Of a DNA stretch of 64,000 nt, positions 1 through 64,000 are shown one piece after another. The stretch is from NCBI GenBank assembly GCA_945890485.1, contig CAMDCN010000010.1, forward strand, positions 1-64,000. The letters run 5' to 3'. Positions within the stretch are counted from its first letter, which is position 1; each line of letters begins with the position of its first letter. The translations under genes and the position numbers were made by a program. A model generated the notes under the pieces. It worked only from the letters and a program-made list of their open reading frames with translations, searched no databases and was not told where the DNA came from. The DNA comes from Candidatus Sulfopaludibacter sp. SbA3. Lineage in GTDB: Bacteria > Acidobacteriota > Terriglobia > Bryobacterales > Bryobacteraceae.

Positions 1-201
1 ACAATAGCCGGTGGGTCCGGCTTCGAAGCAGGCGCGAAGATCGCCTTGCTGCGGCAGTTTCCTGACCAGCTCCCGGATCGCCTCCAGCCGGTTGGGAATC
101 GTGCCCAGGCTGCGGACTTCGCCGTCGCGGCCGCCTTCGGCCACGGCTACGGCAATCGTGTCGGCGTGGACGTCGAGGCCCACAGAGAGTCTCTTTTTCA
201 T
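1..201 (-). CDS. IS110-family transposase, N-terminal part (runs off the left edge)
   Basis: The reverse strand codes for 67 residues starting MKKRLSVGLDVHADTIAVAV and ending CFEAGPTGYC at the window edge. This is the N-terminal RuvC-like DEDD domain of IS110-type recombinases: the Asp of GLDVH and the Glu of CFEAGPTG are the first two catalytic acidic residues of the family. IS110 enzymes move their element as a circle and are known in several members to be guided by an element-encoded bridge RNA. The start is the ATG at 201, preceded by a good ribosome site (AAAGGAG). The rest of the gene and the right end of the element lie outside, so completeness cannot be judged. Confidence 0.85.
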   Translation of the reverse strand, partial: MKKRLSVGLDVHADTIAVAVAEGGRDGEVRSLGTIPNRLEAIRELVRKLPQQGDLRACFEAGPTGYC

Positions 202-202
202 A

Positions 203-293
203 GACCAACTCCTTTGACCTTTGCGGCTCTGCGCCGCCTTTCAAGGTTTTCCTGACTGTCAGCGTAACCCGCGTCTCAGGTCAGGGGTTGGTC
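203..293 (-). promoter_or_regulatory. Highly structured leader RNA of the IS110 transposase (candidate bridge RNA segment or translation-blocking leader)
   Basis: Read on the minus strand, GACCAAC (293-287) pairs with GTTGGTC (209-203), which ends one base before the transposase ATG. Inside this helix are two further arms. CCTGAC (285-280) pairs with GTCAGG (256-251). CCTTGA (246-241) pairs with TCAAAGG (217-211) around a GCGGC/GCCGC hairpin (237-223). The transposase ribosome site (AAAGGAG, 215-209) lies inside these helices. In the IS110 subgroup the non-coding region upstream of the transposase encodes the bridge RNA, so this could be part of it; it could equally be a fold that represses translation. 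The pairings are visible; the function is inferred. Confidence 0.5.
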
Positions 294-323
294 GTTTCAT
301 ATTGACTAAGGCTGATCGCGGTA

Positions 324-371
324 AAAACGGGGCCCTCGCATGCGGTGAGTTGCATGCGAGGGCCCCGTTTT
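324..371. terminator. 20-bp perfect inverted repeat, bidirectional terminator-like
   Basis: Arms 324-343 and 352-371 are perfectly complementary over 20 bp with an 8-base loop (344-351). The stem is GC-rich and flanked by A5 on the left and T4 on the right, so either strand would give a stem followed by a U-run. It could end leftward transcription from the S9 peptidase operon, although that gene stops about 400 bp away, or rightward transcription coming out of the insertion element. It could also be a palindrome used as the IS110 insertion target. Nothing in the sequence decides between these. Confidence 0.6.
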
Positions 372-767
372 GTTTGGGCGTTGCTATCTGGGGTTCGGCC
401 TGAGCTGTGTACTGATTCTGGCCGTACCTTCCAGCACACCCGAGTGCTGTCAGTTGGCTTCCGGCCCACCGTAGGCGGGCAATCCTGAACTGGCGCGGTT
501 CCGGACGGAACTCGACGTGATGGCGAGTGCTCTGGCGGTTGGCTCCAAGGTGTCCGGCCAGCGCCGCGAGCCTCTGGTCCGGCTCCTATCTTGAATTATG
601 GGACACGCCGCGGTGCCCGATGAGCACTTCCAACCGGCGCACAAGAAGGTGCTGGTGACGGAGTACTTGGCATGGTCGGGCTGGGGATTCTCCGGCAACG
701 GGAGAATTGATTAGAGCGGAAACCCTGACAAGGTGCGGTGGTTTAACTCCCGGCTAGTGGCGAAAGG
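372..767. other. Gene-free stretch, no recognisable content
   Basis: Short open frames exist on both strands (for example 450-698 on the minus strand), but none has a recognisable motif, a ribosome site or codon use like the neighbouring genes. I see no tRNA, repeat array or convincing pseudogene. It may be a remnant left by the adjacent insertion element. Confidence 0.4.
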
Positions 768-2558
768 CTAGCGCTTCAGCCACTCGGTCATCCAGCGGAG
801 GTTTCGCTCCATAAGGTCGCGCTGATGCGGTTTCTCGGTGAAGCCGTGGCCCTCGCGGGGGTAAACGACATACTCGACGGGGATGCCTCGGTCGCGAAGG
901 GATTGATAAATCGGCGCGGTGTATTGCCAATCAAGCGCGCCGATCTGGAGAAGTGTTGGCGTCGTGATGTCCTTGAGCTTGTGGCCGTACGAATGGCGAA
1001 TGTAGTTCTCGGGGACCTCGTGGGGCTTGCCGCCGAAGTAGGTCCAAAGGACTTCGCGGGAGCCGTTGAACTCACCGTAGTATGTCAGCCAGTCGACTGC
1101 AGGGGCTCCGACGGAGGCGGCTTTAAAACGCTTGGTCTGAGCGATGGTGGCTCCACTGAGGTAGCCTCCGTAGCTCCATCCCATGACGCCGAGTCTGTCG
1201 GGGTCGGCGATGCCGCGGCGGACAAGTTCATCGAGGCCGGTCATTACGTCGTCGTAGTCACCGATACCTTGCGATTGGGCGTTCTTGTGGCGGAATTCCG
1301 CTCCGTAGTTGGCGCTGCCGCGAAAGTTGGGGGCGAAGACGGCGATGCCGTTATGGAGGAACGCGACCGTGGGATAGGTTCGGCCGTTGGGGAATGATGT
1401 GAGAGCGGCGCCGGTAGGACCGCCGTGGAGCTCGGTGACGACGGGGACGGGGTTGCCGGGCTTAAAGTCAAAGGGGAGCCAGAGGACGCCCTCGACGGCG
1501 AGGCCGTCACGAGCCTTCCAGTTAACGACTTCGCTTTTGACAGTGGGCAGGGCCGAGAGATGGGCGAAGACTTGGGTGAGTTGGCGTTCCTGGCCGCTTT
1601 CCCAGAGAACGATTTCGGCGGGATGGGAGGGGTTCGCCTTGGAGAAGACAGCCCGGGAAAGGTCTTGGCTGAAGCTGGCCGTGCCGGCGATGAACTCGGC
1701 CAGACGGGTGGCCTTGCTGGTCTTCAGGTTCACCTCCCAGAGTTCATCCTGCGTACCTTGACCGGCAGTGAAGCGGAGCCGGTCGCCGTCGGGCGACCAG
1801 GCGTACGCGTTGCCGTTGCGGAAGACGTCGTAAGGGTGAAACTTGGTGACGTACTGAATGTCGCCGCCGCCAGACGGCACCAGGCCGATGTGGCGCTCAT
1901 TGAAGTAGTTCAGCGAACCGCATTGGGAGTGGAAGGCGACAGACTTGCCGTCGGGGGAGTAGCTGGGTTCGCCGTCGCGGCCGGGTTGGGTGACCAGCGG
2001 GGATTCTGTGCCGGTGGCGAGGTCAATCTCGATGATGTCGACCTGGAAGATGTCCTCGGGTTTGGGCGTCTGCTGAACAGTGACCGCCGCGCGTTTGCCA
2101 TCGGGGGAGAGGGCGTAAGAGAGAACGTGACGTTTGGGACCGGAGATGCGCTTGGGCGCGGCGCCGGAGAGAGGCTGGAGCCAGAGGCCGGTGTAGCGGT
2201 TGGTTTCGCGGTTGACTTCGGGATCGGCGGGAGGCGGGTTATCGGTGGCGAGGTAGGCAAAGGACTTGCCGTCGGGGGACCAGGAGTAAGTGTTGACGGC
2301 GCTGCCAAAGGTCTTTTTGCCGAGGACGATCTTGCCGTTGGAGAGGAAGGAGAGGAGCTGCCCGTCGGGGGACCAGCGAGGACGGTTGCCTTTGGCGACT
2401 ACCGTTGGCTTGCCGCTAGGGAGCTCGGCGCGATGCACTTCGCCGTTGAGGACGTAGGCGTAGGCAGCGCCGTCGGGCCGGATTTGCGGATCGCCGAGGG
2501 CGGGCAGGGCCATCAAAGCTTCGATGGTCCAGACCGCCGCGGCGACGAAACTAAACAA
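768..2558 (-). CDS. S9 family peptidase (prolyl oligopeptidase/acylaminoacyl-peptidase type)
   Basis: A serine peptidase with an N-terminal beta-propeller of PD40-like repeats (recurring WSPDG and YSPDGKS) and a C-terminal alpha/beta-hydrolase domain. The catalytic triad is visible: Ser in GWSYGGY (about residue 462), Asp in GALDWQY and His in REGHGF. Such enzymes cleave short or acylated peptides. I start it at the TTG at 2558 because AAGGA lies 5 nt upstream and the frame gives a short hydrophobic leader before the family-typical WTIEAL...GDPQIRPDG opening. That start overlaps the stop of the DUF1501 gene by 8 bp, consistent with coupling. An ATG at 2513 would cut into the conserved opening, while ATGs at 2591 and 2633 lie deep in the upstream gene. 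Last gene of the 6.5-0.8 kb leftward operon. Confidence 0.9.
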   Translation of the reverse strand: MFSFVAAAVWTIEALMALPALGDPQIRPDGAAYAYVLNGEVHRAELPSGKPTVVAKGNRPRWSPDGQLLSFLSNGKIVLGKKTFGSAVNTYSWSPDGKSFAYLATDNPPPADPEVNRETNRYTGLWLQPLSGAAPKRISGPKRHVLSYALSPDGKRAAVTVQQTPKPEDIFQVDIIEIDLATGTESPLVTQPGRDGEPSYSPDGKSVAFHSQCGSLNYFNERHIGLVPSGGGDIQYVTKFHPYDVFRNGNAYAWSPDGDRLRFTAGQGTQDELWEVNLKTSKATRLAEFIAGTASFSQDLSRAVFSKANPSHPAEIVLWESGQERQLTQVFAHLSALPTVKSEVVNWKARDGLAVEGVLWLPFDFKPGNPVPVVTELHGGPTGAALTSFPNGRTYPTVAFLHNGIAVFAPNFRGSANYGAEFRHKNAQSQGIGDYDDVMTGLDELVRRGIADPDRLGVMGWSYGGYLSGATIAQTKRFKAASVGAPAVDWLTYYGEFNGSREVLWTYFGGKPHEVPENYIRHSYGHKLKDITTPTLLQIGALDWQYTAPIYQSLRDRGIPVEYVVYPREGHGFTEKPHQRDLMERNLRWMTEWLKR

Positions 2559-3990
2559 GGATGTCCTTGATGGGCTTGCCGTAGTCGACATCGATGCGCT
2601 TGCGGCCGGGGATGTCGAGTTTGCGGGGATCAAGGCCCATCTGGTGGAGGACGGTGGCGTGGATGTCCGTCACATAGTGACGGTTTTCGACGGCATGGAA
2701 CCCGATCTCGTCGGTCGCGCCGTGGACGACGCCGGCTTTCACGCCGCCGCCGGCCATGAAGACGGAGAAGCCGAAGGGGTGATGGTCGCGGCCGTTGGAG
2801 GCCTCGGCGCCGGGGGTGCGGCCGAACTCGGTGCCCCAGACGACAAGGGTTTCATCGAGAAGGCCGCGCTGCTTAAGGTCCTTGAGCAGGGCGGCGATCG
2901 GCTGGTCGACCTTCATGGCGAGGTCGGAGTGGTTCTTCTTGAGGTCCTTGTGGGCGTCCCAGGCGTTGCCGGCGCCACCGTGATAGACCTGGACGAAGCG
3001 GACGCCGCGTTCGGAAAGCCGGCGAGCAGCGAGGCAGACCTCGCCGAAGGGCTTGGTGATCTCCTGGTCGAGGCCGTACATCTTCTTTGTCGCTTCCGAC
3101 TCTTCCTTGTACTGGATCGCTTCGGGGACGGCCATCTGCATGCGGAAGGCGAGTTCGTAAGACTTGATGCGCGCGACGAGCGCGGGATCGTTGGGATATT
3201 CGACCGCGGACATGCCGTTTAACTTCCGCAGCAGGGCGAACTCGCGTTCCTGGTCGGCCTTCGACAGTTCGGCCCCGGGAGACACGAACGGGAGCGGATG
3301 ATCGGGATTGACGTCGAGCGAGACACCGGCGTGTTCCGGGCCAAGGTAGCCGGATCCGTGGGTGCCGTTGCCGCCGCAGCAGTCGCCGGGCGGTTCGCCG
3401 AGGACAACGTACGCGGGGAGATTTTCGTTCATCGAGCCGAGGCCGTAGTGGACCCAGGAGCCAAGGGTGGGCAGGTAGCCGTCGAAGATGTGGCGACCGG
3501 TATGGAACTGGAGGATCGCGCCGTGGTCGTTGTCGGTGGTCCAGGCCGAGCGGATGAGCGAGACTTCGTGCATCTGGTCGCCGATGTGGGGGAACCAGTC
3601 GCTGACGAGGACGCCGTTTTTGCCGCGCGGCTTGTAGCCCGTCTGCATGGGATAGAGCGTGAGCTTGATCTGGTGCTGACCGGGGACGAAGGCCTTGAGA
3701 TTTTCTTTGACGAAGGGGTTCGTCAGGGTCTCGCGGTGGGGCGTTTCCGAAAGCTGCTTGCCAGCGTGCTTGTTGAGCTCGGGCTTGGGGTCGAATGATT
3801 CGACGTGAGAGACGCCGCCGAGCATGAAGAGCCAGATGACCCGCTTGGCCTTGGGAGCGAAGTGGGGCTGGGCGCCGGCGATGACTTTCTGCGGAAGCAA
3901 CGAGCCGAGGGCGAGACCGGCGAGGCCCATGCCAGCGTCGGCGAGAAAGATGCGGCGGCTTTTGGGATCGGAACAGATGTTGCGGGCCAT
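2551..3990 (-). CDS. DUF1501 family exported protein
   Basis: 479 residues. The N-terminus carries a twin-arginine signal (SRRIFLADAG followed by a hydrophobic stretch), so it should be exported folded by Tat. The body matches the DUF1501/sulfatase-like family: an early VIWLFMLGGVSHVESFDPKP segment, RHIFDGYLPTLGSWVHYG, and a C-terminal TEFGRTPG...GRDHHPFGFSVFMAGGG block rich in Asp and His that probably binds metal. Members sit next to DUF1549/DUF1553 proteins in Planctomycetes, Verrucomicrobia and Acidobacteria; the biochemical role is not established. The start at 3990 has a strong ribosome site (AAGGAGAG) and the gene begins 12 bp after the upstream partner. A second, more distant copy is at 51.5-52.8 kb. 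Confidence 0.9.
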   Translation of the reverse strand: MARNICSDPKSRRIFLADAGMGLAGLALGSLLPQKVIAGAQPHFAPKAKRVIWLFMLGGVSHVESFDPKPELNKHAGKQLSETPHRETLTNPFVKENLKAFVPGQHQIKLTLYPMQTGYKPRGKNGVLVSDWFPHIGDQMHEVSLIRSAWTTDNDHGAILQFHTGRHIFDGYLPTLGSWVHYGLGSMNENLPAYVVLGEPPGDCCGGNGTHGSGYLGPEHAGVSLDVNPDHPLPFVSPGAELSKADQEREFALLRKLNGMSAVEYPNDPALVARIKSYELAFRMQMAVPEAIQYKEESEATKKMYGLDQEITKPFGEVCLAARRLSERGVRFVQVYHGGAGNAWDAHKDLKKNHSDLAMKVDQPIAALLKDLKQRGLLDETLVVWGTEFGRTPGAEASNGRDHHPFGFSVFMAGGGVKAGVVHGATDEIGFHAVENRHYVTDIHATVLHQMGLDPRKLDIPGRKRIDVDYGKPIKDILV

Positions 3991-4002
3991 GGGGGACTCT
4001 CC

Positions 4003-6477
4003 TTATCGGATGGTAACGAAATCGTTGTGGTTGAGCACGACGTGCACGAGGCTTTCGCGGCGCTGTTGCGACCCGTCGAGATAGGCGGCGGATTCGCGGA
4101 GTTCGTCCGGTTTGGCAGGCCGGCCGAGGACGCGTTCGAATACCGCTTGGACAAAGGCGTTGGGTTCGGTGATGTTCGCCAAGTTTGCCGCGATAGCGCG
4201 GGCCACCGTGAAGCTGAGCTTCCCGTTGGCGAGGGCGAGGGCCTGCTGAGGGACGATGCTTTCGCTGCGCTGGAAGCACTCGATGGGGCTGGCCGCGTCG
4301 AACACCTTCAGCATGTCCATCTGGAGGTCCGGCGCCGTGCGGAAGTAGAGGCTCCGACGGAATACGTCGTGGCCCTTGGTTTCGTCGATGTCAGGCCCGC
4401 CCTGAGTGGTGTCTAGCTTGCCGGCGATATGGAGGGCGCTGTCGCGAACGACTTCCGCTTCCATGCGGCGAATGTTAGCGCGCCAGAGGGTGATGTTATC
4501 CGGGTCGGCCTTCAATTGGGCAGGTGCGACGGTAGAGGCAAGGCGGTAGGCCTTCGAGGTGACCATCAGGCGGTGCATGGCCCTCATGTCCCAGTTACGC
4601 TCCATAAACTCGACAGCGAGCCAATCGAGAAGTTCCGGGTTGGTGGGCTCCTGACCGCTCTTGCCGAAGTTGAAGACCGTCGAGACGAGTGGCGCGCCGA
4701 AGTGGCGCGCCCACATGTGGTTCATGGCAACGCGGGCGGTGAGCGGGTTGTCCTTGCCGGTGATCCACTTCGCAAGAGCGAGGCGGCGGCCGGAGCTGGA
4801 GGCGGGATACTTGGGACCGATCGGCGTATAGCCTTCGGCGGGCTCCTTCAGCAGCTTGGTGGCGGATTCGAGCCGGGCGGCCGCGGCGGTGTGCTTGTTT
4901 TGCGCGAACTCGTGCCGGGCGCGGATCATCTCGGCGTCGGCCTTGATGGCGTTGGCTTTCAGCTCAAGCTTGCGGGCCTCTTCGGCCATCTGCTCCATGT
5001 TTTCCGGGACCGGAGTTTGGAGCGTGGCGAGGTCGGCGCGGATGCGGGCTTCAAGAGCGGGGAGATCGGCGTGGCGGAACTCGAGTTCCTTCACGAGCGC
5101 CGCGATGATGGCTTCGGGTTCGGGTTTCTCTTTCGCCTTCTTGAGGGCAGCTTCCGCTTTCTCGATGGCGGATTTGGCCTGGGCGACGAGGTCCTGAACG
5201 ACGAAGGGGCGGGCGTCGGGGAAAGTGTCAGTGACCGGCAGGGAGACGCGTTCGAACTTCAGCTCCGGTTTGCCGAAGAACTTCGGGATGCCGGGCTGCA
5301 TGACGGCTGACGTGTCGGGTGTGGCTTCGTTGCCGCGGATAAAGCGGTAGGTGACGGCGTCGGAGTTCGCATCGTAGACGCGGGGCAGGCCGTCCTTGAG
5401 AGTGTCGGCTTCGCCGGGGATGCGGTCGGTCCGGATGTCGTGCGACTCGAAGAAGGCGCGGAAGCGGTAGTAGTCGGTGTGGGGAATTGGATCGTACTTA
5501 TGGGTGTGGCAGCGGGCGCACTTCATGGTGACGCCGAGGAAGGCGGCGGAGGTGTACTCGGCGGCCTCCTGGATCCACACGTTGCGATTGAACATGTACC
5601 AGTTGCGGACGAGGAAACCGGTCGCGCGGGCGGTGTCGGGATCGCCGGGGGCGAGTTCATCGCCGGCAAGCATCTCCTGGATCATTCGGTCGTAGGGCTT
5701 ATTCTTGGCGAGGGACTCGATGGTCCAGTCGCGCCAGCGCCAGATGTGGCGGGCGCTATATCGAACCTGGCCGGACTTGCGATAGCCGTACCAGTCGGAG
5801 TAGCGCCAGATATCGAGCCAGTGGCGGCCCCAACGTTCGGCGTGCTGGGGGCTGGCCAGAAGTTCGTCGACGATGCGTTCGTAGGCATCGGGGCGGGAGT
5901 CCGCGACGAAGGCTTTCACTTGGGCTGGCGTAGGGGGGAGGCCGGTGAGGTCGAGATAGACGCGGCGGAGGAGCGTGGGGCGGTCGGCTTCGGCGACGGG
6001 TGTAACGCCTTTCTTGGCGCGTGGCGCGGCGAGGAGTTCGTCGATGGTCTTGGCGGCAGGGCGAACGGGGGACTTGTAGGCCCAGTGGCCGGAGGCGGCA
6101 GAGATCCACTCGGCATCGGGGTTGGCGGCGGCGGTGTCGTAGGGAACCCCAGCCTTCACCCACTCTTCGAAGATTTTGACTTCGGCGTCGGGGAGCTTTT
6201 TGGCTTTAAACGGCATGCCGGGCTCGACGACATGCGCGATCACTTTGTAGAGCTGCGATTCGGCGGGGAGGCCGACGGTGACCACGGGGCCGTGTTCGCT
6301 GCCAGCGAGGAGGGCTTCGCGGGTGGAGAGATCGAGCCCGCCTTGTTTGACCTTGGCGTTGTGGCAGCCGACGCACTTGGCCTTGAGCAGGGTCATGGCT
6401 TCGCTGGGGGCAGCATCGGGCGCTGCGTGTAACAGGCCGAGCGTCGCGGTACATCCAAGCAACCACCGCATTCTCAT
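4003..6477 (-). CDS. Planctomycete-type cytochrome c (PSCyt1) - DUF1549 - DUF1553 protein
   Basis: 824 residues with a signal peptide (MRMRWLLGCTATLGLLHAAP). A heme-binding type motif follows at about residues 35-39 (CVGCH), with the KVKQGGLDLSTREALL context typical of the PSCyt1 domain. Next come DUF1549 (LLRRVYLDLTGLPPTPAQV, HWLDIWRYSDW) with a second CxxCH (CARCHTHKYDPI), a charged Ala/Lys/Glu-rich middle that may be coiled-coil (about 440-560), and DUF1553 (LTARVAMNHMWARHFG, GKSGQEPTNPELLDWLA). The protein is probably periplasmic and redox-linked; its substrate is unknown. First gene of the operon with DUF1501 and S9 peptidase. TAGTCT lies 6 nt before the ATG, suggesting a leaderless start. 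Confidence 0.9.
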   Translation of the reverse strand: MRMRWLLGCTATLGLLHAAPDAAPSEAMTLLKAKCVGCHNAKVKQGGLDLSTREALLAGSEHGPVVTVGLPAESQLYKVIAHVVEPGMPFKAKKLPDAEVKIFEEWVKAGVPYDTAAANPDAEWISAASGHWAYKSPVRPAAKTIDELLAAPRAKKGVTPVAEADRPTLLRRVYLDLTGLPPTPAQVKAFVADSRPDAYERIVDELLASPQHAERWGRHWLDIWRYSDWYGYRKSGQVRYSARHIWRWRDWTIESLAKNKPYDRMIQEMLAGDELAPGDPDTARATGFLVRNWYMFNRNVWIQEAAEYTSAAFLGVTMKCARCHTHKYDPIPHTDYYRFRAFFESHDIRTDRIPGEADTLKDGLPRVYDANSDAVTYRFIRGNEATPDTSAVMQPGIPKFFGKPELKFERVSLPVTDTFPDARPFVVQDLVAQAKSAIEKAEAALKKAKEKPEPEAIIAALVKELEFRHADLPALEARIRADLATLQTPVPENMEQMAEEARKLELKANAIKADAEMIRARHEFAQNKHTAAAARLESATKLLKEPAEGYTPIGPKYPASSSGRRLALAKWITGKDNPLTARVAMNHMWARHFGAPLVSTVFNFGKSGQEPTNPELLDWLAVEFMERNWDMRAMHRLMVTSKAYRLASTVAPAQLKADPDNITLWRANIRRMEAEVVRDSALHIAGKLDTTQGGPDIDETKGHDVFRRSLYFRTAPDLQMDMLKVFDAASPIECFQRSESIVPQQALALANGKLSFTVARAIAANLANITEPNAFVQAVFERVLGRPAKPDELRESAAYLDGSQQRRESLVHVVLNHNDFVTIR

Positions 6478-6575
6478 ACCACCAGACTAAGCCAATCTGT
6501 AATAAACCGTAATGCAGTGTCCAGTCCTGCGGACGTATTCAACCCGTCGTCCAGCCGATGGGCTATGCTGTGCGC

Positions 6576-7427
6576 ATGGTGATCGACGTACACAGCCACT
6601 GGTGGGAATATCCTCGCCACTTTTCGGACGATTTCAAGGCCCAGGCGCGGCGGGCGCGGGGCAACGGCGAAGAGGTGGACCTGACAGTTCGTTACGAAGA
6701 TTACCGGGCCGGCGCGACGCAGTGCGACAAGACGATCGTGTTTGGTGGCAAGGCGAAACTATCGGGGTTGTGGGTGCCGGACCACGAAGTGGCCGGGTAT
6801 GTGGCGCAGCACGCGGACCGGTTGATTGGGTTCCTTTCGCTGGATCCGACGCAGCCGGGGTGGCGGGATGAGCTCGAAGAGGGCCACAAGAATCTGAAGA
6901 TGAAGGGCATCAAGCTGATGCCAATGTACGCGGGCTTCTATCCGCAGGACCGGCAGTTTGATGACCTATGGGCGTATGCGCAAAAGCATTCGTTGCCGGT
7001 GTTGCTGCACACGGGGACAACGTTTGTGGCGCAGGCCTCGCTCGATTGCACGCTGCCGCGGCATTTGGATGATGTGGCGACCCGGTTTCCGGAGGTGCGG
7101 ATGATCTTGGCCCATCTGGGGCATCCGTACGAGGGAGAGTGTGTGGCGACGATCCGGAAGCATCCGCATGTGTATGCCGATTGCTCAGCACTCCACTACC
7201 GGCCGTTTCAGAACTACCACTCGCTGATGCTGCTGCAGGAGTACGGCGTTTGGCATAAGCTGCTCCTGGGCAGCGATTACCCGTTTACGACGATTGACAA
7301 GACCTTCGCGGGCATGCGGGCGCTGAACGATATGCTCGAAGGGACTCGGCTGCCGCGGCTGGATTTAGACCGGATGGAGGAGATGTTCCACCGGGATTCG
7401 TTAAGCCTGCTGGGGATCGACGCCTAG
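6576..7427 (+). CDS. Amidohydrolase-2 family metal-dependent hydrolase
   Basis: A TIM-barrel hydrolase of the COG2159 type. From the ATG at 6576 the protein opens MVIDVHSHW, the first metal-ligand pair of the family. Further family blocks are LLHTGTTF (about 142-149), ILAHLGHPYEGE (about 170-181) and LLGSDYPF (about 229-236), whose Asp is the usual catalytic metal ligand. Typical members decarboxylate or hydrolyse small acids or lactones. An in-frame ATG at 6558 would add six residues, but TATGCT at 6563-6568 ends 7 nt before 6576, fitting a leaderless start there. It overlaps the convergent IclR gene by 27 bp. With the genes to 10.46 kb it forms a small catabolic island; the substrate cannot be named. 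Confidence 0.85.
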   Translation: MVIDVHSHWWEYPRHFSDDFKAQARRARGNGEEVDLTVRYEDYRAGATQCDKTIVFGGKAKLSGLWVPDHEVAGYVAQHADRLIGFLSLDPTQPGWRDELEEGHKNLKMKGIKLMPMYAGFYPQDRQFDDLWAYAQKHSLPVLLHTGTTFVAQASLDCTLPRHLDDVATRFPEVRMILAHLGHPYEGECVATIRKHPHVYADCSALHYRPFQNYHSLMLLQEYGVWHKLLLGSDYPFTTIDKTFAGMRALNDMLEGTRLPRLDLDRMEEMFHRDSLSLLGIDA

Positions 7428-8177
7428 ATCAGCCGGGGTAAACATGGCCGCCGCCGTCTGGTGGAGGCGCTTGACGATGGCCTCGACGTCGGGCATCGGA
7501 ATTTGACCGGTCGTGCCAGTAACCGATAGACCGGCGACGAACCGGCCGGGTTCCTGGAACACCGGCACGGCGACGCAGCGGACGCCGATCTCCTCTTCCT
7601 CGTCGTCGAGCGCCCAACGCTGCTTGCGGACGACGGTGATCTCGCGCTGGAGCGCTTTCGGGTTCGTGATCGTGTTCTTGGTGTACCGGATGTAGGTGGG
7701 CTTGGCGAGGAGGCGTTCGAGGATATCTGGCGGGCCCCAGGCAATGAGGATCTTGCCGACGCCGGTGCAGTGCAAGTCCATGCGGCGGCCGACATAGGTA
7801 TCGAACTTGATGAGGCCGGGGGCGTCAGCCTTCTGGATGTAAACACCTTGGTCGCCGTCGGGAACGGCGAGATGAACCGGAAGGCGCAGATGATCGGCCA
7901 AGGCGCGCATATGCGGCATGGCGAGTTCCGAGATGGAGAGGCCGCGGACCATGCCTTGGCCAAGGCCATACGCTTTCAGGCCGAGCGTGTAGTGGAGGGA
8001 ATCGGCCCGTTTCTGGACGTAGCCAAGGCGCTCCAGCGTAATCACAATCACGTGGGCGGAACTCTTAGGGATGCCGAGCTTTCGACTGATCTCGGAGATG
8101 TTCAGACCCCGGCGGGAGCCATCGAGATACTCGAGGATGGCCAAAGCTCGTTCTACAGCGGTCGCGTTTGCAGACAT
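7401..8177 (-). CDS. IclR-family transcriptional regulator
   Basis: 258 residues from the ATG at 8177, which has a very good ribosome site (GGAAGGAGGGTAC). Residues about 1-70 are the winged helix-turn-helix (TAVERALAILEYLD, LNISEISRKLGIPKSSAHVIV). The rest is the IclR effector-binding domain (YVGRRMDLHCTGVGKILIA, GVRCVAVPVFQ, VAGLSVTG). IclR proteins sense small carboxylates or aromatic acids and usually control adjacent catabolic genes. It is divergent from the deacylase-enolase operon across a 128-bp gap and is its likely regulator. An upstream in-frame start at 8222 lacks a comparable ribosome site. Confidence 0.93.
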   Translation of the reverse strand: MSANATAVERALAILEYLDGSRRGLNISEISRKLGIPKSSAHVIVITLERLGYVQKRADSLHYTLGLKAYGLGQGMVRGLSISELAMPHMRALADHLRLPVHLAVPDGDQGVYIQKADAPGLIKFDTYVGRRMDLHCTGVGKILIAWGPPDILERLLAKPTYIRYTKNTITNPKALQREITVVRKQRWALDDEEEEIGVRCVAVPVFQEPGRFVAGLSVTGTTGQIPMPDVEAIVKRLHQTAAAMFTPADLGVDPQQA

Positions 8178-8230
8178 GTACCCTCCTTCCAGCATTCTGA
8201 ACGGGCACTCAGGGAAGAGCAATTGTAACT

Positions 8231-8245
8231 GCCGATTCGTTCGGC
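8231..8245. promoter_or_regulatory. Candidate operator in the IclR/deacylase intergenic region
   Basis: GCCGA-TTCGT-TCGGC is an imperfectly spaced inverted repeat with 5-bp arms, 26 bp upstream of the -35 box of the rightward promoter. Position and symmetry suit binding by the divergent IclR regulator, but the arms are short and GC-rich, so chance is possible. Confidence 0.3.
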
Positions 8246-8270
8246 CTGCTGGACGAAATGAGGGCCGGGG

Positions 8271-8299
8271 TTGACCGTTGCCGTGGGGCTCCGTAGTCT
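8271..8299 (+). promoter_or_regulatory. Sigma-70 type promoter giving a leaderless transcript
   Basis: TTGACC (8271-8276), a 17-bp spacer and TAGTCT (8294-8299) lie directly before the ATG at 8306. Initiation 6-7 nt after the -10 would fall on the start codon, and there is no Shine-Dalgarno sequence. The -35 matches consensus at five of six positions; the -10 is weaker. Confidence 0.55.
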
Positions 8300-8305
8300 T
8301 AGGCT

Positions 8306-9313
8306 ATGATTGTCGAGCCGCAAGCGGTTGACTTTGATCGTCCCGGAGTGACCCATTATCAGGTTGCGTTTCCGCTGGACGGGGCCTGGGGATATTCGTT
8401 GGTTCCGTTGACGGTAATCAACGGGGCACTGGGCGGAAACCCGAACGGAGTGCTGATCTTCGGGGGCACGCACGGTAACGAGTACGAGGGCCAGATTGCG
8501 GTGAAGCGGCTGTGCCGAGACCTGGATCCGGCGCGGATGGCGGGACGGGTGATTCTGATGCCCCAGCTTTCTGAGAGCGCTTGCCGGGCGAATACGCGGG
8601 TTTCGCCGTTCGACAACGTGAACATGAACCGGGCGTTCCCGGGCAATCCGCGCGGGACGTTGTCCTATCGCATTTCGAATTTTGTCACTACGCGGGTGTT
8701 CCCGCTCGGCCGCGTGGTTATCGATATCCATTCCGGTGGACGGGAGGGCGCGTTCCCCATCTGCACGTCGTTCCATCCGATTCCGGACGCAGCGCAGGCA
8801 GCGGAGATCGAGACCGTCGCGCGGCTTTTCGATCCGCCGTTCCTGTTCATCTACTCCTCGGCGATGGCTTCGGGGCTGCTGACGGATGAGGCAGAGGCGC
8901 TGGGGAAGATTTCGATCGGCGGCGAGTTCGGCACCGGGGAGACGGCGGACCCGGCCGGGATCCGCCATGCCTATGAAGGCGTTTGGAACGTGCTGCGGCA
9001 TTACAAGTTGGTCGACGAGCCGGTACGGCCTATTCGGGCGGCCGGCGCCGCGGCGCCGAAGTTGGTCTCGGCTGCCGAGTTGTCGGCGTACGTGCCTTGC
9101 CCGCGGGACGGAGTCTGGGAGCCGTTGACGGAGTTGGGCGCGGCGGTGGCGCAGGGCGACTTACTGGGTCGCTTGCATGACTTTTCGGATCATGCGGAGA
9201 CGCCGCTGGAGATTCGGGCGGACCGGGCGGGTTACTTGTTGATGATGCATCGGAGCGCACGGCCGTTGAAGGGGCAGACGTTGTTCGTGATTGCGCAGGA
9301 GGTGGTGCGGTGA
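8306..9313 (+). CDS. Succinylglutamate desuccinylase/aspartoacylase-family deacylase (M14-like)
   Basis: 335 residues. The N-terminal half has the zinc-site pattern of the AstE/AspA branch: GGTHGNEYEG (His and Glu ligands, about residues 52-61) and VVIDIHSGG (His ligand). Between them are the Arg/Asn-rich NMNRAFPG and RANTR segments that bind the acyl amino-acid carboxylate. The C-terminal part resembles the small beta-domain of this family. Members remove acyl groups from N-acyl amino acids. The gene is co-transcribed with the enolase-superfamily enzyme through a GTGA overlap, and probably regulated by the divergent IclR protein. The substrate is not identifiable; amide or ester cleavage of an acylated acid is the safest reading. 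Confidence 0.85.
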   Translation: MIVEPQAVDFDRPGVTHYQVAFPLDGAWGYSLVPLTVINGALGGNPNGVLIFGGTHGNEYEGQIAVKRLCRDLDPARMAGRVILMPQLSESACRANTRVSPFDNVNMNRAFPGNPRGTLSYRISNFVTTRVFPLGRVVIDIHSGGREGAFPICTSFHPIPDAAQAAEIETVARLFDPPFLFIYSSAMASGLLTDEAEALGKISIGGEFGTGETADPAGIRHAYEGVWNVLRHYKLVDEPVRPIRAAGAAAPKLVSAAELSAYVPCPRDGVWEPLTELGAAVAQGDLLGRLHDFSDHAETPLEIRADRAGYLLMMHRSARPLKGQTLFVIAQEVVR

Positions 9314-10464
9314 AGATTGCCAGTGTAGAAATTATTGTCTTGAAGTCGCCGGGGTTGTATAACAACTCGGATTCGGCGGCGGAGCCCGAGGGGCCCACGT
9401 ACATGGGGCTCGCCAAGATCACGACCGACACGGGCCTAATCGGGTGGAGCGACATCGAGACCTGCGCGCCAGTGGCGAAGGCCTGCGTGGACGCTCCGAA
9501 GTGGAGCCTGGAGCCGGGCATGGAGTGCTTCGACGGTTTAGCCACGCTGCTGATTGGCGAGAACCCTCTCGAAGTGGAGCGGCTCTGGTATCGCATGTAC
9601 CGGGGCAGCATTTACTACGGCCGGAGAGGCGTCGCGTTGCAGGCGATTTCGGCGTTGGACATAGCGCTTTGGGACATTTGCGGGAAGGCGTATGGGCAAC
9701 CCGTGCATGTGTTGCTAGGCGGAAAGTGGCGGGACCGGGTGAGGGCGTATGCCTCGACGCTGTTCCGTGGGAACCCGGCGGCGATGACGGAGGCTGTGCA
9801 GCACTACACGGCGCAGGGCTTCACGGCGGTGAAGTTCGGCTGGGGCGGGTTCGGCCAGAACGAGCGGCGCGATTTGCCGCTGGTGGAAGCAGCGCGCGAG
9901 GCATTGGGGCCAGAGCGGGATCTGCTGGTGGATACGGGGTGGTTCGTCGAGCGGACGCCGAAGGAAGCGATCCGGCTGGTGGATTCGATCATGCCGTACA
10001 AGCCGTATTTCGTCGAAGAGTTGCTGCATCCGGAGAATTACGACGGGTATCGGCAGGTCGCCGAGGCCGTGCGCGTACCGATTGCGTGCGGCGAGCAAGA
10101 GGCCACGGACTGGGGCTTTCAACAGTTGATCGAGCGCGGCGGCGTAGACATTCTACAGCCGGATCTGACGCGGTGCGGCGGGTTCACGGTGGGGCGAAAG
10201 ATCGTCCACATGGCGGAGCGGGCGAACCGGCTAGTGGTTCCGCATTCGTGGTCTTCGGACCTGTTGACGGCGGCTTCGCTGCACCTGACGGCGTTCCAGC
10301 GCCGGGCGGAATTTGTGGAGTTCAACACTTCGCAGGGACCGCTGAGCCGGGAATTGGTGAAGAATCCGATCCAACTGGAAGACGGCTATCTGCGCGTGCC
10401 AACGGGGCCAGGGCTGGGCGTGGAAGTGGACGAGGCCGTGGTGGAGAAGTACCGGATCGCTTAG
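9310..10464 (+). CDS. Mandelate racemase/muconate lactonizing enzyme family (enolase superfamily) protein
   Basis: 384 residues with an N-terminal capping domain and a C-terminal barrel. Visible Mg ligands are Asp in LLVDTGW, Glu in FVEELLHPENYDGY and Glu in CGEQEATDWG. PHSWSSD carries the His used as base in the mandelate racemase branch. At the KxK position the sequence reads VKFGWGG, so the second Lys is replaced by Gly, which argues against true mandelate racemase and for an acid-sugar dehydratase or cycloisomerase-like activity. The GTG start overlaps the stop of the deacylase (GTGA). Four bases separate its stop from the convergent cytochrome gene. Confidence 0.88.
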   Translation: MKIASVEIIVLKSPGLYNNSDSAAEPEGPTYMGLAKITTDTGLIGWSDIETCAPVAKACVDAPKWSLEPGMECFDGLATLLIGENPLEVERLWYRMYRGSIYYGRRGVALQAISALDIALWDICGKAYGQPVHVLLGGKWRDRVRAYASTLFRGNPAAMTEAVQHYTAQGFTAVKFGWGGFGQNERRDLPLVEAAREALGPERDLLVDTGWFVERTPKEAIRLVDSIMPYKPYFVEELLHPENYDGYRQVAEAVRVPIACGEQEATDWGFQQLIERGGVDILQPDLTRCGGFTVGRKIVHMAERANRLVVPHSWSSDLLTAASLHLTAFQRRAEFVEFNTSQGPLSRELVKNPIQLEDGYLRVPTGPGLGVEVDEAVVEKYRIA

Positions 10465-10468
10465 CGGC

Positions 10469-10924
10469 CTAAGCCGGGTTGTGGCAAAGGTTGCACTCGT
10501 TCGAAGTCTTGTGTTCGTCGTGGCACTCCATGCAGGAGTTCATGGTGATGGGCTTTTCTTTCTTGACCACATCGCTGGCGGCAACATCGCCGTGGCAGCG
10601 GGCGCAATCGACGACGGCGGTGTGGATCTTGTGCGAGAACCAGACGTAGCCGGGTAGCTTGTAGACGCGAACCCAGGGAACCGGTTCCTTCTTCGCGGCA
10701 TACTCGGCGAGCACCTGGATGTGTTTGCTCTCTTTCTTGACGACGGAGTGGCAGCTCATGCACTTCGTCTCGGCCGGGAAGGTGGCGGCCTCGCCTTTGC
10801 CAGGCATGGTGTGGCATTCGTTGCACTTCAGGCCCATTTTGAGATGGGTCTTGTGGCTGTAGGGGATGGGCTGATCCTGCGCCGTTAGCAGGGCTGCGAG
10901 AAGACTAAGGCAGAGCAAACGCAA
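10469..10924 (-). CDS. Pentaheme class III-type cytochrome c
   Basis: 151 residues with a signal peptide (MRLLCLSLLAALLTAQ) and five CxxCH heme motifs: CNECH, CMSCH, CARCH, CMECH and CNLCH. The matching distal His supply (YSHKTH, FSHKIH) is typical of cytochrome c3/c7-like proteins. It should be a periplasmic electron carrier. The start overlaps the end of the PQQ dehydrogenase gene by 20 bp, so the two are almost certainly co-translated, and the cytochrome is the likely electron acceptor of that enzyme. Confidence 0.92.
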   Translation of the reverse strand: MRLLCLSLLAALLTAQDQPIPYSHKTHLKMGLKCNECHTMPGKGEAATFPAETKCMSCHSVVKKESKHIQVLAEYAAKKEPVPWVRVYKLPGYVWFSHKIHTAVVDCARCHGDVAASDVVKKEKPITMNSCMECHDEHKTSNECNLCHNPA

Positions 10925-12680
10925 CGTAGGAGTCTCCGGATTTCGTGTTCAGGCGGGCGCCCCCGCCGCAGGCGATGACGATGTACTGTTTCCCGTTGAT
11001 GGAATAAACCGATGGCGTGGCGTAGCCGCCGGCGGGAAGCTTGGTCTCCCACAGGATAGCGCCCGTGGCGGCGTCGAAGGCGCGGAACATCTCGTCTCGG
11101 GTAGCGCCGATGAAGACAAGGCCGCCTGCGGTGAGCACGGGGCCACCGAAGTTCTCCGTGCCGACTTCTTTGTCCGTCGTATCGTTCTTGCCGAGAACCT
11201 TCTGCCAGAGGAATTCGCCCTTGTTCAGGTCGATGGCGGTGAGTTGGCCCCAGGGGGGCTTGATGCCGGGATTGCCCTTTTCATCGCGGAGCTTGCGGAT
11301 ACCGCCGAGTTGATAGGGATAGGGGCCGCCGGGAGGGGCGTCGACGATCTGCATGATCGTGGGAAGGTTCTGCGAGTTGACGTAGAGAATGCCCTTGGCG
11401 GGATCAACCGCCGCGCCGCCCCAGAGGCCTCCGCCAACCGTGCCCGGCACGACCGCGGTACCGCGTTTGCTGGGCGGAATATACATGCCTTCGTTGATCC
11501 AATCCTTCGACATTTCGGTGAACTTGGCTTTCACTTCGGGAGTGACGTCGCTGGGTTCGTAGCGCTGCGGGGAGAACGGAGGAGGCTTGAGGGGAACGGG
11601 TTGCGTTGTGGAGGTCACCTCGCCGGGGATGTCCGAAGCGGGGAACTTGCGTTCCTGCACGGGGAGGAGCGGCTTGCCGGTCTCGCGGTCGAGAACGAAG
11701 ACGTAGCCCTGCTTTGTGATCTGGGCGAGGGCCGGTTTGCCTTTCCAGTTGAAGAGGTTGGCATTGACGGGAAGATCGTAGTCCCAGATGTCGTGATGGA
11801 CGGTTTGGTAGTGCCACAGGCGCTTGCCGGTGTTTGCATCGAGGGCGACAACGGAGTTGCCGTAGAGGTTGTCGCCGACGCGATCGGCGCCGTAGTAGTC
11901 GTAAGAGGGGGAGCCGAGCGAGACGAAGACGACGCCCTTCTTATCGTCGACGCTGATGCCGCCCCAGGCGTTGGTGCCGCCGCTGGTTTTCCAGGCGTCC
12001 TTCGGCCATGTGTCGTAGCCGAACTCTCCGGGGTGGGGGATGGTGTGGAAGATCCAGCGGCGCTGGCCGGTGCGGACATCGTAGGCGCGGATGTGGCCGG
12101 GGGCGGCCATACGAGGGCCCTCGCCGACGCTGGAGCCCATGATGATGAGGTCCTTGTAGATGACGCCGGGGGAGGAGGAGCCGTTCATCGCGCCGGGCGG
12201 ATCACGGTCGAGGTCTTTGGCGAGGTTCACCGCGCCATTTTCACCGAACGTGGGGATGGATTTGCCGGTCTTGGCGTCGATGCCGAAGAGTTGCGCGCCA
12301 GCGGCGTAGAAGATCCGGGTTTCGGCCTTGTCTTGCCAGAGCATCACGCCGCGGCTGACTCCGCGGAAGCGGGAGGCTGGCGGCGAAAAGCGCCAGAGTT
12401 GCTTGCCGGTGGCGGCGTCCAGGGCGACGGCGTCGAGGGTGGGAGTGGTGGCGTACAGGACGCCGTTGACGATGATGGGCGTGCACTGGATCGCGGTGCG
12501 GCCGCGTTCATCGGCGTCGCCAGACTTGAACTCCCAGGCAACCTTCAGCTGCTTGACGTTACTTTTGTTGATCTGCGTGAGGGGGGAGTAACGGTTGCCG
12601 TCGTTGCCGCCCGACCAGGAGCGCCACTCCTGTTGGGCGAAGAGGAGAGTTGGGAGGAAAAGGAGGCCGAAAGTGCGCAT
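10905..12680 (-). CDS. PQQ-dependent dehydrogenase (quinoprotein glucose dehydrogenase-like)
   Basis: 591 residues with a signal peptide (MRTFGLLFLPTLLFAQ), then the eight-bladed propeller of PQQ enzymes. The opening WRSWSGGNDGNRYSPLTQIN and VKQLKVAWEF is that of the glucose/quinate/alcohol dehydrogenase family. GGTNAWGGISVD and HDIWDYDLPVNANLF carry the Trp and Asp residues of the active-site face, and the tail (IVIACGGGARLNTKSGDSYV) is also standard. There are no N-terminal membrane helices, so it is a soluble periplasmic form. It oxidises a sugar or alcohol and passes electrons onward, presumably to the pentaheme cytochrome encoded directly downstream. The actual substrate cannot be read from the sequence. 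Confidence 0.92.
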   Translation of the reverse strand: MRTFGLLFLPTLLFAQQEWRSWSGGNDGNRYSPLTQINKSNVKQLKVAWEFKSGDADERGRTAIQCTPIIVNGVLYATTPTLDAVALDAATGKQLWRFSPPASRFRGVSRGVMLWQDKAETRIFYAAGAQLFGIDAKTGKSIPTFGENGAVNLAKDLDRDPPGAMNGSSSPGVIYKDLIIMGSSVGEGPRMAAPGHIRAYDVRTGQRRWIFHTIPHPGEFGYDTWPKDAWKTSGGTNAWGGISVDDKKGVVFVSLGSPSYDYYGADRVGDNLYGNSVVALDANTGKRLWHYQTVHHDIWDYDLPVNANLFNWKGKPALAQITKQGYVFVLDRETGKPLLPVQERKFPASDIPGEVTSTTQPVPLKPPPFSPQRYEPSDVTPEVKAKFTEMSKDWINEGMYIPPSKRGTAVVPGTVGGGLWGGAAVDPAKGILYVNSQNLPTIMQIVDAPPGGPYPYQLGGIRKLRDEKGNPGIKPPWGQLTAIDLNKGEFLWQKVLGKNDTTDKEVGTENFGGPVLTAGGLVFIGATRDEMFRAFDAATGAILWETKLPAGGYATPSVYSINGKQYIVIACGGGARLNTKSGDSYVAFALP

Positions 12681-12750
12681 AGGGCGTTCGGCGACACTCT
12701 ATCAGATTTCAAGGCGGTCACCGCCGCCGATGACGTAGGAGAGGGCAGCG

Positions 12751-12924
12751 CTAAGACGAGGGCGCAGGCAGATACGCTATGCAACGGAGAACTGGGAGAT
12801 GAGGGTACTTGGGCATCGCACCGTTGGAGAGAGCCACTTCGCAGAGAAAGAAACGCGTGCCGCGGGCGGTTTCAATCCGGCGGTTATGCACGCAACTGGC
12901 GCACAGGCCGGGGTCGACACTCAA
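12751..12924 (-). CDS. Small Cys-rich protein (57 aa, DPGLCxxC type)
   Basis: A short frame starting at a TTG that overlaps the stop of the preceding exported protein (TTGA) encodes 57 residues. It contains DPGLCASC near the start, RRIETARGTRFFLCEVA in the middle, and KYPHLPVLRC near the end. The four cysteines (CxxC, C, C) and the R-x-F-x-x-C and YP-LPVL-C spacing look like a small metal-binding knuckle. I recognise this pattern from small conserved acidobacterial proteins without known function. GAGG lies about 10 nt upstream. No signal peptide, so probably cytoplasmic. Length and codon structure support a real gene. Confidence 0.7.
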   Translation of the reverse strand: MSVDPGLCASCVHNRRIETARGTRFFLCEVALSNGAMPKYPHLPVLRCIAYLPAPSS

Positions 12925-13667
12925 GGTTTGGGTGCCTCGAAGCGGATGGTGGACTCAGCACCAAACCGTTGATATTGGGAGAATTCCAGTTTCATACGCA
13001 ACCTCAGGGGTCCTGATCGGAAGGGAAGGGTGTCGTCGGCGAAAGTGATTCGCGGAAACCAATAACCTCCCTCCTGCTGATGCCGAATCGTGGTGAAACG
13101 GGGGAAAAGATTTTCGTCCTTCTTGGTCAGGATTTGAGGGACGGCGCGGCCTTCCGAGCGGACGACGGAAAAATCGGACTGGGCGGCCCAGAGGAGGCCT
13201 TCAAACAGGCGTTGGCCGTCGAGAATCTGCCTCGGTTTGACTTCGAGGACCCAGCAGGGCACGCCGTCGACTGTCTCTTCGCCGCGAGGCTGCGTCTGGT
13301 AAAGCCACAGGCGTTCTTTCGTCAACAGAAGCGGCTGGATCTCCTGGATGTCACGGAAGTCTTCGGGCGTCAGTTTGAGGCGGACCAGGCGGTCGGTAGC
13401 CTTCTGCGTCACCTTCTCCGTGCGTTCCCCGGCGGGCGAGAAAATGACTTCACGGTGTTCGGAGTAGTCGCCAGCCCGGACGTTGCGTTTGTCGAACTCC
13501 TCGATGAGAAGTTGCTGCTTGTACATATACTGCGCGCGAATGGCTTCCGATTTGGTCTCGCGTTCGGCGATGCGTTTGGCGAGGTCGCGCGGAGGGTCGC
13601 CGGCGAGGATTGGCGATACTAAGTAGGTGCAGAAGACGGCGGGGATGAGGGCGTATCTCAGGAGCAT
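12921..13667 (-). CDS. Exported LolA-like/outer-membrane lipoprotein-sorting-type protein
   Basis: 248 residues with a signal peptide (MLLRYALIPAVFCTYLVSPILA). The rest is a Lys/Arg/Glu-rich protein with alternating beta-type stretches: MYKQQLLIEEFD, GVPCWVLEVKPR and MKLEFSQYQRFGAEST near the C-terminus. This layout (helix, then a curved sheet with W-x-L-x-V-x-P, ending in a Y-x-x-F/G strand) resembles LolA/LolB-like domains in many acidobacterial proteins. The fold assignment is tentative. Its start lies only 4 bp from the divergent CPBP gene, and the 57-aa Cys protein follows by a TTGA overlap. Confidence 0.6.
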   Translation of the reverse strand: MLLRYALIPAVFCTYLVSPILAGDPPRDLAKRIAERETKSEAIRAQYMYKQQLLIEEFDKRNVRAGDYSEHREVIFSPAGERTEKVTQKATDRLVRLKLTPEDFRDIQEIQPLLLTKERLWLYQTQPRGEETVDGVPCWVLEVKPRQILDGQRLFEGLLWAAQSDFSVVRSEGRAVPQILTKKDENLFPRFTTIRHQQEGGYWFPRITFADDTLPFRSGPLRLRMKLEFSQYQRFGAESTIRFEAPKP

Positions 13668-13671
13668 GGCG

Positions 13672-14568
13672 ATGGTGCTGCCGCTGCTGGCGGCCGGGCT
13701 GGGCGTTTACCTGTCTACGCAGAATATCGCCTTTGGCGAGGCAGCACCAGCGTTGGTCGCGTTGATTCTCGAGGCCGCGATGTTCCTTTCGATGGGCAAC
13801 GACGCCGCGCGGCGCTGGTGGAGGCCATGGTTGATAGCGGCGAGCGTGGGCGTGCCGGCGTTGCTGGTGGGCGCCAATCCGCTGGTGCTGGCCGTGAGTG
13901 GGGTGATGGCTTATTGGTACATCGCGCTGCCGCGGAGCGGATGGACGGATGCGTCGTACGCGCTGCTGTTTGGCGCCATTACGCTCGGAAAATTGAGTGA
14001 ACATCTCTATCCGGTGGCGCTGGGGAAACTGCCGTTGGCGATTTTGGGAGAACTGGCGTGGGCGCGCATCTTGATCTGGGCGGTGCTGGAGGTGCGCGGC
14101 CAGAAGGGGGTCGGCTTCGGCTTCGTACCAAGCCGGCGGGAGCTGGGGATCGGGCTCAAGTGGTATCTGGTGTTCTTGCCGGTGGGAGCGGCGTTGGGTT
14201 GGGCGATTGGATTTACGGGCTTGCGGCAGGGGCCGTGGGTGGTGGAGAAAATGTTGTTGAACGCCGTGGGGACCTTCTTCGGGATCTTTCTCTTTGTCGC
14301 CCTACGGGAGAATTTCCTATTCCGGGGGATGCTGCTGCCTTGGTTCACGGAGTGGACAGGGAGTTTGCAGCGGTCGCAAATTGTGGTGGCGCTTCTGTGC
14401 GGGGCGGCGCATTTGCCGTTTCGCCAGTTTCCGAATTGGCGGTTCGCGCTGTTGGCCACGCTCGCTCACTACGTCTATGGCCGGGCGTTTCTGGAGGCTG
14501 GAAGCATCCGGGCGGCGATGGTTTGCCATGCGCTCGTCGTGGTTACCTGGCGCGTGCTGCTAAGTTGA
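13672..14568 (+). CDS. CPBP-family intramembrane protease-like protein
   Basis: A polytopic membrane protein with about eight hydrophobic helices. The CPBP (CAAX protease/Abi) motifs are in the C-terminal half: RENFLFRG (about 211-218) for motif 1, CGAAHLPF (about 242-249) for motif 2, and MVCHALVVVTW (about 281-291) for motif 3. Motif 1 is normally EExxxR; here the second Glu is Asn, so proteolysis may be altered or lost. The start chosen is the ATG at 13672 with AGGAG 7 nt upstream; earlier in-frame ATGs (13627, 13645) would run into the divergent gene. It overlaps the convergent NAD(P)-binding gene by 26 bp. Confidence 0.8.
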   Translation: MVLPLLAAGLGVYLSTQNIAFGEAAPALVALILEAAMFLSMGNDAARRWWRPWLIAASVGVPALLVGANPLVLAVSGVMAYWYIALPRSGWTDASYALLFGAITLGKLSEHLYPVALGKLPLAILGELAWARILIWAVLEVRGQKGVGFGFVPSRRELGIGLKWYLVFLPVGAALGWAIGFTGLRQGPWVVEKMLLNAVGTFFGIFLFVALRENFLFRGMLLPWFTEWTGSLQRSQIVVALLCGAAHLPFRQFPNWRFALLATLAHYVYGRAFLEAGSIRAAMVCHALVVVTWRVLLS

Positions 14569-15217
14569 TGATGTCGTCGTAAAGGTGGCGTCGCAGACCC
14601 GGCAACGGCGTTTGCGATGCGGCGAGCATGGCGGCGGCGACGTCGTGGCCGCGGATGGCCCGGTACTTTCGGAGACTGCCAAGGAGCAGGAACGGCACGG
14701 CCTGCAGAACCACTTTGCTGATCCATTCCGCAGGGCGAAATCCGGCCCGGGGGCCGAGAAGGACGCTGGGTTGAAAGATGTCGACGCAAGGGTAGCCGAG
14801 GGCGGCGATGTCGCGCTCGAGTTCGCCCTTAACCCGCAGGTAAGCGTTCGGGGATTTCGGGTCGGCGCCGACCGACGATACGAGGAGCAAATGGTTGGCG
14901 CCGCTGGCGCGAGCCCAGCGGGCGAGCCGGAGCGGAAGATCGTAGTCAATGCGACGGAAGGCCTCTGGGGAGCCAGCGATCTTGATGGTGGTGCCGAGGG
15001 CGCAGAAGACGGTGGCGAGGGGAGGGGTGTCGAGATTGTCGAGCGAGGCGAAATCCGTGACCCGCTCAAGCAGGCGCGGATGGCTGCGGCCGGAAGAGCG
15101 GCGAAGCAGTGCGACCACCGGAGAGTAATCCGCGGAATCGAGCAGTTGGTTCAGCAGGGCACTGCCGATAAGGCCGGTGGCGCCAAGAACTAAGGCCGCT
15201 CGTTCGTCCGAAGACAT
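14543..15217 (-). CDS. NAD(P)-binding Rossmann-fold protein (TIP30/atypical SDR type)
   Basis: 224 residues. The N-terminus has the dinucleotide-binding loop LVLGATGLIGSALL (GxxGxxG), followed by VVALLRR. A central VFCALGTTIK segment leads to LLLVSSVGADPKSPNAYLRVKGELE, where Ser and the YxxxK-like YLRVK correspond to SDR active-site positions. IFQPSVLLGPR is typical of atypical SDRs of the TIP30/HTATIP2 branch. Likely a cytoplasmic oxidoreductase or redox-sensing protein; substrate unknown. It is tail-to-tail with the CPBP gene, with a 26-bp overlap. Confidence 0.85.
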   Translation of the reverse strand: MSSDERAALVLGATGLIGSALLNQLLDSADYSPVVALLRRSSGRSHPRLLERVTDFASLDNLDTPPLATVFCALGTTIKIAGSPEAFRRIDYDLPLRLARWARASGANHLLLVSSVGADPKSPNAYLRVKGELERDIAALGYPCVDIFQPSVLLGPRAGFRPAEWISKVVLQAVPFLLLGSLRKYRAIRGHDVAAAMLAASQTPLPGLRRHLYDDIINLAARAR

Positions 15218-15238
15218 TCTCTGCTATCGTAACTTGCC

Positions 15239-16123
15239 ATGAGAGCCTTCGCGTTGATTCTGTGGATTGTGCCGCTTTTTGCCGAGAAAGAGCGCCTTCC
15301 CGGCGGTAAGGTTCTGCCGCATGAAAAATACATTCATGCGGTGAGCGAAAGGGATTCGCCGGTAGAGCAGGTTTACATCAAGTCGAAAGACGGCGTGTAT
15401 GTGGCGGCGGCGATCCGAAAGCCGAAGGGCCCCGGACCGTTTCCAGTCCTGCTGCACTTCCATGGGGCGCCGGGCGGGAGAGGAATGGAGAAGCTCGTGA
15501 CGTGGGTGCGGGGCGACACGGGCGGGCCGATGTGGGAGCGTTTCCTGCAGGAAGGTTACGTCGTTGTGGTGGCGGACTACCGGCACCCGACGCCCATGAT
15601 GGCGAGCGTCGCGGAGGCGAAAAGCCCGACGTACGTGGACGATGGCTTGGCGGTGGTGGAATGGCTGCGACAGCAGAAATACGTTGATCCGGGGCGGATC
15701 ACAGCCTATGGCGTGAGCTTGGGCGGAAACCTGGTAGCCCATCTGGCGGGACGCACGAAGCTGCACGCGGCGGTGCTGGGGGCTCCTGCCGTGATCGAGT
15801 TTCTCGGCGTGGAGGGATGGAACCGGGAGTCGAAGACCGTGCCAGTAAACGAGGCCGTGGCGAAAAGAAATCTCGCCGCGCTGCAATGCCCGGTGCTGCT
15901 ACTCGTGGGGACGAAAGACAACCTGATCGCCGTGGACGAGCCCTTTCATGACCTGGCCGTGGCGATGGGGAAACCAGTGATGATGTTGATCTACGAAAAC
16001 GGCTATCACGACTTCGTGATGGGGCCACAGGGCCACGCCGGCAGGGACGAGCCGTTACTGGACGCAACGCTGGACGCTCTCGACCGAACGGTGGCTTTCG
16101 TGAAGAAACCGTCTGCCAAGTAA
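15239..16123 (+). CDS. Exported alpha/beta-hydrolase (dienelactone hydrolase/S9-like)
   Basis: 294 residues with a short signal peptide (MRAFALILWIVPLFA). The hydrolase core shows an oxyanion region FPVLLHFHGAPGG, the nucleophile elbow GVSLGGN (about residue 159), Asp in GTKDNLIAVDE (about 226) and His in NGYHDFVMG (about 257). The lack of a propeller separates it from the S9 peptidase at the left of the window. Probably a periplasmic esterase or acyl-peptidase. TATCGT at 15225-15230 ends 8 nt before the ATG with no ribosome site, suggesting a leaderless message. It is divergent from the NAD(P)-binding gene. Confidence 0.85.
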   Translation: MRAFALILWIVPLFAEKERLPGGKVLPHEKYIHAVSERDSPVEQVYIKSKDGVYVAAAIRKPKGPGPFPVLLHFHGAPGGRGMEKLVTWVRGDTGGPMWERFLQEGYVVVVADYRHPTPMMASVAEAKSPTYVDDGLAVVEWLRQQKYVDPGRITAYGVSLGGNLVAHLAGRTKLHAAVLGAPAVIEFLGVEGWNRESKTVPVNEAVAKRNLAALQCPVLLLVGTKDNLIAVDEPFHDLAVAMGKPVMMLIYENGYHDFVMGPQGHAGRDEPLLDATLDALDRTVAFVKKPSAK

Positions 16124-16132
16124 AACTTTTTA

Positions 16133-18424
16133 ATGCGATGCCGCGTCTGCAAAGAGAGAGTGCGTGAAATCGTCCTTCTCCTGATTGCCTTTTCTTCTGC
16201 CTACGCCACGGCCGAGCCCCTGTGTCCAGGAGGTTCCGCCGTGGCGACCTTTCGTCTCCAGGTGGAGCGGCCGGGCGAAAAGGGTGTGTTGCCGATTGAA
16301 AACCTGAACGCCTTGCGGCGAGGCGACACCGTGATTTACGTGCCGGGTGACCCGGCTCCGGGCGACGACCTCGACAAAGCCGACGTCGTGCTCTTGGTAG
16401 CTCCAAAGGACGGCCAGGAACTGCAAGTCATGGAGCGGAAGCCGGCGCTGGGCCGGCAACGATGGGAATTGAAGCACGACGCGGCGGTGGTGGCGCTGGC
16501 GTATGGGCCAGCCGGGTTGCGGGCCGACCGGGTGCAGAACATGGTGAAAAAGGACCCGGAACTGGTGGCGCAACTGGCTGAATACGGTGAACGGACGACG
16601 CAAGTGGAGACACTCGTTTCCGCGATGTCCCGGCCTGCAACCGACGCCCAGACCATGGAAGCCGCGCTGCGCGGATTCGCTTCGAGCGGGGCCGGCGGCG
16701 CACGGCTGGACCGGAACGCAACGCTCGACCAACAGACTTTGACCATGATGCGGGCTTTGAACCCCGCGTTGGCGGCTTATGATCCGTTGTCGCCAGAGCC
16801 TCGGGTGCGATGGCAGCAGTCCGCGGGGCTGGCGGCGGCTGTGGCGGGCCTGTTCTTTGGGAACACCGTGGCCGTGGCGGCGACAAGCGCGACGCTTTTC
16901 TTGAATTTGCGGAGCGTTGCATTCCCGCGGACGGAGTTCCGAAGCGCCCTGCGGCGGGATTCGGCGCTGTGCGCCAAACGCGAGTCCGGAAGCGGCGTGC
17001 GCTTTGCCTACCTGTGGGCGCGCCGTTTTCCGGAGTCGCGACAGCCGGAACTGGCGTTGCGGGAACCGCTGCATCTGGGTGCCGGGCTGCCGGCGAAGGT
17101 GGAATTTACCAAGTCGGCCGGGGCGTGGAGCCAGGTGCAGAAGTGGCGCTGGGTGGATGCCGAGGGAAACTCGGTGCCCGCCGTGGGAGTCGTGAATGGC
17201 GGCGCGCTGCAATTGGCTAAACCTCCGGCGCCGGGAACGTATGCGTTAGCCGGCGACTGGGATTGGCAGGAACTGAAGGCCGCTGAGCCGGTGACGGTGC
17301 ATGCCCTCCCAGACCTGACAGCGGTGCGGCTGACCGAGGCTTCCGCGGATGCGCTGGAAGCGGGCAAGGGACGGGTGCGCCTGCGGCTGACGGGTGTCGA
17401 TTTTCAATTCGTGACCAAGGTGGAATTGGAGTCAGTGGCGGATGCGTTGGCCGAACGAGTGGCGGCGCGGTTTGTTCCTCTGAAGGGGCCGACGCTCGAA
17501 CTCGAAATGGAAGTGGATTCGGACCGGCTGCGTGAAGGTGCGCATCGCGTGTGGTTGACGCGAGCGGACGGCGAGACGCATGCGTTTGCAGCGATGGTCC
17601 ATGGCCCGGCGCCGCGGCTAACGGGTGGCCCGTGGACGGTGCGGCAGGATGGTTCGGTGCAGCGGCTTCGCTTGGTGGGGGAGAGGCTGGAGGAAGTGGA
17701 GCGCTTGGAATTTGCCGGGGGGAGCGTCACCTGGTCGCGCGAACAGAAAGAGGCGGAGGTGCGGCTGAATCCGCAGACTCTGCCAGGGACGACTTGGGAG
17801 CTATCGGCTTGGGTGGGGGGACGGAACCTGCCGGTGAAGTGGCCGGAAGTGATTCGTGTCCTGCCGCCAGCGGTGCGAGTGGTGAGTCTCCAGCGGGCCG
17901 CGCGGAGTGCTGGATCCGTTGAGTTGTTGGAGACAGAGGTGGACGCTGGCGTGCCGGTGAGTATGGCCGTGAAGCTGTCCGGGCCCTTGGCGGAAGCACC
18001 CAAAGTGGTGCGCTGCGGAACCCTGGAGCGAGCGGACCGGTTGAGCGAGAGTGAATGGTTCTTGGTCGTGCGGCCAGAGGGCGTGGACGGATGTCGCGTG
18101 AGCGTGGAAGTGGAGCCCGGGGGCGTTGAGGTTGAGGTGGGGAAGGCCGTGCGTCGTCCAGAGTTGTCCGCTTTCACCTTGAGTGGCGATGCCGCCGGGA
18201 CCAACCAATTTTGGGGTGAACTGACCGGCAACGGCCTTGAGCGAATTGTCCGCGTGGGGTGGAATGAACGAGACGGGCTGCCGGTGACGGAACTGCCGTC
18301 CGGAGAGAGCGGCAGGCAGAAGCTCCGGATGGCCGTGCCGTGGCCCGCACCGGCGCCTCGTGCCCCGCTTTATGTTTGGCTGCGGGGTGAGACAGTGGGG
18401 CGCCGGACCACCGCGCGATTCTAG
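16133..18424 (+). CDS. Large exported protein of unknown function with IPT/TIG-like segments
   Basis: 763 residues. A hydrophobic stretch (IVLLLIAFSSAYATAEP) after a basic start is a signal peptide. I do not recognise the protein as a whole. Residues about 400-500 (VRLRLTGVDFQFVTKVELES, then EGAHRVWLTRADGETH) and about 500-580 (RLRLVGERLEEVERLEF) look like repeated IPT/TIG or Ig-like beta-domains. The C-terminus (NQFWGELTGNGLERIVRVGWN) repeats the same pattern. Probably a secreted or surface scaffold protein. The start at 16133 has no ribosome site; a GTG at codon 10 is possible. Its stop is shared with the convergent gene (CTAG). Confidence 0.7.
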   Translation: MRCRVCKERVREIVLLLIAFSSAYATAEPLCPGGSAVATFRLQVERPGEKGVLPIENLNALRRGDTVIYVPGDPAPGDDLDKADVVLLVAPKDGQELQVMERKPALGRQRWELKHDAAVVALAYGPAGLRADRVQNMVKKDPELVAQLAEYGERTTQVETLVSAMSRPATDAQTMEAALRGFASSGAGGARLDRNATLDQQTLTMMRALNPALAAYDPLSPEPRVRWQQSAGLAAAVAGLFFGNTVAVAATSATLFLNLRSVAFPRTEFRSALRRDSALCAKRESGSGVRFAYLWARRFPESRQPELALREPLHLGAGLPAKVEFTKSAGAWSQVQKWRWVDAEGNSVPAVGVVNGGALQLAKPPAPGTYALAGDWDWQELKAAEPVTVHALPDLTAVRLTEASADALEAGKGRVRLRLTGVDFQFVTKVELESVADALAERVAARFVPLKGPTLELEMEVDSDRLREGAHRVWLTRADGETHAFAAMVHGPAPRLTGGPWTVRQDGSVQRLRLVGERLEEVERLEFAGGSVTWSREQKEAEVRLNPQTLPGTTWELSAWVGGRNLPVKWPEVIRVLPPAVRVVSLQRAARSAGSVELLETEVDAGVPVSMAVKLSGPLAEAPKVVRCGTLERADRLSESEWFLVVRPEGVDGCRVSVEVEPGGVEVEVGKAVRRPELSAFTLSGDAAGTNQFWGELTGNGLERIVRVGWNERDGLPVTELPSGESGRQKLRMAVPWPAPAPRAPLYVWLRGETVGRRTTARF

Positions 18425-19347
18425 GCGGTCTTGGCCTCGAAAGCGAGCGCCAGAAATGCCTTCGGCTGGAACTCAATGCGGAGGGGCAGCGGGTTGTCCG
18501 ACCCTTTTTCGAACCAGATACGGAACTTGCTGCCGCGGGACCCACTGAGCTCCTGTAGGCGGCCGTGGACAGCGATAATCCGCTCCGGGAAACGAGTAAG
18601 TCCACGGGCGGCGAGACGCTTGGCGACCTTCTCATCAGAGCGTTTTTCGGCGACGAGTTTGTGCTCACCGCCGCCGTACACGAAAGTGCATTCGGTCTTC
18701 TCCGCGGGGTCGCGAATGGTCTGCATCATGGCGGAAAGGAACGATCGCGTTGCGCTGCGGGCTTGGAGGACTACCTCCTTACCCTTCGGTGCGGCCTGCC
18801 GGATCATCTGCTCGGCAAAAGGATAGAGCTCCTCAAAACGGGTCCAATTCCAGGCGGCGGGCGTCTCGAAGCGCACGGAACGGGAGCGCGCGGCGCCGGA
18901 CTGGATCTGCCCCTCGATCCCTTGGTACTGCAGCTTTTCGGCAGTCGTCTCGAGTGCGGTTTTGGCCTGGGCGAAGCTCTGCTCGTCCGAGGCCGTCATG
19001 AAGCCTGTGTACACGCTCTCCGCCGGGGCCCCCCCTGCGGACGTCACTGTCTCCTGGATGAAGCCCAGTCGATTGAGGCCGCGGGCACGCTCCGGATCGG
19101 AACCGGCGGCGAACTGAAGCGACTCAATGGTCTGGCCCGACTCCCCCTGCAACTGAGCGGCGGCAAAACCACCGCCCACGCCCTCGCGGGTATAGATCGG
19201 CAGCGAGAAGAGCAGGATCACCGCGTCGGCCCGGTAGTCTCGCCGGAGAATCGGTTTCATACTGAACGCGGCCGGCAGGGGCATGGAAACCGCAGCTAGG
19301 GCCCGTAGGAAAAAGCGGCGGGAAAAAGAGGCGCAGTTATAGTTCAT
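18421..19347 (-). CDS. Tat-exported protein of unknown function
   Basis: From the ATG at 19347 the product (308 aa) starts with FSRRFFLRALAAVSMPLPAA, a clear twin-arginine signal. The body holds DAVILLFSLPIYTREGVGGG, AQLQGESGQTIESLQFAAGS and DEQSFAQAKTALETTAEKLQYQG, which I cannot assign to a family. An in-frame ATG at 19386 would place 13 extra residues before the signal and is less likely. TATATC lies 7 nt upstream of the chosen ATG. Tail-to-tail with the large exported protein (4-bp overlap); both may belong to the same exported system. Confidence 0.7.
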   Translation of the reverse strand: MNYNCASFSRRFFLRALAAVSMPLPAAFSMKPILRRDYRADAVILLFSLPIYTREGVGGGFAAAQLQGESGQTIESLQFAAGSDPERARGLNRLGFIQETVTSAGGAPAESVYTGFMTASDEQSFAQAKTALETTAEKLQYQGIEGQIQSGAARSRSVRFETPAAWNWTRFEELYPFAEQMIRQAAPKGKEVVLQARSATRSFLSAMMQTIRDPAEKTECTFVYGGGEHKLVAEKRSDEKVAKRLAARGLTRFPERIIAVHGRLQELSGSRGSKFRIWFEKGSDNPLPLRIEFQPKAFLALAFEAKTA

Positions 19348-19520
19348 CAGCGTCGATATAGGTGCAAATCGGCAGTTTGGTGCCAAAGCTTAAGTTAGAT
19401 TCGCGGGAAGGCGGACGCGGGAGCGAACGAGTACAGACCGGAGACGTGCCGCATGGGGATGCGGTTCCCTGAAAACAATTAGTTGCTTTATTGTCAGGGG
19501 TTTAGGCTGGGGAAGTCAAC

Positions 19521-21143
19521 TTATGGCGCTGAGAGCGCAGCGGCCTTGGCGGAATCCTGGTCGGCAAGGGAGGTCTGGCCGAGGGCCCGATAGGAGGCGG
19601 CACGGTTCCGATACGCGTTGGCGTAGTTGGGGTTAAGGCGAATGGCCTCCGTGAAGTCGGGAACTGCCTTTTGGTACTGGCCAAGGCGCATGCGGGCGTA
19701 GCCGCGGCCATTGAGCGCAAGCGGGAAATTGGGGCGCAGCGAGATGGCGCGGTCGAACTCACCAATCGCCTCGGCAAACTGATTGGCCTGGGCGAGCGCG
19801 CGGGCGCGATTATGCGCGGCGTCGGCGGTGGGGGCTGGTGTTGTTGGCCGGGGCGACGGCGCAGCGGCGGGTGGCGGCGGAGCGACAACCGTAGCGACTG
19901 CCGCGACCGCCGGGACCGGTGGCGGAGCGGTTGGAGTTGGCGGGGGCGGCTCTGGAGCGGGCGCCGGTGGCGGGGCCGGGGCAGGCTTGCCTGCCAGAAG
20001 ACGCTCCTGCGTGCGGTTCAGAATAGAGCGGATCTCTGTGTTATCTGGTTGAAGAGAAAGGGCTTTGCGGAGGTCGGTCTGCGCTTTGTCGAACTCGCCG
20101 GTGAGGAAGTAGGCACTTCCGCGCGCAAGCCACGCCTCAGCCAGCGTGGGGGCGAGTTCAATGGCTTTAGTACGATCGGCGAAGCCTTCCGGGTGGCGGT
20201 CGAGAAGGTGGTAGGACCCGCCGCGGGCAATATAGGCGCGGGGGTTATCCGGTTGCAGACGGATAGCTTCGGAACGGTCGGCGAGGGACGCGTCGATACG
20301 GCCGAGCTGGACGAGGGCTCCGGAGCGGGCCAAAAAAAGGTTGGCATCGTCGGGAGTGAGTGCGAGGGCGGCAGTGAGATCCTCGACCGACAACTGCCAT
20401 TGGTTGAGCCGTTTGTGCGCTTCCCCGCGGAGGAAGAGGGCGCGCACGGAGCGGGGCGAAAGTTGGATCGCTCTGGTGAGGTCGGCGACGGAGTTGGAGA
20501 ACAGACCCATCTGGCCGTGGGCGAAGCCGCGTTCCGTGTACGCCTCAGCCCAGTCGGGGCGGAAGTCGATGCATCGGTTGAAGTCATCAATAGCGTCCCG
20601 CCAGCGCTGGATCTCAATGGCAGCCTTGGCGCGGTCGAAGTAGGGCTGAGGGTCATCGAGGCGTAGGCGGATAGCCGCCGTAAAGTCGACGATCGCTTCG
20701 GCGAACTGCTTCTTCTGGACGCGGGCTTGGGCGCGGGAATGGAAGAGCTTGGCGGAGTTGGCTCCGGCGTCGATGGCCTGCGTAAGGCGGGTGATCGCGG
20801 CGTCCCAGCGGCTGGACTCAAAGTCCAGGATGCCGAGGGCCTGGAGCGCATCGGGGTCGTCTGGATGGAGGCGGAGGGCCTGCTCCAGGTCGGCGGCCCC
20901 GCGAGTTGTGTCCTTTAGCTGGAGAAAGACTTTGCCGCGTTCGCGATAAGCGTCCGCGAAGTCCGGGGCGTAAAGGATGGCGGTGGTGAGCGACTCCAGC
21001 GCGTCCGCGGACCGGTTGCGGGCGATGGCGGACATGCCGAGTTCGTAGGCCTTCTGGGCACGTTTCGGGTCGGTTTGGTTGGCGGCTGCGATTGAGGCGC
21101 AGAACAGAATTGTGCCAAGAAGTTGCCGGAGTCGCTTTGCCAT
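19521..21143 (-). CDS. Exported tetratricopeptide-repeat protein
   Basis: From the ATG at 21143 the protein (540 aa) has a signal peptide (MAKRLRQLLGTILFCASIAAA). About ten TPR units follow, each of 34 residues with the A-Y/F-x-x-R-G-x-A/S pattern (AYRERGKVFLQLKDTTRGAA, AYIARGGSYHLLDRHPEGF and so on). A Pro/Ala-rich linker of about 60 residues (about 395-455) precedes two more TPRs at the C-terminus. TPRs mediate protein-protein contacts; no enzymatic domain is seen. The ATG at 21170 would overlap the rhodanese end. TATACT occurs about 14 nt upstream. Confidence 0.85.
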   Translation of the reverse strand: MAKRLRQLLGTILFCASIAAANQTDPKRAQKAYELGMSAIARNRSADALESLTTAILYAPDFADAYRERGKVFLQLKDTTRGAADLEQALRLHPDDPDALQALGILDFESSRWDAAITRLTQAIDAGANSAKLFHSRAQARVQKKQFAEAIVDFTAAIRLRLDDPQPYFDRAKAAIEIQRWRDAIDDFNRCIDFRPDWAEAYTERGFAHGQMGLFSNSVADLTRAIQLSPRSVRALFLRGEAHKRLNQWQLSVEDLTAALALTPDDANLFLARSGALVQLGRIDASLADRSEAIRLQPDNPRAYIARGGSYHLLDRHPEGFADRTKAIELAPTLAEAWLARGSAYFLTGEFDKAQTDLRKALSLQPDNTEIRSILNRTQERLLAGKPAPAPPPAPAPEPPPPTPTAPPPVPAVAAVATVVAPPPPAAAPSPRPTTPAPTADAAHNRARALAQANQFAEAIGEFDRAISLRPNFPLALNGRGYARMRLGQYQKAVPDFTEAIRLNPNYANAYRNRAASYRALGQTSLADQDSAKAAALSAP

Positions 21144-21166
21144 GAAGGGATGACCCCAGTATAGGA

Positions 21167-21559
21167 TCAATTCTTCTTCATTTCTTTCGGATAGATCAAC
21201 TCGTAGCCCTTCCTTTTATACTCTTCGAGGCCCATGAAACTAACTTGTTTGTAGCCGTTCTTGCGCAGGATTTCCGCTGCCCTCCGGGCGCGGCCTCCGC
21301 GGTTTCAACCAGCGACCAGGAGCGCGTCCTTCGGGATCTCGTTGAGACGGGATTCGAGTTGGCTCATGGGGATGTTGACGTAACCCTCAATAGTGCCGAG
21401 CTCTTCAAGCTCTTTGGGTTCGCGGACGTCAAGAAAAAAGAGCTTCACTTTCTTGTCGATCAGGTCCTTGAGGCCGTCGGCCGAAAGCTCCTTTTCCTGC
21501 GCTTGGCAGGACAGAGGAAGCGCTGCGAAAAACGTGGCGAGCATAGATCGACGATGCAT
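21167..21559 (-). CDS. Candidate selenocysteine-containing rhodanese (UGA at the catalytic Cys position)
   Basis: An exported single-domain rhodanese. From the ATG at 21559 there is a signal peptide (MHRRSMLATFFAALPLSCQA), then LFFLDVREPKELEELG and IEGYVNIPMSQLESRLNEIP, typical of the domain. The frame reaches IPKDALLVAG, then a TGA (21305-21307), then continues in the same frame with NRGGRARRAAEILRKNGY, VSFMGLEEYKRKGYELIYP and a normal stop at 21167. The TGA sits exactly at the active-site Cys of the CxxGxR loop (here xNRGGR). The 46 codons after it encode a fully conserved second half, as expected for selenocysteine insertion and not for decay. The alternative is a single point mutation of TGC/TGT, or a sequencing error. 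The Sec reading gives 130 residues. TACTAT 5 nt upstream of the ATG suggests a leaderless message. Confidence 0.75.
21274..21293 (-). promoter_or_regulatory. SECIS-like hairpin downstream of the UGA
   Basis: In the mRNA, CCGC then GCCC (21293-21286) pairs with GGGC then GCGG (21282-21279 and 21277-21274), with one bulged A at 21278, closing a GGA loop (21285-21283). The loop begins 19 nt after the UGA and starts with G. Bacterial SECIS elements lie inside the coding region just after the UGA and have a short stem, a small apical loop with an early G, and a UGA-to-loop distance of roughly 16-37 nt. All are met here. GC-rich DNA forms hairpins easily, so this supports but does not prove recoding. 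Confidence 0.5.
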
Positions 21560-21632
21560 ACCCCATAGTACTGCTAGGGACAATCCGATCTACTGTTCCG
21601 TGGGGGGCGGGCCGATTGAACTCATAGGAAAC

Positions 21633-22937
21633 ATGCGGACTTTGTACCTTCATCCGGTCGGGTCTCCCGCCCCGCCGTCGGGCTGGGAGAGCGAATCATG
21701 CGCCCGCCGGGGGCTCCAGTGCCTACAAGAACACGCGTGCGAGGCGGCGATTGTGGAGTTGCCAGTCGCCGGGATGAGCCCGGAGGAGTGGTTGGTAGCC
21801 GCCTTGCGGTTGCGGCCGGCCCTGCGGGTGGTGTTTGTGGGGAGCAGCGTGCGGGAAGCGGTGGCGCTGTTGCGTTCAGGCGCGACGGACTACGTGGAGA
21901 CAAGGGGAGCAGCGCTAGCGGCGGCGGGACGGGTACCTTTGGCAGTAGTTCCGGTCGCGGAGCCTTGGCGGCGGTTGCTGATTGGCGATAGTCCGGCGAT
22001 GCGGCCGGTTCTGGATACCATCCGATTGCTGGGACCGCGACGGAGCACTGTGCTGATTTCTGGAGAGACCGGGACGGGAAAAGAGGTGGTGGCGAAGGCG
22101 ATTCATGCGGCGAGCTTGCGGGCGCGCGAGGCAATGGTTTCCGTGAATTGCACGGCTTTGCCGGAGGCGCTCTTGGAGGCAGAGCTGTTCGGGCACGTGA
22201 AGGGTGCCTATACGGGCGCATTTCAAGGGCGAAAGGGCCGCTTCGAAGAAGCGGACAAGGGAACGATCTTCTTAGACGAGATCGGGGACATGCCGATTGA
22301 AACGCAGGCGAAACTGCTGCGGGTGCTGCAGGAGCGGGAGTGCCAGCGGCTGGGGTCGAGCGAGTTGGTCAAGCTGGACGTCCGCGTGGTGTCGGCGACG
22401 AACGCGAATCTGGAAGAGCGGATTGATCGGGGCAAATTTCGCGAAGATTTGTTCTATCGTTTGAACGTGGTGCCCCTGCATCTGCCGCCTCTGCGGGAGC
22501 GTCCTGATGACATTCCCATGCTGATCGAGCATTTCGTCGACAAGGTGTGCCGGGCGGAAGACTTGCCTCGGAAACGGGTAGTGGCCGAGGCGTTGGAACG
22601 GCTGCGGGAGTATTCGTGGCCGGGGAACGTGCGGCAGTTGGAAAACACCGTGGAGCGTGCGGTGGCGCTGAGCGGTGAGCGCCCGACGCTTCACTTTGGG
22701 GATTTCAACTTGCCGGTGCGCACGGTAGTGAGCGCTCCCGCGCCGGTGGCGGAAGCCGTTCCCGCTTTGACGGACCAAGGGCTGGACTTCGCGGCAACGA
22801 TCCAACGGCTGGAGCGAACGTTGATTGAGCAGGCGTTGCGGAGGAGTAAAGGCAACAAGAAGCAGGCGGCCGATATGCTCAGGCTGAAGCGGACCACGTT
22901 GAGCGCCAAGCTGAAGAGCTTGGAGGAGGTGGCGTGA
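21633..22937 (+). CDS. Sigma-54-dependent transcriptional activator with receiver-like N-terminus
   Basis: 434 residues from the ATG at 21633 (AGGAAAC just upstream). Residues about 1-100 resemble a response-regulator receiver, but the phosphorylated Asp position reads IVELPVAGM, with Glu42, so phosphorylation is unlikely and the domain may be locked or ligand-sensing. The AAA+ domain follows: Walker A GETGTGKE (about 144-151), the sigma-54 contact motif GAYTGA (about 191-196), Walker B GTIFLDEIGD, and the sensor/Arg-finger region EDLFYRLNVVPLHLPPLRER. The Fis-type HTH is at the end (NKKQAADMLRLKRTTLSAKLK). It is divergent from the rhodanese gene and directly upstream of the orphan permease, which carries a sigma-54-like promoter. 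Confidence 0.92.
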   Translation: MRTLYLHPVGSPAPPSGWESESCARRGLQCLQEHACEAAIVELPVAGMSPEEWLVAALRLRPALRVVFVGSSVREAVALLRSGATDYVETRGAALAAAGRVPLAVVPVAEPWRRLLIGDSPAMRPVLDTIRLLGPRRSTVLISGETGTGKEVVAKAIHAASLRAREAMVSVNCTALPEALLEAELFGHVKGAYTGAFQGRKGRFEEADKGTIFLDEIGDMPIETQAKLLRVLQERECQRLGSSELVKLDVRVVSATNANLEERIDRGKFREDLFYRLNVVPLHLPPLRERPDDIPMLIEHFVDKVCRAEDLPRKRVVAEALERLREYSWPGNVRQLENTVERAVALSGERPTLHFGDFNLPVRTVVSAPAPVAEAVPALTDQGLDFAATIQRLERTLIEQALRRSKGNKKQAADMLRLKRTTLSAKLKSLEEVA

Positions 22938-23017
22938 GGTGTTCGGGAATGGACAGCGCATTCGCGTAAAAGACCGCCAACGGCTTCGCCGAATACGGCG
23001 AATCAACAAGATAGCCA

Positions 23018-23033
23018 TGGGGATTGAGTTGCA
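23018..23033 (+). promoter_or_regulatory. Candidate sigma-54 (-24/-12) promoter of the orphan permease
   Basis: TGG, a 10-base stretch ending in TT, then GCA gives the TGG-N10-GCA spacing of sigma-54 promoters, with the TTGCA -12 element intact and the CAC part of the -24 element missing. The predicted start point, about 12 nt past the GC, falls at the ATG of the permease. The gene for a sigma-54 activator ends 80 bp upstream, which makes the site more plausible. Confidence 0.4.
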
Positions 23034-23045
23034 CTGGTAACGGGT

Positions 23046-25511
23046 ATGGTTTCCTCCCTGCGCTATGCACTCCGCAATCTGGGCCGTCAGCCGCTCTTTT
23101 CGGCGGTGGCTCTATTCTCGATCGCTTTGGGGATTGGGGCGAACACTGCTATCTTCACGCTGCTTGACCAGTTCTTATTGCGGAGCCTGCCAGTCGCACA
23201 GCCCGGCGAATTGGTGCAGTTGGATCTGCCCGGTCCGCGACGGGGAATGACTGCGACGAATCGGCCCTTCTCGAACACGATGTACATGGCGATGCGGGAG
23301 CGCGTGCGCGGGTTCTCGGGTTTGTGGGCGCAGTATGGTAGTCCGGTAAGTTTTACGACGAAGGGCGGGGCGCAGAGGGCCGCGGCCTTGCTCGTGAGTG
23401 GAAACTATTTTTCCACGCTGGGATTGGCGCCGGCGCTAGGAAGGTTGCTGCAACCGAGCGACGACGTGGTCCGCGGCGGACATCCTGTGGTCGTGTTGAG
23501 CCACGGATTCTGGCGGGACCTGCTGGGGAGTGCCCCGAACGTTTTGGATAGCGAGGTTCTGATCAACGGCCACAAGTACACGGTCGTGGGCGTCGCGCCG
23601 GAGGCATGGCGTGGCACCGACGCTTTAGATCCGCCTCAACTTTACATTCCACTGGCGATGAAGGCGCAGATCACCCCGACATGGGACGGGATGGACTCAT
23701 CACAACATTTTTTCCTACATGTGTTCGGTCGATTGCGGCCGGGCGTAACGCCGGCAGAAGCAAAGGCTGAGTTGGACGCGGTGCTCGGGCCCGTGTTGCA
23801 GGAGGAAGTGGCGAATCTGAGCGATCTGCCGGAGAAGCGGCGACGGGACTTTTTAGCGAAACGGATCGTGTTGCACCCGGCGGCGCAAGGCAACCTAAGC
23901 GACCGGGAGTCCATTCAAAACGTGACGTGGACCTTGATGGCGCTGGTGGTGGTAGTTCTGTTGATCGCATGTGCGAACGTGGCGAATCTACTGCTGGCGC
24001 GTGGTTCGAGCCGGAAGAAGGAGATTGCTATCCGCTTGGCGATGGGTGCGTCGCGGCGGCAGTTGGTCGGTCAGTTGTTGACCGAGAGCATGGTGTTGGC
24101 GGCGCTCGGCGGCTTGCTGGGGCTCTTGTTTTCCGATTGGATCTTGGCCGGAATCCTAAGTCTGCAGACGCCGGGGGTGAACAACTTCGGCGGACAGATG
24201 GATCTGCGTACGTTGCTCTTCACCTTAGTATTGACGATGATCACGGGTCTACTGTTTGGCCTGTTGCCCGCGTTGCAGGCGACCAAAGCGGATGTGGCTC
24301 CGACGCTGAAGGATCAGGTGGGGAGTGTCGCAGGCGGTGGGGTATGGCTGCGCAAGGTGCTGGTCGTGGGGCAGATCTGCCTTTCCGTAATCCTGCTGGC
24401 GGCGGCCGGCTTCTTCACAAAGACATTGTTTGCGCTACGGCAAGCGAATCCCGGCTTCGAGGCCGAGCGTTTGGTTACATTTACGCTGGACCCCTCTTTG
24501 AATGGATACCGGCGGGATGCGGCTGAACAGTTGCACCAGCGGGTCGCCGCGGAACTGGCCGGAATGCCCTCGGTGCGGGGCGTGACCATGGCGGAGATTC
24601 CGGTGCTGGATAACTCGGTGAGCCAACGGACGGTCCGCGTGGAAGGGTACACGCCGCAGGAAGGTGAAGATGTGAATCCGCGGGTGAACCAATTGGGTCC
24701 GGGTTACTTTCGAACCCTGGGAGTCCCGATGTTGCGCGGGCGGGAGTTCCAGGAAGGAGATACGTTGGCGGCGCCGAAGGTGGCGGTGGTGAATGAAAAA
24801 TTCGCGCGATATTTTTTCAAAGACGAGGACCCGGTCGGCCGGCGGATCGCGTTCCGGGACGTGTCGATGACGATTGTCGGGGTGGTGGCGAACATCAAAC
24901 ACGGGAACCCACGGGAGGACGCCAACGCGTTCCGGTTTGTCTATACGCCGGTGGCGCAATCGGATGTAGTAGCGCAGATGAGTTACTACATCCGGACGGC
25001 GGAGGATTCGCTGGCGATGACGCGGGACATACGGGCACTTGTGCGGCGGATCGATCCGAATCTGCCGATTCTCTCGCTGCGGACGGTGCGGGAGCAGATC
25101 GATGTCGCGTTAACACTCGAACGGCTGATCTCAACCCTGTGTTCGAGTTTCGGTTTGATCGCGACGGTGCTGGCCTCCATTGGCCTCTATGGCGTGATGG
25201 CCTTTCACGTGGCGCGGCGGACTCGGGAGATTGGCATCCGGATGGCGTTGGGTGCGAGCCAGGCAAAAGTGTTGCGGATGGTGCTGCGAGAGGTGACGTG
25301 GATGGCGGCGGTGGGGATCGCGCTGGGGGTTCCGGCAGCGTTGGGATTGGGCCAACTGGTCAAAACGCTGTTGTTCCCGACGCAACCGACGGATCCCGTC
25401 GTTTTGACGGGCGCATCTTTGCTTTTGTGTGTCGTCGCGCTGGGGGCCGGATGGATTCCAGCCCGGCGGGCGTCGTCGATCGATCCGATGCAGGCCTTGC
25501 GAGCGGATTAA
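23046..25511 (+). CDS. ABC transporter permease, FtsX/MacB-type orphan (acidobacterial duplicated permease)
   Basis: 821 residues. The opening SLRYALRNLGRQPLFSAVALFS followed by IALGIGANTAIFTLLDQFLL is characteristic of acidobacterial duplicated orphan permeases. A MacB-type periplasmic domain (about 50-250) is followed by an FtsX block (LMALVVVVLLIACANVANLLLARG, KKEIAIRLAMGASR, about 295-420). Then come a second periplasmic domain and a second FtsX block at the C-terminus (IGLYGVMAFHVARRTREIGIRMALGAS, about 712-815). No ATPase gene is adjacent, as is usual for this group. MacB-like proteins act as mechanotransmitters for export of peptides or lipids. Its stop codon is shared with the convergent sugar permease (TTAA). 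Confidence 0.9.
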   Translation: MVSSLRYALRNLGRQPLFSAVALFSIALGIGANTAIFTLLDQFLLRSLPVAQPGELVQLDLPGPRRGMTATNRPFSNTMYMAMRERVRGFSGLWAQYGSPVSFTTKGGAQRAAALLVSGNYFSTLGLAPALGRLLQPSDDVVRGGHPVVVLSHGFWRDLLGSAPNVLDSEVLINGHKYTVVGVAPEAWRGTDALDPPQLYIPLAMKAQITPTWDGMDSSQHFFLHVFGRLRPGVTPAEAKAELDAVLGPVLQEEVANLSDLPEKRRRDFLAKRIVLHPAAQGNLSDRESIQNVTWTLMALVVVVLLIACANVANLLLARGSSRKKEIAIRLAMGASRRQLVGQLLTESMVLAALGGLLGLLFSDWILAGILSLQTPGVNNFGGQMDLRTLLFTLVLTMITGLLFGLLPALQATKADVAPTLKDQVGSVAGGGVWLRKVLVVGQICLSVILLAAAGFFTKTLFALRQANPGFEAERLVTFTLDPSLNGYRRDAAEQLHQRVAAELAGMPSVRGVTMAEIPVLDNSVSQRTVRVEGYTPQEGEDVNPRVNQLGPGYFRTLGVPMLRGREFQEGDTLAAPKVAVVNEKFARYFFKDEDPVGRRIAFRDVSMTIVGVVANIKHGNPREDANAFRFVYTPVAQSDVVAQMSYYIRTAEDSLAMTRDIRALVRRIDPNLPILSLRTVREQIDVALTLERLISTLCSSFGLIATVLASIGLYGVMAFHVARRTREIGIRMALGASQAKVLRMVLREVTWMAAVGIALGVPAALGLGQLVKTLLFPTQPTDPVVLTGASLLLCVVALGAGWIPARRASSIDPMQALRAD

Positions 25512-26425
25512 GACCGGCGCTTACGCAACTCGTCGACCGCCACGAAAACAATGATCATGGCGCCAATGAGCGCTTGCTGCACATACGGGTTGATGCCCAG
25601 AAGATCGCTGCCATTCGCCAGCAGGCCCATGATGAAGCCGCCGATCAAGGTGCCAATCACTGTCCCTTCACCGCCCCGCAGAGAGCCGCCGCCGATCACA
25701 ACGGCAGCGATTGCCTGCAACTCATAGCCTTGCCCAGCGGTGGGCTGGCCGGTGGAGAGGCGGCTTGCTTCAATCAGTCCAGCCAGACCGGCGAGGCCGC
25801 CACAAAGCGCGTAGATCGCCACCGTATGGAAGTTCACCGGGATGCCCGCGTACACTGCGGCATCGGAATTGCTTCCAATGGCAAAAACGTAGCGGCCAAG
25901 CCGGGTGTGCTCCAGGATAAAGTGCACCAGGATTGCGCATGCAATCAGAACGACCAGCACGAAAGGAAAGCCGAGGATCGTCCCCTCGCCGAGGTACTGA
26001 AACCCCTTGGGGACATCATGGACGGGCATGCCGTCCGAAATAATCAGCGCGAGACCCCGCAGGACGCCCATCATACCCAGGGTCACGATAAACGGGATGA
26101 TCCGCAACTGCGTAATCAAGATCCCATTGATAAAACCGCAGAGGAGGCCCGTCGCCACCCCCAACAGGACGCCAATTGGAATCGGAACGCCTTTTGCCAT
26201 GGCCATCGTGCCAGCCAAGCCTCCGAGGGCGACAATGGATCCCACGGAGAGGTCAATCCCGCCAGAGATAATAATCAGGGTCATCCCTAACGCGAGGGTA
26301 TTGAAGACCGCCGTTTGCCGGACGACGCTCGATAGGTTTTGCGAGGTCAGGAACGAGGGACTGGCTATGCTCAATGCCACGAACAGGGTGAGCAGCGCCA
26401 AAAATGGCAGCAAGCGCTTGATCAT
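25508..26425 (-). CDS. Ribose-type sugar ABC transporter permease
   Basis: 305 residues, about eight to ten membrane helices. The family blocks of RbsC-like permeases are intact: NTLALGMTLIIISGGIDLSVGS, GFINGILITQLRIIPFIVTLG, ARLGRY-like LGRYVFAIGSNSDAAVYAG and YELQAIAAVVIGGGSLRGGEG. It forms the membrane channel for pentose or other carbohydrate uptake with the double ATPase encoded upstream (ATGA overlap, 26422-26425). No periplasmic binding protein gene is in the vicinity, so the pair must use one encoded elsewhere. Confidence 0.92.
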   Translation of the reverse strand: MIKRLLPFLALLTLFVALSIASPSFLTSQNLSSVVRQTAVFNTLALGMTLIIISGGIDLSVGSIVALGGLAGTMAMAKGVPIPIGVLLGVATGLLCGFINGILITQLRIIPFIVTLGMMGVLRGLALIISDGMPVHDVPKGFQYLGEGTILGFPFVLVVLIACAILVHFILEHTRLGRYVFAIGSNSDAAVYAGIPVNFHTVAIYALCGGLAGLAGLIEASRLSTGQPTAGQGYELQAIAAVVIGGGSLRGGEGTVIGTLIGGFIMGLLANGSDLLGINPYVQQALIGAMIIVFVAVDELRKRRS

Positions 26426-27921
26426 TGCAACGTTTCTCCAGAGTCTGGCGGCACGGTGGCCAGCCTCATAATGTCTTCCTGGGTACAGCAGCGGGGCAGT
26501 TCGCCGACAAGGTGGCCTTGGCTCATCACCAGGATCCGGTCGGCCACCTGCAGCAATTCCGGCAGTTCGGAACTGACCATCAGAATCGCGGCGCCTTCCC
26601 GCGCAAGTTGGTCCATGACTTCAAATACTTCGACCTTGGCGCCGACATCGATGCCGCGCGTCGGTTCATCGAACAGGAACACGCGAGCCCCGCGGTTAAC
26701 CCACTTCGAGATAACCACCTTCTGCTGGTTCCCTCCGCTCAGCCGGCCGGCGCGCTGCTTGCCGTTCTCGCAGCGGATGCGGAGCCGGTCAATCGCCTGC
26801 TTGGTCACCTTCGCCTCTTCCGGATGGCGGATCACGCCACCAGGGCTCACCGCGTCCAGGTTCGCCATCGTCACGTTCCACGCAATGGGCAGTTCCCGAG
26901 CGAGGCCGGTTCGCTGCCGGTCCTCCGGAATCAAGGCGATGCCGGCGGCAACGGCCTGTCTCGCGTTGCGGAGCAACACCGGCCGCCCCGCCACCTGTAC
27001 GCTTCCCGTGCTGATGGGGTCCAGGCCAAAAATAGCGCGGCACAGTTCGGTTCGCCCGGCGCCCATCAGACCCCCAAGGCCGACAATCTCCCCGGCGTGA
27101 AGATTCAGGCTGATGTGACGGAGCAGGTCCGGCGTAGAAAGCCCCGTGACCGAAAGCAACGCTTCGCCCGGCGGCAATGGATCGCGGCGGTAAATCGAGT
27201 TCACCTCGCGGCCGACCATGTACTGAATCATCCGCTCCTTCGTCAGCGTGGCGAGCGCCTCCGTATGAACAGTGGCGCCGTCGCGCAGAATGGTGACGCG
27301 GTCACCCACGCTACGCAGCTCCTCCATTCGGTGGGTAATGTAAATCACCCCGGTGCCGCGCTCCCGGAGTTCGCGGACGATCCGGAACACTTCATGCGTC
27401 TCCGCCTCGGAGAGCGACGACGTAGGCTCGTCAAAAATCAGGAGAGAGGTGCCATTTTGGATAGCCCGGCAGATCTCGACGAGCTGCTTCCCGGCGGGGC
27501 TCAGGCGGCCAACCATCCAATCGGCTTGTAACCGGAAGCCATACTGCGCAATCAGCCGCGTGGCCTCGGCCAGCATCTTGCGGCGATTCACGGTCCCAAA
27601 AGGGCCGGGAATCTCCCGTCCAAGAAATATGTTCTCGGCCACACTCAGATGCGGCGCCAGCAAAGACTCCTGGTGGACCATGGCGATCCCCAACTGGGAC
27701 GCCTGCTTCGGATTGTCGAGATCCACGCTCTGGCCCTGCCAGATCATGTCGCCGCCGTCGCGCTTCTGCATCCCGGCGATGATCTTCATCATCGTAGATT
27801 TACCGGCGCCGTTTTCTCCCATCAGGAGATGAACTTCGCCCGCGCGGATCTCGAGGTCACCCTGCCGGAGTGCCGTCACTCCGCCAAAGCGTTTCTCGAC
27901 GCCCTTCATTTGCAGCAACAT
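26422..27921 (-). CDS. Sugar ABC transporter ATP-binding protein (RbsA-like, two ATPase domains)
   Basis: 499 residues with two fused nucleotide-binding domains. The first has Walker A GENGAGKST (about 36-44), the signature LSPAGKQLVEI and Walker B LLIFDEPTSSLS. The second has a degenerate Walker A (GLMGAGRTE), the signature SGGNQQKV and Walker B VFLFDEPTRGIDVGAK. This asymmetric layout is typical of RbsA/XylG/MglA proteins. It powers the downstream permease. Which sugar is carried cannot be deduced; acid sugars or pentoses would fit the surrounding metabolism. Confidence 0.93.
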   Translation of the reverse strand: MLLQMKGVEKRFGGVTALRQGDLEIRAGEVHLLMGENGAGKSTMMKIIAGMQKRDGGDMIWQGQSVDLDNPKQASQLGIAMVHQESLLAPHLSVAENIFLGREIPGPFGTVNRRKMLAEATRLIAQYGFRLQADWMVGRLSPAGKQLVEICRAIQNGTSLLIFDEPTSSLSEAETHEVFRIVRELRERGTGVIYITHRMEELRSVGDRVTILRDGATVHTEALATLTKERMIQYMVGREVNSIYRRDPLPPGEALLSVTGLSTPDLLRHISLNLHAGEIVGLGGLMGAGRTELCRAIFGLDPISTGSVQVAGRPVLLRNARQAVAAGIALIPEDRQRTGLARELPIAWNVTMANLDAVSPGGVIRHPEEAKVTKQAIDRLRIRCENGKQRAGRLSGGNQQKVVISKWVNRGARVFLFDEPTRGIDVGAKVEVFEVMDQLAREGAAILMVSSELPELLQVADRILVMSQGHLVGELPRCCTQEDIMRLATVPPDSGETLQ

Positions 27922-27941
27922 AACGAATTCACCAGTTTACA

Positions 27942-28385
27942 ATGCGTTTTGAAATGATCACGAAAATTGCGGCCCCGGCGGAGAAAGTTTTCGCATTTCA
28001 CGAGCGCGAGGATATCTTCGCCCTCCTTACGCCTCCCTGGCAAAAGGTGAAGCTCGTCAGCCGGCAGGGTGGCCTCGAAACCGGCGCCCGCGTAGTTTTT
28101 CAGGCCTTTTTAGGCCCAATCCCAATTACCTGGGTCGCGGTACACACGGCATTTGAGAAAAATCGGTTGTTTGTCGATGAGCAGGAGAGCGGGCCGTTTG
28201 CCTATTGGAAGCACCGGCACGAATTCCTGCCCCAGGGCTCGGCTTCGGTGCTGGCCGACCGCATCGAGTTCCACCTGAAAGGCGGACCGGTAGCGGATCT
28301 GCTCCTGGGATGGGCGGCGAAGCTGCAGTTGTATTTCATGTTTCGCCACCGTCACTCGGTGACGAAGCGGCTCTGCGAAGCCTAA
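27942..28385 (+). CDS. SRPBCC (START-like) domain protein
   Basis: 147 residues. The helix-grip fold pattern is visible: FEMITKIAAPAEKVFAFHE at the start, a central region LVSRQGGLETGARVVFQ, strands HTAFEKNRLFVDEQESGPF and YWKHRHEFLPQGSASVLADRIEFHL, and a long C-terminal helix. Proteins of this fold bind hydrophobic ligands or act as polyketide cyclase-like or SulA-like domains; no specific role can be read. Divergent from the sugar ABC ATPase and tail-to-tail with dnaB, sharing the stop codon bases CTAA. Confidence 0.8.
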   Translation: MRFEMITKIAAPAEKVFAFHEREDIFALLTPPWQKVKLVSRQGGLETGARVVFQAFLGPIPITWVAVHTAFEKNRLFVDEQESGPFAYWKHRHEFLPQGSASVLADRIEFHLKGGPVADLLLGWAAKLQLYFMFRHRHSVTKRLCEA

Positions 28386-29758
28386 TTGGGCGGACCGTCG
28401 TCGCCCGGAATGTCATCCATGCGATTCTCGAACTTCGTGTATTCGTGCAAAAACGAGAGCTTCACAATCCCTGTGGGCCCATTGCGCTGTTTGGCCAGAA
28501 TCAGCTCCGCCAGCCCATGCAGCGAAGCATCGAACCGCTTGTAGTATTCCTCGCGGAAGACGAACGCGACCATGTCGGCGTCCTGTTCAATCGATCCGGA
28601 TTCCCGGAGGTCGCTCAGCACCGGCCGATGGTCGCCCGGCCGGGTTTCGCTCGCGCGGCTTAGCTGCGACAGAACCAGGAAGGGACATTCCAGTTCTTTC
28701 GAAAGCAACTTAAGGCCGCGAGAGAGTGCGCTCACTTCTTGGTTCCGATTCTCGACGCGGCCCTTGCTCGTCATCAGTTGCAGGTAGTCGACCACGACCA
28801 GCCCCAAGTCGGTCTGCGATTTGAGCCGGCGGAGCTCTGCATGGATCTCCATCAGTCCGATGGTCGAGCTGTCATTAATGAAGATCGGCGCCTTTACAAT
28901 CTCAACGAGACCCTTCTGCAATCGGCGGCGCTCTTCGCCGTCCAGAAACCCTTCGCGAAACTTGGTTTGCGAGACACGGGCTTGCGCGCAAACCATACGT
29001 TGCAGTAGCGACTCGTTCGACATTTCGAGCGAGAAGATGGCGACCGCCCGAGGATTGGCCGGGTTCATCGCCACATATTGGGCCACATTCAGCGCCAGTG
29101 CCGTCTTGCCCATGGCTGGCCGGGCGGCCAGAATAATCAGCTCCCCGGGCCGGAATCCACCGGTCATTTCGTCCAGCTTCAGGAACCCGGTGGAGGTTCC
29201 GCGAATGCGCTTTGTCGGATCGAGAAACGCATTCACCCCGCCTTCGGCCTTGCTCAGAATGTCGCGTGTATGCAACAGCTTGTTGGCGACATGCGATTCG
29301 CCCAGTTGCAGCAAATCGGTTTCGGCGCTGGCGAGAATCTCGTCGGCGCTCTCCTGCCCGCTGACGGCGCGGTCGATCAAAGCCTGGCTCGTCAGGATCA
29401 GCCGGCGCCGCAGCGAGTGCTCCCGCACAATGCTGGCGTATCGCTCGAGATCGTACAGCTTCGGCATGCCGTCGTCGAGCGACACGAGGTAGCTTAAACC
29501 GCCGACGGATTCGAGTTCGCCCTGGCGCATCAACTCGTTGGCCAAGGTCACGCGGTCGATATGGCTATTGGCTTCCGACAGCTCAATCATCCGCGAAAAG
29601 ATGAGCTGATGCGACTGAACAGAGAAATCGGTGGGCTGAATGAGGCTGGCGATGTTCAGAAACGCCGAAGGGTCTACCAGGATCGCGCCGAGCAGGTAGC
29701 GTTCGATGTCCAGATTGGCCGGTAGGCCTTTCTGAAGTACGAGGTCATTTGCAGCCAT
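28382..29758 (-). CDS. dnaB: Replicative DNA helicase DnaB
   Basis: 458 residues from the ATG at 29758. The N-terminal DnaB domain (IERYLLGAILVDPSAFLNIA, about 15-35) is followed by a RecA-like helicase domain: Walker A ARPAMGKTALALN (about 210-222), Walker B-like LGLVVVDYLQLM, LSQLSRASETRPGDHRP and the closing SIEQDADMVAFVFREEYY. DnaB hexamers unwind DNA at the replication fork. A TTG two codons upstream is also possible. The start lies directly after the T-run of a terminator-like hairpin, so its promoter must overlap that element or it is served by read-through. Confidence 0.95.
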   Translation of the reverse strand: MAANDLVLQKGLPANLDIERYLLGAILVDPSAFLNIASLIQPTDFSVQSHQLIFSRMIELSEANSHIDRVTLANELMRQGELESVGGLSYLVSLDDGMPKLYDLERYASIVREHSLRRRLILTSQALIDRAVSGQESADEILASAETDLLQLGESHVANKLLHTRDILSKAEGGVNAFLDPTKRIRGTSTGFLKLDEMTGGFRPGELIILAARPAMGKTALALNVAQYVAMNPANPRAVAIFSLEMSNESLLQRMVCAQARVSQTKFREGFLDGEERRRLQKGLVEIVKAPIFINDSSTIGLMEIHAELRRLKSQTDLGLVVVDYLQLMTSKGRVENRNQEVSALSRGLKLLSKELECPFLVLSQLSRASETRPGDHRPVLSDLRESGSIEQDADMVAFVFREEYYKRFDASLHGLAELILAKQRNGPTGIVKLSFLHEYTKFENRMDDIPGDDGPPN

Positions 29759-29761
29759 AGA

Positions 29762-29802
29762 CAAAAAGTAGCGGACTCCGGCGCTGCACGCAAAAGTCCG
29801 CT
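29762..29802 (-). terminator. Rho-independent terminator after the RND-TolC gene
   Basis: On the minus strand AGCGGACT (29802-29795) and AGTCCGCT (29777-29770) form an 8-bp stem with a 17-base loop, followed by ACTTTTTGT. It starts 24 bp after the stop of the RND-TolC gene and ends just before dnaB. Confidence 0.6.
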
Positions 29803-29826
29803 GTCCTCAGGTTTTCCACAGGAGGG

Positions 29827-32800
29827 TTACTTGAGCTTGATATCCATGGTTTCGAGCGTCTCGCCGCGAGCCTGTTCAAGCCGTGCGGCGGACTTGTTGT
29901 ACTCCAGGTGAGCCACCACGGCGCGGCGGCGCGATTCGAGTAACTCGTTCTGGCGTTGTAAGACGAAGAAGTTAGTCGACTCGCCAGTCTGGAACAACCG
30001 CACTTCGCTGTTCAACTTTTCCTCGGCGGCCTTCGCCGAGGCCTCCGCCGCGGCGATCCGCTGGCGGGATGCCACCAGCCCCTGCAGGGCATTGCGGACC
30101 TGCGCGTCGATGGCCTGCTCCAGGCGCGTCCGCTCCAGCCCCAGCCGCTTTTCGGCGATCGCCGTCTGCGCCAAGGCCGCCTCGGCCGTCCGGTTACGAA
30201 GGTTGAGTTCGAACTGCATGCCGACCTGTACCGTCGGGAATCTTCCCGTAAACACGTTCGCCAGCGTCGATCCGTAGCCGCCGATCAGGAACGGCGGCAA
30301 CCCACCCTGCACGGGCGGCAGAACGGGAGGCAGCCCGACCAAACCGCTCAATTGATTCAGCCGGCTGTAAATGCCCGTGTTCTGGCCCTCGAACGGGTTT
30401 GGAGCCGTGCTGAGGGATCCAGCCAATCCGCTATTGGCGTAGCCGGCGACGAAGTTCACCTGCGGTTTCAACTGGTCGCGGTTCAGTTCCTTCTCGATGT
30501 CGTTAACAGACTTCCGTTGGCCGAGCAAACGAATCTCAGGGCGCTTCGTGATGGCCACCTGCACGGCGGACCCAAGCTCTTCCGCGTCCGGCTTGGCAAT
30601 CGTCTCCGCGTCCGTCGGGACAACCTCGTCGCTCCACACCGCGTTGGCCCGGCCGTTGGCGACCAGCAGTTTCAGGTTGTTTTCCGCAGCGGTCAGGATA
30701 TCCTGCGCAGCGTAGTACGAATCCCGGCGCCGTTCGAACTCCGAACGAGCGAGCGAGATTTCTACCGGCGCGAGCGAACCGGCCGAGATTTGCCGCTCGG
30801 TTCGGGAGAGTTGCTCCTGGCCCAGGTTCACGCCGTCCTCGGCCACCTGCACCGCCTGCCGGGCGGCGACGAGGTCCCAATAGGCTTGCTCCACGCGGGC
30901 CACGACGTCAATCACGCGGAGCTCAAAGTCGGTTTCGGAGATGCCAACTTGCTTGCTACGAATCTTGATCTGTGCGCGTTCGCGGTCAATCACGCGGTTC
31001 CGGAACAGCGGCTGCGTATAGGTGAACAGCAGCCGCGAGTTCAGGTACGGGTTCAGGCTAACGAACGGGTTGTTCGTCTCTGTCCGGGTGTTGTCAAAAC
31101 TGACGCCGAGGCTCATGCCGTGCCAGGGAGCACGAGAGCGGATGCCGACGTTGTTGTTGACGAAGCGTTCCTCGAGCTTGCCAGTGGCAGCCTGCAGGAC
31201 GGAGGCGGCAGGCGTATCGCGGCGTTCGTAGCTCGGGTTGTAAGAAAGGACGGGATCGAAGGCCCCCTTCGCCGCATTCAGCAACTGCTGTGCGGTGGCG
31301 ATGTTGGTCCGTTCGATCTCGATCTCCAGGTTGTTCTGCAGGGCGGCTTCCACCGCCTCCTTCAGCGTCAGCTTCCGAGAAGTGAGGCTCACCCCAACAC
31401 GCTGCTTATTCAGCTCGTCCGCGCCGTATGCCAACGGCGTCAGCACGGCAGCCAACGTCAACAGCGCGGCCGTCTGGCCCGCCGTCCGGCGCCAGCGCAA
31501 CAGGTTCGCGAACCTGCGAAACCAGTGCGCGCTGGCAAAGTCGTCGAACAAGCTGTAAGAAACGGGCGTGACGAGTAGCGTCAGCAGCAGACAGAGCGTC
31601 TGCCCGCCGATGACGACGATGGCCACCGTCCGGCGAGTTCCCGCGCCCGCGCCTTGGCCCAGAGCCAACGGCAACATGCCCGCCACCAGCGCGGCCGTCG
31701 TCATGAGAATCGGCCGCAGCCGGTCCTCGCAGCCTTTGAGAATCGCTTCAAGACGCGGCATGCCTTCGCGGCGCAGCGACTTGATGTGGTCCACCTGCAA
31801 AATCGAGTTCTTCTTCACAATGCCAAAGAGCACGAGGATACCTACCGAACTATAGATGATGGAGAAGTTCTCTCCCATGATGATGAGCGAAAGCAGAGCG
31901 AACGGCATCGACAGCGGCAGGCTGAGCAGAATAACGATGGGATCGACAAAGCTTTCAAACTGCGCCGCCAGAATCATGTACATGAAAATGATCGAGAGAA
32001 GGAAGGCGATCAGAAAGCTTGCGCCCGCGCGGCCGAGCTCTTTGCTTCGGCCGATCGTTCCCGTGCGGAAACCAGGAGGCATGTTGAGTTCCTTCACGGT
32101 GCTATCCGCTACGTTGATGACTTCCGAGAGCGACTGACCGCCAATGACGCTGGCGCTGATAAGGATCTGGCGTTGCCGGTTGCGACGGTCGATTCCGATG
32201 GGGCCAGTGTCCTCACTCAGTGTTGCGACGCTCGAAAGCGCCACATTGCCGAGCGAACTCGACGGAACATACAGCCGGCTCATGGCATCGGGCGAGTTGC
32301 GGAACTCCTTGGTGACGCGTAGGCCCACGTCGTACCGGTCATCGCCCTCGCGGTAGGTGGTCACCTGATCGTCTCCAGCGACCAGCGTGCGGAGCGCCGT
32401 GGCGATCGAAGCCACGTTCACATTCAGGTCCGCCGCCTTGTCGCGATTGACGAGAACGCGCACTTCCGGCTTGCCGGATTCGTACGAACTTTCAAGGTCG
32501 GCGACGCCTTGCGTAGCGGCCAGTTTGGCCACCAATTTCTTGGCGTACACATCCAACTGCGCCAGGTCCGGACCCTGCAGGAAATACTGGAAGTCGCGGT
32601 TGGGGCCAGCGCCTTGAATGACGGCCGGAAGCTGAACGGCGATGATCAGATCTCTATACTTCTGCAGGGTCTGACGCGCCATATCCATCACCTGGAACTG
32701 ATCTTCCTTTCGGTCCACCGGTTGCACCAGCGCAACGAGGATCGTGCCGCGGTCCACCTGCTGCCGTGGGTCGCTGCCGATCTGCGTCAGCAGATTCTTC

Positions 32801-34572
32801 ACGCCCGGCAACTTGCGGAGGTCCGCTTCAACGTCGCGCATCAGCTTGTCGGTGCCTTCGAGCGAAGAGCCGGCCGGCATCCGGACCGTGACCTCGAACT
32901 CGGACTGGTCGTCCTGCGGGAGGAAGTCGACGCCAAGGAACCGGAAGAGGAAGCCGGTAGAGAGGACCGTCGCAATCGAGATGACCACGATCACCCAGCG
33001 ATGTCGCATCGACCAGCGGAGCATGGCCTGATACGGCACGTCGACGAGTTTGAAGATCAGCGTCTGCTTCGTCGCGTTCGGGTCGTGGTCCGGCGAAAGC
33101 TTAAGAAAACGGGAGCAGAGCATAGGCGTCAGCGTAAAGCTGACGACCAGCGAAACCATGATGGCGAAGGCGGCCGTGAAGCCGAAGCTCGACATGAATC
33201 GGCCGACGATGCCGCTCATGAATGCGACCGGCAGGAAGACGACGGCCAGCGAGAGCGTCGTCGCGAGTACGGCCAGGCCAATGTCGCGCGTGCCTTCAAT
33301 CGCGGCTTCAATGGGCGTCATTTTCTTTTCTTCGAGGAAGCGGAAAATGTTTTCGAGCACCACGATGGCGTCGTCGATTACGATGCCGACCATCAGCGTC
33401 AGCGCCAGCATCGTGATCTGGTTCAGCGTGAAGCCCATCAGGTTCATCAGCGTGTACGTCGAAATGATCGACGTTGGGATGGCGACGGCGGCAATGAGCG
33501 TGGATCGCCAACTGCGCATGAACAACAGCACGACGACCCCGGCCAGCAGGCCGCCAAGCACCAAGTGCTCCTGCACGGCGTGGAACGACTCCACGATGAA
33601 GAAGGATTGGTCGCCGATGTAGGCAATCTGGAAGTCGGGCGGCAGCGAAGGGCGGATCTCGTCGATGCGCTCTTTCACTTTGTCGATCACGGAGAGCGTA
33701 TTGGTGCCGGCCTGTTTACGAATCTGCAAAACGACGGCCTCGCGGCCATCAAGCCGAGCGAGCGTGCGCTGTTCCTTGAACCCGTCCTCGACGTTGCCGA
33801 TGTCCTGAATCCGGATCGGCCCACCCGGTGTGTTCGCTACAATCAGGCTCGAAAAATCACTCGGGCGCATAATTCGGCCGAGCGTGCGGACGCTGAGTTC
33901 ACGGCCGCCCTGGTCGAGGCGCCCCCCGGGAATCTCGGCGTTCTGCAGGCCGATCGACGCGCGGATCTGGTCGATGTTCAGGTTGTACGAGTAGAGCTTC
34001 TGGCCGTCGAGCCAGATTTGGATCGCACGTTCCCGGTCGCCAATGAAACGGACTTGGCCGACGCCGTCGAGCGACTCGATACTCTTCTTGATCATGTCAT
34101 CGACAAGCTTGGTCGTCTCCCGCAAATCGCGATTCGCGGAGACCACAACGTTGATAACAGGCGAAGCGTCGGTGGAGACCTTTTCCACCACGGGCGGATC
34201 GGCGTCGCGTGGCAATTGGCCCAGAACCGTAGAGATCTTGTCGCGGACCTCCTGCGCCGCAACCTCGGCGTCCTTCTCCAGCGTGAATTGGATGGTCACG
34301 CGCGACAGGCCTTCCGAGGAGTTCGAGAAGAGTTCATCAATGCCGGAGACCGTATTCACGGCCTCTTCAATGCGCTTTGAGAGCTGCGTTTCCACCTCTT
34401 CGGGCGAAGCGCCGCGAAGCGTCGTGGTAATCGAGACGATAGGAAACTCGATCTTCGGAAACAGGTCGACGCCAAGTTTCCGATAGCCGTCCAGGCCAAG
34501 CACGACGAGCATCAGGATGAGCATCGTCGCGAACACCGGACGTTTGATGCAGATTTCGGCGAGTGTCTGCAT
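29827..34572 (-). CDS. RND efflux permease (HAE1/AcrB type) fused to a TolC-family outer-membrane factor
   Basis: One uninterrupted frame of 1581 residues. Residues about 1-1020 are a full inner-membrane RND pump: [19 protein letters not shown] at the N-terminus, the proton-relay double Asp in [13 protein letters not shown], two large porter loops, and the final helices ending at [13 protein letters not shown] basic then hydrophobic segment ([20 protein letters not shown], about 1026-1047, then PLAYG) resembles a signal peptide. Residues about 1055-1581 are a complete TolC-like protein ([54 protein letters not shown]). There is no stop or ATG at the junction. Normally these are separate proteins in different membranes; cleavage at the internal signal-like segment would reconcile this. 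Downstream of TetR and adaptor genes. Confidence 0.93.
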
Positions 34573-34575
34573 GAG

Positions 34576-35781
34576 TTATAACCTCACCTTGGTTCCGTTG
34601 GTTAACGTCCCCAGTTCGGAAACCGCGACACGGTCGCCTGGCTTCACGGCGCCGTTCGGCACCTCCACCCAACCATCCAGCTCAGTGCCCGGGGTGAACG
34701 TGACGAGCTTGGCCGCCCCGTTCTCAATCACAAACAGCTTCGTGAGTCCGGCTACGTTGTAAAGCGCCTGCCGAGGCACGGCAACCATCGGCGCGGCAGC
34801 CTGCGTCACCAGTTTCACCTGGACAAACATGCCGGGCCGCAGCCGCGCATCGCCCTTCACCAGACGGGCTTCGGCCGAAAGCGTCCGCGAACGCGCATCC
34901 AGCGAGGGGTTCAACTGCCGGACCACGGCGGTGAACTCAGCGCCAGGGACGGCGTCGGTCGTGAACGTCAGTTGGGTGCCGATCTTCACGGAGCCGGATG
35001 CCGCCTCTGGAATCTCGGCGCGAAGACGCAACGGGTTCGTTTTGACAATGCGAATGAGTGGCGTGTTGTCTTTGACGAACTGGCCAATAGCGGCCACCTT
35101 TTCGCCGACCTCCCCATCAAACGGGGCACGCAGAACGGTGTCGCCGCGGCGCTTCTGGACAATCTTCAGGTCTGCCTCAAGCGCGGTGACGTTCATCCAA
35201 GATACCCGCATCTCGTCGCGGGCGAGTTCCACGGCAGCCTGCCGGGCGCGGTAAGCCTTCTCGACTTCCGTGAAGCGTTCCTGCGAGACGTCGCCGGACT
35301 TGACGAGTTTGGCGGCGCTCTCATATTTGAACTTCGCGTCTTCCACTTGCGCAAGCACTTGGCGAAGCGCTGGCGTCGACTCAGGCGGGCTGACCTTGCC
35401 GGTGTACGCCGGTAGACCGAGGCGGGCCAGCGCCTGGTTCAGCGCACCGCGGGACCGCTCAATCTGCAGGTCGTATTCGGTGGGGTCGAGCTCAACCAGC
35501 ACGGCGCCCTGCCGGACGGGTTGGCCAAAATCATAGTGGATCTTCGCGACGCGGCCCTGCACTTCCGAACTCAGGGTCACCGTGTCATCCGGCAACAGCG
35601 AGCCGGTGGCGGAGATGGATCGTTCGACGCTCCGCTGTTCGGCCGAGGCGGTCTTTACGGTCAGTGGTTCGGCCTCGGTCTTGGTGGCCGCATTCACGGC
35701 GGCGGCCTTTTCTGCCTGCTTCCCGCAGCTGGCCCCGAGCAAACTAACAACGACGAGCAACACAGTAACAAAGGATTTCAT
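34576..35781 (-). CDS. RND efflux periplasmic adaptor (membrane fusion) lipoprotein
   Basis: 401 residues with a lipoprotein signal (VVVSLLGASC, lipobox LGASC). The adaptor fold is clear: a lipoyl-like half (VQGRVAKIHYDFGQPVRQGAVLVELD), a coiled-coil hairpin (about 100-190), the second lipoyl half (LRAPFDGEVGEKVAAIGQFV) and the beta-barrel region (LSAEARLVKGDARLRPGMFVQVKL). It links the pump to the outer-membrane channel. It lies 3 bp upstream of the RND-TolC gene and overlaps the TetR gene by ATGA, so the three form one operon. Confidence 0.93.
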   Translation of the reverse strand: MKSFVTVLLVVVSLLGASCGKQAEKAAAVNAATKTEAEPLTVKTASAEQRSVERSISATGSLLPDDTVTLSSEVQGRVAKIHYDFGQPVRQGAVLVELDPTEYDLQIERSRGALNQALARLGLPAYTGKVSPPESTPALRQVLAQVEDAKFKYESAAKLVKSGDVSQERFTEVEKAYRARQAAVELARDEMRVSWMNVTALEADLKIVQKRRGDTVLRAPFDGEVGEKVAAIGQFVKDNTPLIRIVKTNPLRLRAEIPEAASGSVKIGTQLTFTTDAVPGAEFTAVVRQLNPSLDARSRTLSAEARLVKGDARLRPGMFVQVKLVTQAAAPMVAVPRQALYNVAGLTKLFVIENGAAKLVTFTPGTELDGWVEVPNGAVKPGDRVAVSELGTLTNGTKVRL

Positions 35782-36395
35782 TTGAGGATTCCGTTCAAAA
35801 AGATGTCAACGATACCTTCGAGCGTGCGCTTCTTACTCGCGCGAACCGTGCGAAAGCCAAAATGAAGTTCGAAGAGGCAGTACTGCATAATGGCGCCGAC
35901 AATCGCCCGGGCGGCGATGGTCGGCTCGATCGATCGCAACTGCCCGGCGGTCATCCGTGATTTCAGATACGCGGCAACTTTGGCAAAAACGGGTCCCGAG
36001 TTGCGCTCAAAACAGAGGTCGGCGAGTTCGTGCCCTTCGAGGGCGGCGAACAACACTTGCCGGATGTACTCCGGGTGGGTCGTGTGGAAGTCGGCAATCA
36101 CATTGGCGAGCTTCGTGAAGTAAACGCGAGGGTCTTCGATGGACGCCCAGGAATCAAGCTGGGCGTGCGGATCTTCGCCGCCCACTTTTTGCTGCTTCGA
36201 GTGGTCGATGATGGCCGAGTAGAGATCTTCCTTGGTCCGGAAGTGTTCGTAAAGAACAGGTTCGGAGACGCCGGCGCTGCGGGCCAGTTCCCGGGTGGTG
36301 ACGCCGCGGAATCCTCGTTCCGCGAATAGGGTGGAGGCAGCGTCGACGATGACTTGCCGCCGTTCGGCGCGATGGAGCTTTGTCTTTACAGCCAT
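35778..36395 (-). CDS. TetR/AcrR-family regulator of the efflux operon
   Basis: 205 residues. The N-terminal HTH is standard (IVDAASTLFAERGFRGVTTRELARSAG, VSEPVLYEHFRTKEDLYSAII). The C-terminal helical domain is the ligand pocket (RQVLFAALEGHELADLCFER). First gene of the operon with the adaptor and RND-TolC fusion, so it most likely autoregulates the pump. A palindrome just upstream (36411-36422) is a plausible operator. Confidence 0.93.
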   Translation of the reverse strand: MAVKTKLHRAERRQVIVDAASTLFAERGFRGVTTRELARSAGVSEPVLYEHFRTKEDLYSAIIDHSKQQKVGGEDPHAQLDSWASIEDPRVYFTKLANVIADFHTTHPEYIRQVLFAALEGHELADLCFERNSGPVFAKVAAYLKSRMTAGQLRSIEPTIAARAIVGAIMQYCLFELHFGFRTVRASKKRTLEGIVDIFLNGILK

Positions 36396-36410
36396 TAGCG
36401 TTCACTAGGT

Positions 36411-36422
36411 TAGCAGTTGCTA
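36411..36422. promoter_or_regulatory. Candidate TetR operator
   Basis: TAGCA-GT-TGCTA is a 5-bp-arm palindrome located 16 bp before the TetR start and 33 bp before the divergent sugar-transferase start. It is flanked by two CTAGG copies (36404-36408 and 36420-36424). This is the usual place for an autoregulated TetR operator; the assignment rests on position and symmetry only. Confidence 0.4.
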
Positions 36423-36454
36423 GGTAACGGGCGCAAACGCGCTCTGTTACTCTG

Positions 36455-37873
36455 ATGAGCGAAGTGTACTCCCGGCGTCAGCGAAAGCTTCGGCTATTTT
36501 TTGGACTCGCCGATGCCGCCCTTGTTTGGGCGGCATATGAGCTGGCTTACCAGACCCGCAGTGGTTGGAACCTAGAACGACAGTTTTATATCGATACCCC
36601 GATGAAGTACCTGCTGCTGCTGGTAGCGGCACTGGCCTTCCTGGGAGCGGCAGCATGGTTCGGCACCTATGAACGTCTCGAATCAGCCAGGCGCCGCGAC
36701 GTTGTCAAGGAGACGCTGCGGCAGACATTGCTGGCCGTCGTCATCGTGGTCCTGGCTCAGTTTGTGTTGCGCCTCGACGTCAGCCGCGCGTTTCTCGGCC
36801 TGTTCGGCGCGCTCTCGTGCCTGGGCCTTCTCGCCTTCCGATCGAACGCCGGTCCTTTGCTGCGTTGGTTCCGGCAGCGGTTCGGCGCGCAACATTATGT
36901 AATGATCGCCGGCACGGGGGAAAGCGCGCGGCGGATGGCGCGGTTAGTAGAAGAGGCGGATTCGTTCGGTATGCGGTTGCTCGGGTTTCTGGACGAGCGG
37001 CCCGCCGTGCAAGCGCTGCAATTGGGGCAGGAATACCCCGTCCATGCTCTCGAAGAACTGCCGCAGATTCTCCGAAGGCGCGTCGTCGACGAAGTGATCT
37101 TCGCCGTTCCCGCCGCGGACCTGCCGCGCCTCGAAGAGACGCTTCTGCTCTGTGATGAAGAAGGCGTTCGCACGCGCATCGCCCTCGACATTTTTCCGCA
37201 CGTGAACAGCGACGTCTACCTGGATCGCTTAGGGCCGGCCCCGCTCCTAACCTTCTCCGGCGCGCCGCACGATGAACTGCGCTTGCTGTTGAAGCGGGCG
37301 ACCGACGTCTTCTTCAGCGCGCTGGCGCTTGCCGCGCTGGCCCCATTCTTGCTCGCCGTTGCCGTGACCATCCGCCTCACTTCGCCCGGGCCGGTGATCT
37401 TTTCGCAGATTCGCTGCGGACTCAACGGACGCCGCTTCCGCCTGTACAAGTTCCGTTCGATGGTGGCCAACGCCGAGGCGCTAAAGCAGCAGTTGATGAG
37501 CCAGAATGAACGCGAGCTGGTTTTCAAAATTCGCAACGATCCGCGCTTGACTCCCATCGGCAAGTGGCTCCGAAAATTCTCTGTCGATGAATTGCCGCAG
37601 TTGTGGAACGTCTTGATCGGCGACATGTCGATCGTCGGCCCCCGGCCAGCTATCCCGGAAGAAGTGGAACAATATAAGCGGTGGCAGCGGCGCCGCCTGC
37701 GAATGCGCCCAGGGCTGACTTGTCTCTGGGTCGTTGAGGGCCGCGACACCGTAGACTTTGAAACGTGGATGACCCTGGACATGCGTTACATCGATAACTG
37801 GTCTTTAGCCCTCGACTGGAAAATCATTTTGCGCACAATTCCGCAGGTCGTGATTGGCAGAGGAGCTCATTAA
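36455..37873 (+). CDS. Polyprenyl glycosylphosphotransferase (exopolysaccharide-initiating sugar transferase)
   Basis: 472 residues. Four to five N-terminal helices (LFFGLADAALVWAAYELAYQ and so on) precede a CoA-binding-like nucleotide domain (IAGTGESARRMARLVEEAD, about 150-170). After another helix (ALALAALAPFLLAVAVTI) comes the catalytic domain: GPVIFSQIRCGLNGRRFRLYKFRSM, RKFSVDELPQLWNVLIGDMS, IVGPRPA and RPGLTCLWVVEGRD. These enzymes load the first sugar phosphate onto undecaprenyl phosphate at the inner membrane to start exopolysaccharide or O-antigen synthesis. No glycosyltransferases or flippase genes follow, so it is an isolated initiator. It is transcribed together with the phosphoribosyltransferase 3 bp downstream. 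Confidence 0.92.
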   Translation: MSEVYSRRQRKLRLFFGLADAALVWAAYELAYQTRSGWNLERQFYIDTPMKYLLLLVAALAFLGAAAWFGTYERLESARRRDVVKETLRQTLLAVVIVVLAQFVLRLDVSRAFLGLFGALSCLGLLAFRSNAGPLLRWFRQRFGAQHYVMIAGTGESARRMARLVEEADSFGMRLLGFLDERPAVQALQLGQEYPVHALEELPQILRRRVVDEVIFAVPAADLPRLEETLLLCDEEGVRTRIALDIFPHVNSDVYLDRLGPAPLLTFSGAPHDELRLLLKRATDVFFSALALAALAPFLLAVAVTIRLTSPGPVIFSQIRCGLNGRRFRLYKFRSMVANAEALKQQLMSQNERELVFKIRNDPRLTPIGKWLRKFSVDELPQLWNVLIGDMSIVGPRPAIPEEVEQYKRWQRRRLRMRPGLTCLWVVEGRDTVDFETWMTLDMRYIDNWSLALDWKIILRTIPQVVIGRGAH

Positions 37874-37876
37874 GAT

Positions 37877-38491
37877 ATGGATTTGATTCCGAGTCAGGAA
37901 GAGATCTTGAAACTGCTGCGGCAAACCGGCGCGCTGCGCGAAGGCAACTTCGTCTATCCGAACGGTCTGCACTCGGACCAGTTCCTGCAGATTCCGCTCG
38001 CCTTCCGGTACTTCCAGCACGCGAAAATGTTGAGTGTCGCGCTGAGCCGCAAAGTACGCGCAAACCCGGAGATTCGGGCCAACATCGATAAGCTCTCCAT
38101 CTTCACGCCCGCGGTTGGCGGTCTGCCGGTCGCCTTCGGCGTCTGCGAGGCGCTGCGAGCGTATGAGGTCTACTGGGCCGAGCGGCAGAATGTCGACGAA
38201 CCCCTGCAATTGCGGCAGTTCTTTGATATCGATCCTGGGGAGAAGGTACTGCTCGTTGACGACATCCTTCGCACTGGAGCTAAGCTTTTGGAGCTGAAGA
38301 AGATGGTGGAAGACGCCGGGGCGGAAGTCGTTGGGATTGCCGTCATCGTCGCGCAGCCCGCGCCGGACTGCCCCGATTTCGCACCGATTCCGATCTACTC
38401 GCTCGCCACCCTGGATCCGCTCTATATGTTCGACGCAAGCAAACATAGCCTGAAGCACCCGGATCAGCCGGTGGAGATCATTCGCGCATGA
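37877..38491 (+). CDS. Phosphoribosyltransferase, orotate phosphoribosyltransferase-like
   Basis: 204 residues of type I phosphoribosyltransferase fold. The PRPP-binding motif is KVLLVDDILRTGAKLLE (about 128-144). PAVGGLPVAFGVCEAL corresponds to the OPRT substrate region, and the N-terminal ALREGNFVYPNGLHSDQFLQ matches the PyrE hood, where orotate-type enzymes read GHFxLxSGxHS. The replacement of the usual SGLHS by NGLHSD and the longer middle leave room for a different base. Encoded between a sugar transferase and a ceramidase (ATGA overlap), so the operon gives no pyrimidine context. Confidence 0.8.
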   Translation: MDLIPSQEEILKLLRQTGALREGNFVYPNGLHSDQFLQIPLAFRYFQHAKMLSVALSRKVRANPEIRANIDKLSIFTPAVGGLPVAFGVCEALRAYEVYWAERQNVDEPLQLRQFFDIDPGEKVLLVDDILRTGAKLLELKKMVEDAGAEVVGIAVIVAQPAPDCPDFAPIPIYSLATLDPLYMFDASKHSLKHPDQPVEIIRA

Positions 38492-39822
38492 GGTGGCTGG
38501 GGTTTCTTCTCGCGCTGCCGCTGCTGGCGGCGGACTACAAGGCCGGCTTCGGCCGGATGGACATCACCCCGGCGCAGCCGATCTATCTCTCCGGGTACGC
38601 GGCGCGGAAAAAGCCCAGCGAAGGCGTGCTCCAGAAGATCTGGGCCAAAGCCCTGGCGATTGAAGACAACAAGGGCAACCGCGTCGTCATCGTCACGACG
38701 GACCTGATCGGCCTGCCGCGCCACGTGTCAGACCAAATCTGCGCCGAAGTCGAGAAGCGTTACCGCCTGCGGCGGAATCAACTGCTGCTGAACTCGTCGC
38801 ATACGCATAGTGCTCCCGTGGTTCATGGCAACCTGACCTCCATGTTCGACCTCACGCCAGGCCAAAAGCGGGCGATCACGGACTATACCCAGACGCTTGC
38901 CAAGCAGATCGCCGACGTCGTGGGCTCCTCCCTCGGCAACATGCAGCCGGCCCGCCTCGATATCGGTCACGGCGCCGGTAGCTTCGCCGTCAACCGGCGG
39001 GTGATCACGCCCACCGGCGTCAAAGGCGGAGTGAACCCGGCCGGGCCCGTGGACCAGGATGTCCCGGTAGTCCGCGTTGCGGGAGCGAATGGCCAACTGC
39101 TCGGAGTTCTGTTCGGCTACGCGTGCCACAACACGACCATGGGCGGCGACTTCTTTCAAGTCAACGGTGACTACGCCGGCTTCGCGCAGGCGAGCTTTGA
39201 AGCGGCGCACCCCAACTCGACCGCCATGTTCCTGATGCTCTGCGGCGCCGACGCCAATCCCAATCCGCGGGGCACTGTGGCGCTGGTTGAGCAACATGGA
39301 GCGTCGCTGGCGAAAGAAGTGACGCGGGTGTTGGCCGGGAAACTGGAGCCTGTCACCGGCCAGTTGCGGAGCGCCTTCCATACCGCGGAGCTCGCCTTCG
39401 TGCCGCACACGCGGGAAACCTTCGAGACCGAAAGCAAGGACTCCAACTGGTACAAGCAGCAGCGCGCTGCGGGTATGCTCGCCGCCTACGACAGGCGGGC
39501 GCCGGTTCGTTCCATCCCGTATCCCGTGCAGGGCATCCGGCTCGGCAAGTCGTTGACGCTGGTGGCCCTTGGCGGCGAGGTCGTGGTCGACTACAACCTT
39601 CGCCTGAAGAAAGAGTTCCCCGGCGAGAACCTGATCGTCGCGGGCTATTCGAACGACGTAATGTGCTACATCCCGTCGCTCCGCGTCTTGAAAGAGGGCG
39701 GGTACGAAGCCAACGACAGCATGATCTACTACGGCCAACCCGGCCCGTTCACGGAAGACGTGGAGGACCGGGTGATGAATATGGTCTACAAAGTGATGGA
39801 CCGTCTCGGCCGCAAACGCTAA
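38488..39822 (+). CDS. Neutral/alkaline non-lysosomal ceramidase-like exported protein
   Basis: 444 residues with a signal peptide (MRWLGFLLALPLLAA). The N-terminal ceramidase signature is present: AGFGRMDITPAQPIYLSGYAAR, VVIVTTDLIGLP and the zinc/catalytic segment LLLNSSHTHSAP. FGYACHNTTMGG, NGDYAGFAQASFE and LMLCGADANPNPRG continue the conserved core. It is shorter than full ceramidases (about 650-700 residues) and lacks the C-terminal Ig-like domain, as do many acidobacterial homologues. It may hydrolyse an N-acyl lipid or another amide. ATGA overlap with the preceding gene; shares stop bases CTAA with the convergent aminotransferase. Confidence 0.87.
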   Translation: MRWLGFLLALPLLAADYKAGFGRMDITPAQPIYLSGYAARKKPSEGVLQKIWAKALAIEDNKGNRVVIVTTDLIGLPRHVSDQICAEVEKRYRLRRNQLLLNSSHTHSAPVVHGNLTSMFDLTPGQKRAITDYTQTLAKQIADVVGSSLGNMQPARLDIGHGAGSFAVNRRVITPTGVKGGVNPAGPVDQDVPVVRVAGANGQLLGVLFGYACHNTTMGGDFFQVNGDYAGFAQASFEAAHPNSTAMFLMLCGADANPNPRGTVALVEQHGASLAKEVTRVLAGKLEPVTGQLRSAFHTAELAFVPHTRETFETESKDSNWYKQQRAAGMLAAYDRRAPVRSIPYPVQGIRLGKSLTLVALGGEVVVDYNLRLKKEFPGENLIVAGYSNDVMCYIPSLRVLKEGGYEANDSMIYYGQPGPFTEDVEDRVMNMVYKVMDRLGRKR

Positions 39823-40979
39823 CGGGTCAGGTGCCGCCGCATCCGCTCCACGGCTTCCATCAGATTTTCAAGCGAGTTCGCATAGCTGAACCGAAGGTAG
39901 CCGTTGCCAAAGGCGCCGAAGGAGCCACCGTTGAGCGAGGCCACCCCGGCCTCGTACAACAACTCGTCGGCCAACTGCTTGGACGTGCGGCCGGTGCCTT
40001 CGATGTTTGGGAAGGCGTAGAAGGCGCCCTCCGGCTTAGCGCAGCGGAAGCCCGGCAACGTGTTCAGGCCGTCGATGAAGGCGTCGCGTCGCCGATGGAA
40101 CTCGGCGACCATCGCGAGCGGCTCGTCCTGCGGGCCGGTGAGTGCGGCCAAGCCGGCGCGTTGCGTGAAGCTCGCCGTGCAGGAGTTCGAGTTCACCATC
40201 AGCTTGTTGACCGCATCGACGAGCCACTCCGGCATCACGCCGTAGCCGAGCCGCCAACCGGTCATCGCGTAGATCTTCGAGAAACCGTCCAGGATGATGG
40301 TCTTCTCCTGCATGCCGGGCAGGGAAGCAATCGACATCGGCGGCTCGTTGTAATAGATGCGGGAATAGATCTCGTCGCTGAGCACCACGAGGTCGCGGTC
40401 GCGGATCAGGTCGGCGATCACGCGCAGGTCGTCCGGCGGAATCACTCCGCCCGTCGGATTCTGCGGCGAGTTCAGAATCACCATCTTCGTTTTGTCGGTG
40501 AGGCTGTCGCGGAAGCGATCGAGGTCAAAGCTGAAGCCGCGGCTTTCGACGAGCGGGATCGGCACCGCGGTCGCGCCGAGGAAGCGAGTCATCGACTCGT
40601 AAATCGGGAAGCCGGGGTTGGGGTAGATCACCTCATCGCCCTCTTCGAGCAAAGCCATCATCGGGAAGAATAGGATGGGTTTGCCGCCGGGGACGACACA
40701 GACCTGCGAGGCCTTCGCGGTGATGCCGCGCGTCTCGCTGACATGCGCCGCGATCGCCTCGCGGAATTCGGGATAGCCCTGCGTCGGACCGTAGTGAGTC
40801 CAGCCCTCGTCGAGCGCCTGCTTCCCAGCGGCGATGACGTGCGACGGGGTCTCGAAATCCGGTTCGCCGATTTCGAGATGCACGATGTTCTTGCCTTGCG
40901 CTTCGAGGGCGCGGGCCTTCAGCAGCACTTCGAAGGCGGTCTCAATCAGAATGCGGTCCATCCGCGACGCGAGTTTCAT
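39819..40979 (-). CDS. Class I/II PLP-dependent aminotransferase (aspartate/aromatic type)
   Basis: 386 residues. Fold-type I landmarks are HLEIGEPDFETPSHVI near the start, THYGPTQGYPEFREAIA, the NSPQNPTGGVIP loop, LSDEIYSRIYY (Asp that holds the pyridine N), and GFSKIYAMTGWRLGY with the Schiff-base Lys (about residue 233). FRCAKPEGAFYAF and the carboxylate-binding Arg in YLRFSYA close the protein. Probably transaminates an aliphatic amino acid; not specific enough for a symbol. It starts 10 bp after the thiolase stop in the same direction, with both AAAGG and TATAAC just upstream. Confidence 0.92.
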   Translation of the reverse strand: MKLASRMDRILIETAFEVLLKARALEAQGKNIVHLEIGEPDFETPSHVIAAGKQALDEGWTHYGPTQGYPEFREAIAAHVSETRGITAKASQVCVVPGGKPILFFPMMALLEEGDEVIYPNPGFPIYESMTRFLGATAVPIPLVESRGFSFDLDRFRDSLTDKTKMVILNSPQNPTGGVIPPDDLRVIADLIRDRDLVVLSDEIYSRIYYNEPPMSIASLPGMQEKTIILDGFSKIYAMTGWRLGYGVMPEWLVDAVNKLMVNSNSCTASFTQRAGLAALTGPQDEPLAMVAEFHRRRDAFIDGLNTLPGFRCAKPEGAFYAFPNIEGTGRTSKQLADELLYEAGVASLNGGSFGAFGNGYLRFSYANSLENLMEAVERMRRHLTR

Positions 40980-40989
40980 CAGCCTTTAG

Positions 40990-42078
40990 TTATACCTTTC
41001 CAAGCACGGTGACGACACTGGTTGCGCCGGTGCCGCCGAGATTCTGGGCCAGGCCCAGGTCGCCAAGTCCGGCCCGCATCTGGCCGACGACATCGGCAAT
41101 CTGCGCCACGCCGGTCGCGCCAACCGGGTGGCCCTTGCTCTTCAGGCCGCCGCTGCGATTGATGGGCCGGGCTTCGCTGGCAGCGTAGGCGCCCCCTTCG
41201 CCGCGGGGGCAGAAGCCGAGTTCTTCCATCGCGATGATTTCAGCGATGGTAAAACAGTCGTGGACTTCGGCGAATTGAATGTCCGCCGCGCTGACCCCCG
41301 CCATGCGGTAGGCCTTCTCGGCGGAGCGCTCGACGGCGGGAAGCCGGGTCAGGTCCGCCTTGGCGGACAGAGCAACATGGTCGGAGGTTTGCGAAATGCC
41401 AAGGACGCGAAAGCGGCCTTCGGGCGCGAGAACGACCGCCGCCGCGCCATCCGAGACCAGGGAGCAATCATAGATCGTCAGCGGATCCGCGATCACTTTG
41501 CCGGCCAATGCCTGCTCCACCGTGATCAATTTGCGGAGATGCGCGTACGGATTCGCGTAGCCATGGCGATGATTCTTCACCGCGACCGCCGCCATTTGCT
41601 CCCGCGTGGTGCCGTAGCGCTCCATGTGGGCGCGGGCGATCCGGGCGAAGAGCTCAGGAAAAGTTTGGCGGTCCACCTCCACGTCCCCGGCCATCGCGAG
41701 GATCTCGCCGACGCGGGCCGTCGGTTGGTTCGTCATCTTCTCGACGCCGCAGACCACCACGATGTCGTGAACCCCGGAAGCTACCGCCTGCCAGGCATGA
41801 TGGAACGCTACGCCGGACGACGCGCAGGCGTCCTCAAAGCGGGTCGCCGGAATGCCCGCCAAGCCGCAAGCGCCGGCCACATAAGGCGCCAAGTGGCTTT
41901 GCCCAGTAAAGCTTGGGCCCGCGAAATTGCCCAAGTAGAAGGCCTCCACCTGACCGGCAGCGACCGCCGCATCCCGCAGCGCCCCCTCCACGGCCGTCGA
42001 GGCGAGCGAACGAATTCCCTGGTCGGCAAACGCGCCAAATGCGGTTTTGCCAATCCCGATTACGGCGACCGGTCTCAT
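40990..42078 (-). CDS. Thiolase-family acyl-CoA acyltransferase (SCP-x/lipid-transfer type)
   Basis: 362 residues. The N-terminal nucleophile is in FEDACASSGVAF (Cys about residue 87). The C-terminal catalytic His blocks are VHDCFTIAEIIAMEELGF and LKSKGHPVGATGVAQIADVV. The absence of the usual second Cys (CxG) loop of degradative thiolases and the overall length fit the SCP-x/acetyl-CoA acetyltransferase-like subgroup, which often works with a small OB-fold/Zn-ribbon partner; none is encoded here. Leaderless start likely: TATTCT lies 6 nt before the ATG. Co-directional with the aminotransferase. Confidence 0.9.
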   Translation of the reverse strand: MRPVAVIGIGKTAFGAFADQGIRSLASTAVEGALRDAAVAAGQVEAFYLGNFAGPSFTGQSHLAPYVAGACGLAGIPATRFEDACASSGVAFHHAWQAVASGVHDIVVVCGVEKMTNQPTARVGEILAMAGDVEVDRQTFPELFARIARAHMERYGTTREQMAAVAVKNHRHGYANPYAHLRKLITVEQALAGKVIADPLTIYDCSLVSDGAAAVVLAPEGRFRVLGISQTSDHVALSAKADLTRLPAVERSAEKAYRMAGVSAADIQFAEVHDCFTIAEIIAMEELGFCPRGEGGAYAASEARPINRSGGLKSKGHPVGATGVAQIADVVGQMRAGLGDLGLAQNLGGTGATSVVTVLGKV

Positions 42079-42175
42079 ATACTCAGAATAGCGCCGCGAA
42101 AATCTTCTCCACGCTTTGGATGCTTCGGCCGTCAGGGCTTGTAAGGTGATTGATACGGCTCAGGAAAACATCCGC

Positions 42176-42727
42176 ATGCCTGACCCCACCCGCGATTCCG
42201 CCGGCGTGAACAGCCCGGACATTGCGGAGCGGCAGAACCGCTTCGTGCAGGAAAACCTGCGCCGCGTGTTCTTGATCATCTATCGCATTGTCGGGAACGT
42301 CGCAGACGCGCAGGACTTAACGCAGGAAGCGTTCATCAAGGCCCTGCAGCGCGGCGACCAGTTGAAGGACACCCAGAAAGCCGCCCAGTGGCTTTCCCGG
42401 ATTGCCCACAACACGGCGATCGACTTTCTGAGGCGGCACGGCCGTGTGAATTTTACTGAGATTGATACCTTGATCGAGCCGCTGCAGACGCCCACCGAGC
42501 GCAATCCGGAAAGCCTGCTCTTGCGCGGAGAACAGCAGAAATATCTCGAAGATGGCCTCCGGCTACTGACGGTGAAGGAACGGACGGCGCTGCTGCTGCG
42601 CGACGTCGAGGATCTTCCGGCCGAGCAGGTGGCCCAACATTTGGGTTGTTCCATGGCCACTGTCCGCAGCCACATCGCCAACGCCCGTATCAAGTTCAAA
42701 CGCTACATGGAAAGGAGGAGAGCATGA
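42176..42727 (+). CDS. ECF-type RNA polymerase sigma factor
   Basis: 183 residues from the ATG at 42176 (AGGAAAA upstream); an in-frame ATG at 42116 gives a 20-residue extension that is not conserved-looking. Region 2 is FLIIYRIVGNVADAQDLTQEAFIKAL and AAQWLSRIAHNTAIDFLRR. Region 4 is LLTVKERTALLLRDVEDLPAEQ with QHLGCSMATVRSHIANARIKF. It directs RNA polymerase to a stress or envelope regulon. The stop overlaps the start of the anti-sigma gene (ATGA), the classic arrangement. Confidence 0.92.
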   Translation: MPDPTRDSAGVNSPDIAERQNRFVQENLRRVFLIIYRIVGNVADAQDLTQEAFIKALQRGDQLKDTQKAAQWLSRIAHNTAIDFLRRHGRVNFTEIDTLIEPLQTPTERNPESLLLRGEQQKYLEDGLRLLTVKERTALLLRDVEDLPAEQVAQHLGCSMATVRSHIANARIKFKRYMERRRA

Positions 42728-43308
42728 ACCAACATCCCGATCTTGCTGATCTGGCACTGTTCGCTGGCCGTGACCTTCCTTTCTGGAAACAGTGGCAGGT
42801 CAGCCGCCACGTCTCGAATTGCCCGGCCTGTTCGGCCGAGGTGGCTTCGTTTCGTAATTTAGCCTCCCAACCGATTGCGGACGAGATGATTCCGTCCATC
42901 ACCTGGGAACCGTTGGCTTCTGAGATGCGCGCCAACATCCGGTTAGGCCTGGAGGCCTCCGAGGCGATCGCCGCCTACCGCCGCCCGTCTCCTGCCGAAG
43001 AGCGCTGGCTGAATTGGCGTGCTGCCGTCCTGGTCGCTTCGTTGATGGCGGTCCTCAGCACCGGTTGGTGGTTCGCCGTCAGCGTGAAGAAATTGCAGCA
43101 GCCCGTGGCGATTGCCACGCAGCCGACTGTCGTTGAAGCGACGGATTCTGGGGTGGAGATTTCAGACGGCAATCTGACGTTGGAGTTGCGGACCCCCGCC
43201 TCCCGCGCCTCCTTTGTCTCCGTCACCACTCGGGGTGCTGCCGAGACCCGCTATACCGACGCCGAAACCGGCCAAATCACGGTGAACCATGTCTATCTTG
43301 ACGACTAG
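42724..43308 (+). CDS. Membrane-anchored anti-sigma factor
   Basis: 194 residues. The N-terminal part has a zinc-finger-like H-x3-C-x2-C pattern (SRHVSNCPACSAEV, about residues 25-38), as in ZAS anti-sigma factors. A single membrane helix follows (AAVLVASLMAVLSTGWWFAV, about 102-121), then a periplasmic tail with repeated Thr/Val strands (SDGNLTLELRTPASRASFVSV). It should hold the ECF sigma factor encoded just upstream (ATGA overlap). The last 20 bp overlap the next gene, which may encode a partner or sensor. Confidence 0.85.
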   Translation: MNQHPDLADLALFAGRDLPFWKQWQVSRHVSNCPACSAEVASFRNLASQPIADEMIPSITWEPLASEMRANIRLGLEASEAIAAYRRPSPAEERWLNWRAAVLVASLMAVLSTGWWFAVSVKKLQQPVAIATQPTVVEATDSGVEISDGNLTLELRTPASRASFVSVTTRGAAETRYTDAETGQITVNHVYLDD

Positions 43309-44440
43309 GTTCCTCGCATTCGCGCTCCTCGCGCTCTCCGCCTTCGGGCAGGAGACGACGTTGGACCCTGCGTCCTCATTTAAGATCAACTTCCCGAAGG
43401 ACTCGCCGGTGACGCTGGTGACCTTTGATCTCGGCGGCTCGAAGGCCACCGCGCGAGGCGGCGCGATGACGCTGGATCTGAACTCCGGCCTCTTGCTCCG
43501 CAACAGTTCGGGCAAGCGGATTCGCGGCGTCACGCTGCTCGTGCTAGCGCAGGACTTTACCCCCGGCGGCCGCGGTTCGGTTGCGGTTCCCGCGTTGGAT
43601 ATCGCGCCCGGCGAAAACTTTCCGGTGCGGATCGATCTGCGAATGCTGCGGCCCCTGGCCGCGGGCAACGGCCCGTTGGTACAGGTGCTGCTGGACGGCG
43701 TGCTTTTTGATGACCTGACCTTCTTCGGAGAAAACCGGCTGAATTCTCGCCGATCGTTGACCGTTTGGGAACTGGAAGCCCGGCGAGACCGGAAGCATTT
43801 CCAGCAGTTGCTCGAAGCGCAGGGTCCGGAGGCTCTCCAGCGAGAACTCGTCGCCTCGGTGAGCCGGCTGCAGGAGCGCCCCCGTCTTGATGTACAGATC
43901 TCCCGGCGCGGCCGACTCCCGCGCCCAGCCTCGGCGCCGGCCACCGCTTTTGAACCGGAACGCGCGGTGCAATTCTCCTTTCTCCGTCTCCCGGACGCCC
44001 CGATTGAACTGACGGGCGGAGCGGCCAAGGTAGCCGGCAACGAGGCGAAAGCCCCAAGCATTGACATCGTGAACAAACAGAGCAAGGCCATTCGGCACTT
44101 GGAGCTCGGTTGGGTAGTCGGCACGCGGGATGGCGCTGAGTTCCTGGCGGGAACCCTGCCCGCCGATGTCCAATTGGCGGGCAACGGAAAAACCACGATC
44201 CTCGATGAAGCCGCTCTGCGGCTGAGCAGTCGTACCGGCTCCCGCGTCATCATCGACAACGTAGTTGGTTTTGCCCATGCCGTCGAGTTCGCCGACGGTC
44301 AACTTTGGATCCCTTCGCGGGTGGCGCTCGAAGATCCACGTCTTGCTCGCCTCCTCCCGCCGTCACCGGAGGAGCAACGTCTGGTCGAGCTTTACCGCAA
44401 ATCGGGCTTGAAAGCGCTGCTCGAAGACTTGCGAAAATAG
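43289..44440 (+). CDS. Exported protein of unknown function in the sigma/anti-sigma operon
   Basis: 383 residues with a signal peptide (LAFALLALSAFGQE). I do not recognise a family. Two beta-rich halves are separated by a charged, Pro/Arg-rich middle (VSRLQERPRLDVQISRRGRL). The halves share features: a start with FxLGG or IDIVNKQSKAIRHLELGW and a later FVRIDL- or RVIIDNVVGF-like strand, possibly a duplicated domain. Overlap with the anti-sigma gene by 20 bp argues for functional coupling, for instance a periplasmic sensor or the regulated output of the sigma factor. Confidence 0.75.
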   Translation: MSILTTRFLAFALLALSAFGQETTLDPASSFKINFPKDSPVTLVTFDLGGSKATARGGAMTLDLNSGLLLRNSSGKRIRGVTLLVLAQDFTPGGRGSVAVPALDIAPGENFPVRIDLRMLRPLAAGNGPLVQVLLDGVLFDDLTFFGENRLNSRRSLTVWELEARRDRKHFQQLLEAQGPEALQRELVASVSRLQERPRLDVQISRRGRLPRPASAPATAFEPERAVQFSFLRLPDAPIELTGGAAKVAGNEAKAPSIDIVNKQSKAIRHLELGWVVGTRDGAEFLAGTLPADVQLAGNGKTTILDEAALRLSSRTGSRVIIDNVVGFAHAVEFADGQLWIPSRVALEDPRLARLLPPSPEEQRLVELYRKSGLKALLEDLRK

Positions 44441-44444
44441 AAAC

Positions 44445-44672
44445 GTGGATTTCGCCAGCCTCATCGGCTCCTCGCCGGAGCAACTCTCAATCGGCCAACG
44501 CCGCGCCTTGACGGGCCAATGGGGAGCGTTTCTCCTCTATACGCCGCAAAACTTGGCGCTGCGCCAGATTGCAGCAATCGGACCGACCGTCGCCGACTGC
44601 GCCGCGCAGCTCCGGCAGCGGGGGCTCAACCCGGTCGAGTACGAATTCCTGCCGTTTACGCCGGCTTACTAG
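44445..44672 (+). CDS. Small hypothetical protein (75 aa)
   Basis: A GTG-started frame 4 bp after the previous stop encodes DFASLIGSSPEQLSIGQRRA, GQWGAFLLYTP and RQRGLNPVEYEFLPFTPAY. It is slightly hydrophobic, with no signal peptide and no family I can name. Reading-frame composition and position directly behind the exported protein support it being real. The last 17 bp overlap the convergent thioesterase gene. A non-coding stretch remains possible. Confidence 0.55.
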   Translation: MDFASLIGSSPEQLSIGQRRALTGQWGAFLLYTPQNLALRQIAAIGPTVADCAAQLRQRGLNPVEYEFLPFTPAY

Positions 44673-45048
44673 CCAGGCGCTTGGCGAAGCGTTCCACGTT
44701 GATGATGAAACGCTCGTGCGTCCCTTCGCCAACCACTCCGTTCGGTCCGTGGCATTCGAGTCGATAGTAGATGCGGCGTTCGGTCGCTTCGAGCACCTCG
44801 GCCGTGAATCGGACGGAGGTGCCCATCGGCGCAGCAGATACATGGCGCACGTTGACCATCGTGCCCACCGTGTCGTATCCCTCCGGGAGAAGGTGCGCGA
44901 CCGCGTTTCGTGCCGTCATCTCCATGGACGCAATCATCCACGGCGTGCCCAGCACGCGCGCCCGATCGTTACCCAGAAAGCTGATGGCGTTCTTGTCGTC
45001 CACAACTAAGTGGAGTTCGTGTTTGACCCCGATTGGAATGACGAACAT
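44656..45048 (-). CDS. Hot-dog thioesterase (fluoroacetyl-CoA thioesterase/FlK-like)
   Basis: 130 residues. The FlK-type active-site residues can be placed: Thr in LGTPWMIASMEMTARNAV with the Glu of SMEM, and His in VNVRHVSAAPMG. RFTAEVLEATERRIYYRLEC and the C-terminal strand ERFIINVERF complete the hot-dog fold. Such enzymes hydrolyse short acyl-CoAs or protect against toxic ones. The gene is the third of the otnK-otnC operon, only 6 bp after otnC, which is unusual because the known four-carbon acid-sugar pathway has no CoA step. Confidence 0.85.
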   Translation of the reverse strand: MFVIPIGVKHELHLVVDDKNAISFLGNDRARVLGTPWMIASMEMTARNAVAHLLPEGYDTVGTMVNVRHVSAAPMGTSVRFTAEVLEATERRIYYRLECHGPNGVVGEGTHERFIINVERFAKRLASKPA

Positions 45049-45054
45049 GAGGAT

Positions 45055-45690
45055 CTACTTCTTTCTCCCGAATGTCTGCTGGATCTCGATCCGTTCTGCG
45101 CCGGTGAGGTAGCGAAGTTTCTCGTTCCGGAGCAGGAAGAACAACTTCGCCGTCTCCTCCAACTCCTCTGCCCGGTCCACCGCTTCGTCCATCGTCGCGC
45201 CCAGCGTCAAAAACCCATGATTACGCATTAAGATGCAATCGTGGGCGCGGGTAGCCTCGCCCACCGCGGCCGCCAACTCCGCCGACCCTGGCCGCAAGTA
45301 CGGAATCACCGCCAGCGGGGCGACGCGCATCAGGTAGTACGGGGTGAAGACAGGCAGCGGCTCGGCTGGATCCAGGTCTTCCAGGCACGAGAGCGCGACG
45401 GTCCAAGTGGAATGCAGATGCACCAGGGCCCGAGCGCCGGAGAACGAATTGCGATAGGCCGCGAGGTGAAACGGATACTCCTTCGACGCCTTGTTGCCAT
45501 TGAGCGCCTTGCCCTCCATATCGATCTCGGCCAGCCGGTCAACAGTGAGACGGCGCAGACTGGCGCCGGTGGGAGAAACCCAGACGCGCTCGCCGTCGGC
45601 CACGCTCAGGTTTCCCGTCGAACCAAAGGCGTAACCCCGGGCGTGGAAGCTGGCCGCCGCTTCGCAAAGGTTTTCGAGTTCATTCTGCAT
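45055..45690 (-). CDS. otnC: 3-oxo-tetronate 4-phosphate decarboxylase-like class II aldolase (OtnC)
   Basis: 211 residues of the class II aldolase/adducin fold. The phosphate loop reads GSTGNLSVADGERVWVSPTG. The zinc-binding HLHSTWTVALS (His-x-His) and the third His in LMRNHGFLTLG are present, as are TPYYLMRVAPLAVIPYLRPG, close to the OtnC/YgbL type rather than fuculose aldolase, and the acidic ASKEYPFH. OtnC decarboxylates 3-oxo-tetronate 4-phosphate to dihydroxyacetone phosphate. The neighbouring kinase makes its substrate; stop and start are directly adjacent (45691/45690). Confidence 0.82.
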   Translation of the reverse strand: MQNELENLCEAAASFHARGYAFGSTGNLSVADGERVWVSPTGASLRRLTVDRLAEIDMEGKALNGNKASKEYPFHLAAYRNSFSGARALVHLHSTWTVALSCLEDLDPAEPLPVFTPYYLMRVAPLAVIPYLRPGSAELAAAVGEATRAHDCILMRNHGFLTLGATMDEAVDRAEELEETAKLFFLLRNEKLRYLTGAERIEIQQTFGRKK

Positions 45691-46911
45691 CTAGCTATTC
45701 TCAACCGCTTTCGAGAAGAAATGCTCTCCGCCAAAGTTCCCGGACTTCAGCACGAGGCGGAGCGGCCTTTCGCCAATCGTCCGGAGCGCCGGAACGCCTG
45801 GGTCGATCACGCGGACCACTTCCGCCGCCGTCACGCCCAATGCGTTCACCACCGCACCGCTGGTCTCGCCGCCGGCGACGATCAAACGGAGGACTCCCTT
45901 CTCCGCCACCAGCCGCCGCGCCAGCTCGCCGAATAGCCACTCGATCTCCAACGCCGCGCCTTCCTGCTGCGCCGACTTTTCGGCGGACGACCGAATCACC
46001 AACGGCCGCGTGTCAATTGCCAGCAGGCGCGCCAGTTCGGCCTCGCGGTCGTGTCGAAGCGCCGCGACATCCACCGCGAACTGGGGGGCCGTAAACAGGC
46101 GCAACTGCCGCAGCGTCATCGCCGAGCAACTTCCGGCAAGGATGGCCGTCGGCACGGTCGAATCGCCAATTGGGCCCGCCGCGTCCTGCTCCTCCAGCCA
46201 GCCGCGCCGCCGCCAAGCCGCAGGCAACGCCACGCCCCAACCGCTGCCACCGCACAGGAGCGGTAAGTCGACGAACGCCTCGGCTGCCAGATCGAGATCC
46301 AGATTCTCAACTGCGTCCACGAGCGCCATCGAAACCCCAGAGGCCTGCAGCTCTTCCGCCCGTTCCCGTAGCGCGCCGCGGACGTCCCGCAGCGGGAGCA
46401 ACCCGACCTGCTGCCGGGTTTGCAGGCCGAGCCAACGGACGAGGTTCGAGTCCGTCATGGGATTCAACGGATGTTCCCGGAGTGGGGATTCGCTGAGTAA
46501 CTCGCCGTGGACGAACAAGTGCCCCAGGTACTGTGTCCGCCCGTTCACTGGCAACGCCGGCAGGTGCACGGTGAAGTTGGCGCCGGTAGCTTCGAGCAGG
46601 GCCTCGGTCACCGGCCCGATGTTCCCACGCGGCGTCGAGTCAAACGTGGAGCAATATTTGAAGAGGGTCTGCCGAGGCCACAACGGTTGCAGCGCTTGCC
46701 ATGCGGCTACGGCCTGCCGGCGCGCTTCGACGGGTTCGGCGGCCCGTGTTTTCAGGCAAACGACCACCGCCTGGTACTGTCCCCGCCAGCTTGCGGTCTG
46801 TTCCGGCACACCGAACAGCAGCAGCGTCTTCACGCCCCGCTCGCGCAACATGCCGGCCAAATCGGACCCGCCTGTGAAGTCGTCCGCTATCGCGGCAAGT
46901 AAGCAATTCAT
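45691..46911 (-). CDS. otnK: Four-carbon acid-sugar kinase family protein (OtnK, former DUF1537)
   Basis: 406 residues. The N-terminal acid-sugar-binding domain opens AIADDFTGGSDLAGMLRERG, the hallmark of the family, with VCLKTRAAE and FKYCSTFDSTPRGNIGPV. The C-terminal ATP-binding domain has LRLIVAGGETSGAVVNALGV and GEHFFSKAVE. OtnK phosphorylates 3-oxo-tetronates made by oxidation of threonate or erythronate. Together with otnC it yields dihydroxyacetone phosphate. It is divergent from a LacI regulator across about 35 bp, so the two share a control region. The epimerase/dehydrogenase partners (otnI, ltnD/denD) are not in this window. Confidence 0.85.
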   Translation of the reverse strand: MNCLLAAIADDFTGGSDLAGMLRERGVKTLLLFGVPEQTASWRGQYQAVVVCLKTRAAEPVEARRQAVAAWQALQPLWPRQTLFKYCSTFDSTPRGNIGPVTEALLEATGANFTVHLPALPVNGRTQYLGHLFVHGELLSESPLREHPLNPMTDSNLVRWLGLQTRQQVGLLPLRDVRGALRERAEELQASGVSMALVDAVENLDLDLAAEAFVDLPLLCGGSGWGVALPAAWRRRGWLEEQDAAGPIGDSTVPTAILAGSCSAMTLRQLRLFTAPQFAVDVAALRHDREAELARLLAIDTRPLVIRSSAEKSAQQEGAALEIEWLFGELARRLVAEKGVLRLIVAGGETSGAVVNALGVTAAEVVRVIDPGVPALRTIGERPLRLVLKSGNFGGEHFFSKAVENS

Positions 46912-46946
46912 TCCGGGGCACCCACCTCGCTATAATGCCAAGAACG

Positions 46947-47930
46947 ATGCCGACAATTTATGACGTCGCCAAACGGGCGGGCGTCTCGACCTACACTGTC
47001 AGCTCCGTGCTGAACAAATCGGCCTTTGTGAGTCCGGAACTAACGGCCCGTGTTGAAAAAGCAGTTCGGGACCTGGACTATACGCCGAATGCGGTGGCTC
47101 GCAGCCTGCAGACGCGGAACACCCGCACCATCGGCATGTTGATCCCTGATATCGGAAATCCGTTCTATGCGATCGTGGTGCAGGGAGTCGAAGACACGCT
47201 CCGGCAGGAGGGCTACTCGCTCATACTGGGCAGCACTTACGACCACGTGGAGGAGCAGGCACGGTATCTGGGAGTGTTCCGGTCGAAACTCGTTGACGGC
47301 CTGTTGATCTACGTAGCGGCGGGCGACCAGAGCGAGGTGCAGCGGATGGTGGAGGCGCGGAAGCCAGTAGTTTTCGTTGGCCGGCTCCCGCAGGGTTACG
47401 CCGCCGACTCGATCACCGCGGACAACACGAAGGCGGTGCTCCTGATGATTGATCATCTGATCGGCAAGGGGCATCGGGACATTGCGATGCTGTTGGGCCA
47501 CCACTCGTTGTCGACGGTAACGGAGCGCGTGGATGGCTGGAAGAAGGCGATGAGGCGGCACCGGATTAAGGCTCGGCCGGAACTGATCGTCGAGGGCGAC
47601 TGGAGCGAGGCGTCGGCCTATGCCTCCGTGCAAAAGCTGCTCCAGTTGCCACAGCGACCGACGGCGATTTTCGCGGTGAACTTCCCCATGCTCACCGGCG
47701 CCATGCGCGCCATTCGCGAGGCGGGGCTACGGTGCCCGGAGGATGTCGAGGTCGCCAGTTCGGATGACTACGATTGGCTCGATCTGTTCCATCCGCCGAT
47801 CACGACCATCATTCAGCACAACTACAACATCGGAGAAGAGGCGGCCCGTATGGTGCTGCAACGGATCCGGCAACCGGAGCGGGCGTTTCAGCAAGTCATC
47901 ATTGAGCCGCAGTTACGCATTCGCGGCTGA
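46947..47930 (+). CDS. LacI-family transcriptional regulator
   Basis: From the ATG at 46947 the protein (327 aa) opens PTIYDVAKRAGVSTYTVSSV, the LacI HTH, with the hinge region YTPNAVARSLQTRNTRTIGM. The periplasmic-binding-protein-like domain contains IPDIGNPFYAIVVQGVEDTL, VDGLLIYVAAG and a C-terminal ITTIIQHNYNIGEEAARMVL. An in-frame ATG at 46935 overlaps the -10-like TATAAT (46931-46936), so initiation at 46947 is favoured. It likely regulates the divergent otnK operon in response to an acid sugar or its phosphate. Confidence 0.92.
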   Translation: MPTIYDVAKRAGVSTYTVSSVLNKSAFVSPELTARVEKAVRDLDYTPNAVARSLQTRNTRTIGMLIPDIGNPFYAIVVQGVEDTLRQEGYSLILGSTYDHVEEQARYLGVFRSKLVDGLLIYVAAGDQSEVQRMVEARKPVVFVGRLPQGYAADSITADNTKAVLLMIDHLIGKGHRDIAMLLGHHSLSTVTERVDGWKKAMRRHRIKARPELIVEGDWSEASAYASVQKLLQLPQRPTAIFAVNFPMLTGAMRAIREAGLRCPEDVEVASSDDYDWLDLFHPPITTIIQHNYNIGEEAARMVLQRIRQPERAFQQVIIEPQLRIRG

Positions 47931-47970
47931 TTGAAATGGGAGTTGTCTTGCGCCCTGCAAGGTGAATCCC

Positions 47971-49302
47971 ATGCGAAAACTACTTCCTCTCTTCCTTGTT
48001 CTGGCTGCCTGTATGGCGGCGCAATCCGATGGGCGGTCGGTGCTGCCACGCTCGACCCCCGGTCCACGGCCGGAGCCGATTCCGGATGGCATTCCTTCCG
48101 GTCAGGTGCCGGTCAATTGCCGGAGGGTCGCTCCATCCGAGTTGCTGGCATGTTATCTGAACGACACGGCGAACTTTCAGGTGCAGTACCGGATTAAGTG
48201 GCGATTCAACAAAGAGACGTCAGATGTTCCGAACTGGAAGGACTGGCCGGCCTGGGCGAAGCAGGATTTGAACCTCGCGTATCTGAATACCGTGGCCTGG
48301 TACAACGGCGGCATGAACGCCTATCCCGGAACGTTGCCGCCCGAGCCGGTCGCCAACCTGAACGAGGCCGCCTACATCGCGGGGCAGTCGCCGTCAACGA
48401 TACTCGACGACGCAAAGTCCGCCTGGCCGTTGTACATCGGCTACGTAGCGCTAACCCTGGCCAGCGAAATCCACGGATGGGTTCCCTGGTCGATTCATAA
48501 CTACGACCACCTGGGCATGCACTGGATGTTCGACTCGGGGATGTTGTACCAAACCTCGGGCTCGATATCTGGATGGCATGTCATGCAGGCCGCCGTGCCC
48601 TCGAACGCCATCACCGTATTCAAGTTCCTAAAGCAAAACAACCTGATTGGGCACTCGCGCATGGACACAATTGACCGCGTTTTGAACTGGAGCCGATGGA
48701 ACTTGAGTCACATGTTCGGCGCCTACACTGCGCAGAACTATTACAACTATTGGCAGTACTGGGGGAAACCGCCGGTTTCGCGAATCATCGAGGGAACCTA
48801 CACCGCCGACTCTGTGCCAAGCGAACTGAAAGGTCTTCAGCGTTGGACGCAGGGATGCTACGGCACGACCGCCTTACTGATTTGGGTATTTAAAGCGGTG
48901 AACATTCCAGTGACTCATGCCTCCGTCGGATACCATCTGGCGCCCCACTTTGTCGCCGAGAAACTGTATCTGTCGCACGGGGATGATCCGTACAGCTCGC
49001 TCTCGAAGGGCCCTCGCCCGGCGAAAGAGCTTCTGATCAGTGAGGCGACGTACCAGTCCTGGTTCCCAGCTAACGACGTGAAAGCCGCCGACAAGAATGT
49101 GGGCCGTCAGGTCCTCGAACGGAACATTCTTTACCCCAGTCCGGAGCTGGTGGCGATCTACCAGCAGGACTTGCTGGAAGGACTGAGCCACTCCAACGGC
49201 CGAGTCTACAAAAACTACTACAGCCAGTTTTACTCCGTTCCCCAGTTGGAGGCCAAGGGCCTGTGGGTGAACCTCGATAAAGCGCTCTCCTCTATCATGT
49301 AG
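47971..49302 (+). CDS. Exported transglutaminase-like (Cys-His-Asp) protein of unknown substrate
   Basis: 443 residues. The signal sequence (MRKLLPLFLVLAACMAAQ) includes a possible lipobox. Residues about 300-365 fit a transglutaminase/papain-like triad pattern: QGCYGTTALLIWVFKAVNIP with a Cys followed by a helix and IP, then THASVGYHLAPHFVAEKLYL with His, then SHGDD with Asp. Aromatic-rich segments (WVPWSIHNYDHLGMHWMF, AQNYYNYWQYWGK) suggest a surface or carbohydrate-binding groove. I know no characterised relative. ATG 47971 is preferred over an in-frame GTG at 47962 because AAGGTG lies 6 nt upstream. Co-directional with and 40 bp after the LacI gene. Confidence 0.65.
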   Translation: MRKLLPLFLVLAACMAAQSDGRSVLPRSTPGPRPEPIPDGIPSGQVPVNCRRVAPSELLACYLNDTANFQVQYRIKWRFNKETSDVPNWKDWPAWAKQDLNLAYLNTVAWYNGGMNAYPGTLPPEPVANLNEAAYIAGQSPSTILDDAKSAWPLYIGYVALTLASEIHGWVPWSIHNYDHLGMHWMFDSGMLYQTSGSISGWHVMQAAVPSNAITVFKFLKQNNLIGHSRMDTIDRVLNWSRWNLSHMFGAYTAQNYYNYWQYWGKPPVSRIIEGTYTADSVPSELKGLQRWTQGCYGTTALLIWVFKAVNIPVTHASVGYHLAPHFVAEKLYLSHGDDPYSSLSKGPRPAKELLISEATYQSWFPANDVKAADKNVGRQVLERNILYPSPELVAIYQQDLLEGLSHSNGRVYKNYYSQFYSVPQLEAKGLWVNLDKALSSIM

Positions 49303-49343
49303 GGCTATTCACCTGCTGCGGAAGGCCGTGAAATAATGGTCCG

Positions 49344-51467
49344 GTGCTCCTCCGGACCCTCGGCCTTCTGCTCTCCGTCGCTTCCCTTTCGGCCCAGCCG
49401 CCCAAGCTGAAGCTGTGGTCGTTGCAGCCGGTCACTTCTCCGGCCGTCCCGGCTGGCGCCGCCCACCCCGTCGACGCCTTCCTCGCTGTTCAACACAAAG
49501 CCAAAGGCCTGCGGGCCAATGGTCCCGCCGACAAGCTCACCCTTCTTCGCCGCGCCACCTTCGATCTCACTGGCCTACCCCCGACTCCCGCCGAACAGGA
49601 CACCTTCCTCGCCGACAACTCCCCCGACGCATTCGAAAAGCTGATTGACCGTTTGCTCGCCAATGAGCAGCACGGCGTCCGCTACGCTCGCCACTGGCTC
49701 GATGTCCTCCGCTATGCCGATATGGATGGCACCGACGGCGGCGTGATGCCCGCCAACGGCAGCATCTATCGATGGCGCGATTGGATGATCCAGGCCCTCA
49801 ACGAGGACCTGCCCTACGATCAGTTCGTCCGCGCGCAGCTCCTTGGGAATCGCTATGGCGGCCGGCCCACGCTGACGGTCTTCGGCACCCGGTCGAAGCC
49901 GGAGGCCGTGCCGCAGGATCAGTTCGCCCTCGGGTTCCTCTCCCGCGCCGCGCTCACGGGCAACGATCGCGATCAGGACATCGCCATCCAAGCCGTCGAG
50001 ACCGTATCCTCCGCCTTCATGGGCATGACAGTCGCCTGTGCCAAGTGCCACGACCATCGCTTCGACCCCATCAAACAGAGCGACTACTACGCCATGAAGG
50101 CGCTCTTCGATCCGCTGGTCCTGCGCCGCGTGCCGCTGGCGACACCGCAGGAGATTTACGCCTACGGCAAGGCGCTCGACGCGTACCGGCGGAAAAAGGA
50201 ACCGGTCGACCAGGCCATCGAAAAGTTGATCGCGCCGTACCACGACAAGCTGTACGCCGAGCGTGTTTCGATGTTGCCGCCAGACGTCCGCGCCATCGTG
50301 CTGAAGCCCGAACGCAAGCGCACCGAAGCTGAGCAGAAAACGGCGGACGACTACTTCCCCGTGCTCCGCATCGATCCGCCAAAGCTCAAAGAGATCATGC
50401 CTGCAGATGTCGTAAAGGTCTACGATTCACTGCTCAAAGAGCAGAAAGAGATCAAAGCCCCGGCCGGGTTGGATGCCCACGTCATCGTCGAAGAAGACTC
50501 CGCCCGGCTGCAGCAGCCAACCTACATCCTCACCTCCGGCGACCCCACCAAGCCCGAAAAAGATAAGGCCGTGGCGCCGGGCTTTCCATTCCAACCCGCC
50601 GATACCGACTTCCGTTACGGCCGCCGCGAAGGCTTCGTCGACTGGCTGACGGACAAAGAGAATCCGCTGTTCGCGCGGGTGGCCGTCAACCGGGTTTGGC
50701 AGTGGCATTTCGGCGAAGGGCTGCAGAAATCGCCGAGCGACTTCGGCCTGCTCGGCGGCCGGCCCAGCCACCCGCAACTGCTCGACTATCTCGCCGGCGA
50801 GTTCATCCGCCACAACTTCAGCATGAAGTGGCTGCATAAATTCGTCATGACCTCCGCGGCGTACCAGATGTCGTCGTTGCCGAACGCGGCAAACCAGAAG
50901 ATCGACCCGGCCAACGCCTCGCTCTGGCGCTTCCGGTTGAAGCGTCTCGAAGCCGAACCACTGTGGGACGCGATTCTTTCGAGCGCCGGGGAACTCGACC
51001 TGACCATCGGCGGCAAGTCGTTTCAGATCGTGAAGACCGACGCGAAGCAGAGCATCTTCCTGCCGAAAGACGGGACGTTTGAGGCGAAGAAGAACCGCCG
51101 GGCGGCCTACCTGACGCGCGGCTACATCCCAAGCACCGAGGTGATGGCGCACTTCCTGCAGTCCTTCGACGTCGACGACGGGCGCACGCCGTGCCCGGTG
51201 CGGACGCAGACGATTACCGCGCCGCAAGCGCTCTTCTCGATGAACGATCCCCTGATTGAGGAAGCCACCGCGAAGTTGGCGGCTCGCGCTCAAAAGGCTG
51301 GCGACTTGCCCGCCGCTGTGCAGTCGGCTTATCGCGAAACCATCGGCCGCCCTCCCTCGGCCGCCGAACTCGACCGTGCGCTCAGCTATGTCGGCAGCGA
51401 CCCCAGCAAGCTAAAGGGGTTGGCGTGGATGCTCTATAACCTTGACGAATTCCTGTTCGTCCGCTGA
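49344..51467 (+). CDS. DUF1549/DUF1553 protein (without the N-terminal cytochrome domain)
   Basis: 707 residues from the GTG at 49344 with a signal peptide (LLRTLGLLLSVASLSAQ). DUF1549: LTLLRRATFDLTGLPPTPAE, RYARHWLDVLRYADMDGTDG and the CxxCH-containing CAKCHDHRFDPIKQSDYYAM. A Lys/Glu-rich middle follows. DUF1553: LFARVAVNRVWQWHFGEGL, GGRPSHPQLLDYLAGEFI and RTQTITAPQALFSMND. Unlike the copy at 4.0-6.5 kb it lacks the PSCyt1 CxxCH domain at the N-terminus. It is paired with the DUF1501 gene starting 13 bp later. Confidence 0.88.
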   Translation: MLLRTLGLLLSVASLSAQPPKLKLWSLQPVTSPAVPAGAAHPVDAFLAVQHKAKGLRANGPADKLTLLRRATFDLTGLPPTPAEQDTFLADNSPDAFEKLIDRLLANEQHGVRYARHWLDVLRYADMDGTDGGVMPANGSIYRWRDWMIQALNEDLPYDQFVRAQLLGNRYGGRPTLTVFGTRSKPEAVPQDQFALGFLSRAALTGNDRDQDIAIQAVETVSSAFMGMTVACAKCHDHRFDPIKQSDYYAMKALFDPLVLRRVPLATPQEIYAYGKALDAYRRKKEPVDQAIEKLIAPYHDKLYAERVSMLPPDVRAIVLKPERKRTEAEQKTADDYFPVLRIDPPKLKEIMPADVVKVYDSLLKEQKEIKAPAGLDAHVIVEEDSARLQQPTYILTSGDPTKPEKDKAVAPGFPFQPADTDFRYGRREGFVDWLTDKENPLFARVAVNRVWQWHFGEGLQKSPSDFGLLGGRPSHPQLLDYLAGEFIRHNFSMKWLHKFVMTSAAYQMSSLPNAANQKIDPANASLWRFRLKRLEAEPLWDAILSSAGELDLTIGGKSFQIVKTDAKQSIFLPKDGTFEAKKNRRAAYLTRGYIPSTEVMAHFLQSFDVDDGRTPCPVRTQTITAPQALFSMNDPLIEEATAKLAARAQKAGDLPAAVQSAYRETIGRPPSAAELDRALSYVGSDPSKLKGLAWMLYNLDEFLFVR

Positions 51468-51480
51468 CGAAACGAACCCA

Positions 51481-52836
51481 ATGCTCACTCGACGTAAACT
51501 CCTCCGCCTGGCTAATGGTTTTCTGGGCACCGCTGTCGGCGGCCTGTGGGCCGCGGATGGCCGCTTGCCTGCCGCGCTGCTGCCGGGAACTCCCCGCGCG
51601 AAGTCCGTGATCTATCTCTTCATGTGCGGCGGCGTGAGCCACATCGACACCTTCGATCCGAAGGACAACAAGTTCGCGGGAACGATGATGGACGCCATCG
51701 GCTTTGGCGATAACAACGCGCCGATGAAGCGGCCGGTGATCCCGATACTCCGCACGTACAAGCGCTATGGCCAATCGGGGATCCCGGTGTCGGACTGGTT
51801 CCCGAATATCGGCGGCGTGATTGATGAGTTCGCCGTCGTGCGTTCGATGTACTGCCACCAGACGAACCACTTCCCCGCCGTGATCGAGCACTGCACCGGC
51901 AAGCCGCTGCGGCAGTTCGAGCATCCGTCGCTGGGCAGTTGGGTGACCTACGCGCTGGGTTCGGCGAACAAGAACCTGCCAAGTTTCGTGAACATCGGAC
52001 GGCCCTCGTCGCCGGTGCAGCTCACCGGTGGCTACCTCGGCGCCCGCTATTCCGCCACGCCGTTTCAGCCGGGCGATACGCCGATTCCGAACCTGGTTCC
52101 GCCGGCCACCGCCACCAGCGCGGAGCGGGACCGGCAGATGCAGGCGCTGACCGAGCTGAATGCGAAGTTTCGCGCCGACTACGCGCTCGACTCTGAAATC
52201 GCGGCCCGCGTGCAGGCCTATGAACTGGCCGGCAACCTAATGCGGACGGCACCGGCCATCGTCGATTTCGAGAAGGAACCGGTCCACGTGAAGGCGCTCT
52301 ACGGCATCGGCGAGAAGGAGACGGACGACTTCGGCCGCCAACTGCTGCTGGCCCGGCGCCTAGTGGAAAACGGGGTCCGCTTCATTCAGTTGTGCCACGC
52401 GGGCGGCGGCAACGGGGCGTGGGACGCGCATGGCGATATGGAGACGCACGGGCCGCTCTGCCGCGCGGTCGATAAGCCGATCGCCGGCCTGATTCAGGAT
52501 CTGAAGCAGCGCGGCTTGCTCGACGATACGCTGGTGGTCTTCACAAGCGAGTTCGGGCGGACGCCGTGGTCGCAGAACACGACGGGCCGGGACCATAACG
52601 GGAAGGGATTTTCGACGTTGTTGGCAGGGGGCGGCGTGAAGGGCGGGGTGATCGAAGGGGCGACCGACGAGGTCGGCTATAAGGCGGTCGAGAGCCCGCA
52701 TTACATTAGCGACCTGCAGGCCACCATCCTGCAGCAGATGGGCCTGAACTACAAGAAGATGGACTTCAATACGAACGGCCGGGCCTTCCACTTGATCGAG
52801 GAAGGCACCGGGCCAATTCAGGCGATTCTGCGCTAG
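51481..52836 (+). CDS. DUF1501 family Tat-exported protein (second copy)
   Basis: 451 residues from the ATG at 51481, chosen because it places TRRKLLRLANGFLGTAVGG, a twin-arginine signal, at the start. Conserved blocks are VIYLFMCGGVSHIDTFDPKD, SDWFPNIGGVIDEFAVVRSM, FEHPSLGSWVTYALGSANK and the C-terminal FTSEFGRTPWSQNTTGRDHN. It is clearly related to the DUF1501 protein at 2.5-4.0 kb but not a recent duplicate, with many substitutions and gaps. It shares stop-codon bases (CTAG) with the convergent RidA gene. Confidence 0.9.
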   Translation: MLTRRKLLRLANGFLGTAVGGLWAADGRLPAALLPGTPRAKSVIYLFMCGGVSHIDTFDPKDNKFAGTMMDAIGFGDNNAPMKRPVIPILRTYKRYGQSGIPVSDWFPNIGGVIDEFAVVRSMYCHQTNHFPAVIEHCTGKPLRQFEHPSLGSWVTYALGSANKNLPSFVNIGRPSSPVQLTGGYLGARYSATPFQPGDTPIPNLVPPATATSAERDRQMQALTELNAKFRADYALDSEIAARVQAYELAGNLMRTAPAIVDFEKEPVHVKALYGIGEKETDDFGRQLLLARRLVENGVRFIQLCHAGGGNGAWDAHGDMETHGPLCRAVDKPIAGLIQDLKQRGLLDDTLVVFTSEFGRTPWSQNTTGRDHNGKGFSTLLAGGGVKGGVIEGATDEVGYKAVESPHYISDLQATILQQMGLNYKKMDFNTNGRAFHLIEEGTGPIQAILR

Positions 52837-53270
52837 AGGATCTCAAAGATCGCTTCGACTTCGACGGCGGCGCCCGTCGGCAACGAAACGAAGCCAAGGG
52901 CGGAGCGGGCGTGATAGCCGTCGCCGGTCTTGCCGAAGACTTCGTGCAGCAGGTCGGAAGCTCCGTTGATGACCAGGTGCTGCTCAACGAACTCAGGCGC
53001 CGAGTTCACGCAGCCGAGCACTTTGAGCACGCGGAGGCCGTCGAGCGTGCCGTGGGTGTTCCAGACTGAATTCAGGATCTTGGTGACGCAATCGCGGGCG
53101 GCCGCGTAGCCTTCTTCTGTGGTCACCCCAGCGCCAAGCTTGCCCTTCAATGTGCTGACGTGGCCGGAGCTAAGCAGTTGGCTTCCGGAGCGGATGCAGA
53201 GGTTCAAGTAACCGGGGGTCTGTTTTTCAAAGACCAGGCCGAGGCTTTCGGCGCGTTGTTGGGGAGTCAT
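52833..53270 (-). CDS. RidA/YjgF/UK114-family protein
   Basis: 145 residues. The trimeric RidA fold is visible: LLSSGHVSTLKGKLGAGVTTEE near residues 32-53, VLKVLGCVNSAPEFVEQHLV in the middle and HARSALGFVSLPTGAAVEVE at the end, with the Arg that binds the substrate carboxylate in deaminating members. The family hydrolyses reactive enamines/imines from PLP enzymes or has other small-molecule roles. A promoter (TTGGCT-17-TACAAT) ends 6 nt before the ATG, so the message should be leaderless. Confidence 0.9.
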   Translation of the reverse strand: MTPQQRAESLGLVFEKQTPGYLNLCIRSGSQLLSSGHVSTLKGKLGAGVTTEEGYAAARDCVTKILNSVWNTHGTLDGLRVLKVLGCVNSAPEFVEQHLVINGASDLLHEVFGKTGDGYHARSALGFVSLPTGAAVEVEAIFEIL

Positions 53271-53276
53271 GGTTCG

Positions 53277-53305
53277 ATTGTAGCGGCCGGACCTAGAATA
53301 GCCAA
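53277..53305 (-). promoter_or_regulatory. Sigma-70 type promoter of the RidA gene, leaderless
   Basis: On the minus strand TTGGCT (53305-53300), 17 bases, then TACAAT (53282-53277), followed by CGAACC and the ATG at 53270. The -10 matches consensus in five of six positions and the spacing is optimal; initiation would fall at the start codon. Confidence 0.6.
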
Positions 53306-53363
53306 AGTGGCGAAAGCTAAGACAAATGGGTTACACTTGAAAGTTAAAGTTCGTTCTTAAATT

Positions 53364-54614
53364 ATGAGCTTACTACCCCGCCTCGCAGGGATGTTTGTCG
53401 TAGGCGTCGGAGTGATCGTTGCCCAGGGGATGCAGCGGTTAACTTTGGATCGGGCGTTAGCCCTCGCCTTAGAACATAATCCCCAGTTGCAAGTAGCTTC
53501 CGCGCTCCGCCAAGGAGCCGAAGCTGGAGTTTTAACGGCTCGGGCCTACCCAAACCCGGAGCTAATGACAATGGTAGGTCCGCAGTTTTCTCGCCCCAAT
53601 GCACTGACCGGGCCGGGGGCGCGAGGGCTGTTGCAGCACTATAGTGTTCACCAGCCGATCGAGCTACCGAGCGTCCGCTCGGCGCGGATTCGGACGGCGC
53701 AGGCCGGGCGGGAGAGCAGCGGCTACGCATTGTTGGAAGCGCGCCTGGCGGTTCGCGCGATGGTGAAGCAGGCGTTTTTCCAAGTGTTGCGACGCCGGAA
53801 CGAGATTACCCTGGCGACGGAGAATCTGCGGCTGATTGAGGATCTGCGGCGCCGGATTCAGGTGCAAGTGGAAGTGGGGGAAGCGGCCCGCCTCGAACTC
53901 ATCCGGGCCGAGGCCGAGGTGGCGACGGCAAGGACGCTGGCAACCAGCGCCCAATTGCGTTACACGAATGCTATGGCCTATTTCCGCACCGTCGTCGGGG
54001 CACCCCTGGGGCCAAGCGTCGAGCTGGACGGCCAACTCGATACGCGGCAGGCGCTACCGGCTCTGGAGTCACTGCGTGAGGAGGTTGTCTCCCGGCACCC
54101 ATCGTTGTCGCAGGCACAAGCGGAGATTCGCCGAGCAGATGCGCGACTGCGTACGGAAATGGCTATGCGCCGTCCGTCGCCGACCGTGCACTCGGAGTAT
54201 GAGCACCAGCCTGACCTGCAGTTCTATCGCTTTGGCGTGTCGTTACCAATGCCAATTTGGAACAAGCGGGAAGGGCCGATTGGCGAGGCGGCGGCGGGAC
54301 TGCGGCAGGCCAACGCACTGGCGGACCTGCGCCGGTTGGAGATCAACGCCAACCTGGAGCGCGCCTACGGTTTGTATGAAGTGGCGACGCAGCAACTGGT
54401 GTCGTTTGAAGACGGCGTACTGAGAGAAGCCGATGCCGCCGTGAAGGCGGCTGAGGCAGCCTACCGGTTTGGCGAGCGCGGCATTATTGACGTTCTCGAT
54501 GCGCAACGTGTGTTGCGTACGGTGCGGTTGGACTATCTCAGCGCGCAGTATGACCTGCAAGCGGCGATTATCGAAATTGAACAACTTCGCGCGGTGGATC
54601 CGGAGCAGAAATGA
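53364..54614 (+). CDS. TolC-family outer-membrane factor (CzcC-like)
   Basis: 416 residues with an N-terminal hydrophobic export signal (LAGMFVVGVGVIVAQG). Two structural repeats of the OEP family are visible: TLDRALALALEHNPQLQVAS near residue 28 and LREADAAVKAAEAAYRFGER in the second half. QAFFQVLRRRNEITLATENL and RVLRTVRLDYLSAQYDLQAA form the long helices. It forms the channel for the adaptor and pump encoded next (ATGA overlap, then a 4-bp gap). In contrast to the fused pump at 30-34 kb, this operon keeps the channel separate. Confidence 0.92.
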   Translation: MSLLPRLAGMFVVGVGVIVAQGMQRLTLDRALALALEHNPQLQVASALRQGAEAGVLTARAYPNPELMTMVGPQFSRPNALTGPGARGLLQHYSVHQPIELPSVRSARIRTAQAGRESSGYALLEARLAVRAMVKQAFFQVLRRRNEITLATENLRLIEDLRRRIQVQVEVGEAARLELIRAEAEVATARTLATSAQLRYTNAMAYFRTVVGAPLGPSVELDGQLDTRQALPALESLREEVVSRHPSLSQAQAEIRRADARLRTEMAMRRPSPTVHSEYEHQPDLQFYRFGVSLPMPIWNKREGPIGEAAAGLRQANALADLRRLEINANLERAYGLYEVATQQLVSFEDGVLREADAAVKAAEAAYRFGERGIIDVLDAQRVLRTVRLDYLSAQYDLQAAIIEIEQLRAVDPEQK

Positions 54615-55777
54615 GCAAACGAACGGCAAGCTTTTGGGGCGGATTGGGGGCATTGGTCTTCCTGGTTGGTTGTGGCGCGAAGCCCGTGGAGCCGGCAGCG
54701 AAAGCGGAATCTCCGGGCGCCGCACAGGACCCGATGGAGGTGCGGCCGGCAGAAGCTTTGCTGAAGCAACTGAAGGTCGGCACTCCGACGGCTAAGCCGG
54801 TAACGGCGAGTATGCGGGTTTCCGGGCGCGTGGAAGCGGACGATACGCGGATGGCTCGGGTGAGCGCGCCGGTGACAGGCCGCATTACGCAGTTGGATGT
54901 CTATCCCGGCCAAGCCGTTAAGAAAGGGCAGGTGCTGGCTACTCTCTATGGCACGGAGCTTTCCACCGCGCAGTTCGCGTATGTGAAGGCGGTCTCGCAG
55001 CAGGGGCTGATGCAACGCGCCGCGGCGCGGGCGCAGCAGTTGTTGAAGGCCGATGTGATTGGCGCCGCGGAAGTGCAGCGGCGCGAAGCCGAACTGCTGG
55101 AGGCGAACGCGGAGCTCTCTTCCGCTCACGATCAACTGCGAGTGTTAGGCATGAACGAAGACGCGATCGCAAAACTGCAGAAGGGGCGCACCGTGAACAG
55201 TCTGACGCAAATCGTGGCGACGATTGACGGAACCGTCCTGTCCCGAAACGTGACGATTGGCCAAGTTGTGCAACCCGCTGATACCTTGCTGGTGATCGCG
55301 GACCTTTCCCAGGTTTGGCTGGTGGCTGATGTGCCAGAGCAGCAGGGCGGCACGATCGAACTTGGCAAAACGGTGGAGGCCGAGGTTTCCGCTTTCCCCG
55401 GCCAAATCATTCGCGGGCGGCTGAGCTTTGTGAGTTCCATCATCGATCCGGAAACACGGACGGTCCGCACGAGGATGGACCTTCCGAACCCGAAGGGACG
55501 GTATAAGCCAGCGATGCTGGCCATGATGGAATTGAAAGACCCGCCCGAGCGCGAGACGGTGATCCCGGTGACGGCAATTGTGCGCGAGGAAGACAAAGAC
55601 TACGTGTTCGTCGAGAAGGCTCCGGGCCAGTTTCTGATGAAGTCTGTGAAGCTTGGAGCCGAGCACGACGATGCGCGCGTCCTCGAGGAGCCTTGGCCTT
55701 CGGGGCAGCGCTTGGTGGTGGATGGGGCGTTTCACTTGAACAACGAGCGGCGGCGTCTGGCGACGCAAGGGAGCTGA
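54611..55777 (+). CDS. RND efflux adaptor subunit (CzcB-like) lipoprotein
   Basis: 388 residues. The lipoprotein signal GALVFLVGCG has its lipobox Cys at about residue 18. Adaptor landmarks: MARVSAPVTGRITQLDVYPG and VKKGQVLATL (lipoyl half), a helical hairpin (about 115-185), ATIDGTVLSRNVTIGQVVQP (second lipoyl half) and IIDPETRTVRTRMDLPN in the beta-barrel. The protein lacks the N-terminal His-rich metal-binding stretch of some CzcB proteins. Middle gene of the three-gene efflux operon. Confidence 0.92.
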   Translation: MSKRTASFWGGLGALVFLVGCGAKPVEPAAKAESPGAAQDPMEVRPAEALLKQLKVGTPTAKPVTASMRVSGRVEADDTRMARVSAPVTGRITQLDVYPGQAVKKGQVLATLYGTELSTAQFAYVKAVSQQGLMQRAAARAQQLLKADVIGAAEVQRREAELLEANAELSSAHDQLRVLGMNEDAIAKLQKGRTVNSLTQIVATIDGTVLSRNVTIGQVVQPADTLLVIADLSQVWLVADVPEQQGGTIELGKTVEAEVSAFPGQIIRGRLSFVSSIIDPETRTVRTRMDLPNPKGRYKPAMLAMMELKDPPERETVIPVTAIVREEDKDYVFVEKAPGQFLMKSVKLGAEHDDARVLEEPWPSGQRLVVDGAFHLNNERRRLATQGS

Positions 55778-55781
55778 GGCA

Positions 55782-58700
55782 ATGTTGAACGCGTTGGTTC
55801 GTGCATCGCTGCGCCAGCGGATCGTGGTGGTGGTGGTAGCCATTATTCTGTTGGTGTTTGGGTTGGATGCCTCGCGGAAACTGTCCGTAGACGCCTTCCC
55901 GGACGTGACCAACGTGCAGGTGCAGATCGCGACCGAAGCGCGCGGCCGCTCGCCCGAAGAGGTGGAACGATTCGTCACGGTGCCCGTCGAGATCGCGATG
56001 ACGGGCCTGCCGGGATTGACGGAGATGCGCTCGCTAAATAAGCCGGGCCTTTCGTTGATCACCCTGGTGTTCACGGATTCGACCGATGTTTACTTTGCTC
56101 GCCAGTTGCTGATGGAACGACTGGCAGAGGTGCGCAGCCGTTTGCCGGAAGATGTCACGCCGATTCTTGGGCCGGTGTCGACGGCGCTGGGCGAGGTGTA
56201 TCAGTACACGCTCGAAAAGCCCGGCGACGGCGAACGGGCGCTGACGAAGGAAGAGCTGGTGGACCGGCGCATCGTGCAGGACTGGGTGGTGCGGCCGCTG
56301 CTTCGATCCATTCCCGGAGTGGCGGAGATCAACTCGACGGGCGGCTATGTACGGCAGTATCAGGTGCTCGTGGATCCGGACCGTTTGCGTCACTACGGCA
56401 TCGCGCTGCAGGACATTCCGGAAGCGCTTTCGCGCAACAACGCCAATGCCGGTGGTGGCATTCTGCGGCAGCATGCAGAGCAGTACCTGATTCGCGGAAT
56501 CGGTCTTGTTCGCAATCTGGATGATATCCGGTCGATCATCGTGAAGGAAGTTCGCGGCACGCCGGTGTATATGCGGCAGGTGGCCACGGTGCAACTGGGC
56601 GAAGAGGTTCGCTACGGCGCGATGATCAAGGGCGGCTACACCGAGGCCGTCGGCGGCATCGTGATTATGATAGCCAGCGGCAACGCGAAAGCCGTGGTCG
56701 AAAAGATCAAGGCACGCGTTCAGGAGATCAATGAGAAGGGCATGCTGCCCGCCGGCCTGCAGATTGTCCCCTTCTATGACCGTTCCGCCCTGGTGGATGC
56801 TGCATTAATGACAGTGGCGAAAGTGCTGCTCGAAGGCATCGGCCTGGTGGTGATCGTGCTGTTCCTCTTCCTGGGCGATCTGCGCAGCAGCGTGATCGTG
56901 ATCGCGACGCTTGTGTTGACGCCGCTGCTGACGTTCCTCGTGATGAACCAGTACGGTTTGTCGGCGAACCTGATGTCGCTGGGAGGGCTTGCGATTGCGA
57001 TTGGTCTGATGGTGGACGGGTCGGTGGTGGTGGTCGAGAATGTTTTCGGCAAGCTCGCGCACGGCGGCAGAAAGGACAAGCTGCAGATAGTGCATGAAGC
57101 GGTTATGGAAGTCGGTACGCCAGTGATCTTCGGCATCGGCATCATCATCCTGGTCTTCCTGCCTTTGATGACGCTCGAAGGCATGGAAGGAAAAATGTTC
57201 GCGCCGCTGGCATACACCATTGCGATTGCGCTGGGCATTTCGCTGGTGCTGTCGCTGACGCTGTCGCCGGTGCTCTCCTTCCTGCTTTTGAAGGGTGGGG
57301 CGGAGCACGACACGCTACTGCTCCGGATCATGAAGCGTCCGTTCGAATGGCTTCTGGGCATGGCCCTGCGGAATCCATACAAGACGATCGCCACGGTGAT
57401 GGTCGCGTTCGGCGCTTCCGTGTCTCTTTTCCCGTATCTGGGCACCGCATTTATCCCGGAGATGCGAGAGGGATCGATTTCGCCCAATATCGACCGCGTG
57501 CCGAACATCTCGCTCGAAGAGTCGATCAAGATGGAGATGGCGGCGATGAAGGCTGTGCGCGCGGTACCAGGCGTAGAGAAAGTCGTATCCCGTATGGGTC
57601 GAGGCGAATCGCCGGCTGACTCGGCGGGTCAGAATGAAGCTGATGTGATTGCCACGTTGACTCCAGTGGAAAAACGGCCAAAGGGCATGACGCAGGATTC
57701 GATCGCGGCGGAGATTCGGGATCGGCTGGTGAGCGTGCCGGGTGTGAATCTGGTGATGGCGCAGCCAATTTCGGACCGTGTCGACGAAATGGTTACCGGC
57801 GTCCGCGCGGATGTGGCCGTGAAAATCTTCGGCGACGATCTGGAGATGCTCATCCGCAAGGCGAACGAGGTTTCGAAGGTCGCCTCGACGATTCGGGGCA
57901 TGCGCGATTCCCGCGTTGACCGCGTGGGCGGGCAGCAGTATCTGAACATCGAGATTGATCGGCAGGCGATTGCCCGGCACGATTTGAATGCGGCCGATAT
58001 TCACGATGTGATCGAGACGGCGATTGGCGGCAAGGTGGCGACGGAGATCTACGAGGGTGAACGGCGATTCCAATTGGTGGTCCGCTATCCCGAGGATCTG
58101 CGGAACAGCATGGCGGACGTCGAGGATCTGTTGATCAACACGCCATCGGGCTCGAAGGTGATGCTGAAGACGTTGGCAAAGATCAGCGTGAAAGAGGGTC
58201 CGGCGCAGATCAATCGCGACACGGCGAAGCGCCGCATCGTGATCGGTATCAATGTGCAGGACCGCGACCTGGGCGGCTTCGTGAAGGAGTTGCAGGAGAA
58301 GGTGGAGAAGGATGTTCAACTGCCCACCGGCTACACCATCGAATGGGGTGGCCAGTTTCAGAACATGGAGCGGGCATTGAACCACTTGAAGATCATTGTG
58401 CCGATTACGATCGGCGCCATCTTCTTCCTGCTCTTCCTGCTGTTTGGTTCCTTGCGGTTTGCCGGGTTGATCATCACGGTGTTGCCGTTTGCTTCCATCG
58501 GCGGCATCGTGGCGCTCTTCGTCTCCGGCGAGTACCTTTCGGTTCCGGCTTCGGTAGGCTTCATCGCGCTCTGGGGCATCGCGGTGCTGAACGGCGTCGT
58601 GCTGGTCTCCTACATCCGCAAGCTGCGGGAAGAGGGCATGGACCAGCGGACGGCGATCGCGGAAGGGACCAAGCTCCGATTCCGGCCGGTGATGATGACC

Positions 58701-58919
58701 GCGACGGTGGCCGCGTTAGGCCTGGTGCCGTTCCTGTTCGCGACGGGCCCCGGCAGCGAGGTGCAGCGGCCGCTGGCGATCGTCGTGATCGGCGGACTGA
58801 TCACGTCGACCTTGCTAACGCTGATCGTGGTGCCGACGCTGTATGGCATCTTCGAGGGCAAAGAAATTCTAGGCCCGGCGGAGAGTTTCGAAGAAGACGA
58901 GTCTTCCGTGGGCGCCTAG
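55782..58919 (+). CDS. Heavy-metal-type RND efflux permease (CzcA/CusA family)
   Basis: 1045 residues. It opens LVRASLRQRIVVVVVAIILL, with the HME-type first porter loop (FPDVTNVQVQIATEARGRSP, VPVEIAMTGLPGL). TM4 reads AIGLMVDGSVVVVENVF. The single Asp and the Glu of VVVEN are kept, while the first Asp of the CzcA DFG pattern is Ala, so the proton/metal path differs from zinc-cobalt pumps. The C-terminal half has MNDFxGP-equivalent AYTIAIALGISLVLSLTLSP and ALWGIAVLNGVVLVSYIRKL. Likely exports monovalent or divalent cations through the TolC-type channel; specificity cannot be set. Confidence 0.92.
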   Translation: MLNALVRASLRQRIVVVVVAIILLVFGLDASRKLSVDAFPDVTNVQVQIATEARGRSPEEVERFVTVPVEIAMTGLPGLTEMRSLNKPGLSLITLVFTDSTDVYFARQLLMERLAEVRSRLPEDVTPILGPVSTALGEVYQYTLEKPGDGERALTKEELVDRRIVQDWVVRPLLRSIPGVAEINSTGGYVRQYQVLVDPDRLRHYGIALQDIPEALSRNNANAGGGILRQHAEQYLIRGIGLVRNLDDIRSIIVKEVRGTPVYMRQVATVQLGEEVRYGAMIKGGYTEAVGGIVIMIASGNAKAVVEKIKARVQEINEKGMLPAGLQIVPFYDRSALVDAALMTVAKVLLEGIGLVVIVLFLFLGDLRSSVIVIATLVLTPLLTFLVMNQYGLSANLMSLGGLAIAIGLMVDGSVVVVENVFGKLAHGGRKDKLQIVHEAVMEVGTPVIFGIGIIILVFLPLMTLEGMEGKMFAPLAYTIAIALGISLVLSLTLSPVLSFLLLKGGAEHDTLLLRIMKRPFEWLLGMALRNPYKTIATVMVAFGASVSLFPYLGTAFIPEMREGSISPNIDRVPNISLEESIKMEMAAMKAVRAVPGVEKVVSRMGRGESPADSAGQNEADVIATLTPVEKRPKGMTQDSIAAEIRDRLVSVPGVNLVMAQPISDRVDEMVTGVRADVAVKIFGDDLEMLIRKANEVSKVASTIRGMRDSRVDRVGGQQYLNIEIDRQAIARHDLNAADIHDVIETAIGGKVATEIYEGERRFQLVVRYPEDLRNSMADVEDLLINTPSGSKVMLKTLAKISVKEGPAQINRDTAKRRIVIGINVQDRDLGGFVKELQEKVEKDVQLPTGYTIEWGGQFQNMERALNHLKIIVPITIGAIFFLLFLLFGSLRFAGLIITVLPFASIGGIVALFVSGEYLSVPASVGFIALWGIAVLNGVVLVSYIRKLREEGMDQRTAIAEGTKLRFRPVMMTATVAALGLVPFLFATGPGSEVQRPLAIVVIGGLITSTLLTLIVVPTLYGIFEGKEILGPAESFEEDESSVGA

Positions 58920-59179
58920 TCGTCGAGAAGCTGGCGAATGGCTTCGCTGGGCGGCCGCCGGGTTTGCGGCCGCTTGCGGAGGTAGACGTTCACCTCTTCG
59001 AGCGAGCCGAACAGGCCGATGAAGCTGGGGTGGCGGCGGCCGGGCGCGCGCCGTTCGCGGGAAAAGTCGCGCGAGCGGAAGCTGCCGTTTTCGGCGATGA
59101 CGGCGGCGCCCATCGGCCGGTATTCATGTGTGCCCGCGGCCCAAGCCTGTTCATCCTCGATCCAGAGTGCAAAGCCCAT
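58916..59179 (-). CDS. Small conserved protein of unknown function (87 aa)
   Basis: From the ATG at 59179 the product begins GFALWIEDEQAWAAGTHEYR and continues PMGAAVIAENGSFRSRDFSR, with HPSFIGLFGSLEEVNVYLRK near the end. The many Trp/Asp/Glu residues and the absence of a signal peptide suggest a cytoplasmic protein. The pattern is coherent and protein-like, and I have a recollection of similar small acidobacterial proteins, but no function. An upstream extension to 59356 is not protein-like. It shares CTAG with the convergent pump gene and faces the isomerase gene. Confidence 0.6.
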   Translation of the reverse strand: MGFALWIEDEQAWAAGTHEYRPMGAAVIAENGSFRSRDFSRERRAPGRRHPSFIGLFGSLEEVNVYLRKRPQTRRPPSEAIRQLLDD

Positions 59180-59198
59180 GAATGATATTATCGAGCGC

Positions 59199-60047
59199 AT
59201 GAACAGACGTAGTTTTGCCACCACTCTGGCCGCGGGTGCGGCCCTGTCGACGACCGCCGCGGCGCAGACGCTTCCGGCGAAGAAAGGCCGGTTGAAGCAG
59301 GGGGTGTGCGGAGGCGTCTTCCGCGGCTCCAATCTGGACTTCGATGGCCAGTGCAAGCTGGCGGCGGAGTTGGGATTGGTGGGCTACGATCTGGTCGGCC
59401 CGGACCGGTTTCCGACTCTGAAGAAATACGGCATTGTGCCGACGCTGGTGCCCGGCAGCAGCAAGCTGGCGGATGGCTGCAACGATCCGGCGCTGCACCC
59501 GGAGATCATCAAGAACACTTTGTCGCTGCTGGACGCCGCGGCGGCCGCGGGCGCGCCGAACCTGATTATGCTCTCCGGCAATCGCCGGGGCAAGACGGAT
59601 GAACAGGGCATTGAGAACACGGTGAAGGTGCTCAACGCCGTGAAGAAGGCGGCCGAGGACAAAGGCATCACGCTGTGCATGGAGTTGCTGAACAGCAAGG
59701 TGAACCATCCGGACTACCAGTGCGATCGTACGTCGTGGGGTGTCGAGGTCTGTAAGCGCGTCGGGTCGCCGCGCGTGAAATTGCTGTACGACATCTACCA
59801 CATGCAAATTATGGAAGGCGACATTATCCGCACCATTGAGCAGAACATGCAGTGGTTTGGCCATTTCCATACGGCGGGCAATCCGGGGCGGCATGAGCTG
59901 AGTGTCGATCAGGAGATCAACTACAAAGGCGTGTGCAAGAAGATTGCGGACATGGGCTACACGGGCTACATTTGCCACGAGTACACGCCGGTCGTGAAGA
60001 ACGCGCGTGAGGCGCTGCTAGAGGCGATTGAGGCATGCACGGTTTAA
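59199..60047 (+). CDS. Tat-exported sugar-phosphate isomerase/epimerase (hydroxypyruvate isomerase-like TIM barrel)
   Basis: 282 residues from the ATG at 59199: NRRSFATTLAAGAALSTTAA is a twin-arginine signal. The AP-endonuclease-2-like barrel shows the four metal ligands: Glu in LCMELLNSK, Asp in KLLYDIYHMQ, His in FGHFHTAGNPG and Glu in YICHEYTP. These match the Hyi branch (hydroxypyruvate/xylose-type isomerases), here adapted for the periplasm. Longer in-frame starts (59019) run into the antisense small gene. TATTAT ends 7 nt before the ATG. Overlaps the ThuA gene by 13 bp. Confidence 0.87.
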   Translation: MNRRSFATTLAAGAALSTTAAAQTLPAKKGRLKQGVCGGVFRGSNLDFDGQCKLAAELGLVGYDLVGPDRFPTLKKYGIVPTLVPGSSKLADGCNDPALHPEIIKNTLSLLDAAAAAGAPNLIMLSGNRRGKTDEQGIENTVKVLNAVKKAAEDKGITLCMELLNSKVNHPDYQCDRTSWGVEVCKRVGSPRVKLLYDIYHMQIMEGDIIRTIEQNMQWFGHFHTAGNPGRHELSVDQEINYKGVCKKIADMGYTGYICHEYTPVVKNAREALLEAIEACTV

Positions 60048-60865
60048 CTCGGCGCGGCTTCCTGATGGCGCCGGCGCTCGCGGCTGGTAAGCTGCGGGCG
60101 CTGATCGTGGATGGCGAGAACAACCACGATTGGCAGACGGCGACGGCGGCGCTGCGCGAGATTTTGGAGGCGACGGGCCGGTTCGATGTGCGCGTTTCGA
60201 CGAGCGGGGCGCCGGGCTGGATGCCACCCTTCGCCAGCGCCGACGTAGTGATTCTGAACTACAACAGTGGCCACTTGAAGACTGCGAACCGGTGGCCGCT
60301 GGCGGTGGAAGAGAGCTTCCTGGGCTATCTGGCCACGGGCGGCGGCGTAGTGATCTTCCATGCGGCGAACAATGCTTTCGTCGACTGGCCGGAGTACAAC
60401 GAGATCATCGGGCTGGGTTGGCGCGATCCGGCATTTGGGCCGGGATTGATCGTTACGAAGCGTGGCGGCGTGAAGATGGTGCCCCCGCCGGACGGTCCGA
60501 AGCCGGGGCACGGACCGCGGCATGATTTCGCCGTGACCCCGGTGCAGAACGGGCATCCGCTGACGAAAGGCATGCCGCGTCAGTGGACGCAGCGGGCCGA
60601 GCAGTTGACGCACGGCCAGCATGGTCCGGCGCGGAAGCTGACCATCATCAGCTACGCGTGGTCGAAGGACTCTTTACGAAACGAACCCATGGAGTGGACG
60701 CGGAAATGGGGCAAGGGCCGGGTGTACACGACGATGTTCGGCCATACGTGGAAGGGTGAGGATAATCCGAACCTGCGGACGCCGGGGTTCCGCGCGACGT
60801 TCGCGCGGGGCGTTGAATGGGCCGCGACCGGAAATGTGACGCTGCCGCCGCCGCCCGGCGGCTAA
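60035..60865 (+). CDS. ThuA-domain (trehalose utilization-like) protein
   Basis: 276 residues. A short twin-arginine-like leader (HGLTRRGFLMAPALAAG) precedes the ThuA fold: LRALIVDGENNHDWQTATAA, ADVVILNYNSGHLKT, GGGVVIFHAANNAFVDWPEYN and the late RVYTTMFGHTWKGEDNP. ThuA is a glutamine-amidotransferase-like fold. Members accompany Gfo/Idh/MocA oxidoreductases and isomerases in sugar catabolism, probably handling 3-keto sugars. It shares stop bases CTAA with the convergent MATE gene. Confidence 0.87.
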   Translation: MHGLTRRGFLMAPALAAGKLRALIVDGENNHDWQTATAALREILEATGRFDVRVSTSGAPGWMPPFASADVVILNYNSGHLKTANRWPLAVEESFLGYLATGGGVVIFHAANNAFVDWPEYNEIIGLGWRDPAFGPGLIVTKRGGVKMVPPPDGPKPGHGPRHDFAVTPVQNGHPLTKGMPRQWTQRAEQLTHGQHGPARKLTIISYAWSKDSLRNEPMEWTRKWGKGRVYTTMFGHTWKGEDNPNLRTPGFRATFARGVEWAATGNVTLPPPPGG

Positions 60866-62244
60866 ATCTGTTGCCGCTTCCAGGCGCCGCGGCGGAAGAC
60901 GAGGATCGCGACGATGGCGACGGCGGTTTCGGCGATCGTGATGGCGGAGAAGACGCCGCGTGGGCCATAGCCGAGGCCGATGGCGAGGGTCCAGGCGAGT
61001 GGGATCTGCAGAACCCAGTAGCAGCCGAGGTTAATCAGTGTCGGGGTGTAGGTGTCGCCGGCGCCGTTGAACGCCTGTTCCATCATCATGCCGTAGGAGA
61101 GGAAAACGTAGGCCGCTGAAACGAAGCGGAGGCATTCGGCGCCGATGACGATGACGTTGGGTTCCTGCGTGAAGATCCCAAGGATGGATTCGGCGAAGGC
61201 GAGAAAGAAGAGCGAAAGGCCGCCGAGGAAATAGAGATTGTAGCGGGCGGCTGCCCAGACGGAGGCTTCGGCGCGGTCGGGCTTGCCGGCGCCGAGGTTC
61301 TGGCCGACGAGCGTGGCGGCGGCGTTGCAGAGGCCCCAGGAGGGGAGGATCGAGAAGATGACGATGCGGATGGCGATGGTGTAGCCAGCAAGCACCTCGG
61401 CGCCAAAGGTGGAAGCGATGCGGACGAGAGCCGTCCAACTGGCTGTGGCGACGAAGATCTGGAACATGCCGGAGAAGGCAGGCTTCAGAATGTGGCCCAT
61501 CAAGGTTTGATCGAAGCGGAGCGCGGCGGGCGTGAGGCGGATGCGGCCGGGTCCGCGAAAAAGTTGCCAGACTTGATACGCGACGGCGGAGCTGCGGCCG
61601 ATCACCGTGCCGACGGCAGAGCCGGCGATGCCCATCTCCGGAAAAGGACCCCATCCGAAGATGAGACAGGGGTTGAGCACGATGTTGATCAGGTTGCCGA
61701 ACCAGAGAACCTTCATGGCGATGACCGCATCGCCGGCGCCGCGGAAGATGGCGTTGAGCAGGAAAAGCAGCATGACGGAGGCCGAGCCGCCGAGGGCGAC
61801 GCGGGTGTAGCCGCTGTTCTTTTGCATGGCCTCGGTGGCGCCCATCAGGCCGAGGAGTTGGGGGGCATAGACGACGCCGGCCATGCCGATAATGATCGAC
61901 GCAGCGATGCCGATGTAAATGGACTGCATGGCGCCATGAGCGGCGGCTTCAGGCTCCTTTTCGCCGATGCGCCGGGCGACGTAGGCAGTGGTGGCGAAGC
62001 TCAACCCCATGGCGATGGCAAAGACGAAGGTGAGCAGGCTTTCCGTGAGGCCGACGGTGGCGACGGCATCATCGCCGAGCTGGGCGATGAAAAAGATATC
62101 GACGACGGCGAAGAGGGATTCCATCGCCGTTTCGAGAATCATGGGAACTGCAAGCAGCGCGATGGCGCGCCGTAGGGATCCTTCGGTGAAGTCTTTCTCT
62201 TCGCCGTTGAACGACTCCCGGAGCGCTTGGAGAAGAGAAGCCAT
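60862..62244 (-). CDS. MATE-family multidrug/cation efflux transporter
   Basis: 460 residues, twelve predicted helices in two halves. The first begins AIALLAVPMILETAMESLFA with FIAQLGDDAVATVGLTESLL. The second has LKPAFSGMFQIFVATASWTA and EVLAGYTIAIRIVIFSILPS, then NAAATLVGQNLGAGKPDRAE, a strongly conserved MATE loop. It exports organic cations or drugs in exchange for Na+ or H+. Transcribed alone, tail-to-tail with the ThuA gene, divergent from the oxidoreductase at 62.3 kb. Confidence 0.92.
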   Translation of the reverse strand: MASLLQALRESFNGEEKDFTEGSLRRAIALLAVPMILETAMESLFAVVDIFFIAQLGDDAVATVGLTESLLTFVFAIAMGLSFATTAYVARRIGEKEPEAAAHGAMQSIYIGIAASIIIGMAGVVYAPQLLGLMGATEAMQKNSGYTRVALGGSASVMLLFLLNAIFRGAGDAVIAMKVLWFGNLINIVLNPCLIFGWGPFPEMGIAGSAVGTVIGRSSAVAYQVWQLFRGPGRIRLTPAALRFDQTLMGHILKPAFSGMFQIFVATASWTALVRIASTFGAEVLAGYTIAIRIVIFSILPSWGLCNAAATLVGQNLGAGKPDRAEASVWAAARYNLYFLGGLSLFFLAFAESILGIFTQEPNVIVIGAECLRFVSAAYVFLSYGMMMEQAFNGAGDTYTPTLINLGCYWVLQIPLAWTLAIGLGYGPRGVFSAITIAETAVAIVAILVFRRGAWKRQQI

Positions 62245-62309
62245 TCCGCCAGGTTTTTGAGTCTAGCACGCCACTGGCGGGCCGCCCTGCTGATACAATC
62301 GGGTCCAAG

Positions 62310-63497
62310 ATGACTCGTCGAACTCTTGCTTATCGCGGTGCGGCTCTCTTTACGGCTGCTTCTTACGGGCGCATTCTGGGCGCCAATGAGCGGATTAACC
62401 TTGGGTTGATCGGCTGTGGCGACCGGGGGGAACATGTCGCCGGAATCTTTTCGGGCACTAAGCAGATCGACCTGACAGCCGTCTGCGACGTGTACGGCGC
62501 CAAGATCGACAAGATGCAAACCAAGGCGCCGGGGGCCAAGGGTTTCAACGATCATCGGAAGCTGCTGGAGCAGAAGAACGTCGATGCCGTTTTGATTGCG
62601 ACGCCGGACCATTGGCACGCGGGCACGGCGATCGACGCGTTGAACGCGGGAAAGGATGTGTACGTTGAAAAGCCGCTATCGTTGACGATTGAAGAAGGCC
62701 CGCGCATCGTGAAGGCGGCGCGGATCAACAATCGGATTTGCCAGGTGGGCATGCAACAGCGGAGCGGACAGATCTACCTGCAAGCCAAGCGGGAGTACTT
62801 CGACACGAAGAAGCTGGGAAAAATTACCCTCGTTCGCACGTGGTGGCATGGGAACACGTATCACCTGCGGAAAGCCCCGGCCACGCTGTCGCCGCAACCG
62901 TCTAATCTCGATTGGGCGAAGTTCCTGGGTCCGCTGAAATGGCGCGACTACGATCCGCAGCAGTATTTCAATTTCCGCGCGTATTTGGACTACGGCGGCG
63001 GCCAGGTGACGGACCTGTTCACGCATTGGATCGACGTGGTCCATATGTTCATGAACCAGGACAACCCGATCGCGGCGAGCGCGGCGGGTGGGGTGTATCA
63101 CTACAAAGACGGCCGGACGGCGCCGGATACGATCAATGTCCTGCTTGAGTACCCGAACGATTGGACGGCGACATTCGAGGCGACGCTGGCGCCGGGGATC
63201 AAGGGCGCGGCGATTGAGTTCTGCGGCACGGAAGGGAAGTTGTACATCACGCGTAGTGAGTTCATCTTCACGCCGGCGGAGCGGAACGCGGTCCCGGTGA
63301 CGGTGAAGAGCCCGCGCGATCAGACGATTGACCATGTGGAGAACTTCCTCGAGTGTTGCCGGACGCGGAAATTGCCGAATGGCGACGTGTATATCGGCCA
63401 CCGGTCGGCGGCGGCGTCGCACCTGGGTAATATCGCGTACGTGCAAAAGCGGCGGCTGAATTACAATCCGGACCGGGAAGAAATTCTTCCTTTGTAA
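62310..63497 (+). CDS. Gfo/Idh/MocA-family oxidoreductase with Tat-like leader
   Basis: 395 residues. A short leader (TRRTLAYRGAALFTAASYG) precedes the Rossmann fold: NLGLIGCGDRGEHVAGIFSG, DLTAVCDVYGAK, NVDAVLIATPDHWHAGTAID and the signature GKDVYVEKPLSLTIEEGPRI with catalytic Lys-Pro. The C-terminal sheet contains YGGGQVTDLFTHWIDVVHMF with the HWxD/H pair typical of the glycoside-oxidising branch. It oxidises or reduces a sugar or glycoside at C3-like positions, which fits the neighbouring isomerase and ThuA genes. TACAAT ends 10 nt upstream of the ATG. Confidence 0.9.
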   Translation: MTRRTLAYRGAALFTAASYGRILGANERINLGLIGCGDRGEHVAGIFSGTKQIDLTAVCDVYGAKIDKMQTKAPGAKGFNDHRKLLEQKNVDAVLIATPDHWHAGTAIDALNAGKDVYVEKPLSLTIEEGPRIVKAARINNRICQVGMQQRSGQIYLQAKREYFDTKKLGKITLVRTWWHGNTYHLRKAPATLSPQPSNLDWAKFLGPLKWRDYDPQQYFNFRAYLDYGGGQVTDLFTHWIDVVHMFMNQDNPIAASAAGGVYHYKDGRTAPDTINVLLEYPNDWTATFEATLAPGIKGAAIEFCGTEGKLYITRSEFIFTPAERNAVPVTVKSPRDQTIDHVENFLECCRTRKLPNGDVYIGHRSAAASHLGNIAYVQKRRLNYNPDREEILPL

Positions 63498-63543
63498 TTG
63501 CGGGTTCCGGCCCCTGGTTTCCGCGTGGTACCTTTGAGGCGAT

Positions 63544-64000
63544 ATGAGGCAACTCCAGCCGGTGATCTGGATGAAGGGTACTCTGCTGAGTCCCCAACAT
63601 CTGCAGACGCAGGACCGATTCATTGAATCCACCCTTCGATTCCAGACGGAAGCTCTAGCGTTTGCCGCTTGGGGTTTTGAAGACGTACGCATTGACCACG
63701 AACAGCTTTCCAACGGCAACCTGGCCGTGGCGGAAGCGCGGGGAATGCTGCCCGACGGATTGATGTTCGAGATCCCAGTGGCCGATCCGCCACCGCCGCC
63801 GAAGTTACTGGCGGAGGCGTTTGATCCGGACCAGAAAGAGCTCGATATTTACCTATGCATTCCGGAGTCGCGGATTCCAGGTATGAACATTTCGCTTGCG
63901 ACGAAGAAAGACGCGGCGACGCGCTACTACGCCGACGTGGCGATGTTGCGGGATGAGAATAACGGTACGGTGGAGAAGCCTGTTCAGATGGCGCGGAAGA
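63544..64000 (+). CDS. tssK: Type VI secretion baseplate subunit TssK, N-terminal part (runs off the right edge)
   Basis: 152 complete codons to the window end without a stop. The start RQLQPVIWMKGTLLSPQHLQ with TQDRFIESTLRFQTE matches the N-terminal shell domain of TssK (VasE/ImpJ), which typically reads VxWxEGxxLxPQHFQ-QD. LPDGLMFEIPV and LDIYLCIPESRIPG continue the same domain. TssK connects the baseplate to the membrane complex of the type VI secretion system. GAGG lies 6-9 nt before the ATG. The rest of the gene and probably other tss genes lie beyond the window. Confidence 0.85.
   Translation, partial: MRQLQPVIWMKGTLLSPQHLQTQDRFIESTLRFQTEALAFAAWGFEDVRIDHEQLSNGNLAVAEARGMLPDGLMFEIPVADPPPPPKLLAEAFDPDQKELDIYLCIPESRIPGMNISLATKKDAATRYYADVAMLRDENNGTVEKPVQMARK

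Follow-up and report, generated by a model that had tools for sequence, protein, structure and literature searches.

Rhodaneses containing selenocysteine (Sec) have been predicted in bacteria on several occasions. A rhodanese-related sulfurtransferase is listed, with the number 3, in the 2005 Sargasso Sea paper (PMC1088965), further Sec-rhodanese types are listed in the 2008 GOS paper (PMC2398784), and a 2016 survey contains one type (PMC5029168). The table of a 2022 review gives several forms, headed 'Predicted' (PMC9312934), and that of a 2026 review also gives several, two of them with UxxG (PMC13188914). Going by these lists and tables, the novelty that a first-pass annotation of the DNA studied here had implied for a Sec-rhodanese was too high, as such proteins had been published earlier as predictions.

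The protein described here is encoded in the window, i.e., the whole 64,000-nucleotide stretch of DNA that was analysed. In the table of the 2026 review, forms 2 and 4 (representatives MBM9537886.1 and MCY3690685.1) share with it PF00581 and a Sec that opens UxxG; the likeness is to the description given in that table. The string 'acidobacter' is absent from the main text of the same review, and a search of the open-licence literature found no paper on an acidobacterial Sec-rhodanese. Form 3 corresponds to the model NF041203 (rhodanese_LYCAU), a small rhodanese-related (seleno)protein like that of the window. This model matches all 34 scanned family members at E <= 0.001; the window protein scores 28.8 bits (25.5 without its N-terminus) against a cut-off of 115. 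The motif of NF041203 is CxU in the review table (PMC13188914), while the window protein has UxxG without CxU.

TsoB (NF045694), described as a rhodanese/DsbD fusion-like double selenoprotein, is a rhodanese-type selenoprotein too. However, it is a fusion with two Sec in UxxxxU, whereas the window protein has a single internal TGA and gives no match to NF045694 at E <= 1. PspE and GlpE consist of the same single domain, and the window protein scores 27.0 and 14.5 bits against their models (cut-offs 102). The catalytic residue of PspE and GlpE is Cys, not Sec. Ten NCBIfam models match the window protein at E <= 1, none of them above its cut-off. As the protein lies far below the cut-off of NF041203 and below that of every NCBIfam model it matches, it appears to be a newcomer among the known Sec rhodaneses and perhaps a new subfamily, with forms 2 and 4 compared by description alone. 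We thus see it as a well-supported new branch of a kind of protein already predicted in other bacteria.

The features of the locus are collected in Table 1. Read on the minus strand from 21559 to 21167, the translation begins with MHRRSMLATFFAALPLSCQAQEKE... and runs through 84 residues, a TGA (21307-21305), 45 further residues and an ordinary TGA stop. The internal TGA is the first position of the active-site loop U-N-R-G-G-R. The rhodanese frame with an in-frame TGA at the catalytic Cys, as claimed in the first-pass annotation, is therefore real, and the strand, which had been left unstated, is minus; the plus strand at the same coordinates (21167-21559) holds a frame unrelated to rhodanese. 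A standard gene caller would truncate the protein just before the active site, as the first-pass annotation also states, leaving an 84-residue product. The annotation of many acidobacterial genomes would then list a fragment without activity in place of a catalytic enzyme. A scan for sigma-70 promoters over 21100-21720 gave no match.

Table 1. Features of the putative Sec-rhodanese locus, in window coordinates.
Feature	Position	Strand	Remarks
Putative Sec-rhodanese gene	21167..21559	-	ATG 21559-21557, stop TGA 21169-21167; 130 residues, Sec = residue 85
In-frame TGA, read as Sec, at the catalytic position (UNRGGR loop)	21305..21307	-	aligned with the TGA/Cys codons of 42 loci
Rhodanese domain, Pfam PF00581	21215..21481	-	residues 27-115 of the read-through product; predicted fold, solved-structure matches
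Probable signal peptide MHRRSMLATFFAALPLSCQA	21500..21559	-	read by eye from the sequence; N-termini of relatives alike
Predicted bacterial SECIS hairpin	21274..21293	-	loop GGA (3 nt) starts 19 nt after the UGA; 8 bp, one bulged A
Sigma-54 activator (AAA domain and Fis-type HTH), divergent	21633..22937	+	Pfam Sigma54_activat, HTH_8 (frame scanned from 21636); start ATG 21633 chosen by hand

We suggest that the gene encodes a probably exported single-domain rhodanese, very probably with a Sec nucleophile and made by UGA read-through with the help of a SECIS element. The read-through product (with C entered for Sec) scores 47 bits with the Pfam Rhodanese model, whose cut-off is 22.2. Taken by itself, the stretch up to the TGA scores 23.9 bits, while the part after it alone has no Pfam rhodanese match, only one to LytR_C below the cut-off. 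As the whole product matches, the first part more weakly and the second not at all, the TGA splits one single domain. An AlphaFold2 model built from an alignment of 34 Sec-form sequences has a pLDDT of 88.8 (an alignment-free structure prediction was poor, pLDDT 54, and was set aside). The best solved structures found by Foldseek are rhodanese domains, 3tp9 with a query TM of 0.85 and 3gk5 with 0.84. A profile search of PDB sequences agrees with the rhodanese fold (37 distinct sequences, E <= 0.001) and has PspE and GlpE structures among its matches.

From its N-terminus the rhodanese is probably exported and extracytoplasmic; relatives in another family (f3) have, as read by eye, a LAAC-like lipobox at this end. 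Because of the rhodanese fold together with the signal-peptide-like N-terminus, the most likely role would be extracytoplasmic transfer of sulfane sulfur (persulfide or polysulfide) through the selenol. A true selenoprotein could also have a redox job, e.g., that of a periplasmic reductase of thiols or peroxide, or handle selenium or metalloids instead of transferring sulfur. Most prokaryotic selenoprotein families are thought to be redox-active according to a review (PMC9312934), and we regard such a job as possible but rather doubtful here, given the rhodanese domain, the spacing of the UxxGxR loop and the homologues with Cys at the same position. The first 50 solved folds found by Foldseek, moreover, include persulfide dioxygenase-rhodanese fusions and persulfide reductases.

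For the selenol rhodanese we propose the following mechanism. SelB with Sec-tRNA(Sec) would read the UGA, aided by a hairpin whose stem starts 11 nt downstream, and the ribosome would then continue to the ordinary stop, as the machinery and the conservation suggest. The mature protein would probably work outside the cytoplasm. Judging from the fold, the selenolate could attack the sulfane sulfur of a persulfide, a polysulfide or thiosulfate, and the six-residue loop could hold the resulting Se-S intermediate until the sulfur is passed to a thiol or another acceptor. In the literature searched, we found no paper in which a Se-S intermediate was shown in a natural rhodanese.

A search with the read-through protein covered 61 genomes (that of the window and 60 relatives) and gave matches in 58. 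The 42 best-scoring loci are the top 42 rows of this search; the script admitted only U or C at the site, and all 42 matched. The comparison of homologues at this site, proposed in the first-pass annotation, gave TGA in 34 of these loci (from 32 genomes) and Cys in the other 8, and a TGA at this position is therefore not due to chance. Outside the 42 are four more distant Cys paralogues (L066, L068, L072 and L073), two loci with no hit (L069, L070), a decayed copy (L067) and a repeat of L025 (L071). The closest homologue, in genome G001, is 84% identical and has TGA too.

In a sample of 396 genomes from the phylum, TGA is found at the same site in 14 of the 15 matches with E <= 1.5e-27, the range covered by the per-locus look. 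From a named collection came 89 relatives; of the 80 retained, 69 have acidobacterial titles by manual count, many of them Bryobacterales, Bryobacteraceae or Solibacter. Judging by these relatives, the window very probably comes from Bryobacterales itself. In the wider set of 110 loci from the phylum sample and the named collection, the script assigned 71 to U, 29 to C, 3 to S and 1 to TAA, with 6 motifless. The 3 S calls are misplaced reads of ordinary CRSGNR paralogues. Among the motifless six (L113, L121, L152, L166, L187 and L195), the printed text has U in L166 and L187, and C in L121, L152 and L195. The counts for 42 and 110 loci are not additive, as many of the 110 come from the same genomes as the first set. 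The Sec-rhodanese family is frequent in Bryobacterales and found in other Acidobacteriota.

Selection on the two sides of the site was compared by Nei-Gojobori counts on 14 pairs, 13 of them Sec and 1 Cys. Before the site, non-synonymous change is lower than synonymous change in all 14 pairs, and after it in 13 of 14, the exception (L046/L049) having one change only. Between the window and G001, pN is 0.046 and pS 0.52 downstream of the TGA. Purifying selection acts on both sides of the TGA.

The Sec and Cys forms were placed on a tree of 77 rows (61 Sec, 16 Cys) and 104 columns, with Sec entered as C to keep the label from shaping the tree, and with four named motifless loci and ten further named loci left out. 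Sec/Cys changes number 8 on this tree, and well-supported branches require at least 5 of these, whereas shuffled labels average 14.7; the columns are few and 17 of the 73 inner branches are open. With these roughly 8 exchanges, the family offers closely related natural Sec and Cys versions of a single enzyme, well suited to testing the contribution of Sec to sulfur-transfer chemistry.

These results bear on the reading of the TGA as a true stop or a miscall, in which a nonsense mutation or a sequencing error would have left a pseudogene. Two other copies in the family are indeed visibly decayed: L033, one of the 34 Sec loci, is defective with an additional in-frame TAG after the Sec codon, and L067/L199, the second of two copies in G010 and not one of the 42, reads TAA at the site and is broken in its tail. 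However, 34 of 42 loci, drawn from separate assemblies, share the TGA at this codon; together with the purifying selection downstream and the 61 Sec rows with their few exchanges on the tree, this makes a pseudogene extremely improbable. Decayed frames in close relatives had been named in the first-pass annotation as a check, and the frame after the TGA is open in the relatives, bar L033 and L067/L199. Conservation thus rules this reading out, the one exception being a miscall confined to this sequence at a codon that truly encodes Sec. A TAG in G046 was considered as a different recoding codon and rejected, as it is the terminal stop of a Cys form.

Decoding of the UGA by Sec would need the corresponding machinery, another of the proposed checks, and SelA, SelB, SelD and tRNA-Sec are all present in the same genome (7.1 Mb in 35 contigs, 97% complete). 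SelB is found on contig C2 (378.8 bits, cut-off 242.25), tRNA-Sec on C12 (70.6 bits, cut-off 47; anticodon TCA (UCA) by ARAGORN), SelA on C6 (E 2.7e-118) and SelD on C9 (L074:1489-2805, 354.9 bits). SelD itself has a single in-frame TGA close to its start (MSTRKLTAHVKAAGUASK..., with GUASK). As a review table counts a UxxK selenophosphate synthetase as a selenoprotein verified by experiment, this TGA-containing SelD is an internal sign of Sec use in the genome.

SelA alone is weak evidence and its association not discriminating, because 252 of the 396 phylum genomes have it. It is found in 10 of the 13 other phylum genomes with a TGA-containing match (E <= 1.5e-27). In the three TGA-form genomes where no SelA was found, G200 has SelB at a contig end, G326 has a C-terminal piece read as SelB, and the best that G140 (75% complete) shows for SelB is an elongation-factor-like match that stays under the cut-off.

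Decoding of the UGA as an ordinary amino acid, by a code change or a suppressor tRNA, would leave the frame open, as any code with TGA as sense does, but this is rejected as hardly credible on the grounds that the same gene terminates in TGA, that the genome has the Sec machinery and the TGA-containing SelD, and that the alternative residue in the 42-locus set is Cys in 8 of 8. Recoding to Sec, which the first-pass annotation took as the natural reading, is thus supported by the machinery, by the TGA/Cys homologues and by the open downstream frames.

The hairpin predicted downstream of the UGA in the window has an energy of -12.3 kcal/mol and is also present in the minimum-energy fold of the 42 nt. 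The limits given for bacterial SECIS elements in PMC13188914 are a loop of 3-9 nt with G in the first two positions, a spacing of 16-37 nt, 4-16 bp and an energy <= -7.5 kcal/mol, and the window hairpin lies within every one of them. A similar hairpin with spacing 19 is found in L025-L030, L033, L036 and L054. The energy of the hairpin is, in this GC-rich stretch, not above chance, as tried in three ways without a significant result. From synonymous shuffles, 16.9 of the 34 Sec genes and 3.0 of the 8 Cys genes would be expected to reach the -7.5 kcal/mol limit; the numbers observed are 15 and 4. The mean codon-shuffle z of the 42 nt is +0.45 for the Sec genes and -0.43 for the Cys genes, and the energy of the window hairpin is matched by about 4 of 40 synonymous and 21 of 200 dinucleotide shuffles. 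A scan of 20500-22300 against Rfam gave no match at E <= 1.

As the folding energy is not significant, the signal at the RNA level rests on synonymous conservation, a CGT codon and covariation. Within codons +1 to +12, the share of comparisons in which the same residue is written with a different codon is 75 of 216 (0.35), 18 of 111 (0.16) and 54 of 219 (0.25) in three Sec clades, and 43 of 83 (0.52) in a Cys clade; these comparisons took in 19 of the 34 Sec genes and 5 of the 8 Cys genes and are not independent. Other stretches give 0.28 to 0.58 in the Sec clades and 0.31 to 0.46 in the Cys clade. Codons +13 to +24 of the third Sec clade are nearly as conserved (0.28) as its codons +1 to +12. 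Codon +8 is CGT in 23 of 34 Sec genes and in none of the 8 Cys genes, while CGT makes up 24 of the 281 other Arg codons of the Sec genes.

The covariation test used 21 of the 23 genes with a CGT loop, the remaining two being identical to included ones over 48 nt. In these 21 distinct Sec genes the CGUGC loop never varies, and its stem shows covariation, which is clear at two pairs, one changing from C-G to G-C and the other from C-G to U-A. The covariation score is 0.253 against 0.098 for shuffled alignments, with none of 500 shuffles as high, although related sequences inflate such scores. Stem cells are paired in 81% against 71% in shuffles. Of the seven pairs, however, three do not form in 9 or 10 of the 21 sequences, and 75 of 500 shuffles have as many pairs with changes on both sides.

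Two predicted SECIS loop types with nearly equal spacing are seen in this protein family, one with the invariant CGUGC and one with GGA or GGC (L024-L030). The latter is the loop in most members of the window's own clade. A single protein family with two predicted hairpin types, one GGA-like and one CGUGC, is of interest in itself.

By manual reading, the window and 16 of 66 named loci, three of them Cys loci, have the sigma-54 activator in divergent orientation next to the rhodanese; of these 16 one is split in two frames and one truncated, antisense frame matches were set aside, and some of the 66 loci end at contig ends. The activator thus recurs beside both Sec and Cys forms in part of the family. 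From the gene order, it may control the rhodanese in the window's clade. Tentatively, and with less confidence than for the Sec reading itself, it can be speculated that the locus belongs to a broad, so far unmodelled acidobacterial family of exported selenol rhodaneses with repeated Sec/Cys swaps, which would carry out extracytoplasmic persulfide chemistry via Se-S and, in the window's clade, would have a dedicated divergent sigma-54 activator.

The protein encoded downstream, a TPR protein, has relatives in 8 compared loci including the window, with some genomes entering twice. A different clade has, next to the rhodanese, proteins that resemble an aminotransferase and a GNAT protein, as judged by reading their sequences. 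Finally, copies on two contigs titled Acidimicrobiia (L141, L181) and on one titled Arcobacter (L169) are placed among acidobacterial branches of the tree, for which misnaming or misbinning of the assemblies seems a likelier explanation than transfer.
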